This document shows, in pieces, positions 1 to 34,732 of a stretch of DNA of 34,732 nucleotides. The DNA comes from an uncultured Pelagibacteraceae bacterium (GTDB lineage: Bacteria; Pseudomonadota; Alphaproteobacteria; Pelagibacterales; Pelagibacteraceae). Both the position numbers and the translations under genes were made by a program. How positions within the stretch are numbered: the first letter of the stretch is position 1; each line of letters opens with the position of its first letter. The stretch is from assembly GCA_902546085.1 (NCBI GenBank), contig CACCIO010000012.1, positions 1 through 34,732 on the forward strand. The letters are read 5' to 3'. Below the pieces are notes generated by a model. That model was not told the origin of the DNA, ran no database searches, and was given only the letters and a program-made list of their open reading frames with translations.

Positions 1-2
1 TA

Positions 3-203
3 GGAAAAAAAGATCCTAATGGAAAAGAAATAAAATCAGACACCGATTTTGTTCAATCTCTTTTAGAAAATAGTGGTATTGCAGTTGTTCAAGGTTCTGC
101 ATTCGGCTTAGAGGGATTTTTCAGAATTTCATATGCAACTTCAATGGAAAATCTAAAAAAAGCTTTAGAAAAAATTTCCTCTTTTTGTAAAAGTTTAAAT
201 TAA
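3..203 (+). CDS. Aspartate-type aminotransferase, C-terminal fragment (5' truncated by window edge)
   Basis: The open frame enters from the left edge and ends at TAA 201-203; 66 residues are visible. The segment GFFRISYATS followed by a final amphipathic helix (MENLKKALEKISSF) matches the C-terminal small domain of class I PLP-dependent aminotransferases, where the Arg of the F-R-I/L-S-Y motif binds the substrate alpha-carboxylate. Such enzymes transfer the amino group between aspartate or a related amino acid and 2-oxoglutarate in the cytoplasm. The PLP lysine lies outside the window, so substrate specificity cannot be judged. The stop overlaps the next start codon by one base (TAATG), so the two genes are probably co-transcribed. 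Family recognition is good; aspC versus a related transaminase is open. Confidence 0.72.
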   Translation, partial: GKKDPNGKEIKSDTDFVQSLLENSGIAVVQGSAFGLEGFFRISYATSMENLKKALEKISSFCKSLN

Positions 204-850
204 TGAAAACAGCCATAGTATTTGGTTCCACTGGATTAATTGGTGGCCATTTAGTTAATCAATTAATTCAAGATAATTATTATACTAAAATTAAGATTTT
301 CGTTCGCTCTCAAACTTCAATTAATAATGAAAAAGTTGAGGTTATAAATATTGATTTTAATAATTTAGGAAATCATAAAACTGAAATTACAGGGGATGAT
401 TGTTTTTTTTGTATTGGTACCACAAAACAAAATTCCCCTAATAGAAATGAGTACCAAAAAGTAGAGCTAGATATCCCAAAAGAAATTGCAAAAATTGCAA
501 AAGCTAATTCAGTTAAGTCATTTATTTTTATTTCTTCAATATATGCTAATCCAAAAAGTTCAGGTAAATATGTGAAATTTAAAGGTTTAGTTGAAGAAGA
601 ATTAAAAAGATTAAACTTCTCTAAATTAGGAATATTAAGACCCTCTTTTTTAATGGGAAAAAGAAAAGAGAACAGAGCAGGTGAAAAAATAGGTATTTTG
701 ACTTTTAGCATATTATCGCCTTTGTTATTTGGGCCATTTAAAAAAATGAGACCAATCAGTTCAGAAAATGTTGCAAAAGCAATGATCAAAATTGCTAAGG
801 AAAATTTGCAAAAAATTACGTTTGAGTCTGATGAAATTTTAAAATTATAA
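203..850 (+). CDS. NAD(P)-binding epimerase-like oxidoreductase (HTATIP2/YbjT-like atypical SDR)
   Basis: This 215-residue protein opens with a Rossmann beta strand and nucleotide-binding loop, FGSTGLIGGHLVNQL (about residues 8-22), the G-x-x-G-x-x-G pattern of extended or atypical short-chain dehydrogenases. The middle has CIGTTKQNSP and FIFISSIYANP, and YVKFKGLVEEEL (around 125-136) supplies the Tyr-x-x-x-Lys pair. LGILRPSFLMG follows, as in HTATIP2/YbjT-like NAD(P)H-binding proteins. The length suits that family. Substrate is unknown. It overlaps the aminotransferase stop by one base, suggesting an operon, and ends directly against the convergent gene at 851. No transmembrane segment or signal peptide is visible. 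Family assignment is firm; no specific reaction can be named. Confidence 0.75.
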   Translation: MKTAIVFGSTGLIGGHLVNQLIQDNYYTKIKIFVRSQTSINNEKVEVINIDFNNLGNHKTEITGDDCFFCIGTTKQNSPNRNEYQKVELDIPKEIAKIAKANSVKSFIFISSIYANPKSSGKYVKFKGLVEEELKRLNFSKLGILRPSFLMGKRKENRAGEKIGILTFSILSPLLFGPFKKMRPISSENVAKAMIKIAKENLQKITFESDEILKL

Positions 851-1873
851 TTAAACCAAACCTAGCCTCACAACAGATTTGGCATTCTCTGCCATACAAT
901 CTTTTGCAGCTTTAAATTTAAAACCTAACAACTCTTCAGCATAAGAGGGGTCGGTTTGCATTAAAATTCCAAGATCAGGTATCATCATTTTAGCACTTGA
1001 GTCTAAATAACTTATCAACTTGACCATGAAATTTGGAAGTTCTTTTTTTGGCAACTTTTTTGCATAAGCAGGCATTGCTTCAGCCATCAATTGGGATAAT
1101 TCGACTAATTTTTTTACTTCTTTTCCAACAATTAATCTTCTACCTCCAACTTTATCATTTCCTATACAAGCAACATGTGCTTTTGCAATGTCTTTTACAT
1201 CAGAAATTAAAACAGCAAATTTAGGTGCTCCAGGAAATTTACCAGCCATGAATTGTCTGACATACTCAATTGAAGTACCTCCTTTTTTATCTAGAGCATC
1301 ACCGAAGACACCACCAGGACAAATTGTTGTTAATTTATTTTTTAATCCTTTGCTTTCCATCAATTCCCAAGCAACTCTCTCAGCTTTAGTTTTTGATAAA
1401 AAATAATCATTTACCCCCTCTACCCAATTTTCATCAGTCCAATCTTTTTCTCCAAATGTATAAGGATTAGTTCTGTTTGGTTTTCTAAACATAGCAACAA
1501 TAGAAGAAGTTTTTATGATTTGATCTACCTCAGCATTTATCCCTGCATTCAATACCCTTAACGTACCATCTACTGCAGGAGGTAATAAGCTTTCTCTATT
1601 ATTTGAAACTTTTATTGGAAAAGGAGATGCAATATGAAATATATATTTACATCCTTTAGCTGCATCATTCCATCCATCATCTTTAACAAGATCTAATTTA
1701 ATAAAAGATAATTTATCTATAGGAGCGTATTTACTAATAGTGTCTTTGGTTTGTTCTATTAAAGTTTCATTTCTTACTGTCCCAACGACCTCGTAACCAG
1801 AATTTAATAATTCTATAGCTGTATGTTTTGCTATCCAACCGCTTATTCCAGTTAGCAATACTTTTTCTGACAT
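851..1873 (-). CDS. NAD-dependent epimerase/dehydratase, dihydroflavonol-reductase-like
   Basis: This is a 340-residue extended SDR. LLTGISGWIAKHTAIELL near residues 6-23 is the Rossmann GxxGxxx nucleotide loop, and the catalytic YxxxK is in DYFLSKTKAE (about 157-166). IFHIASPFP, TSSIVAMF and TICPGGVFG are conserved positions of the dihydroflavonol-4-reductase / aldehyde-reductase branch (compare yeast Gre2-type and plant DFR proteins). It is expected to reduce a carbonyl or act on a nucleotide-sugar-like substrate in the cytoplasm. A flavonoid role is not implied. Its start lies one base before the trxB stop on the same strand, so trxB and this gene probably share a transcript. Its stop abuts the convergent gene ending at 850. 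Confidence 0.8.
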   Translation of the reverse strand: MSEKVLLTGISGWIAKHTAIELLNSGYEVVGTVRNETLIEQTKDTISKYAPIDKLSFIKLDLVKDDGWNDAAKGCKYIFHIASPFPIKVSNNRESLLPPAVDGTLRVLNAGINAEVDQIIKTSSIVAMFRKPNRTNPYTFGEKDWTDENWVEGVNDYFLSKTKAERVAWELMESKGLKNKLTTICPGGVFGDALDKKGGTSIEYVRQFMAGKFPGAPKFAVLISDVKDIAKAHVACIGNDKVGGRRLIVGKEVKKLVELSQLMAEAMPAYAKKLPKKELPNFMVKLISYLDSSAKMMIPDLGILMQTDPSYAEELLGFKFKAAKDCMAENAKSVVRLGLV

Positions 1874-2821
1874 TTAATTGTGAGATAGATGTTTTTCTGC
1901 TTCAAGAGCTGCCATGCATCCCATACCAGCAGCTGTGACTGCTTGTCTAAAAATTTTGTCTTTCACATCCCCAGCTGCAAAAACACCGGGCACATTAGTT
2001 TCAGTAGAGTCTGCCTTTGTGATTAAGTATCCTTCTTTATCCATTTCCAGTTGATCTTTAAATAGATGGGTTGCTGGATCATGACCAATAGCAATAAATA
2101 CACCATCAAGCTTTAATTCTTGTGTTTCATTTGTTTTGACATTTTTTATTTTAATTCCCTTAACATTTTTAGGATCTTTGTCACCCAACACATCTTCAAC
2201 TACAGAGTCCCAAATAATTTCAATTTTTTTATTTTCCATTAATTTTTTTTGAAGCATTTTTTCAGCCCTTAAACTATCTCGTCTGTGAATTAATTTTACT
2301 TTGGATGCAAATTTTGTAAGAAACATTGCTTCTTCAACAGCTGCATTGCCACCTCCAACTACTGCAACTTCTTTATTTTTAAAAAAGAAACCGTCACATG
2401 TTGCGCAAGCAGAGACGCCAAATCCTCTAAACTCTTGTTCTGAGTCTAAATTTAACCATCTTGCCTGAGCACCTGTAGAAATTATTACACTGTCAGCAGT
2501 ATATTTTTGACCACTATCTCCAGTTGCCTCAAATGGAGAAGTTTTTAAATTAACATTGCTAATGTGATCCTCTATCATTTCTGTACCAACAGCTTTAGCT
2601 TGTTCTTTCATTTGATCCATTAACCATGGGCCCTGGATAACCTCTGCAAATCCAGGAAAGTTTTCAACATCAGTTGTCGTTGTTAATTGACCACCTGGCT
2701 CAGATCCATGAACTAGAATTGGATTTAACATAGCTCGAGCAGCATAAACTGCAGCTGTGTATCCGGCAGGACCGGATCCAATTATTAACACTTTTGTGTG
2801 TTTAGTTGGATTTTGACTCAT
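1874..2821 (-). CDS. trxB: Thioredoxin reductase (NADPH)
   Basis: This 315-residue flavoenzyme reduces thioredoxin using NADPH. Visible parts are the FAD-binding GSGPAGYTAA loop (about 15-24), GGQLTTTTDVENFPG, the redox-active CATC disulfide at residues 139-142, the NADPH-binding GGGNAAVEEA loop, and the C-terminal FAD motif FAAGDV. Length and order match bacterial low-molecular-weight TrxB. It starts at ATG 2819-2821, with only 21 bases to the divergent ELM1-family start, so its promoter must lie largely within or over that gene. It is followed directly by the SDR gene at 851-1873. Confidence is very high. Confidence 0.96.
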   Translation of the reverse strand: MSQNPTKHTKVLIIGSGPAGYTAAVYAARAMLNPILVHGSEPGGQLTTTTDVENFPGFAEVIQGPWLMDQMKEQAKAVGTEMIEDHISNVNLKTSPFEATGDSGQKYTADSVIISTGAQARWLNLDSEQEFRGFGVSACATCDGFFFKNKEVAVVGGGNAAVEEAMFLTKFASKVKLIHRRDSLRAEKMLQKKLMENKKIEIIWDSVVEDVLGDKDPKNVKGIKIKNVKTNETQELKLDGVFIAIGHDPATHLFKDQLEMDKEGYLITKADSTETNVPGVFAAGDVKDKIFRQAVTAAGMGCMAALEAEKHLSHN

Positions 2822-2842
2822 ATGAAAGCTATATAGTGATTA

Positions 2843-3787
2843 ATGACTAAATTAAAAGGTATTTTATTAACTCAAGGCATGCATGGAATGATTAGTCAAG
2901 TTGAGGGATTGGCTAAAGCTCTAGAAATTGAATTCACACACCATAAGGTTGAACTAAATAATTTTTGGAATTTGCTCCCACCAAAATTTACTCCTGTTTC
3001 ACAAAATGTTTATAAAAAATTAAATCATTTAGATTTTGATATAATTATATCTTGTGGAAGAAAAAGTGTAATTCCATCAATTCATTTAAAAAGTATTTCA
3101 AATAAAAAAGTATTTAATATTCACATACAAGATCCAAAAGTAGATTTAAATCATTTTGATTTTGTAATAGCTCCTGAACACGATGGTATAAAAGGTTCTA
3201 ATGTAATTTCCACAAAAGGTGCCATACATTATTTAACATTAAACGAAATTGAGGAAAATAAGTATTATTTAAATTCATTTATAAAAAAAGATGATAGAAA
3301 AATTTGGTCTTTAATTTTGGGTGGGCCTACCAAATATTATGATTACTCAACAAAAAATATGAAACATATTTTTTCAATTTTTTATAAATTGTTAAAGAAA
3401 CATAACTTTCAACTTGTTGTAATTCCATCAATGAGAACACCATTGAATACGATCCACTATGCTAAAGAATTTTTTGGAGAAAATCACACTATTATAATGA
3501 ATGTTGATAAAAAAGCTTATTTATCAGCACTTGGTTTATCTGAAAATATTGTGGTTACATGTGACTCTAGCTCAATGATATCTGAAGCAGCTTTAACTGG
3601 TAAACCCATTTATGTAGCAAATATTTTACCAAAAAGAAATGATAAGAGATTCCAAAATTTTAGAAATTTATTTAGAGAATTAAATATTATAAGAAATTTG
3701 GGAGAAGAAATAGAAAATTGGAACTATGAAAAACTTGATGAAACTAATAGAGTTGCAAAAATATTAAAAAGCAAAATTCAAAATTAA
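2843..3787 (+). CDS. ELM1-family protein (DUF1022), putative glycosyltransferase-like fold
   Basis: This 314-residue protein resembles the 'mitochondrial fission ELM1' family common in alphaproteobacteria. Recognisable parts are LLTQGMHGMISQVEGLAKAL near the N terminus, the internal IIISCGRKSVIPSI, FNIHIQDPKVDLNHFDFVIAPEHDG, the central LGGPTKYYDY, and VTCDSSSMISEAALTGKPIYV near the C terminus. The last is reminiscent of GT-B nucleotide-sugar-binding segments. The bacterial function is not established. No signal peptide or membrane helix is visible. It overlaps the downstream oxygenase-like gene by one base (TAATG), so the two are likely translationally coupled. Family recognition is good; the biochemical role is unknown. 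Confidence 0.78.
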   Translation: MTKLKGILLTQGMHGMISQVEGLAKALEIEFTHHKVELNNFWNLLPPKFTPVSQNVYKKLNHLDFDIIISCGRKSVIPSIHLKSISNKKVFNIHIQDPKVDLNHFDFVIAPEHDGIKGSNVISTKGAIHYLTLNEIEENKYYLNSFIKKDDRKIWSLILGGPTKYYDYSTKNMKHIFSIFYKLLKKHNFQLVVIPSMRTPLNTIHYAKEFFGENHTIIMNVDKKAYLSALGLSENIVVTCDSSSMISEAALTGKPIYVANILPKRNDKRFQNFRNLFRELNIIRNLGEEIENWNYEKLDETNRVAKILKSKIQN

Positions 3788-4449
3788 TGTCATTTTTAAA
3801 TTCAATTAAAAATAATTCGAAACAATACAGTTTCCCTTTTAATCATTGGGAATATAGCAATGCTTTATCAGAGGAAGCAATTGATGAAATAGTGAAAGCA
3901 GATATTCCTGATGTGAGTAAACACAATCTTAATTACGATGGCACTAGAGCAATAGATGGTGGAGCTGCAGAATTTAGAGAAGGAATAGCATCAGGTGGAA
4001 AAGCAATAAAATTTAGATGTTTTATAAATAAAGAGAACTCCACTCAATTTCCAAATTTAGTAAAATTTATAAACGAACTTCAGTCTAAAGAAACATATGA
4101 AACAATTTCTAAAATGATTGATAAAGATTTATCAAATTCTTATGTAAGAGTTGAAATTATATGTGATCGAGAAGGTTTTTGGCTTAAACCTCATTGCGAT
4201 ATAAAAGAAAAACTTATGTCAGGGTTGATATTTGTTAATAAAACAAATGAGTCTGAACACTTAGGAACAGATTTTTATAATGAAAAATTAGAGAAGGTTA
4301 AAACACTTCCTTATAAACATAACTATGGTTATCTGTTTACCAGTGGACCAAATACTTGGCATGGAATGGAAAAGAAAAAAATAGTTAAAGAAAGACGATG
4401 TATTCAAGTAAACTATGTTACTTTTCAGACTGATTGGAAAGTTAAATAA
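3787..4449 (+). CDS. 2-oxoglutarate/Fe(II) oxygenase-like protein
   Basis: This 220-residue protein shows the double-stranded beta-helix facial triad of 2OG-Fe(II) dioxygenases. An H-x-D is in KPHCDIKEK (His about 136, Asp about 138), a distal His is in NTWHGMEKK (about 192), and a basic residue follows in ERRCIQVNYV, suited to holding the 2-oxoglutarate carboxylate. The middle SGLIFVNKTNESEHLGTDFY resembles the jelly-roll strand region of prolyl-hydroxylase-like or SM-20-like enzymes. Substrate is unknown. One-base overlap with the ELM1-family gene suggests one operon. It ends two bases from the convergent Anbu-type peptidase gene. Fold assignment is good; specific activity is unknown. Confidence 0.7.
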   Translation: MSFLNSIKNNSKQYSFPFNHWEYSNALSEEAIDEIVKADIPDVSKHNLNYDGTRAIDGGAAEFREGIASGGKAIKFRCFINKENSTQFPNLVKFINELQSKETYETISKMIDKDLSNSYVRVEIICDREGFWLKPHCDIKEKLMSGLIFVNKTNESEHLGTDFYNEKLEKVKTLPYKHNYGYLFTSGPNTWHGMEKKKIVKERRCIQVNYVTFQTDWKVK

Positions 4450-4451
4450 TT

Positions 4452-5177
4452 TTATTTTTCCCAATCAAATCTGGGAAATGAGTCGAAAACTTTAAATATT
4501 CCCTCTGACCACTGGTTACAAACTCGGGAATAAGTTTCGTCAGAAAGATTTAAACATTCAAGTGAAGCTAATCTTTCAGCGTCTTTTTTGTGTACAGCAA
4601 AATCTATTGGTGGGCCTACTGTTAAATCACTTTTTAAGGTTGAGTCCATCGAAATTAATGCGCAACGTGATGCGTCCCCAATAGATACGTTTGGTTTGAT
4701 TACCCTATCTAATATTGGCTTACCATATTTTACTTCTCCAATTACAAGATAAGGTTTGCTGTCTGCAGGTCTTATATAATTTCCTTGAGGATATATTAAA
4801 TATAATTCGTGTTGCTGACCTTTGATTTGTCCTCCAACTATAAATGTTGAACCAAGTAAGACATTATCTGTATTAATTCCTTGAGGTGAGGAGTGCTCAA
4901 TATTAAGTGAACCAATATAGGAAGCTATTTGTTCGAAATCAGAGCATGTGTTTAAGTTCATTATCCCAGTTGAGCTTTTTAAATCTTTCTCAATTGATTT
5001 ATAAACTGCTTGTGAAGTCCCTAAATTTCCTGAAGTTACTATTACAATAGTTCTGTCACCAACATCATGGGTCATCATTTTTGAATATATATTTACATTA
5101 TCTAGACCTGCATTCGTTCTTGAGTCTGACGCAAAAACAAGACCTTCATTAGTTTTAATACCTATACAATATGTCAT
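4452..5177 (-). CDS. Anbu-type proteasome-like peptidase (HslV/20S-related)
   Basis: This 241-residue protein begins M-T-Y-C-I-G-I-K, followed by GLVFASDSRTNAGLDN. That is the Ntn-hydrolase start of predicted proteasome-type proteases (COG3484, 'ancestral beta subunit', Anbu). Removal of Met would expose Thr2 as the nucleophile; the following Asp and Lys (FASDSRT, IYSKMM) are in family positions. In studied bacteria Anbu assembles into rings or spirals and is usually encoded with a circularly permuted ATP-grasp protein, an alpha-E protein and a transglutaminase-like protein. Here only the ATP-grasp gene is adjacent, divergent across 110 bases. It acts in the cytoplasm; its substrate is unsettled. 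Confidence 0.88.
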   Translation of the reverse strand: MTYCIGIKTNEGLVFASDSRTNAGLDNVNIYSKMMTHDVGDRTIVIVTSGNLGTSQAVYKSIEKDLKSSTGIMNLNTCSDFEQIASYIGSLNIEHSSPQGINTDNVLLGSTFIVGGQIKGQQHELYLIYPQGNYIRPADSKPYLVIGEVKYGKPILDRVIKPNVSIGDASRCALISMDSTLKSDLTVGPPIDFAVHKKDAERLASLECLNLSDETYSRVCNQWSEGIFKVFDSFPRFDWEK

Positions 5178-5287
5178 AGATGTAATTGATATTTAAAAAT
5201 AAACATTTTTACAAACTATTTTTAGCATAACTGTCATTCATTCTTCGCATTTGTCTATTTTGTATATTTATTAAAATATTAAATATT

Positions 5288-6733
5288 ATGGTTACTCAAT
5301 TCTGGAAAAATTACGACTCAAAGTCCACTTACGACGGTTATATATCTGATGATAGTAAAATAAGAAAACATGCTAAAATTATTTCTGGTATTTTAGAGAG
5401 GAATGGAAAGAAAAAATTACAAGAAATTGAAAAAAATTGCCAAAGCACAATTAGTGCAAGAGGAATTAATTTTAGAGTTTATGCAGCCAATAATAGAGCA
5501 GAAGAAAAAAAATGGCCTTTAGATATTATTCCTAGAATAATTCCTAAATCTGTATGGAACAAAATTTCAAAAGGGTTGGCACAAAGAGTAAAAGCACTTA
5601 ATTTATTTATCGATGATGTCTACAATAAAAAAAAAATTTTTAAAGATAATGTAGTTCCTAAGGAATTAGTTTTTAATTCGCCATATTATATAAAAGAATG
5701 TGATGGTTTTTCTCCAAAGTATAAAGCTTGGTCAAACATTTCTGGAATTGATCTTATTAGAAATATAAATGGTGAATACTTAGTTTTGGAAGATAATTTG
5801 AGAGTTCCATCAGGTGTATCTTATATGCTTGAAAATCGGATGGTTATGAGGGATGTTTTTCCAGAGTTATTTACAAGATATAAAGTTTCCTCAATACATC
5901 AATACTCAAATAAATTGTACCACTGTATGGAGGAATGCATACCTAAAAGAACTGAAAATCCTCACATGGTAGTACTGACTCCTGGCATTTATAATTCAGC
6001 TTATTTTGAACATTCTTTTTTAGCTGAACAAATGGGAATAGCTCTCGTTGAAGGTAAAGATTTGTTCGTGGAAAATGATATTGTATACATGAAAACTGTT
6101 AAAGGTAAACTTAAAGTAGATTGTATATATAGAAGATTAGATGACAACTTTTTAGATCCAAAAGTATTCTACAAAGAATCACTTATTGGAGTTCCTGGAC
6201 TTTTTAAGTGTTGGAAAAAAGGAAACGTAGGAATAGTAAACGGAATTGGAACAGGTATAGCAGATGACAAAGCTATTTACTCTTATGTAAATAAAATGAT
6301 TGTTTATTATCTAGGTGAGCAACCTAAAATAAATCAAGTTGAAACTTTTTTGTGTCATGAGAAAAAAGATAGAGATTATGTTATTGAAAACATTTCAAAA
6401 TTAGTTGTTAAACCAGCTAATGCATCTGGAGGATATGGTATCTTAATTGGTGCAAGAGCATCAAAAAAAGAAAAAGATGAAATGATTCAAAAAATAAAAA
6501 GTAAACCAAGAGAATTTATAGCTCAGCCTTTAGAAATTTTATCAACTCTTCCTACGATTACTGAAAGTAATATAGAACCAAGACATGTTGATTTAAGACC
6601 TTTTGTGTTAAGTGGAAAATCTATTTACGTAACATCTGGTGGTTTAACAAGAGTTGCATTAAGGAAAGGGAGTACAATTGTAAATAGTTCACAAGGTGGA
6701 GGATCTAAAGATACAATGATAGTTGATGTTTAG
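5288..6733 (+). CDS. Circularly permuted ATP-grasp protein (Anbu-cluster type)
   Basis: This 481-residue protein matches the circularly permuted ATP-grasp family (former DUF404/DUF407) that accompanies Anbu peptidases. Conserved-looking stretches include WPLDIIPRIIP, the region NLFIDDVYNKK, YLVLEDNLRVPSGVSY (around 165-180), VVLTPGIYNSAYFEH, VDCIYRRLDD, VVKPANASGGYGILIGA (around 376-392), FIAQPLE and HVDLRPFVLSG. These supply the Lys, Asp/Glu and Arg residues expected for ATP and metal binding. The family is inferred to form peptide-like bonds or modify small molecules; the product is unknown. It is divergent from Anbu, with no alpha-E or transglutaminase gene following. The next gene is the convergent carB, six bases away. 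Confidence 0.85.
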   Translation: MVTQFWKNYDSKSTYDGYISDDSKIRKHAKIISGILERNGKKKLQEIEKNCQSTISARGINFRVYAANNRAEEKKWPLDIIPRIIPKSVWNKISKGLAQRVKALNLFIDDVYNKKKIFKDNVVPKELVFNSPYYIKECDGFSPKYKAWSNISGIDLIRNINGEYLVLEDNLRVPSGVSYMLENRMVMRDVFPELFTRYKVSSIHQYSNKLYHCMEECIPKRTENPHMVVLTPGIYNSAYFEHSFLAEQMGIALVEGKDLFVENDIVYMKTVKGKLKVDCIYRRLDDNFLDPKVFYKESLIGVPGLFKCWKKGNVGIVNGIGTGIADDKAIYSYVNKMIVYYLGEQPKINQVETFLCHEKKDRDYVIENISKLVVKPANASGGYGILIGARASKKEKDEMIQKIKSKPREFIAQPLEILSTLPTITESNIEPRHVDLRPFVLSGKSIYVTSGGLTRVALRKGSTIVNSSQGGGSKDTMIVDV

Positions 6734-6739
6734 AATTTA

Positions 6740-9700
6740 TTAAATATCTTGCAGTGAATTAACCTCTAATCTTTTTGTCTTTAGAGATTTAATTGCCTCC
6801 AAACAGGCTTGAGCAGTAGACATATTAGTACAGTATGGGACTTTATTCTTTAATGTTGCTCTTCTTAAAGCTATAGCATCACTTAGTCGGTGTTCACTAT
6901 TTCCACCCCCGGTGTTTATTACTAGTGCAATTTTTTTTGAGTCTAAAACATCGACTATATGTGGAGTTCCACTACTAACTTTATTTATAATTTTACATTT
7001 CATTCCATGTTTTCGAATATATTCAGCAGTTCCTTTAGTTGCACATAATGTAAATTTAAGTTTTAAAAGATGTTTTGCTAAATCCAATCCTTCGTCTTTA
7101 TGTGAGTCTTTTAGAGATATGAAAGCCAATCCTTCTTTTGGTAATGAGTTGGCTGCTGCTATTTGACTTTTGGCAAAAGCCATTCCAAAATTTTTATCAA
7201 ATCCCATTACTTCTCCAGTTGATTTCATCTCTGGTCCTAACAATAAGTCACTATTTGGAAATTTATTAAATGGGAATACTGCCTCTTTAACTGCATACAT
7301 ACCTTTGGATTTATCTCTTAAATTAAACTTAGATAATTTTTCTCCAGCCATTATTCTTGATGCAATTTTAGCTAGAGGAAGACCTTTTGCTTTTGATACA
7401 AAAGGAACTGTTCGACTTGCTCTAGGATTTACTTCAATCACATAAATTTCATCTTTTTTAATTGCAAATTGTATATTCATGAAACCTTTTACATTTAAAG
7501 CTATCGCCAATTTCTTAGTTTGATTTTCTATTTCTTTTAAAAGGTATGGTTTAATTGATACGGGGGGCAGGCTACATGCCGAGTCTCCTGAATGAATTCC
7601 AGCCTCTTCGATGTGCTGCATAATACCAGCAACATGCACTTGCTTCCCATCTGATATAGCATCTACATCTACCTCCATTGCATGATCGATAAATTTATCA
7701 ATTAGTATTGGATTTTCTTCTGCAGCTTTAAATGCCTCTTCAACGAATTTTTTAAGTTGATTTTTTTCATGAACAATTTCCATTGCTCTTCCACCCAAAA
7801 CATAGGATGGCCTCACCATTAATGGCAATCCAATTTTATCTGCAATTTTTAATGCCTGGTTGAATGTTTTTGCAATTCCACTCTCTGCTTGTTTGAGTTT
7901 TAATTTATTTAATAAATTTCTAAATCGGTCTCTATCTTCTGCTAAATCAATAGAGGTATACTGTGTTCCTAAAATTGGAAGTTTGTTGTCGTGTAAAAAT
8001 TTTGCAAGTTTAATTGGAGTTTGGCCACCAAACTGAGCTATTACACCTATCAGATTTCCTTTTTCTTGTTCTTTTTTGATTATATTAAATACGTACTCTT
8101 CTTTTAAAGGTTCAAAGTATAATCGATCACTCGTGTCATAATCTGTTGATACTGTCTCAGGGTTACAGTTTACCATTATTGTCTCAAAACCTGCGTCTTT
8201 TAACGAAAAACTTGCCTGACAACAACAATAATCAAACTCAATTCCTTGACCAATTCTATTTGGTCCTCCCCCAAGAATAATTATTTTTTTATTATTGGAT
8301 GGGTTAGCCTCACATTCTGAGTTAATTGAAAAGTTTCTTTGATATGTTGAATACATATAAGGTGTAAAAGATTTAAATTCTGCTGCACAAGTATCAACTT
8401 TTTTATAAACTGGAAGTATTTTAAGCGCTGATCTTTTTCTTCTAACAATTTCTTCTGACGTGTTAGTTAATTCCGAAAGTTTTTTATCTGAAAATCCTAT
8501 TGATTTTATTCTATTAAATTCTGCAAAATCCTTAGGTAGTCCTGTAATTTTTATCTGTTTTTCGCTATCAACTATTTCTTTAATTTGCTCTAAAAACCAA
8601 GGATCAATTTTAGATAAATTATATATTTTCTTTAAGTTTATTTTTTTTCTAATTGCTTCAGCGACTAGTAATATCTTATTTGGAATATTTTCTTTAAGTT
8701 TCTTCTCAATCTGTTTTTTATTATAATCAAAAATTCTGTCTAAACCTGAAAAACCAGTCTCTAGTGACACTAAAGCTTTTTGAAGGGACTCCTTAAAGTT
8801 TCTTCCTATTGCCATAGCTTCACCCACTGATTTCATTGATGTTCCTAAAGTTGCAGGAGAAGTTGAAAATTTTTCAAATGTAAATCTAGGTATTTTAGTT
8901 ACAACATAATCTATACTTGGTTCAAATGATGCAGGAGTAACTTTAGTTATTTCATTTTTTAATTCATCTAAAGTATAACCAACCGCTAATTTTGCAGCCA
9001 CTTTTGCAATAGGAAATCCAGTTGCTTTTGATGCAAGTGCTGATGATCTTGATACACGCGGATTCATTTCAATGACGACCATTCGACCATTTTTAGGATT
9101 GATAGCAAACTGAACATTCGATCCTCCAGTTTCGACACCAATTTTTCTCAAGCATGCAAGAGATGCATTTCTCATCACTTGGTATTCTTTATCTGTAAGT
9201 GTAAGAGCCGGTGCAATTGTTACAGAGTCACCAGTATGAATTCCCATAGGATCTATATTTTCAATTGAGCAAATGATGATACAGTTATCTTTCTTATCTC
9301 TTACCACCTCCATCTCAAATTCTTTCCAACCTTCTAAACATTCCTCTACAAGAACTTGGTTTACTGGAGACTCATGCAATCCATTTTTAACAATCCTAAA
9401 ATAATCTTTTTTAGTTTTAGCTATTCCACCACCAAGTCCGCCAAGTGTAAAAGCAGGTCTTATAATTGCTGGTAATCCAATTTTTTTTAATACTATTGAT
9501 GCTTGATTATTGTTATTGACGATTTCAGACTTTGGCAAATCTAAACCAATATCAATCATATTTTTTCTAAATTTCTTTCTGTCTTCAGCATTAGAAATTG
9601 CCTTTGAATTTGCTCCGATCAATTCTATTTTGTATTTTTTTAAAACTCCTTTTCTCTCAGCTTCCATTGCAAGATTTAGAGCAGTTTGTCCGCCCATAGT

Positions 9701-9964
9701 TGGCAGAATTGCATCTGGCTTTTCCTTTTTGAGAATTTTTTCTAGTACGCCTAATGTAATTGGCTCAATGTAGGTTTTATCTGCAACATCTGGATCCGTC
9801 ATTATGGTTGCAGGATTTGAATTGATTAAAACTACTTTATAACCTTCGTCTTTTAGAGCTTTACAAGCTTGCGTTCCTGAATAATCAAATTCACATGCTT
9901 GCCCTATAATTATTGGACCAGCACCTACGACTAAAATTTTTTTAATATCTTTTCTTTTTGGCAT
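6740..9964 (-). CDS. carB: Carbamoyl-phosphate synthase large subunit
   Basis: This 1074-residue protein makes carbamoyl phosphate from bicarbonate, ammonia and two ATP, feeding pyrimidine and arginine synthesis. Two homologous halves are visible. The first opens with [19 protein letters not shown] (about 13-31) and carries an ATP-grasp domain with [18 protein letters not shown] near 300. A linker/oligomerisation region follows, then the second half opens with [19 protein letters not shown] (about 555-575) and has [18 protein letters not shown]. The C-terminal approximately 130 residues form the MGS-like allosteric domain. Length is canonical. It overlaps the end of carA by 23 bases, so translation is likely coupled. 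Confidence 0.97.
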
Positions 9965-11138
9965 TTTTTTTCATATTGTTGATAAATTCTTGAAACAAAT
10001 AAACACTATCTTGGGGTCCAGGATTAGACTCTGGATGATATTGAACTGAAAATATTGGTTTATTTTTATGCTTTATTCCTTCAATAGTATTATCAAAAAG
10101 AGATTTATGAGTTATTTCGATTTTTTTTGGTAAATTTTCTTCAACTACTACAAACCCATGATTTTGACTGGTAATTTCAACTTTGTCATGAACTAAATTT
10201 TTAACAGGATGGTTTGCGCCTCTATGTCCTAACTTCATTTTTTTTGTTTTGCCACCTAAAGCTAATGCCAAAATCTGATGACCTAAACAAATACCAAATA
10301 TAGGTAAATTATTTTTTATAAGTTCATTAATTATAGCGATTGAATACTTTCCAGTTGCAGCGGGATCTCCTGGTCCATTAGATAAAAAAATTCCATTTGG
10401 TTTTAAACTTAGTATTTTTTTTGCATTTGTTTTGCAAGAAACAACTGTAACTTTGCACTTAAAGTCAGAGAAATATCTTAATATATTTTTTTTTATTCCA
10501 TAATCAACTGCAACTACATGAAATAAATTTTTATTATTCTTTTTAAATCCTTTCTCTTTTTTCCAGGTTTGAAGACCTCTCCAAGTATAATTTTTCTTAG
10601 TTGAAACTACTTGCGCAAGATCTAAATTTTTTAATCCACTCCATTTAATGGTATTATTAGTTAGTTTACTAATATTAAATTTTCCATTTTTTGAATAAGA
10701 TATTGTTCCTTTAGGTGCCCCTTTATCTCTTATAAAGTTTGTTAGGCTCCTTGTATCTAAGCCGGTAATTCCAACAATTTTATTTCTTTTTAACCAAGCA
10801 TCTAAATGTAGAAAAGACCTATAGTTTGAGGGTGATGTTATTTCTGAGTTAATTATTACTCCTTTTGCCCATATTTTATCAGACTCATGGTCTTCTTTAT
10901 TGGTTCCAACATTACCAATATGAGGAAAGGTAAAATTAATAATTTGACCTGCATATGAAGGATCTGAAATGATTTCCTGATACCCTGTTAAGGATGTATT
11001 AAAGCAAACTTCGCCTGTAGCCTCTCCTTGGTATCCAATTCCAATTCCTTCAAATACCTTTTTATTTTCAAGAACTAAAACGCCTGTATTGATTTGAGAT
11101 TTTATTTTTGAGTTAGTTTTTTTTGCTTTTTTGTTCAA
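9942..11138 (-). CDS. carA: Carbamoyl-phosphate synthase small (glutaminase) subunit
   Basis: This 398-residue protein hydrolyses glutamine and channels ammonia to CarB. The N-terminal CarA domain is clear ([38 protein letters not shown]). The C-terminal class I amidotransferase domain has the nucleophile elbow [15 protein letters not shown] and the catalytic His/Glu of [11 protein letters not shown]. The start appears to be TTG at 11136-11138, immediately preceded in frame by TAA. No ATG or GTG lies between it and the conserved domain, so I accept TTG. The roughly 15 residues before VLVLEN are a Lys-rich extension. carA precedes and overlaps carB. Confidence 0.95.
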
Positions 11139-11142
11139 TTAC

Positions 11143-11154
11143 AACTCATGAGTT
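11143..11154. repeat. 12-bp perfect palindrome just upstream of carA
   Basis: The sequence AACTCATGAGTT is its own reverse complement and sits four bases before the carA TTG start, over the predicted carA transcription start. It could be an operator half-site pair or part of the ribosome entry region, or chance in AT-rich DNA. Only the symmetry is seen; the function is inference. Confidence 0.4.
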
Positions 11155-11159
11155 AAAGG

Positions 11160-11188
11160 TTAATACAATAATTGCTTTATTATCGCAA
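11160..11188 (-). promoter_or_regulatory. Candidate carAB promoter
   Basis: Read on the minus strand there is TTGCGA (11188-11183), a 17-base spacer, then TATTAA (11165-11160). Each box matches the sigma70 consensus at four positions. Transcription would start near 11153, giving a leader of about 15 bases before carA. It is weak but well placed in the only gap before carA. Confidence 0.33.
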
Positions 11189-11202
11189 CCGAGATGTAAT
11201 AT

Positions 11203-11224
11203 AAAATTGTAAAAAAACAATTTT
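11203..11224. repeat. AT-rich inverted repeat in the carA/yqeY intergenic gap
   Basis: AAAATTGT (11203-11210) and ACAATTTT (11217-11224) form an 8-bp perfect stem around six A residues. A T-rich tract follows on the plus strand. The gap separates divergent genes, so a terminator makes little sense; a weak regulatory site or chance symmetry are both possible. Confidence 0.3.
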
Positions 11225-11228
11225 TCTT

Positions 11229-11256
11229 TTGAAGAATTTTTTCTTTAAAGTAGATT
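11229..11256 (+). promoter_or_regulatory. Candidate promoter for the yqeY-dnaG-rpoD operon
   Basis: TTGAAG (11229-11234) and TAGATT (11251-11256) are separated by 16 bases and match the sigma70 consensus at four positions each. The start site would fall at about 11263, directly on the ATG at 11264, implying a leaderless or nearly leaderless mRNA. Tentative, from sequence only. Confidence 0.3.
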
Positions 11257-11263
11257 AAAAATT

Positions 11264-11725
11264 ATGTCATTAAAACAAACCATCGAAAACGAATATAAAA
11301 ATGCTCTAAAATCTAAAGATAAAAATAAAATATCAACCTATAGGTTAATATTATCTTCTATTAAGGATTTGGACATTGTTAACAGATCAGGACCCAATAA
11401 AAAGGAAACTGATGATGAGGATATTAAGAAGCTTTTGAAAAAAATGGTTAAACAGCGCGCCGAATCGATCGATATTTTTAAAAAAAATAACAGAACAGAT
11501 CTTTTAGAGGTTGAACAAAATGAATATGATATTTTAACAGGTTTTTTACCTAAGCAACTTAGTGAAGAGGAAACTAAGAAAATCTGTGCGGATGTAATTT
11601 TAAAAATTGGTGCAAATTCATTAAAAGATATGGGTAAAGTTATGGGTGAACTCAAAAAAACTCATGCAGACGAAATTGACTTTTCTAAAGCAGGATCAAT
11701 GATTAAAGAATTATTAAACAAATAA
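11264..11725 (+). CDS. GatB/YqeY domain-containing protein
   Basis: This 153-residue protein belongs to the YqeY family, related to the C-terminal tRNA-binding domain of GatB. Typical features are the first helix MSLKQTIENEYKNALKSKDK, the central helix ending KMVKQRAESIDIFKK, the loop ILTGFLPKQLSEEE (about 89-102), and the final GELKKTHADEIDFSKAGSMIKELL. The stand-alone role is unclear; tRNA or aminoacyl-tRNA interaction is suggested by homology. It occupies the first position of the macromolecular-synthesis operon, where enterobacteria have rpsU. Its stop overlaps the dnaG start by one base. Confidence 0.9.
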   Translation: MSLKQTIENEYKNALKSKDKNKISTYRLILSSIKDLDIVNRSGPNKKETDDEDIKKLLKKMVKQRAESIDIFKKNNRTDLLEVEQNEYDILTGFLPKQLSEEETKKICADVILKIGANSLKDMGKVMGELKKTHADEIDFSKAGSMIKELLNK

Positions 11726-13500
11726 TGAAATATCCAAAAGAGTATCTTGATGAAATTAAAAACAGATTGAAAGTTTCAACATTAGTATCAAAAACTGTTT
11801 CCTTAAAAAAAAGAGGTAAAGAATTTGTGGGTTTATCACCTTTCAAAAATGAAAAAACACCCTCATTTACTGTGAATGATGAAAAAGAATTTTATCATTG
11901 TTTTGCAACTTCAGAACATGGCAATATTTTTGATTTTGTAATGAAAACTCAAAATTTAAAGTTTGGTGAAGCCGTTAAATATCTAGCTCAATTAGCAGGT
12001 ATGCAGCCATATATGTTTTCAAAACAAGATGAAGAGAGAGAAAAAAAGTGGAACGAGTATAAATCCATTTTTAGTCAATATGTTGATTTTTATCATAATG
12101 AACTTTTAAAAAATGAAGATTATTCAATTGCTAGAGATTATTTAAAAAAAAGATTACTAGGCAAAGATGAAGTAAAAAAATTCAAAATAGGATACATAGA
12201 AAAAAATCCAATTTTTTTTGAAAAATTAAAAAAAGTTTATAGTGAACAAACTTTAGTTGAGACTGGTTTATTCTATTTAGATGAGAAAAAGAAAATTTAT
12301 GTCGAAAGATTTAGAGGTCGATTAATTTTTCCCATCAATAATATTTCAGGTCAACCAATAGCTTTAGGTGGAAGGATAATTGAAAATTTAGATTATCTAG
12401 CAAAATATATAAACTCACCTGAAACAAATTTTTTTAAAAAAGGATCAAATTTATATAATTTGGATCTAGCAAGAAAACTTTCTAATAAAATCGATCATAT
12501 TTATCTGGTTGAGGGTTACATGGATGTTGTAGGTTTAAGCAAAAATGGAATTGACAATGTGGTAGCAAATCTGGGTACATCTTTAACTGATAAACAAATT
12601 TTAACTCTAAACCAATTTTATGATGATATTATAATTTGTTTTGATGGTGATGAAAGTGGATATAAAGCTGCTGTTAGAGCTGCAGAAAGTTCAATAAAAG
12701 AACTGAAACCAGAAAAACAAATTTCATTTTTATTTCTACCAGATAAAGAAGATCCAGATAGTTTTGTAAATAAAAATGGTAAAGATAATTTTATTGAATT
12801 TACAAAGAAAACTAAATTATCAATTCATCAGTTTATTTTTAGTCACTATAAAAAACAAACTAATAACAACCCCTCATCTATGGCAATTTTTGAAAAAAAA
12901 CTGAGAAGTATTGCAAACACAATTAAAGATGATTTTATAAAAAAATATGTTTTAGAGTACTTTTTGGAAAAAATCGCCGAATTAACTCCACATTCTAACT
13001 ATAATAATAAAAGACTTTATTCAAAAAAAACAAAATCCCTAGAAAGTACAAAGAAATATTTTCAAGAGAGCCAGTCATTCTCAGGAGTTGAATTAAAAGA
13101 GTTTTCCTTATTATATTTGGTGATAAATAACTTAGATTTATTGCAAGCAAATGTCCACTTGGTAGAAAATATTAAATTATTTACTGAGGTTAATAAAAAA
13201 ATATTTGAAATAATAATTGAAAAATTAAAATCAGGTACAAAATTTACAATTCAAGATCTTAACTTGGATATTCAACTATCTGAAAAAATTTATAAATTTG
13301 CTCCGATAAAACACATCTTAAAAAATCAATCAAATGATCATCAGAAAATAATTGAATTGCTTGAGGATATTTCAAGAGATTTAATGAATTATGATCTTGA
13401 GTTTAGAATTCAAGAATTAGAATCAAAGTTTTCTATCGATATGAGTGAGACCACATTTAATGAGCTTAAAGAGCTAAAAAAAAAGCAGAATCTCAATTAA
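11725..13500 (+). CDS. dnaG: DNA primase
   Basis: This 591-residue primase makes RNA primers at the replication fork and works with the DnaB helicase. The N-terminal zinc-ribbon region is GLSPFKNEKTPSFTV then EFYHCFATSEHGNIFDF (residues 36-71). In the usual CHC2 family four zinc ligands lie here; in this protein they are Ser38, Lys41, Cys59 and Thr62, so zinc binding is probably lost although the fold signature remains. The RNA polymerase core follows, with the TOPRIM motifs YLVEGYMDVVGL (Glu about 261) and ICFDGDESGYKAA (about 307-319). The C terminus is an AT-rich, divergent helicase-binding region. It overlaps yqeY by one base and precedes rpoD. Confidence 0.95.
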   Translation: MKYPKEYLDEIKNRLKVSTLVSKTVSLKKRGKEFVGLSPFKNEKTPSFTVNDEKEFYHCFATSEHGNIFDFVMKTQNLKFGEAVKYLAQLAGMQPYMFSKQDEEREKKWNEYKSIFSQYVDFYHNELLKNEDYSIARDYLKKRLLGKDEVKKFKIGYIEKNPIFFEKLKKVYSEQTLVETGLFYLDEKKKIYVERFRGRLIFPINNISGQPIALGGRIIENLDYLAKYINSPETNFFKKGSNLYNLDLARKLSNKIDHIYLVEGYMDVVGLSKNGIDNVVANLGTSLTDKQILTLNQFYDDIIICFDGDESGYKAAVRAAESSIKELKPEKQISFLFLPDKEDPDSFVNKNGKDNFIEFTKKTKLSIHQFIFSHYKKQTNNNPSSMAIFEKKLRSIANTIKDDFIKKYVLEYFLEKIAELTPHSNYNNKRLYSKKTKSLESTKKYFQESQSFSGVELKEFSLLYLVINNLDLLQANVHLVENIKLFTEVNKKIFEIIIEKLKSGTKFTIQDLNLDIQLSEKIYKFAPIKHILKNQSNDHQKIIELLEDISRDLMNYDLEFRIQELESKFSIDMSETTFNELKELKKKQNLN

Positions 13501-13527
13501 ACTGGCTAAATTAGTAATGGATTTTTG

Positions 13528-13533
13528 TATAAT
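13528..13533 (+). promoter_or_regulatory. Perfect -10 box in the dnaG-rpoD gap
   Basis: TATAAT occurs in the 67-base gap before rpoD, with a TG just upstream as in a near-extended -10. I see no good -35 at the proper distance. Transcription would begin about 13540, giving a leader of about 28 bases. It may let rpoD be transcribed separately from dnaG. Confidence 0.35.
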
Positions 13534-13567
13534 TGACATTATATAAGACTTTCAAATTCATATTACT

Positions 13568-15391
13568 GTGGAAAGAATAATTACAAAATCGTTTGCTAGA
13601 CTTATGGGTCGAGGAACCCATAGAGGATTTATAACTTATGAGGAATTAAGTAAATCTCTTGGTAAAAGAAACTTATCTAATGAAAATTTAGCTCAAGCAT
13701 TCATACATATATTAGATGAAAAGGTAACCTTAGTTGAAAAAAAATCTGACTTTAAAGTTCTAAGAAAAAAAGAAAATTCAAATAAAGAAGAAGGAAAAAC
13801 AATTGAGAAAAGTGATGATCCTATAAGAATGTACTTACGTGAAATGGGTGGTGTTGAACTTTTATCTAGAGAAGGTGAAATAGCAATTGCAAAAAGAATA
13901 GAGGCTGGAAAAGACGTAATGTTAATTGCTCTTTCTCAAAGCCCAATTACAGCACAACAGTTCTTTGAATGGAATGAACAACTACAAAAAGACGAAATTC
14001 TCGTTAGAGAAATTATTGATATTGATACTAATTATATGGAAGACGAAACCACAGGACCAAGTGCTAAGCAAAAAAATGCAGGTGAGAATGATAAAGAAGA
14101 CACCACAGCTGATGAAGAAGATGATTTTAATCCAACACTTGCTGCAATGGAGACAGAAATAAAGCCTAAAGTTTTAAAAACTGTCAATACACTTACAAAA
14201 GAATATAATAAACTAATAAAGTATCAAAAAGAAAAACTTGATTGCCTTTTAAATTCACAAAACTTTTCAACAGCCAAAGAAAAAGGTTACGAAAAAATAG
14301 TTAATGATATTCTGGAAAATATAAAATCTCTTCAATTATCTCCATCAGTTTTAGAGGAATTAGTTCAAAAACATTATGTAGAAAATAAAAAAATTATTTC
14401 ACTAGAGGGTAATCTTTTAAGACTTGCTATGGATCATAAAATACCTAGAAATGAATTCATTAAATTTTATGTTGGAAATGAAATAAATCCTAATTTAAAA
14501 AAATTCTTAGATACTAATTTAGTATGGAAACAATTTTTTTCCAAAAACAAAGAAGAATTTAAAAATATTAGAGAAAGACTAGTTGAAACAAGTCATAAAC
14601 TTGGAATTTCAGTTACAGATTTTAAAAAATTAGTAAGTAGAATTCAAAAAGGTGAAAAAGAGTCGCGAATAGCAAAAAAAGAGATGGTGGAAGCTAATTT
14701 AAGGTTAGTTATTTCAATTGCAAAAAAATATACAAATAGAGGGCTTCAGTTTTTAGATTTAATTCAGGAAGGTAACATTGGATTAATGAAAGCAGTAGAT
14801 AAGTTTGAATATAGGAGAGGTTATAAATTTTCTACTTATGCAACTTGGTGGATTAGGCAGGCAATAACGAGATCAATAGCAGATCAAGCAAGAACAATTA
14901 GAATTCCAGTTCACATGATCGAAACAATTAATAAAATTGTTAGAACACAAAGGTTAATACTAAGTGAGTTCGGAAGAGAGGCTACACCTGAAGAACTTGC
15001 GCAAAAATTAAGAATGCCATTAGATAAGGTTAGAAAAGTTTTAAAAATTTCTAAAGAGCCTGTTTCGTTAGAAAAGCCAGTTGGTGATGAAGAAGATAGT
15101 AGCTTAGGAGATTTTATAGAGGACACAAAAGCCTTAGCACCCCTAGAGCAAGCAATTAAGTCAAATCTTGGAGAAGCAACTACGAAAATTTTATCTACAC
15201 TTACCCCTAGAGAAGAAAGGGTTTTGAGAATGAGATTTGGTGTGGGAATGAATACCGACCATACCTTGGAGGAAGTAGGATTGCAGTTTTCAGTTACAAG
15301 GGAAAGAATAAGACAGATTGAGGCTAAAGCACTTAGAAAATTAAAACATCCAAGTAGATCAAAACAATTAAAAAGTTTTCTCGAAAGTTAA
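13568..15391 (+). CDS. rpoD: RNA polymerase primary sigma factor (sigma70 family)
   Basis: This 607-residue protein directs RNA polymerase to housekeeping promoters. It starts with GTG at 13568; the first ~60 residues form a region 1.1-like domain. Region 1.2 is [20 protein letters not shown] (about 86-105). An acidic, poorly conserved insert spans about 155-200. Region 2 includes the -10-recognition segment [20 protein letters not shown], followed by region 3. Region 4 has [16 protein letters not shown] and the helix-turn-helix [18 protein letters not shown] near the C terminus for -35 recognition. All hallmarks of group 1 sigma are present. The preceding gap has a TATAAT box. A tRNA gene begins four bases after the stop. 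Confidence 0.97.
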
Positions 15392-15395
15392 TAAT

Positions 15396-15470
15396 GGGCC
15401 GTTAGCTCAATAGTAGAGTACTGCATTGACATTGCAGGGGTAGTTGGAGCGTAACCAACACGGCCCACCA
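15396..15470 (+). tRNA. tRNA-Val(GAC), with atypical D and T loops
   Basis: The cloverleaf folds with acceptor GGGCCGT/ACGGCCC (15396-15402 with 15460-15466), D stem GCTC/GAGT, anticodon stem CTGCA/TGCAG with loop TTGACAT (anticodon GAC, 15428-15430), T stem GTTGG/CCAAC, A73 at 15467 and encoded CCA. The mature tRNA is 72 nt plus CCA. The T loop reads AGCGTAA instead of TTCGANN: T54 is A, psi55 is G and A58 is T. The D loop AATAGTA has A in place of conserved G18, keeping one G that could be G19. All stems are intact, arguing against random decay. It follows rpoD by four bases and is probably cut out of that transcript. Confidence 0.85.
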
Positions 15471-15488
15471 TTATTAAATTATCTTTAA

Positions 15489-15519
15489 TTGATAACTTAC
15501 AAAAAATGATATATCTAAT
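15489..15519 (+). promoter_or_regulatory. Candidate promoter for tRNA(CAT)
   Basis: TTGATA at 15489-15494 matches the -35 consensus at five positions. TCTAAT at 15514-15519 matches -10 at five positions but with a long 19-base spacer; TATCTA at 15512-15517 has the ideal 17-base spacer but a poorer match. Either would start transcription just before the tRNA at 15530. Read-through from rpoD is also possible. Confidence 0.3.
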
Positions 15520-15529
15520 TTAAGTTTAA

Positions 15530-15606
15530 GGGCCTGTAGCTCAGTTGGTTAGAGCAGTACACTCATAATGTATTGGTCCCAGGTTCGAGTCCTGGCGGGC
15601 CCACCA
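15530..15606 (+). tRNA. tRNA with anticodon CAT, probably tRNA-Ile2 (lysidine type), otherwise elongator Met
   Basis: The cloverleaf is canonical. Acceptor is GGGCCTG/CGGGCCC, the D arm includes AGTTGGTTA, and the anticodon stem GTACA/TGTAT carries loop CTCATAA (CAT at 15564-15566). The T arm is CCAGG TTCGAGT CCTGG, with A73 at 15603 and encoded CCA. A CAT anticodon can be initiator Met, elongator Met or Ile2. A paired G1-C72 argues against initiator. C4-G69 and C5-G68 are the pairs known to favour TilS recognition in E. coli, so I lean to Ile2 reading AUA. The mlaC stop codon lies two bases beyond on the other strand. Confidence 0.9.
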
Positions 15607-15607
15607 A

Positions 15608-16198
15608 TTAATTATTAGAAAATTCTTTTAGAGTATTAAAAAGAATATTTATATCTTTATCATTTGAGTTCAATATCGAAGCAAATTCTTCTTTTTGAGT
15701 TCTAGCAAGACTAAGTCCTTCAATTATTAAATCTCTGATTAATGGATTTTCAGGATTTTTTGTATAAATTCTCCAATCAATTTTAACCTCCGGTCTTTCT
15801 GAGGTAGCAATTAATACACTGTTAACTATTGTATAGTTTTTATTTAAAACTTTCTTGCCATTTACCTGTATCTCTGGGTTAGTATACTCAGCTAACCTAC
15901 TTGAGAAACTTTTTAAAAAATATGCTTCGAATAATTCTGAATATTTTTGTTTTTGATCTTCATTTAGGTTTTTTCTTGCTGATCCCAGGGAATAATATCC
16001 TACAGCCTTAATATCAACAGTTTCTTTTGCAATGATCTTTAATCTGTTAATTTTTTCGCTCTTTGTTAGATTTTCTGAAAGAATTTGAGAGGCTCTATTT
16101 ACAGTAGATTGAACAAAAACATCAGGCTGTATTGAATAGGCTACATTATAGTTGATATTAAATACGAAAATAATGATTAAAAATTTTTTAAAATTCAT
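15608..16198 (-). CDS. mlaC: MlaC-family periplasmic phospholipid carrier (Ttg2D)
   Basis: This 196-residue protein begins with a signal peptide (MNFKKFLIIIFVFNINYNVAYS, cleaved around 22). The mature part matches the MlaC/Ttg2D family: INRLKIIAKETVDIKAVGYYSLG, then LNEDQKQKYSELFEAYFLKS, with EVKIDWRIYTKN and IRDLIIEGLSLARTQKEEFA near the C terminus. MlaC shuttles phospholipids across the periplasm between outer-membrane MlaA and the inner-membrane MlaFEDB transporter. It lies 14 bases downstream of the mlaA-like gene on the same strand, consistent with a two-gene unit. The MlaFED genes are not in this window. Confidence 0.88.
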   Translation of the reverse strand: MNFKKFLIIIFVFNINYNVAYSIQPDVFVQSTVNRASQILSENLTKSEKINRLKIIAKETVDIKAVGYYSLGSARKNLNEDQKQKYSELFEAYFLKSFSSRLAEYTNPEIQVNGKKVLNKNYTIVNSVLIATSERPEVKIDWRIYTKNPENPLIRDLIIEGLSLARTQKEEFASILNSNDKDINILFNTLKEFSNN

Positions 16199-16212
16199 TA
16201 TTTAATTTATAT

Positions 16213-17001
16213 CTATTGTGTCTCTATTTCTTCCCAATCGCTATCATCTTGGGTTTCAATTATTTTATTTGTGTTAAGAATTTTTTGTTGTCTATCTTGT
16301 AAATATAAACTTTTTACTGAAGCATAAAAATCTATAGAATTTTTCTCTAAATTATCTATTGCATCGAAATTTTTTGCTCTAAAATCTATTCCAGAAGTAA
16401 CTCTTGATGCGTAATAATCAAAATCACTGAAGTACTGAGTATCATTATTTACAGTTACATTGTACCATGCATCCCCACCTATAAAATTTGCAAATGATGC
16501 TGTTGTGTCCCTAACTGTACTAGGTCCTAAAACTGGGATTACTAGGTAACAGCCAGGTCCAACACCCATTTTTGCGAGAGATTGACCGTAATCCTCTTTT
16601 TCGTATTCAGGCATACCTAGGTGTTTAGCAACATCAATGAGTCCAAGAATACCAACAGTAGTGTTAACAATGAACCTTCCAGAGTTTACTCCTGCCATTT
16701 TTAAATTACCTTGTAAAATATTATTAGGAATTGTCACAAGGTTAGATAAATTATTTAACGAATTGCTCACTCCGTTTTTTACTGGAGCAGGTAAAATTCT
16801 ATACATACTTGCAGCAGGTTTAAACAACACTCCATCTAGAGCCTGGTTAAAAGCAAATGTTGCTCTGTTTAAAGTTTCAAAACAATCTTTTACTTCAGAC
16901 GGTTGATTTTTTTTTAAAATTAACTCACCATCAGAACCAGCATTAGCATTTAGTGTCGATAAAAATAATACAGTTGTAATTATAAGTAATTTTCTAAACA
17001 T
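16213..17001 (-). CDS. mlaA: MlaA/VacJ-family protein without a visible lipobox
   Basis: This 262-residue protein matches MlaA, which removes mislocalised phospholipids from the outer leaflet of the outer membrane. Family segments are DCFETLNRATFAFNQALD (about 39-56), LPAPVKNGVSNSLNNLSN, NNILQGNLK, GRFIVNTTVGILGLIDVA, EDYGQSLAKMGVGPGCYLVI and GPSTVRDTTA. An N-terminal signal sequence is present, but it ends STLNANAGSDG with no L-x-x-C lipobox. The first Cys is near residue 40, inside the conserved domain. It would therefore be cut by signal peptidase I or anchored otherwise, unlike the E. coli lipoprotein. It is followed by mlaC. Confidence 0.9.
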   Translation of the reverse strand: MFRKLLIITTVLFLSTLNANAGSDGELILKKNQPSEVKDCFETLNRATFAFNQALDGVLFKPAASMYRILPAPVKNGVSNSLNNLSNLVTIPNNILQGNLKMAGVNSGRFIVNTTVGILGLIDVAKHLGMPEYEKEDYGQSLAKMGVGPGCYLVIPVLGPSTVRDTTASFANFIGGDAWYNVTVNNDTQYFSDFDYYASRVTSGIDFRAKNFDAIDNLEKNSIDFYASVKSLYLQDRQQKILNTNKIIETQDDSDWEEIETQ

Positions 17002-17105
17002 TTATGTTTGTATAATATATAAATTTTTAATGTAAATTAAGATTTATTTTATAAAAATGTCTATAAAATGTCTAAAAATTAGCCAAAATAGTTGCTTAAA
17101 TTGAA

Positions 17106-17837
17106 ATGAATACAACCCTTAATTATTCCCCAAATTTTGAAAAAAAAAAAAGAAGAGTAAAACAAATTAAATTTGTAATTTTTCATTACACTGGCATGAG
17201 AAGGGAAAATGATGCAATTAAAAAATTAACTTCCGAAAAATCAAAAGTTAGTTGTCACTATCTCATAAAAAGTAATGGCGAGATATTAATGATTGTACCT
17301 GAACTATATATTGCCTGGCACGCAGGAATTTCATTCTGGAAGAAATATAAACTAATTAATAAATTTTCTATAGGAATTGAGTTAAGTAATCCAGGTCATC
17401 AACATAATTATAAAAAATTTCCAAAAAAACAAATAAACTCTCTAATTAAGTTGAGCAAATTTTTAATTAGAAAATATAAAATTAAATCATCTTTTTTTTT
17501 AGGTCATTCAGATATAGCAGTGGATAGAAAAAAAGACCCTGGTGAAAAATTTCCTTGGAAATATTTATCCAAAAAAAAAATTGGTTTGTGGCATGATCTA
17601 AATCAAAATTTTACTAAAAAAAAAAGAAATATTGAATTAAAAAAAAATGAAAAATTAAAATTTTTTAAAAATTTAGCTAAAATTGGCTATCCTAAGATAA
17701 AATATATTTACGAAACTAAATATACAAAGTTTATTACAAAAGCATTTCAAAGAAGATTTAGACAAGAATTAATTAATGGTGTTGTTGATCTAGAATGCTT
17801 GGTTATCAGCGATAATATAGCAAAAAAAATAAAATAA
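17106..17837 (+). CDS. N-acetylmuramoyl-L-alanine amidase, AmpD/AmiD type (Amidase_2)
   Basis: This 243-residue zinc amidase would cut the bond between MurNAc and the stem peptide. Zinc ligands are visible in VIFHYTGM (His about 27) and in LGHSDIAVDRKKDPGEKFPW (His about 133 and the later Asp). The segment VSCHYLIKSNGEILMIVPE and AWHAGISFW are standard Amidase_2 motifs. The C terminus (about 195-243) with ITKAFQRRFRQ resembles a degraded peptidoglycan-binding helix bundle, as in AmiD. No signal peptide is seen, so a cytoplasmic muropeptide-recycling role (AmpD-like) is possible. A run of 12 adenines lies at 17140-17151 near the start. It is divergent from mlaA and precedes rnpB. Confidence 0.85.
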   Translation: MNTTLNYSPNFEKKKRRVKQIKFVIFHYTGMRRENDAIKKLTSEKSKVSCHYLIKSNGEILMIVPELYIAWHAGISFWKKYKLINKFSIGIELSNPGHQHNYKKFPKKQINSLIKLSKFLIRKYKIKSSFFLGHSDIAVDRKKDPGEKFPWKYLSKKKIGLWHDLNQNFTKKKRNIELKKNEKLKFFKNLAKIGYPKIKYIYETKYTKFITKAFQRRFRQELINGVVDLECLVISDNIAKKIK

Positions 17838-17840
17838 TTT

Positions 17841-17869
17841 TTCTTGAAATTCTAAACTTAACTTATAAA
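17841..17869 (+). promoter_or_regulatory. Candidate rnpB promoter
   Basis: TTCTTG (17841-17846) and TATAAA (17864-17869) are 17 bases apart, and the predicted start near 17876 coincides with the 5' end of the RNase P RNA P1 helix. The site begins four bases after the amidase stop. The match is moderate but positionally convincing. Confidence 0.42.
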
Positions 17870-17875
17870 TTGCAG

Positions 17876-18238
17876 TTGCCAGATAAATGACTTATCGCTT
17901 TAAATTATTTTAAAGAGGAAAGTCCGGGCTCTACAAGGACACAGTGCCAGGTAATACCTGGCGGGGGAAACCCTAGGGACAGTGCCACAGAAAATAAACC
18001 GCCATAACATGGCAAGGGTGAAAAGGTGTGGTAAGAGCACACCGGTTCTATTGGTAACAATGAACGCTGGAAAACCCCACTGGGAGCAAGACTAAGTAGA
18101 GATGACATTGTTTAAAAAAACTAAAAGCCGTCCTTGGCTAGTCATCAGGGTTAGTTGCTTGAGCTTAAGAGTGATCTTAAGCCTAGACAAATGATAAGTT
18201 TAAATGACAGAACCCGGCTTATAGTTTATCTGGCACTC
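17876..18238 (+). ncRNA. rnpB: RNase P RNA, bacterial class A
   Basis: This is the catalytic RNA that trims tRNA 5' leaders. P1 is formed by GCCAGATAAA (17878-17887) with TTTATCTGGC (18225-18234). The conserved block GAGGAAAGTCCGGGCT is at 17915-17930 and its 3' partner ACAGAACCCGGCTTA is at 18207-18221. The internal segments GGGGGAAACCCTAGGGACAG and AAAGGTGTGGTAAGAGCACA fit the P8-P11 region. About 360 nt is normal for the class. Ends are estimated from P1. A 67-codon open frame on the opposite strand is incidental. No clear terminator hairpin follows. Confidence 0.95.
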
Positions 18239-18342
18239 CACATTTATTATCATAAATCAGTTTCTTAGTTTGTTCTCATTTCTATACTTTATTGTCAATT
18301 TTCTCTCTTAATAAAACAAAATTAGCACTAAAATATTAGGTA

Positions 18343-18371
18343 TTGACGTCTTGTTATAAAACCCATAATAT
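18343..18371 (+). promoter_or_regulatory. Promoter of the mraZ/dcw operon
   Basis: TTGACG (18343-18348) matches five of six -35 positions. After exactly 17 bases comes TAATAT (18366-18371), matching four of six -10 positions. Predicted start is about 18378, some 38 bases before mraZ. The -10 lies between the first two CCCA boxes of the adjacent operator, so a bound repressor would block polymerase. It is the only sizeable gap upstream of the long dcw operon. Confidence 0.55.
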
Positions 18372-18396
18372 CCCATAAATTCCCAATTTTATGGGA
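18362..18396. promoter_or_regulatory. MraZ operator: three TGGG boxes with 10-bp period, plus inverted repeat
   Basis: CCCA occurs at 18362-18365, 18372-18375 and 18382-18385, that is TGGG boxes on the minus strand exactly 10 bp apart. E. coli MraZ is known to bind TGGGN direct repeats separated by 5 bases upstream of its own gene, the same geometry. A fourth TGGG lies on the plus strand at 18392-18395. It forms a perfect 9-bp inverted repeat, TCCCATAAA (18371-18379) with TTTATGGGA (18388-18396). The boxes overlap the -10 and the start region, fitting autorepression. Sequence match is direct; binding is inferred. Confidence 0.72.
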
Positions 18397-18415
18397 ATAA
18401 AGAAATTTATGTTTT

Positions 18416-18874
18416 ATGTTTTTATCAACATACGAAAACAAATTAGACAAAAAAGGGAGAGTATCTGTGCCTGCTAGTTTTAGGTCACATTTATCAAATC
18501 TAGGCTACAACGGAGTTATTTGTTATCCTTCTTTTAATAATTCTTCAATAGAAGCATGCTCTCAAGACAGAATTGAAAAAATTTCTTCAGCAATAGACTC
18601 TTTAAACCCTTTTGAGGAAAAAAGAGATTATTTTGCGACATCTATTTTAGCTGAAAGTATAAATTTACAATTTGATACTGAAGGAAGAATTTCAATTCCT
18701 AATAAATTATTAAAACATGCTAAAATTAAAAATAGCATGTTGTTTGTTGGGCAAGGTCAAACCTTTCAAATATGGGAACCAACAGCATTTGAAAAATTTA
18801 AGGTAAGAGCAAGAAAAAAAGCGAATGTTAATCGAGCTAATCTTAAATGGGAGCTTCAACAAAACAAACAATAG
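18416..18874 (+). CDS. mraZ: Transcriptional regulator / division protein MraZ
   Basis: This 152-residue protein has the two SpoVT-AbrB-like half domains of MraZ: ENKLDKKGRVSVPASFRSHL (about 7-26) and FDTEGRISIPNKLLKHA (about 87-103), each with the D-x-x-G-R-v-s-i/v-P signature. MraZ forms rings and represses the dcw operon through repeated TGGG boxes, which are present just upstream. Length is typical. It starts at ATG 18416; an ATG seven bases earlier is out of frame. ftsZ follows after 10 bases. Confidence 0.95.
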   Translation: MFLSTYENKLDKKGRVSVPASFRSHLSNLGYNGVICYPSFNNSSIEACSQDRIEKISSAIDSLNPFEEKRDYFATSILAESINLQFDTEGRISIPNKLLKHAKIKNSMLFVGQGQTFQIWEPTAFEKFKVRARKKANVNRANLKWELQQNKQ

Positions 18875-18884
18875 GGGATAAAAG

Positions 18885-20366
18885 ATGACAATTAACTTTA
18901 AAGCACCAGAGATTAAAGAACTTCAGCCACGATTACTTGTTTTAGGAGTTGGCGGTGCTGGAGGCAATGCAATTAACGAAATGATAGAAAACAATCTACA
19001 AGGAGTAGAATTTATTGCAGTAAATACTGACGCTCAAGATTTGAAGCTTAGTAAAGCAAAAACAAGAATTCAAATTGGTTTAAATTTAACAAAAGGTCTA
19101 GGAGCTGGTGCAAAACTTGATATTGGTCAAGCAGCAGCTGATGAATCTTTAAATGAAATTGTAAATACACTTCAAGGTGCCAATATGGTATTTATTGCAG
19201 CTGGTATGGGTGGTGGAACAGGTACAGGTGCTGCTCATGTGATTGCAAGAGCTGCAAAAGAATTAAATATATTGACTGTAGGTGTTGTGACTCTTCCATT
19301 TTTATATGAAGGCCCTTCCAGAATGAGAAGAGCACAACAAGGTTTGGAAGAGTTGAGAAAACATGTTGATACAATAATTGTTATTCCAAACCAAAACTTA
19401 TTCAAAATAGCTAATGAACAAACAACTTTTGAAGAGTCGTTTAATCTTTCAAATAATGTTTTAATGCATGGTGTTCAAAGTATAACTGATTTAATGGTAA
19501 GACCTGGTTTAATCAACTTGGATTTTGCTGATGTTGAAACTGTTATGGCAGCAATGGGTAAAGCCATGATGGGTACTGGTGAAGCTGAGGGAGAAGGTAG
19601 AGCCCTAAAAGCAGCAGAGATGGCAATTAGTAATCCATTAATTGATGACTACACTTTAAAAGGTGCAAAAGGATTATTAGTAAATATTACTGGTGGTAAA
19701 GATTTAAAACTTTTTGAAGTTGACGAAGCAGTAAATAAAGTAAGAGCAGAAGTTGATCCTGAAGCAGAATTAATTATTGGAGCAATCACTGATACAGAGC
19801 TAGATGGAAAAATGAGAGTTTCAATTGTTGCGACTTCATTAGATGGTCAACAACCAGAGTCAAAATCTGTGGTTAACATGGTTCATCGAATTCAAAATCG
19901 TAACCCTGGTTACTCCGATTTTTCAAATATAGGATCCTCCCAATCTTTCAATTTTTCAAATACAACACAATCAAATCCTATTACTCATGGTGCCAATGCT
20001 CTAAAACTTGAAAATGAGATTATTCAAGAGCAACAAACTGAAAGCTCTCATAATCAAATGATAAATGAAGAAGTAGTTCAAAATACTAACATGGAAAGTG
20101 AGAGTATAGTTGAAGATAATTTAGTCAATGAAACTGAAAAATCTTTTGCACAAGAGGCTATGGAAACTACCCATGAAGATCATAAAGATATTAACAATGA
20201 TGAAGAAACCTCTAATGATTTAAAAGAATTCGGAGTTGACTCAGATGCACCAGATTTATTTAGCTCAGAATCTGACAATTCAAGCCCTGAAGATTTATTG
20301 ACTTCAGATGAAGAGGAAGAAGATGATCTTGAGATACCAGCATTCTTAAGAAGACAAAAAAATTAA
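18885..20366 (+). CDS. ftsZ: Cell division protein FtsZ
   Basis: This 493-residue tubulin-like GTPase forms the Z ring. Visible are [17 protein letters not shown] (about 19-35), the tubulin signature [10 protein letters not shown] (about 106-115), [15 protein letters not shown], the T7 loop with [11 protein letters not shown] (about 210-220) that completes the GTPase site of the neighbour, and [17 protein letters not shown] long acidic linker (about 330-480, many Glu/Asn/Ser) ends in the canonical FtsA/ZipA-binding tail [13 protein letters not shown] strong Shine-Dalgarno-like AGGGGAT precedes the ATG. Its place between mraZ and rsmH is unusual, since ftsZ normally follows ftsA at the far end of the dcw cluster. 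Confidence 0.97.
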
Positions 20367-20384
20367 TGGTCTTCCAAGAGATAA

Positions 20385-21395
20385 ATGGACGCCACCATAG
20401 TACCAAAAATGCAAAAGCATTATCCGGTACTGCTAAAAGAAATTATTAGCGTTATTTCCCCTCAACATGGTGGCACATTTATCGATTGTACTTTTGGTCA
20501 AGGCGGTTATTCCAAAAAAATTTTAGATTTTAAAAATACAAAAGTAATAGCCATTGATAGAGACATAGAGAGTGAAAAAATTGCAGATCAGTTAAAAGAA
20601 AACTTTGAAGATAGATTTATTTTTAAAAATATAAAATTTAGTCAATTAAGCAATTTAAAGCTCAAAAATGAAAATGTAAGAGGAGTAATTTTTGATCTTG
20701 GTTACTCTTATACTCAAATAAAAAATCCAAAAAAAGGATTATCATTTGATGCTAGCGGTAAATTAAATATGCGGTTAGGATTAAATAGTTATTCAGCAGA
20801 AAATGTAATCAACAAACTCGAGGCAAAAGAATTAGAAAAAATTTTTAAATTTTTTGGAGATGAAAAAGAGGCAAAATTTATTGCAAGAAATATCATAAAA
20901 GAAAGATCTAAAAATCAAATTGATACTCAATCTTTAGTTGAAATTATTGATAAATCAAAAAAAAGAAAAAATTTTAAAGTTCATAATGCGACCAAGGTTT
21001 TTCAGGCCCTTAGAATATTTGTAAACAAAGAAATAAGTGAGCTAATTTTTGGACTTATTAATGCCACTAAAGTTTTGAAAAAAGGTGGTGTTTTGGGTGT
21101 AGTTACATTTCACTCTTTAGAGGACAAAATAGTAAAATATTTTTTTAGAAGTCTATCTGAAAATAAAAGTATTTCACGATATAGCCCAGTTATTGAACAA
21201 GTAGATACACTATTTAACTTAATTCAAAAAAAACCAATAACACCCTCAGATGAGGAGGTGAATGAAAATCCACCATCTAGATCTGCTAAATTTAGATATG
21301 CGATTAAAAAAACAGATTTTTATAATTTTGATACTGATATAGAGGAGCAATTCAGAAATTACATTGAAATTGAAAATTATGGAGACAAACTGTGA
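20385..21395 (+). CDS. rsmH: 16S rRNA (cytosine-N4)-methyltransferase
   Basis: This 336-residue SAM-dependent enzyme (MraW) methylates N4 of C1402 of 16S rRNA in the decoding centre. [19 protein letters not shown] and the SAM loop [16 protein letters not shown] (about 29-44) are diagnostic. [19 protein letters not shown] holds the conserved Asp of the active site, and [14 protein letters not shown] with [15 protein letters not shown] near the C terminus is also typical. It follows ftsZ by 18 bases and its stop overlaps the ftsL GTG start by four bases. Confidence 0.96.
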
Positions 21396-21697
21396 AAAAG
21401 TTTGCTTTAGCAGTAGTGATTTTTTTTTTAGTCCTGTCAACTGCAATAATCAAAAATACGACTAAACAGATTGAAGATGAAATTTTTACAGCAAAAGAGA
21501 ATATTAGAATTTTAAAGACCGAATTTGAAAATGTATCCTTGGAGTATAATTATTTAAGTTCCTCAGAAAGGTTACTTGAATATCAGTCTCAGTATTTTGA
21601 GGATGAGTTAATTCAAAAAAATATAAACGACATAAGAGTCTATAATATTTCAAATGATGTAAATAAAATCCAAAATTTTAAAATTATTAAAGAGTAA
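21392..21697 (+). CDS. ftsL: Cell division protein FtsL
   Basis: This 101-residue bitopic membrane protein begins at GTG with a short cytoplasmic tail and one transmembrane helix (about 5-20, [16 protein letters not shown]). A periplasmic coiled coil follows ([20 protein letters not shown]). FtsL pairs with FtsB and FtsQ at the septum and activates FtsWI. Sequence conservation is low in this family, so the call rests on size, topology and position between rsmH and ftsI. It overlaps ftsI by one base. Confidence 0.82.
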
Positions 21698-23388
21698 TGG
21701 CTGACAATAAATCGAAATTAATTATAGAGGATTATAAAAGTGATTTTACATTTAAGAAAAAAGAAAATGGATTAAATATTCAATTTAATCGTGTGGCTTT
21801 TATTTTCTTCATTTTTTTTATTATTTATTTGATTTACACAATTCACTTAATTCATCTAGGTTCGCGAAAAGATAATTCATTACAAAGAAGTAATCTATCT
21901 ACATCCTCAAATAAACTTTATAGAGCAGACATTACAGATATAAATGGAAATTATTTAGCTAAGACGGTTAAATCGATTGATATTGGTTTAAAAACTTCTG
22001 ATATAATCAATGAAAAAAAATTACTTCTAAGTTTAAATATTATTTTTCCAGATAAAAATTTTTATGAAATTAAAAAAAAAATAAAAACTAAGAAATTTTT
22101 TTATTTAGAGAAGAAAATTTCGAAGGAAAATTATGAAAAAATAATGAAATTAGGGGACAAATCTTTAGTTCCAGAAGAAAGAGTTTTAAGAATTTATCCA
22201 CAAAAAAATCTTTTTAGTCATGTTTTAGGTCAGATAGACGATGATAATAATGGTATTTCTGGATTAGAAAAATCACTAAATGATGAACTTAGAAAATCAA
22301 AAGAGTCAATTAAACTTACCTTAGATAAAGATATTCAGTTTTTAATAAGAAATGAATTAATTAAGTATCAGGAAATTTTTAAAAGCAAAGGTAGTGCAGC
22401 CATTTTAATGGATGTTAATAATGGCAATATTTTATCATTAGTTTCTTTGCCAGATTTTAATCCAAATGAAAGACAAAATATTACAGATGTAAATTATATT
22501 AACAGAGTAACTAAAGGAACTTATGAACTTGGGTCTGTATTTAAAGCATTTACTTTTGCTAGTGCTTTGAATGAAAAGGTAATTAAACCAGAGACTGAAT
22601 TTTTAGATTTACCTAAATCAATTAAATGTGACAAATACAGAATAGGTGAGTACGATAATGAAATACCATCAGATTTAACTGCAGAGCAAATTTTAGTTAG
22701 ATCTGGAAATATAGGATCAGTAAAAATTGCCCAAAAAGTTGGCTCAGAAAAATTTAAATTATTTTTAGAAAAAGTTGGCGTGTTAAGTGATATTGATTTT
22801 GATATTGAAGAAGTTGCTCCTCAAAAAAATTATGATTTTGGAAAATGTAGATTGGCTACAGCTTCTTTTGGACATGGAATAGCAACTACAATTCTTCAAT
22901 TAGCAAAAGGTTATTCTGTTTTATCAAATGGTGGGTATGAAATTAAGCCAACATTAATTTATAAAGAAAATAATTTTAATAAAAAAAAAAAAAGAATATT
23001 AAACAGAGGTATTTCAGAACAAGTTGTTAATGCTTTAAGAAAAATTGTAAATACTGAGGAAGGGACAGCTAAATTTGCAGATGTTCAAAATTATCAAATT
23101 GGTGGAAAAACAGGAACTGCTGATCAACCTGAGGGAGGAGCATATTCTGAGGCAAAAATAAATACTTTTGCCTCTATTTTTCCCACATCAAACCCACAAT
23201 TTGTTTTTGTTGTAATGCTAGATACTCCAAAAAAATCTGAAGATTATTATTATAAGTATAGGCATCGAAAAGGAGGGTGGAAGGGTACACTTTATAATAC
23301 TGCTGGATGGACCTCAGTAGAGGTAGCTGGAAAAGTCATAGATAAAATTGGGCCTATTTTAGCCACAAAATATATAGAAGTTAATTAA
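21697..23388 (+). CDS. ftsI: Septal peptidoglycan transpeptidase (PBP3)
   Basis: This 563-residue penicillin-binding protein crosslinks septal peptidoglycan in complex with FtsW. One membrane helix lies at about 30-52 (FIFFIFFIIYLIYTIHLIHLG). The pedestal domain follows, with VLGQIDDDNNGISGLEKSLN. The transpeptidase domain has the nucleophile motif S-V-F-K in ELGSVFKAF (Ser about 278), SGN in VRSGNIGSVKIA (about 335) and KTGTA (about 470). All catalytic motifs are intact. A run of 13 adenines at 22981-22993 encodes Lys residues. It overlaps ftsL by one base and precedes murEF by two. Confidence 0.95.
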   Translation: MADNKSKLIIEDYKSDFTFKKKENGLNIQFNRVAFIFFIFFIIYLIYTIHLIHLGSRKDNSLQRSNLSTSSNKLYRADITDINGNYLAKTVKSIDIGLKTSDIINEKKLLLSLNIIFPDKNFYEIKKKIKTKKFFYLEKKISKENYEKIMKLGDKSLVPEERVLRIYPQKNLFSHVLGQIDDDNNGISGLEKSLNDELRKSKESIKLTLDKDIQFLIRNELIKYQEIFKSKGSAAILMDVNNGNILSLVSLPDFNPNERQNITDVNYINRVTKGTYELGSVFKAFTFASALNEKVIKPETEFLDLPKSIKCDKYRIGEYDNEIPSDLTAEQILVRSGNIGSVKIAQKVGSEKFKLFLEKVGVLSDIDFDIEEVAPQKNYDFGKCRLATASFGHGIATTILQLAKGYSVLSNGGYEIKPTLIYKENNFNKKKKRILNRGISEQVVNALRKIVNTEEGTAKFADVQNYQIGGKTGTADQPEGGAYSEAKINTFASIFPTSNPQFVFVVMLDTPKKSEDYYYKYRHRKGGWKGTLYNTAGWTSVEVAGKVIDKIGPILATKYIEVN

Positions 23389-23390
23389 TT

Positions 23391-26234
23391 ATGCTTCTAG
23401 GAAACTACTTTAATAACATAAATAAAAATTTTAAAAATTTTTTTTTTTCAGGAATTTCATTTGACACGAAGAGTATTAAAAAAAATAATATTTTTTTTGC
23501 AATCAAAGGAAATAGTACTGATGGTCATAAATTTATACCTAAGGCAATCAAAAAAGGATCTAAAATTATTGTAACCGATAGAAAAGTAAACCCATTCGAA
23601 AATGGAATTTTGTATATTCGTACAAATAATGTAAGAAAATTATTAGCTGAAACTGCTTTTAAAATTTATAATAAAAAACCTAAAAATTTAATTGCTGTTA
23701 CTGGTACAAATGGAAAATCATCAGTTGCAGATTTTTATTATCAAATATTAAAATTAAATAATAAAAAAGGTGCTTCAATTGGTACATTAGGTGTTAAATC
23801 AAAAAGTATTAATTTGAATTTATCTAATACCACAATAGATCCAATCAAATTGGCCAAAATATTAAGCAAATTAAAAAATCAAAAAATAGAAAATGTAATT
23901 ATGGAAGCCTCAAGCCATGGTTTGAAGCAAAATAGATTAGATGGTTTACAGTTCAATTCAGGTATATTTACTAATCTATCCCAGGATCATCTTGATTATC
24001 ATAAAAATTTAAAAAACTATTTAAATGCAAAACTTTATTTATTTGAAAACCTAATCGCAAAAAGAGGAAATGTAATTACAGATCAATTAATACCTGAGTT
24101 TAAAAATATAAAAAAAATTGCAATAAATAAGAAATTAAAATTGCATACACTTAATGATGAGAAAAATAATCTCGAGCTCTTATCTCATAATTTTAAAGGA
24201 GAGGGTCAATTTCTAAGAATTAAATTAAATAGCTCAATAAGGGATATAAATTTAAATTTAATTGGAAAGATACAAATAAAAAATGTTTTGATGGCAATAA
24301 TTGCAGCAAAATATAGTGGTATTAGTTTAGATAAAATTTTAAATACAATTCCAAAATTAAAACCAGTTGAGGGAAGATTTGAAAAAATTGGTAAAATTAA
24401 AAATCAATCAAAAGTAATTCTTGATTATTCTCATACGCCCGATGCTCTAAAAACGTGTCTTTTAAATCTTAGAGAACAATTTCCTTATAAAACAATCACA
24501 GTTCTATTTGGTTGCGGGGGAAATAGGGATCAAAGTAAAAGATCAAAAATGGGAAAAATAGCATGTGATATTGCAGATAATATCATTCTTACAAATGATA
24601 ATCCTAGGTTTGAAAATCCCCAAAAAATAAGAAGAGATATAAAAAAGGGAATTAAAAAAAAGAGAATTACTGAAACATCTAACAGAGCAATAGCAATAAC
24701 ACAAGCTGTTTACAATTTGAATTCAGGTGATATCTTATTAGTTGCCGGGAAAGGCCATGAGAAAACCCAAGATATTGGAAATAAAAAAATTTTTTTTTCA
24801 GATAGAAAGGTAATTTTAAAGGCTATTAAGCATAAAAATAATAATTTATCAGATAATTTAAAATTAAATGTGATTAACGAGGCAGCTAAAATAAAAAAAT
24901 TGTCTGCTTCTATATCTGTAAAAACAGCAAGAATAAATTCACAAGAAGTTACTAAAAATGATATTTTTTTTGCTATTAGAGGAAAAAAAAATGATGGTAA
25001 TAAATATATTTCACAATCATTCAATAGAAAAGCATCCTTAGCTGTAGTAAATAATATTCAAAATAAATTAAATAAAAGTCGACAAATTAAAGTAAAAAAT
25101 ACTTTAAAATTCTTAACTGATATTTCAAAAAATTTTAGAAAAAGTATTGATACTAATATTATTGCTATCACAGGCAGTTGTGGCAAAACTACACTTAAAG
25201 AATTGTTGGGTAAAGTATTAAGCAAAAATTCAAAAGTAAGTATTTCTCCAAAATCTTATAACAATAAATTTGGAGTTCCTTTAAGTCTTTTTAATTTAAA
25301 ACAAAATGATGAATTTGGAATTTTAGAAATTGGAATGGATAAAAAAGGTGAAATTGACTATTTGTCTAAAATTATAAAACCAGATGTTGGTGTGATAACA
25401 AATATAAGTTATGCGCATGCTAAAAATTTTAAAAATATTAAAGAAATTGCTTTGGCAAAATCCGAAATTATTAACAATATAAAACCTAATGGTTATGTTG
25501 TATTAAATGCAGATGACAGCTTTTTTCAATTACATAAAAAAATTGCTATTGAAAATGAAATTAAAGTAGTTTCTTTTGGAATTGAAAGTCAGAAATCAGA
25601 CATTAAATTAATCAATATACAGCCATTTGGAAAAAATTTTAGAATTAATATTAGATTAAATAATAAAAAAAAGTATTTTGCATTATCTAATGATTTTCAA
25701 AACAATATATACAATACACTTTCTGCTTTAGCAGTTATCAGTATTTATAAAAATATATTTAAACTTAGTGAAAATATTTTTCTCAATTTTAAAATTCCTG
25801 AAGGAAGAGGAGATCATTCTGTAGTAAAAATTGATAATAAAAAAATAAATTTAATTGATCAAAGTTACAATTCAAATCCTCTATCACTAAAATCAGCAAT
25901 AAAAAATTTTGATAAAATAAACTCAAAAAAATCAAAAAAATATCTACTAATTGGTGACATGTTAGAGCTTGGTAGTCATTCTAAAAAACTTCATCAATCC
26001 ATTGCTGCAATAATTAATCAAACTAAGATAGATAAGTTATTTGTTAAAGGTAAAATGGCATCTATAATATTTGCAGATATTTCAAAAGCCAAAAAAGGCA
26101 AGATTTTGTTAAACAATTCTCAAATAATTGAATTGATTAGAAAAGATATAAATAATAATGATTATTTAATGATTAAAGCCTCACTTGCGACAGGATTCAA
26201 CGACATAGTAAAGGAACTGAAAGGATTGCAGTAA
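23391..26234 (+). CDS. Fused MurE-MurF ligase (UDP-MurNAc-tripeptide and -pentapeptide synthesis)
   Basis: This 947-residue open frame joins two Mur ligases. Residues 1 to about 480 are MurE, adding meso-diaminopimelate: N-terminal KNNIFFAIKGNSTDGHKF, P-loop VTGTNGKSS (about 102), MEASSHGL, and DNPRFENP (about 402), the DNPR motif characteristic of DAP-adding MurE. Residues about 490-947 are MurF, adding D-Ala-D-Ala: NDIFFAIRGKKNDGNKY, P-loop ITGSCGKTT (about 592, Cys at the usual Asn or Val position), EIGMDKKGEID, DQSYNSNPLSLKSAI and LIGDMLELG. No stop or frameshift separates the halves. It overlaps mraY by one base. Confidence 0.94.
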   Translation: MLLGNYFNNINKNFKNFFFSGISFDTKSIKKNNIFFAIKGNSTDGHKFIPKAIKKGSKIIVTDRKVNPFENGILYIRTNNVRKLLAETAFKIYNKKPKNLIAVTGTNGKSSVADFYYQILKLNNKKGASIGTLGVKSKSINLNLSNTTIDPIKLAKILSKLKNQKIENVIMEASSHGLKQNRLDGLQFNSGIFTNLSQDHLDYHKNLKNYLNAKLYLFENLIAKRGNVITDQLIPEFKNIKKIAINKKLKLHTLNDEKNNLELLSHNFKGEGQFLRIKLNSSIRDINLNLIGKIQIKNVLMAIIAAKYSGISLDKILNTIPKLKPVEGRFEKIGKIKNQSKVILDYSHTPDALKTCLLNLREQFPYKTITVLFGCGGNRDQSKRSKMGKIACDIADNIILTNDNPRFENPQKIRRDIKKGIKKKRITETSNRAIAITQAVYNLNSGDILLVAGKGHEKTQDIGNKKIFFSDRKVILKAIKHKNNNLSDNLKLNVINEAAKIKKLSASISVKTARINSQEVTKNDIFFAIRGKKNDGNKYISQSFNRKASLAVVNNIQNKLNKSRQIKVKNTLKFLTDISKNFRKSIDTNIIAITGSCGKTTLKELLGKVLSKNSKVSISPKSYNNKFGVPLSLFNLKQNDEFGILEIGMDKKGEIDYLSKIIKPDVGVITNISYAHAKNFKNIKEIALAKSEIINNIKPNGYVVLNADDSFFQLHKKIAIENEIKVVSFGIESQKSDIKLINIQPFGKNFRINIRLNNKKKYFALSNDFQNNIYNTLSALAVISIYKNIFKLSENIFLNFKIPEGRGDHSVVKIDNKKINLIDQSYNSNPLSLKSAIKNFDKINSKKSKKYLLIGDMLELGSHSKKLHQSIAAIINQTKIDKLFVKGKMASIIFADISKAKKGKILLNNSQIIELIRKDINNNDYLMIKASLATGFNDIVKELKGLQ

Positions 26235-27319
26235 TGCTTTATCAATTTTTATTAAATTTTGTTGACACTTTTAGTTTTTTAAATGTATTTAAATATTTAA
26301 CATTTAGAACAGGTTTATCTTTTTTCACCTCATTGGTTATTGTACTGATTATTGGAGGGCCTTTTATTAAATTTTTTTCAAAACAAAAAATTTTAAATCC
26401 AATCCGGGATGATGGACCTCAAGATCATATAGTTAAAAAAATTGGTACACCAACAATGGGAGGTTTAATAATTTTATTCGGCTTATTGATATCAGTAATA
26501 TTTTGGGCAGATTTATCAAATATTAATATTTTATTTTGTGTCTATATAGCAATTACATTTGGTTTGCTGGGAGCATATGATGACTTTAAGAAGATTAAAT
26601 ATAGTAACTCATCAGGAATTTCTTCAAAATTTAAAATAACCTCACAAATAATAATAGCAATTATTGGTGTAAGTTTTTTTGTTTATTTAAACGATTATCA
26701 AGATTTAAATAATTTATATTTTCCGTTCTTTAAAAATTTAATTTTAAACCTTGGATGGTTTTTTATACCATTTGCAATATTTGTAATCATAGGCTCATCT
26801 AATGCTGTTAACCTTACGGATGGATTAGATGGTCTAGCAACAGTGCCTGTAATATTAGTTGCAGCATGTTTTGCTTTTATCAGTTATGTTACTGGCAATA
26901 TAGTATTTTCAAATTATTTACAGATACCCTACATAGAAGGAACAGGAGAAGTATCAATTTTTTGTGGGGCAATTATCGGCTCTTGTTTAGGTTTCCTATG
27001 GTTTAATGCTCCACCTGCTAAAATTTTTATGGGCGACACTGGCTCATTATCTCTTGGAGGATCTTTAGGTGCAGTAGGAATTATCACAAAGCATGAAATT
27101 GTTTTAGCTATTACTGGTGGACTTTTTGTACTAGAGGCAGTTTCAGTAATGGTTCAGGTGATTTCGTTTAAACTTACTGGAAAAAGAATTTTTAGAATGG
27201 CGCCTATTCATCATCATTTTGAGAAAAAGGGATGGCCAGAGTCTACTGTTGTAATTAGGTTTTGGATTATCTCTATCATTCTAGCAATGATTGGTTTAGC
27301 TACTTTAAAATTAAGATAA
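26234..27319 (+). CDS. mraY: Phospho-N-acetylmuramoyl-pentapeptide transferase
   Basis: This 361-residue polytopic inner-membrane enzyme transfers phospho-MurNAc-pentapeptide to undecaprenyl phosphate, giving lipid I. About ten hydrophobic segments are visible. Signature motifs are IGTPTMGGLIIL, GAYDDFKKIKY, NLTDGLDGLATVP, FMGDTGSLSLGG and the loop APIHHHFEKKGW. The Asp pairs that bind magnesium and substrate are intact. Overlaps of one base with both murEF and murD (TAATG) suggest translational coupling. Confidence 0.97.
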   Translation: MLYQFLLNFVDTFSFLNVFKYLTFRTGLSFFTSLVIVLIIGGPFIKFFSKQKILNPIRDDGPQDHIVKKIGTPTMGGLIILFGLLISVIFWADLSNINILFCVYIAITFGLLGAYDDFKKIKYSNSSGISSKFKITSQIIIAIIGVSFFVYLNDYQDLNNLYFPFFKNLILNLGWFFIPFAIFVIIGSSNAVNLTDGLDGLATVPVILVAACFAFISYVTGNIVFSNYLQIPYIEGTGEVSIFCGAIIGSCLGFLWFNAPPAKIFMGDTGSLSLGGSLGAVGIITKHEIVLAITGGLFVLEAVSVMVQVISFKLTGKRIFRMAPIHHHFEKKGWPESTVVIRFWIISIILAMIGLATLKLR

Positions 27320-28614
27320 TGAATACATTTAATAATATTTTTTTAAGAAAAAAAATATTAATTTACGGTTTAGGGAAGAGTGGTATTTCATCTTATAAGT
27401 TTTTAAAAAACAAGTCTGATGTATATTTGTTTGATGACAATCAAAAAATTAAATTAAAAATTAAAAAAAAAATAATTAAACTAGAGCAAATTCAAAAAAT
27501 AAATTTTGATAGAATTATTATTAGTCCTGGAATTGATATCTCAAATTGTAAATTATCAAAATTTTTAAAGAAAAATTCAAAAAAAATTCATACCGATCTT
27601 GATGTTTTGTTTTCATTTTATAATAACGAAAGTATTACGATAACTGGAACTAACGGTAAATCCACAACTGCTAAAATTTTACATGATGTTTTAATAGATC
27701 AAAAAAGAGACTCAAGACTTATTGGAAATATTGGTAACCCAGCATTATCAGAAAAAAATATTACAAAAAAAACAATCTTTGTAATAGAGGCTTCTTCTTA
27801 TCAGCTAGATTACAGTAGCGTATTTAGATCAAAATATGCGGTAATTTTAAACATTACCGCAGACCATATTGAGAGACATAAAAGTTTAAAAAATTATGTG
27901 AATGCAAAATTTAAATTATTAAAATCTCAAATAAGGGGATCTTTTGCATACGTAAAAAAAGAGGATGAACTAATAACTAAAAAATTAAATAAAAATAAAT
28001 ATAGTTCAAAAATCTACAGAGTGCAGACTTCAAGTATAGATAAAAAGTTTAGTAAAATTACTAATAAATATTTTTTATCTGATGGCAATAAAGAAAATTT
28101 ATCATTTATATTTAAAATTGCTCCAAGATTAAAACTTAATTACGAAAAATTAATTAAAACCATTAATAAATTCAAAGGCCTAGATTTCAGACAACAAATT
28201 ATATTTGATAAAAAAAATCTCACAATAATTAATGACTCAAAATCCACAAGCTTTGCTTCGTCAGAAAATATATTAAAAAATTTAAATGATGTATATTGGA
28301 TCTTAGGAGGAATTCCAAAAAAAGGAGATAAATTTAAACTATCAAAAATAAAGTGTAAAAATATTAAAGCTTTTATTTTTGGATTACATCATAAAGAATT
28401 TAAAAAGATTTTAAAAAATAGATTAAAAATTAAATATTTTAAAAATTTAAAAGAAACTCTTAAAGTTATCTTTTCAGAAATAATAAAGTGGAAATCAAAA
28501 AAAAATAATATTTTTTTCAGCCCGGCTGGAGCTTCATTTGATAGCTTTAAAAATTTTGAGGATAGAGGATATTATTTTAATCAATTAATTAAAAAGTATA
28601 TCAATGCAAAGTGA
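27319..28614 (+). CDS. murD: UDP-N-acetylmuramoylalanine-D-glutamate ligase
   Basis: This 431-residue ligase adds D-Glu to UDP-MurNAc-L-Ala in the cytoplasm. It opens with ILIYGLGKSGISSYKFL, has P-loop ITGTNGKSTTAK (about 107-118), VIEASSYQLDYS, LNITADHIERHKSLKNYVNA and INDSKSTSFASSENILKN. I start it at ATG 27319, which overlaps the mraY stop as TAATG. An upstream in-frame ATG at 27262 would add 19 residues lying wholly inside mraY and unlike MurD. It is very Lys/Asn-rich. It overlaps ftsW by 11 bases. Confidence 0.93.
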   Translation: MNTFNNIFLRKKILIYGLGKSGISSYKFLKNKSDVYLFDDNQKIKLKIKKKIIKLEQIQKINFDRIIISPGIDISNCKLSKFLKKNSKKIHTDLDVLFSFYNNESITITGTNGKSTTAKILHDVLIDQKRDSRLIGNIGNPALSEKNITKKTIFVIEASSYQLDYSSVFRSKYAVILNITADHIERHKSLKNYVNAKFKLLKSQIRGSFAYVKKEDELITKKLNKNKYSSKIYRVQTSSIDKKFSKITNKYFLSDGNKENLSFIFKIAPRLKLNYEKLIKTINKFKGLDFRQQIIFDKKNLTIINDSKSTSFASSENILKNLNDVYWILGGIPKKGDKFKLSKIKCKNIKAFIFGLHHKEFKKILKNRLKIKYFKNLKETLKVIFSEIIKWKSKKNNIFFSPAGASFDSFKNFEDRGYYFNQLIKKYINAK

Positions 28615-29725
28615 TAGTTTTATTTACAAATTTTATTACCAATGGTGGAAAAATATAGATAAATCTCTTTTTTTATTAATAAGTTTATTATTTATTATTG
28701 GATTATTTTTTTCTTTAGCTTCAACCTCTTTAATAGTTTCTGATAAATTGGATACAAATAGTTATTTCTTTTTTTTTAAACATTTGATTTATGTTTTAAT
28801 TGGAATATCTCTTATTTTTATATTTTCTTCTTTTAATTCAGAACAATTATACAAATATTCTATTTATCTTTTTTTTATTTCTCTTATTTCTTTATTTTTA
28901 GTGCCATTCATTGGTGTTGAAGTTAAAGGCTCAAAAAGATGGATAGACTTATTTTTCTTACCACGATTTCAACCAATAGAAGTTTTAAAGCCATTTTTAA
29001 TAGTAATTTTGGCAACTATTTTATGTAGCGGTAAATCAAATATTTTATTTAAATATCTAATATCTACAATTTTAATATCTGCAATTTCTTTATTTTTAAT
29101 AATTCAACCTGATATTGGTCAAACCCTCTTAGTGGTATTTTCTTGGGCAGTTCTAATCTTCATATCAGGAATTAATATATATATTCTTCTGGCAATAATT
29201 GTTGCTAGCGCGTCTTTGCTTGCTTATCTTATTATTTATGTTCCTAAGTTTGATTATATTCAAGGACGTATTTTTTCTTTTTTTAACAGAGAAATAGGCT
29301 CACATAATTTTCAATCTGATAAAGCAATAGAGTCAATTACAAGTGGAGGTTTCTTTGGAAAGGGCATAGGTGAAGGAGTTCTTAAAAACAGAGTTCCCGA
29401 AGCTCATACTGACTACATTATTTCAGTAATTTCTGAAGAGTTTGGTGTCGTTGCCATAATGTTAATATTAATATTGTTTTTAATTTTAATTTATATGGTT
29501 TTCAAAAAAATAAGTTTTGAGACAAATGATAAAGCTAAACTTATTTTAATCGGATCTATTAGTTTAATATTAATGCAGGCCACAATTCATATTGGAGTTA
29601 ATATAAGATTATTTCCAACTACTGGAATGACATTGCCTTTTTTAAGTTATGGTGGCTCATCAATAATAAGTACATCAATATTAGCTGGTATAATTTTAAA
29701 TTTAACAAAAAGAAAAATAACTTAA
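28604..29725 (+). CDS. ftsW: Septal peptidoglycan polymerase FtsW (SEDS family)
   Basis: This 373-residue SEDS glycosyltransferase polymerises lipid II at the septum with FtsI. About ten transmembrane helices are visible. Conserved loops are WIDLFFLPRFQPIEVLKPF, IIQPDIGQTLLVVFSW, the large periplasmic loop with AIESITSGGFFGKGIGEG and VPEAHTDYIISVISEEFG, and TTGMTLPFLSYGGSSII near the C terminus. It begins inside the end of murD and precedes murG by three bases. Position in the dcw cluster supports FtsW over RodA. Confidence 0.95.
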   Translation: MQSDSFIYKFYYQWWKNIDKSLFLLISLLFIIGLFFSLASTSLIVSDKLDTNSYFFFFKHLIYVLIGISLIFIFSSFNSEQLYKYSIYLFFISLISLFLVPFIGVEVKGSKRWIDLFFLPRFQPIEVLKPFLIVILATILCSGKSNILFKYLISTILISAISLFLIIQPDIGQTLLVVFSWAVLIFISGINIYILLAIIVASASLLAYLIIYVPKFDYIQGRIFSFFNREIGSHNFQSDKAIESITSGGFFGKGIGEGVLKNRVPEAHTDYIISVISEEFGVVAIMLILILFLILIYMVFKKISFETNDKAKLILIGSISLILMQATIHIGVNIRLFPTTGMTLPFLSYGGSSIISTSILAGIILNLTKRKIT

Positions 29726-29728
29726 TAA

Positions 29729-30793
29729 ATGAAAAAAAAAGTTTTAATTTCCACAGGTGGATCTGGAGGTCATGTGATACCAGCAATTACGCTTTATAAT
29801 CATTTGAAAAATACTCATGAAATCCTGATTTCTACTGATAAAAGAGGTCTTAAATATTTAGATAATAATTATAAAGCATTTGTAATCAACACTCCAAAAT
29901 TAAATAATTATTTTTTACTCCCTTTTTCATTTTTAAAAATATTTTTTCTTACTATTAAATCTTTTTTTCTTTTAAAAAAAAACAATATTTCTATTTTAAT
30001 TTCTACAGGAGGCTATATGTCACTGCCACTATGTTTGGCAGCAAAAATATTAGGAATTAATATTTTTTTAATTGAACCAAATATAGTCCTTGGAAGAGCA
30101 AATAAATTTTTTTTAAATTTTTCAAGAAAATTAATATGTTACTCAAAAAATTTAATTAATTTACCATCTGAAATTAATCACAAATTAACTACTATTAAAC
30201 CTTTGATACGAAAAGAATATTATGAAACCAGTAAGTATCAAAAACAAGATAATTTATTTACAATTATAATCATGGGAGGTAGTCAGGGTGCAAAAATCTT
30301 TGATGAGCTTTTAAATAAATCTTTTGTTAGTGTAGCAAAACAAGTATCTATAAAAATTATTCATCAAACAAGTGAGAAAAACATAAATTTTTTAAAAAAT
30401 TTTTATTTTCAAAATAATATTGAAAATAGAGTTTTCAGTTTTGATCACAATCTTAATGAGGTTTTAAAACAAGGAGATTTATGTATAACAAGAGCAGGTG
30501 CTTCAAGTTTAGCTGAACTATCTTTTTTAAATATCCCATTTATAGCAATACCACTTCCGTCATCAAAAGATAATCATCAGTATGAAAACGCAAAATATTA
30601 TGAGGAACAGGATTGTTGCTGGATAATAAATCAAAAAAATTTTGACGACCAAAAATTTGAGAAATTTTTGTTAAAATTGACAAATAAAAGTCAGGATTAC
30701 ATGACAAAAAAAAATAATTTACAGAAATTAAATTATCAAAATACATGGAATAATGTTAATCAAAAAATATTAAAAATTATTAATGAAAATTAA
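29729..30793 (+). CDS. murG: UDP-GlcNAc:lipid I GlcNAc transferase
   Basis: This 354-residue GT-B enzyme makes lipid II at the inner face of the membrane. The N-terminal glycine loop is ISTGGSGGHVIPAITLY, followed by ISTGGYMSLPLCLAAK and IEPNIVLGRANKF. The C-terminal UDP-GlcNAc domain has IIMGGSQGAKIFDELL, TRAGASSLAELSFL and the loop IPLPSSKDNHQYENAKY. All motifs are intact and the length is normal. It overlaps murC by 11 bases. Confidence 0.96.
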   Translation: MKKKVLISTGGSGGHVIPAITLYNHLKNTHEILISTDKRGLKYLDNNYKAFVINTPKLNNYFLLPFSFLKIFFLTIKSFFLLKKNNISILISTGGYMSLPLCLAAKILGINIFLIEPNIVLGRANKFFLNFSRKLICYSKNLINLPSEINHKLTTIKPLIRKEYYETSKYQKQDNLFTIIIMGGSQGAKIFDELLNKSFVSVAKQVSIKIIHQTSEKNINFLKNFYFQNNIENRVFSFDHNLNEVLKQGDLCITRAGASSLAELSFLNIPFIAIPLPSSKDNHQYENAKYYEEQDCCWIINQKNFDDQKFEKFLLKLTNKSQDYMTKKNNLQKLNYQNTWNNVNQKILKIINEN

Positions 30794-32180
30794 ATTAGCA
30801 AAAACAGAACTTATACATTTTGTAGGAATAGGTGGAATAGGTATGAGTGGCTTAGCACTTATAATGAAAGGTAAAGGTTTTAAAGTTCAAGGTAGCGATA
30901 TTGCAAATAATAAAAATATTGAAAGATTAAGAAAAGAAAAAATAAAAGTTTTTATCGGACATAGGAAACAAAATATAGATAAGGGAACCATCCTAGTTAT
31001 ATCGTCAGCTATTAAAAAAAATAATCCAGAGCTTCTTGCGGCCAAAAAAAAACAATTACCCATTTATAAAAGAGGAGAAATGTTAGCCAACATTGTCTCT
31101 TTAACAAAAAATATTGTAGTTGTTGGATCACATGGCAAAACCACAACAACATCATTGATAGCTTCTATATTTCAAGAGACAAAAATTGACCCTACAATAA
31201 TCAATGGCGGAGTAATAAATTCAATTAATAATTCTGCCAAGCTTGGTAAAAGCGATTGGTCTATATTAGAGGCAGACGAGTCCGATGGAAGTTTTGTTTT
31301 TATACCTCCAACATATTCAATTATCACGAATATAGATCGAGAGCATATGGATTATTATGGCACTATGGATAAATTAAATACGTATTTTGAAAATTTTGTA
31401 AATAAAGTTCCTTCATTTGGAAAATCATTTATTTGTTTAGATGATAGAAATAATAAAAATTTAATTAAAAATATTAAAAATAAAAATTTCTACACATATG
31501 GCCTAGATATTAAATCAAATTTTTGTATTAAAAATATAAAACAATTAAAAGAGCATTCTGAGTTTGATTTAAATATAAAATTACCTAATAAAAAAAATCA
31601 ATTAATTAAAAAATTCAAAATTCCTTTATTAGGAACTCATAATATTAAAAATGCTGTAGCTGCAGCTGCATTATCTTTAATTGTAGGTCTACAAATAAAA
31701 AATATAAAAAATGGACTTAAAAATTTTAAAGGTGTTCAAAGAAGATTTAATAAAATCTTCAATTTTAATAATGTAGATTTTTATGATGATTATGCTCATC
31801 ATCCTACAGAAATCAAGGAGGTGCTGGATGGTGTAAAATATGTTTATAAAGATTACGAAAAAATATGTATTTTTCAACCCCATAGAATATCAAGATTAAA
31901 AGATTTAAAAAAAGAATTTACTTACGCTTTTAAAAATGCAGATAAAGTTATCTTGTTTCCAATTTATACTGCTGGAGAAAAATTAAAGCTTGGATTTAGT
32001 TATATAAATTTTGCGAAAGAAATAATTAAAAACTCAAAAGTTCAATTATTTTTAGTAGATGACAGATTTCAATTAGCAAAATTTATCAAAGCAAACATTT
32101 TTGGAAAAAAAATTGTTATAGGAATGGGTGCGGGCACAATCTCAAGCTGGATGCGAGAATTACCTAAATTGTTATCATGA
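30783..32180 (+). CDS. murC: UDP-N-acetylmuramate-L-alanine ligase
   Basis: This 465-residue ligase adds L-Ala to UDP-MurNAc. It begins with the Rossmann HFVGIGGIGMSGLALIM (about 12-28), has P-loop VVGSHGKTTTTSLIAS (about 112-127), EADESDGSF, ITNIDREHMDYYGTMDKL and the C-terminal DDYAHHPTEIKEVL and FQPHRISRLKDL. These are standard for MurC rather than Mpl. It overlaps murG by 11 bases and murB by four (ATGA). Confidence 0.96.
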   Translation: MKIKLAKTELIHFVGIGGIGMSGLALIMKGKGFKVQGSDIANNKNIERLRKEKIKVFIGHRKQNIDKGTILVISSAIKKNNPELLAAKKKQLPIYKRGEMLANIVSLTKNIVVVGSHGKTTTTSLIASIFQETKIDPTIINGGVINSINNSAKLGKSDWSILEADESDGSFVFIPPTYSIITNIDREHMDYYGTMDKLNTYFENFVNKVPSFGKSFICLDDRNNKNLIKNIKNKNFYTYGLDIKSNFCIKNIKQLKEHSEFDLNIKLPNKKNQLIKKFKIPLLGTHNIKNAVAAAALSLIVGLQIKNIKNGLKNFKGVQRRFNKIFNFNNVDFYDDYAHHPTEIKEVLDGVKYVYKDYEKICIFQPHRISRLKDLKKEFTYAFKNADKVILFPIYTAGEKLKLGFSYINFAKEIIKNSKVQLFLVDDRFQLAKFIKANIFGKKIVIGMGAGTISSWMRELPKLLS

Positions 32181-33082
32181 AAATTAATTTAAAAGAACTG
32201 ATTTCAGAATTTAATAACAATTTAAAGTTAGATTATGATCTAAAAAAAAAAAATTGGTTTAATATAGGAGGTAAAACTAAAGCTTTCTATAAGGCAAGTG
32301 ATTTAAAAGAATTAATTAGGTTTCTTAAAAAAATTCAAGATAAAGAAAAAATATTTATATTAGGAGCTGGTTCTAACACACTTATTTCTGATAATAGATT
32401 TGATGGAGTTGTAATAAAACTTACTCAAAATTTTAATAATATTTCTTTACATTCTGAAGAAATCATAGTCGCTGGTAGTGCTGTTACAGACAAATCTTTA
32501 TCTGAATTTGCAATGGAAAATAGTTTAGGTGGTTTTGAGTTTCTTTCTTGTATACCTGGAACAATAGGTGGTGGCATTAAAATGAATGCAGGTTGTTTTC
32601 AAAGGGAGTTCAAAGATATTCTTATTTCTATTCAGGCAGTAAATAAATCAGGTCAAGTAATTACTATACCTGCAAAAGATATTAATTTTAAATATAGAGA
32701 TAGTGGATTATCAGAAGATCTTATTTTTTTAAGTGCATCATTTAAAGGTTTTAAGAAAGATAAGAATACAATAGAGAATGAAATAAGAATACTTAAAGAA
32801 AAAAAAGAGCAAGCCCAACCAACAAAAATTAGAACTAGTGGTAGTACATTTAAAAATCCAATAGATCAATCTGATAAAAAAGTTTGGCAGTTAATTAAAG
32901 AGTCTGTGCCCTTAGAAAAATCATTTGGAGATGCATCAATTTCTCAAAAACACTGTAATTTTTTTGTAAATAAAGGTAATGCTAAGTTTGAGGATATGAA
33001 AAAATTGATAAATTTTGTTTCTGAAAGTGTATTTAAGAAAACAGGCATTAAACTAGAAACTGAAATAAAAATATTGGAATAA
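32177..33082 (+). CDS. murB: UDP-N-acetylenolpyruvoylglucosamine reductase
   Basis: This 301-residue FAD enzyme reduces the enolpyruvyl group with NADPH to give UDP-MurNAc. Seen are the N-terminal NWFNIGGKTKAFY, ILGAGSNTLISDNRFDGVVI, SCIPGTIGGGIKMNAGCF, the active Tyr/Arg of FKYRDSGL, the proton-donor Ser of RTSGSTFKNP, and ASISQKHCNFFVNKGNA with the final Glu of LETEIKIL. A run of 12 adenines lies at 32242-32253 near the start. It overlaps murC by four bases and is followed by ddl after one base. Confidence 0.96.
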   Translation: MKINLKELISEFNNNLKLDYDLKKKNWFNIGGKTKAFYKASDLKELIRFLKKIQDKEKIFILGAGSNTLISDNRFDGVVIKLTQNFNNISLHSEEIIVAGSAVTDKSLSEFAMENSLGGFEFLSCIPGTIGGGIKMNAGCFQREFKDILISIQAVNKSGQVITIPAKDINFKYRDSGLSEDLIFLSASFKGFKKDKNTIENEIRILKEKKEQAQPTKIRTSGSTFKNPIDQSDKKVWQLIKESVPLEKSFGDASISQKHCNFFVNKGNAKFEDMKKLINFVSESVFKKTGIKLETEIKILE

Positions 33083-33083
33083 G

Positions 33084-33998
33084 TTGAAAAAAAAAATATT
33101 AATAATATCAGGTGGAATATCGAAAGAGAGGTTAATAAGCCTTGATACGGGACAACAGGTTGCTAACGAGCTTAGAAAAAATGGTTACAGAGTTAAAATC
33201 ACTGAACCAAATAATAATTTAGAAAAAAATATTAAATTTTTTAAACCAAATATAATTTTTAATGCGTTGCATGGTCAATTTGGTGAGGATGGATATATAC
33301 AAACTATTCTCGAGAGATTTAAAATTCCCTATACACATTCGGGAGTAATTGAATCGTCTATTGCAATGGACAAAGAAATTTCAAAAAAAATATTTATTAG
33401 AAATAAAATCAATACACCAAAATTTTTTACATATTCTTACGATGTTAAAAAAGATGACTTAATAAAAAAAATAAAAAAAAAATTAAGATTTCCAGTAGTA
33501 GTTAAGCCTTTAAATGAGGGTTCTAGTGTTAACGTGTATATTTGTAATGTAAAAAATTTAATTAAAACTCTTAGTTCAATAAAGCAGTATAAAAAAGTTA
33601 TGATTGAAGAATTTATTGGCGGAAGAGAAATACAAGTTGCAATAATGGGAAATAAAAAACTAGGAGCAATAGAGCTAAAACCAAAAAGAAAATTTTATGA
33701 TTATAAAGCAAAATATAATTCCAGTGCTAAAACTGAACATATAATTCCAGTTGATTTACCTAAAGATAAAATGAATATGGTTATGAATATGGCATATAAA
33801 GCACATAAAGAGATTGGTTGTCAGGGTGTCACAAGATCTGATTTTAAATTTTTTAATAATAAATTTTATCTTTTAGAAATAAATACTCAACCAGGGATGA
33901 CAAAACTTTCTCTTGTACCTGAAATAGCTGCGTTCAAAGGAATTAGTTTTATTAAATTAATTGAGTGGATTTTAAAAGATGCGTCGACGAAAAAGTAA
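33084..33998 (+). CDS. ddl: D-alanine-D-alanine ligase
   Basis: This 304-residue ATP-grasp enzyme joins two D-Ala for MurF. It starts with TTG one base after murB. The N terminus IISGGISKERLISLDTGQQV holds the conserved Glu. NALHGQFGEDGYIQ, VVKPLNEGSSVNVYI, MIEEFIGGREIQVAIMG and LLEINTQPGMTKLSLVPEIA carry the ATP, magnesium and substrate residues. Length is typical of DdlB. It overlaps ftsQ by 20 bases. Confidence 0.95.
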   Translation: MKKKILIISGGISKERLISLDTGQQVANELRKNGYRVKITEPNNNLEKNIKFFKPNIIFNALHGQFGEDGYIQTILERFKIPYTHSGVIESSIAMDKEISKKIFIRNKINTPKFFTYSYDVKKDDLIKKIKKKLRFPVVVKPLNEGSSVNVYICNVKNLIKTLSSIKQYKKVMIEEFIGGREIQVAIMGNKKLGAIELKPKRKFYDYKAKYNSSAKTEHIIPVDLPKDKMNMVMNMAYKAHKEIGCQGVTRSDFKFFNNKFYLLEINTQPGMTKLSLVPEIAAFKGISFIKLIEWILKDASTKK

Positions 33999-34650
33999 AC
34001 AAATATTAAATTATTTTTTTTTATTATTTTTGTTTGGTTCCATAACCAACTTAACTTTTCAAAACAATCAATTTTTAAATTTAAAGAAAATAATTGTGTC
34101 AGGCTTAGATGAAAAGGAAAATGAAGATTTAAAAAAAAAAATATATAATTTAAAATTAAATAATATTTTTTTTATTAATGAAAATCAGATTAAAAATGTT
34201 TTTGAAACTAACTCTTTAATCGAGAGCTACAAAATTTCTAAAATATATCCCTCCACTTTAGATATTAAAATTAATAAAACAAACCTGCTTGCAAAAATAA
34301 ATAAAAATGGAAAGATATTATTTTTAGGATCAAATGGTAAACTTTCAGAAATTTTCTTTTATGATAAAAAATTACCATTTATTTTTGGAAAACCAAAAAT
34401 ACAAGAATTTTTAGATTTTAAAAAAATTTTAGATGAGTCGAAATTTTCATATGATGAAGTAAAGAATTTTTATTTTTTTCCGTCAAAAAGATGGGATGTT
34501 GAATTGAGAAATAATATAATTTTAAAATTACCAAGATATAATTCCAAAACTTCTCTAAATTATGTTTTTGACTTTCTAACTTTTAAAAATATTAGAAGTA
34601 ACTTTACAATAGATGCAAGAATTAAAAACCAAATTATATCCTATGAGTAA
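33979..34650 (+). CDS. ftsQ: Cell division protein FtsQ
   Basis: This 223-residue protein has a short basic cytoplasmic tail (MRRRKSKQ), one membrane helix (about 9-24, ILNYFFLLFLFGSITN), a POTRA-like domain starting LKKIIVSGLDEKENEDL with IYPSTLDIKINKTNLLA, and a beta domain ending near residue 220. FtsQ scaffolds FtsL/FtsB at the septum. It is somewhat shorter than E. coli FtsQ (276). The call rests on topology, the POTRA pattern and position between ddl and the next gene. It overlaps ddl by 20 bases and the next ORF by eight. Confidence 0.87.
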   Translation: MRRRKSKQILNYFFLLFLFGSITNLTFQNNQFLNLKKIIVSGLDEKENEDLKKKIYNLKLNNIFFINENQIKNVFETNSLIESYKISKIYPSTLDIKINKTNLLAKINKNGKILFLGSNGKLSEIFFYDKKLPFIFGKPKIQEFLDFKKILDESKFSYDEVKNFYFFPSKRWDVELRNNIILKLPRYNSKTSLNYVFDFLTFKNIRSNFTIDARIKNQIISYE

Positions 34651-34732
34651 CGAATTGGATTTTGAAACATATTTGAATATATCACCTAATAAAATTGGAA
34701 TTTATTTGTTTGATAAAAATAAATTAGTAAAT
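34643..34732 (+). CDS. ftsA: Probable FtsA, N-terminal fragment (3' truncated by window edge)
   Basis: An ATG at 34643 inside the end of ftsQ opens a frame of 30 codons to the edge. The segment YLNISPNKIGIYLFDKNKL has the beta-hairpin spacing of the first strands of an actin-fold protein. It lies where FtsA has its phosphate-1 motif (usually L-D-I-G-T/S-x-K). Here the equivalent reads L-N-I-S-P-N-K, so Asp, Gly and Thr are missing. Position after ftsQ strongly suggests ftsA; the sequence alone is too short to prove it. Confidence 0.5.
   Translation, partial: MSNELDFETYLNISPNKIGIYLFDKNKLVN

Follow-up and report, generated by a model that had tools for sequence, protein, structure and literature searches.

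The question raised by this locus is whether a tRNA gene that departs from the nearly universal elbow sequence in both the D loop and the T loop still encodes a working tRNA and, if so, what takes the place of the standard contacts. The window analysed here, that is the whole stretch of 34,732 nucleotides, is contig CACCIO010000012.1 of an uncultured Pelagibacteraceae bacterium (assembly GCA_902546085.1). Its gene for tRNA-Val(GAC), with the CCA encoded, lies on the forward strand, and ARAGORN calls a tRNA-Val(gac) with ends exactly at positions 15396 and 15470. Against the Rfam tRNA model RF00005 it scores 53.6 bits, with a gathering score of 29, and 21 of 21 stem pairs form. The anticodon GAC (15428-15430, ARAGORN), A73 and the CCA end are those expected of a GAC isoacceptor; A73 and A35/C36 are, we assume, the valine identity elements. 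Only 4 bases separate the gene from the stop of an ORF of 607 amino acids (13568-15391, forward strand), presumably the sigma factor gene rpoD, which is the upstream neighbour in many, not all, relatives. A tRNA with a CAT anticodon and an ordinary elbow (T loop TTCGAGT) was called by ARAGORN downstream on the same strand (15530-15606). A scan for promoters and terminators around tRNA-Val(GAC) yielded no excess over shuffled sequences.

The 7-base D loop AATAGTA (15409-15415) reads A14 A15 T16 A18 G19 T20 A21 in standard numbering, and since position 17 is absent, the assignment of A18 (15412) and G19 (15413) is unambiguous. The T arm GTTGG-AGCGTAA-CCAAC (15443-15459) encloses a T loop (15448-15454) composed of A54 (15448), G55 (15449), C56 (15450), G57 (15451), T58 (15452), A59 (15453) and A60 (15454). 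Thus, A18 and G55 stand in place of the canonical G18 and T55, and A54 and T58 in place of T54 and A58, as direct reading of both loops confirms for the initial annotation, which had described the exchange at 54/58, the absence of G18 and T55 and the retention of G19 and C56. With the canonical elbow, as described in the accessible text of PMC4810234 and PMC7912444, the tRNA shares the cloverleaf, the seven-base T loop, G19-C56 and the purine at 57, whereas its 18-55 combination is A-G instead of G-psi, its 54-58 combination A-U instead of U-A, and its base 60 an A instead of a pyrimidine. It qualifies for an elbow class that we propose here and define by A18 and G19 together with G55, C56 and a purine at 57. 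Positions 15 and 48 (15410 and 15442) are both A, compared with the usual R15-Y48 pair; A15/A48 is also present in ordinary Val(GAC) alleles of the genus, for example in genome G332.

Do these changes reflect decay? A BLAST search with the 75 bases of the gene found matches in 76 of 150 genomes (own genome included), all of the same genus, and 63 of these 76 were 100% identical over 75 bases. Judged by this sequence identity, the conservation of tRNA-Val(GAC) is far beyond chance. A pattern search for the same T-loop bases across 397 genomes of Pelagibacterales retrieved them in 225, which belong to two genera; the only carriers outside the own genus were G193 and G401, both of genus g14. In divergent copies, the loops are still AATAGTA and AGCGTAA, whereas substitutions in the acceptor, anticodon and T stems come in matched pairs. 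In an alignment of eight rows, six rewired and two ordinary Val(GAC), 100% of the cells were paired and two-sided changes occurred in 12 of 21 pairs, which was equalled by 0 of 500 shuffles. The broken stems and lost constraint of a tRNA pseudogene were not observed. A sequencing error or a local pseudogene is ruled out by identical copies in many assemblies together with the compensated stems.

In relatives, the tRNA at the rpoD-adjacent place has an elbow of one of two kinds, rewired or ordinary, the latter with a GG D loop and a TTCRA T loop. According to the initial annotation, a normal T loop at the same locus would have pointed to an error or a pseudogene. Ordinary T loops do occur there in some relatives, yet the D loop is then invariably of the matching GG type, and they are therefore alternative alleles rather than evidence of error. 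The two bases in question were strictly coupled: 13 of 36 distinct Val(GAC) sequences had A18/G55 and 23 G18/T55, with no mixed ones, and 20 distinct Phe sequences were divided into 7 and 13, again with none mixed. Across 102 distinct tRNAs in the relatives' loci, which were fetched mostly for Val or Phe genes so that the share of A18/G55 is no frequency, 79 had GG with T55, 23 had AG with G55, and no mixed case was seen. Three of these 23 were His(GTG) genes (loci L707, L718 and L723). One Val gene (genome G272) combines A18/G55 with T54/A58 and represents a natural intermediate. The proposal of compensated evolution instead of decay is hence well founded, because the elbow is kept while the stems covary, and because positions 18 and 55 switch together in 102 of 102 tRNAs.

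The gene is not the only one in its genome with an unusual elbow. The assembly is 80% complete and was found to contain 22 tRNAs, 19 of which have a T loop starting with TTCGA. The listing of tRNA-Val genes called for earlier gave a single Val(GAC) and a Val(TAC) with an ordinary elbow. tRNA-Phe(GAA) carries A18 and G55 (AGGAGTA / TGCGAAT) with T54/A58 kept and is thus another natural intermediate. tRNA-Thr(GGT) (locus L022, G000:C15:15850) keeps G18/T55, but has G54/G58 in the T loop GTCAGTA.

It had also been suggested that the tRNA might have a non-decoding role. It could, for instance, donate its amino acid to a process other than translation, and its elbow is indeed unlike that of standard elongators. 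To this we oppose that the tRNA would read GTT and GTC, which account for 312 of the 566 valine codons counted in 28 ORFs of the window, and that the same 18/55 swap is present in tRNA-Phe. Moreover, we searched 50 genomes of the genus, at least 94% complete and picked because they carry the rewired Val(GAC), with a pattern neutral towards the T loop; it requires TGACA and ACCA, so that variants are missed, and in 50 of 50 genomes it found only the rewired Val(GAC). Further pattern matches turned out to be a 3' fragment in G158 and a stretch that is not tRNA-like by eye in G175. A second, ordinary Val(GAC), as expected if the rewired copy were a pseudogene, was hence seen neither in the own genome, 80% complete, nor in these near-complete carriers as far as the pattern with TGACA and ACCA reaches. 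As the A18/G55 elbow in addition reappears in tRNAs of many amino-acid specificities (see below), we regard a non-decoding role as highly improbable. In three single-contig genomes (G012, G082 and G152), a tRNA-Phe pattern requiring TGAARA and ACCA gave one match each, of the TGCGAAT type. Given that Phe codons must be read, the A18/G55 elbow should work on ribosomes. A degenerate tRNA-Phe-like 3' half with a shortened T loop lies beside an ordinary tRNA-Phe in another genome (G452:C7:21128-21170).

A further explanation is that Val(GAC) is a decaying or relaxed spare gene that drifts because Val(TAC) reads all GTN codons. The ordinary Val(TAC) exists, and relatives without Val(GAC) were indeed encountered. 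Among 80 genomes, the neutral Val pattern detected Val(GAC) in 39, a chance match only in 2 and nothing in 39; for the genus genomes without the rewired T loop the corresponding numbers were 16 of 48 with Val(GAC) and 32 of 48 without. The pattern missed the gene in G154, where it was found by the model, and gave no Val(GAC) in G163 of genus g14, which is 99% complete. Of 11 genus genomes without Val(GAC), 6 also lacked rpoD, in 1 rpoD was cut by the contig end, and 4 contained the end of rpoD with no tRNA beside it. Some relatives may thus have no Val(GAC) altogether, and the gene may be dispensable and lost in some lineages. Against drift in the carriers stand the 75 identical bases in most matching genomes, the compensated stems with the coupled elbow changes, and the same swap in tRNA-Phe, and we consider a spare gene very unlikely. 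Our best reading, held with good confidence, is a decoding elongator tRNA-Val with a natural alternative elbow, which would read GUU and GUC and is predicted to be charged and used.

The bases found at 54 and 55 bear on tRNA modification. The initial annotation expected the tRNA to escape the enzymes acting on positions 54, 55 and 58. As to 54 and 55 this holds, in that the sequence rules out psi55 and m5U54; escape is, however, largely moot because TruB, the psi55 enzyme, gave no match in the 25 genus genomes searched and TrmFO none above its cut-off in 49 from the order. The TruB_N domain (PF01509) went unmatched in all 25 genomes of the own genus, and likewise in 5/5 genomes of g15, 2/2 of g16, 1/1 of g17 and 1/1 of g19. 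It was present in 3/3 genomes of g12, 3/3 of g13, 5/5 of g14, 1/1 of g18 and 14/14 controls, as well as in 6 of 8 genomes of family f2, where the two misses are 79% and 54% complete. The own genus together with g15, g16, g17 and g19 thus displays an apparent loss of TruB, while sister genera show strong matches. For TrmFO, the family cut-off was exceeded in none of 55 genomes, of which 49 belong to the order, compared with 7 of 14 controls; the weak matches lay in ORFs of mostly 620-640 residues, which we take to be the paralogue MnmG.

A tRNA-Phe with TGCGA was found in 20 of the 30 genomes that gave a Phe match but none to TruB, and in 0 of 14 TruB-bearing ones, a contrast that may go back to a single loss and then counts as one event, not 44; genome G201, with TGCGA, is outside this TruB count. 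Loss of TruB as a necessary cause is ruled out, as A18/G55 also occurs in TruB-bearing genomes, namely in Val of g14, in His of g12 (L707 from G150) and in other phyla. Nor is the loss sufficient: Val and Phe have remained ordinary in some of the relatives without TruB. It may rather have eased the switch: in a genus without a detectable psi55 synthase, the special value of U55 would already be lost, and the A18-G55 elbow would need no modification.

The A18/G55 elbow is not confined to the order. Genome contigs were scanned for A18 and G19 with A54, G55, C56, R57 and T58, a base other than A at 35 and one type of D stem. The scan gave 22 matches, 17 of which ARAGORN called as tRNAs: 11 tRNA-His, 10 of them in genomes of Daviesbacteria, Gottesmanbacteria, Levybacteria, Amesbacteria, Blackburnbacteria or Microgenomates; 5 tRNA-Asp, all in Verrucomicrobiota including Prosthecobacter and Akkermansia; and 1 tRNA-Lys. 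The 5 uncalled matches, among them one each from Gottesmanbacteria, Cyanobacteriota and Obscuribacter, are tRNA-like by eye only. TruB had no match in 12 of the genomes behind the 22 matches (those of the 11 His genes and of the uncalled Gottesmanbacteria match) and was present in 4 of the 5 Verrucomicrobiota, in 4 other genomes with uncalled matches and in the one bearing tRNA-Lys.

Viral contigs provided larger numbers. Scans that held the D loop at 7 bases and the D stem at one type retrieved T loops of the form AGCRT at least 120 times with A18 and 0 times without, TGCRA at least 120 times with A18 and 5 times without, and TTCRA at least 120 times with G18 and 10 times with A18. Among the matches listed, 74 newly numbered loci with A18 and AGCRT contained 45 called tRNAs whose loops are exactly of this kind, and 79 loci with A18 and TGCRA gave 100 called tRNAs, some loci containing several. 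The 5 loci with TGCRA and a base other than A18 yielded 3 called tRNAs that are truly non-A18, and the 10 loci with A18 and TTCRA yielded 9. On phage contigs the A54-type elbow occurred, among the matches listed and with 80 of 93 stretches of one scan looked at, on tRNAs for Val, Ile, Glu, Thr, His, Phe, Asn and Lys.

As a control for selection by the patterns, we used 653 distinct tRNAs on the same viral contigs that no scan pattern could have matched. The 18-55 combinations were G-T in 571, A-G in 66, G-C in 7, G-G in 4, A-T in 2, T-T in 2 and C-T in 1; their contigs had been fetched for other tRNAs, so that the 10% share of A18/G55 is no frequency. A18 was accompanied by G55 in 66 cases and not in 2, and non-A18 in 4 and 581 cases, respectively (Fisher p 5.5e-83, with rows that are distinct, yet not independent by descent). 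The exceptions to the coupling (2 A-T, 4 G-G and 7 G-C) leave room for another view of a decoding tRNA: the link between 18 and 55 would be indirect and run through a partner recognizing both bases, such as RNase P, an enzyme or the ribosome. The rule holds across many anticodons, hosts and phages, however, and G18 and psi55 meet directly in the known fold, according to the accessible text of PMC4810234, in which psi55 is described as universally conserved and contacting G18. We therefore judge an indirect coupling unlikely. The same text cites a study that, by its title, found the 18-55 pair to be needed for rapid translocation.

Named cultured phages were approached by BLAST from A18/G55 phage tRNAs, and none of the eight matches opened was A18/G55. 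A tRNA was called at seven of them, six with ordinary elbows; tRNA-Gly of Ruegeria phage RpAliso combines G18/T55 with A54/T58, and no tRNA was called at the match in Pseudomonas phage 16Q. Two phages from a further BLAST search, Phosso and vB_EliS-L02, both had an ordinary elbow and no A18/G55. Mycobacterium phage Rey has a tRNA annotated as Ser (L758:362-433) with an A18/G55 elbow (AGCAGTA / TGCGATT), the quality of which is uncertain, its first two acceptor pairs being open in ARAGORN. The laboratory host of phage Rey is M. smegmatis mc2 155. Taken together, the A18/G55 elbow is best read as a recurrent natural type and not as an oddity confined to a single gene.

The 54-58 swap is a switch separate from 18-55. 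Among the 653 phage tRNAs, A54-T58 was combined with G18/T55 in 10 and with A18/G55 in 8, and 57 tRNAs had T54-A58 with A18/G55. A54 was accompanied by A60, in 16 of 18 tRNAs with A-T and 5 of 5 with A-A at 54-58, while 625 of 627 tRNAs with T54-A58 had T or C at 60. Suppressor tRNAs of E. coli selected from D/T-loop libraries are reported to show that other 54-58 pairs can work (Zagryadskaya 2003, Doyon 2004 and Kotlova 2007), with G54-G58 reportedly among the products, which matches tRNA-Thr(GGT) of the own genome. Those tRNAs are laboratory selections, whereas tRNA-Val(GAC) is natural. Eukaryotic initiator tRNAs have A60 and resemble tRNA-Val(GAC) in this base. They keep U55 and A58, though, and are neither elongators nor bacterial. 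Their A54, shared with tRNA-Val(GAC), is named as a T-loop exception in the accessible text of PMC7912444.

As to the history of the rewired gene, an rpoD protein tree of 48 rows required at least 12 changes of the Val state and at least 4 of the Phe state; these counts are rough, as 26 of 45 inner branches were poorly supported. ORFs of glycosyltransferase type were recognized by eye beside the tRNA or directly behind rpoD at four loci (L194 in G219, L197 in G009, L201 in G180 and L206 in G272). 3' fragments of the rewired tRNA-Val occur away from the intact gene (L195 near 1216-1270 in G158 and L065 near 285-320 in G028). Such fragments and neighbours are as expected of an island attachment site: the fragments resemble remnants of an element integrating into the tRNA, and the ORFs give the place the look of a hot spot for islands. 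According to PMC11898729, an O-chain island has moved, in one SAR11 group, to a pair of Val and Met tRNAs close to peptidoglycan genes. Furthermore, the Val(GAC) allele of two g14 genomes is matched exactly by one from the own genus, and gene exchange, suggested by the island signs and this shared allele, explains part of the patchiness. An arrival of the rewired gene from a phage or island, with replacement of the resident allele by recombination, is in line with these observations, with the many changes of the Val state on the rpoD tree and with a Val(GAC) of a phage contig that has the same loops (L277: AATAGTA / AGCGTAA). On the other hand, a BLAST search of 50,697 phage records with the 75-base gene gave no match, and the G272 intermediate and the independent case of tRNA-Phe suggest change in place as well. 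We regard this origin, which concerns only the history of the gene and is compatible with a decoding tRNA, as a tentative possibility on the unlikely side.

For the decoding tRNA-Val itself, the loops suggest an elbow in which A18-G55, probably in direct contact, would replace G18-psi55, and A54-U58, with A60, would replace U54-A58, the two swaps being separable. G19-C56 and the stacked purine 57 would be retained, with G55-C56-R57 perhaps forming a GNRA-like turn. More broadly, we think it fairly probable that A18-G55 represents a second elbow design found in nature, independent of pseudouridine 55, which arose repeatedly in bacteria and phages and spread to essential tRNAs (Phe, Val and some His) in a TruB-less marine clade, with the 54-58 swap as an independent change. 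Our literature search found nothing on an A18-G55 elbow, most subscription papers being beyond its reach.

Natural tRNAs that lack G18-psi55, and whose genus has no detectable enzyme for psi55, make the role of psi55 and of the 18-55 contact testable, and they offer ready pairs of compensating changes for experiments in E. coli. They suggest that the factors reading the elbow mainly need G19-C56. The 18-55 pairing rule would also help gene finders to separate odd, real tRNAs from pseudogenes. If our interpretation is true, the chemistry of the tRNA elbow is a small evolvable code and not a universal constant.
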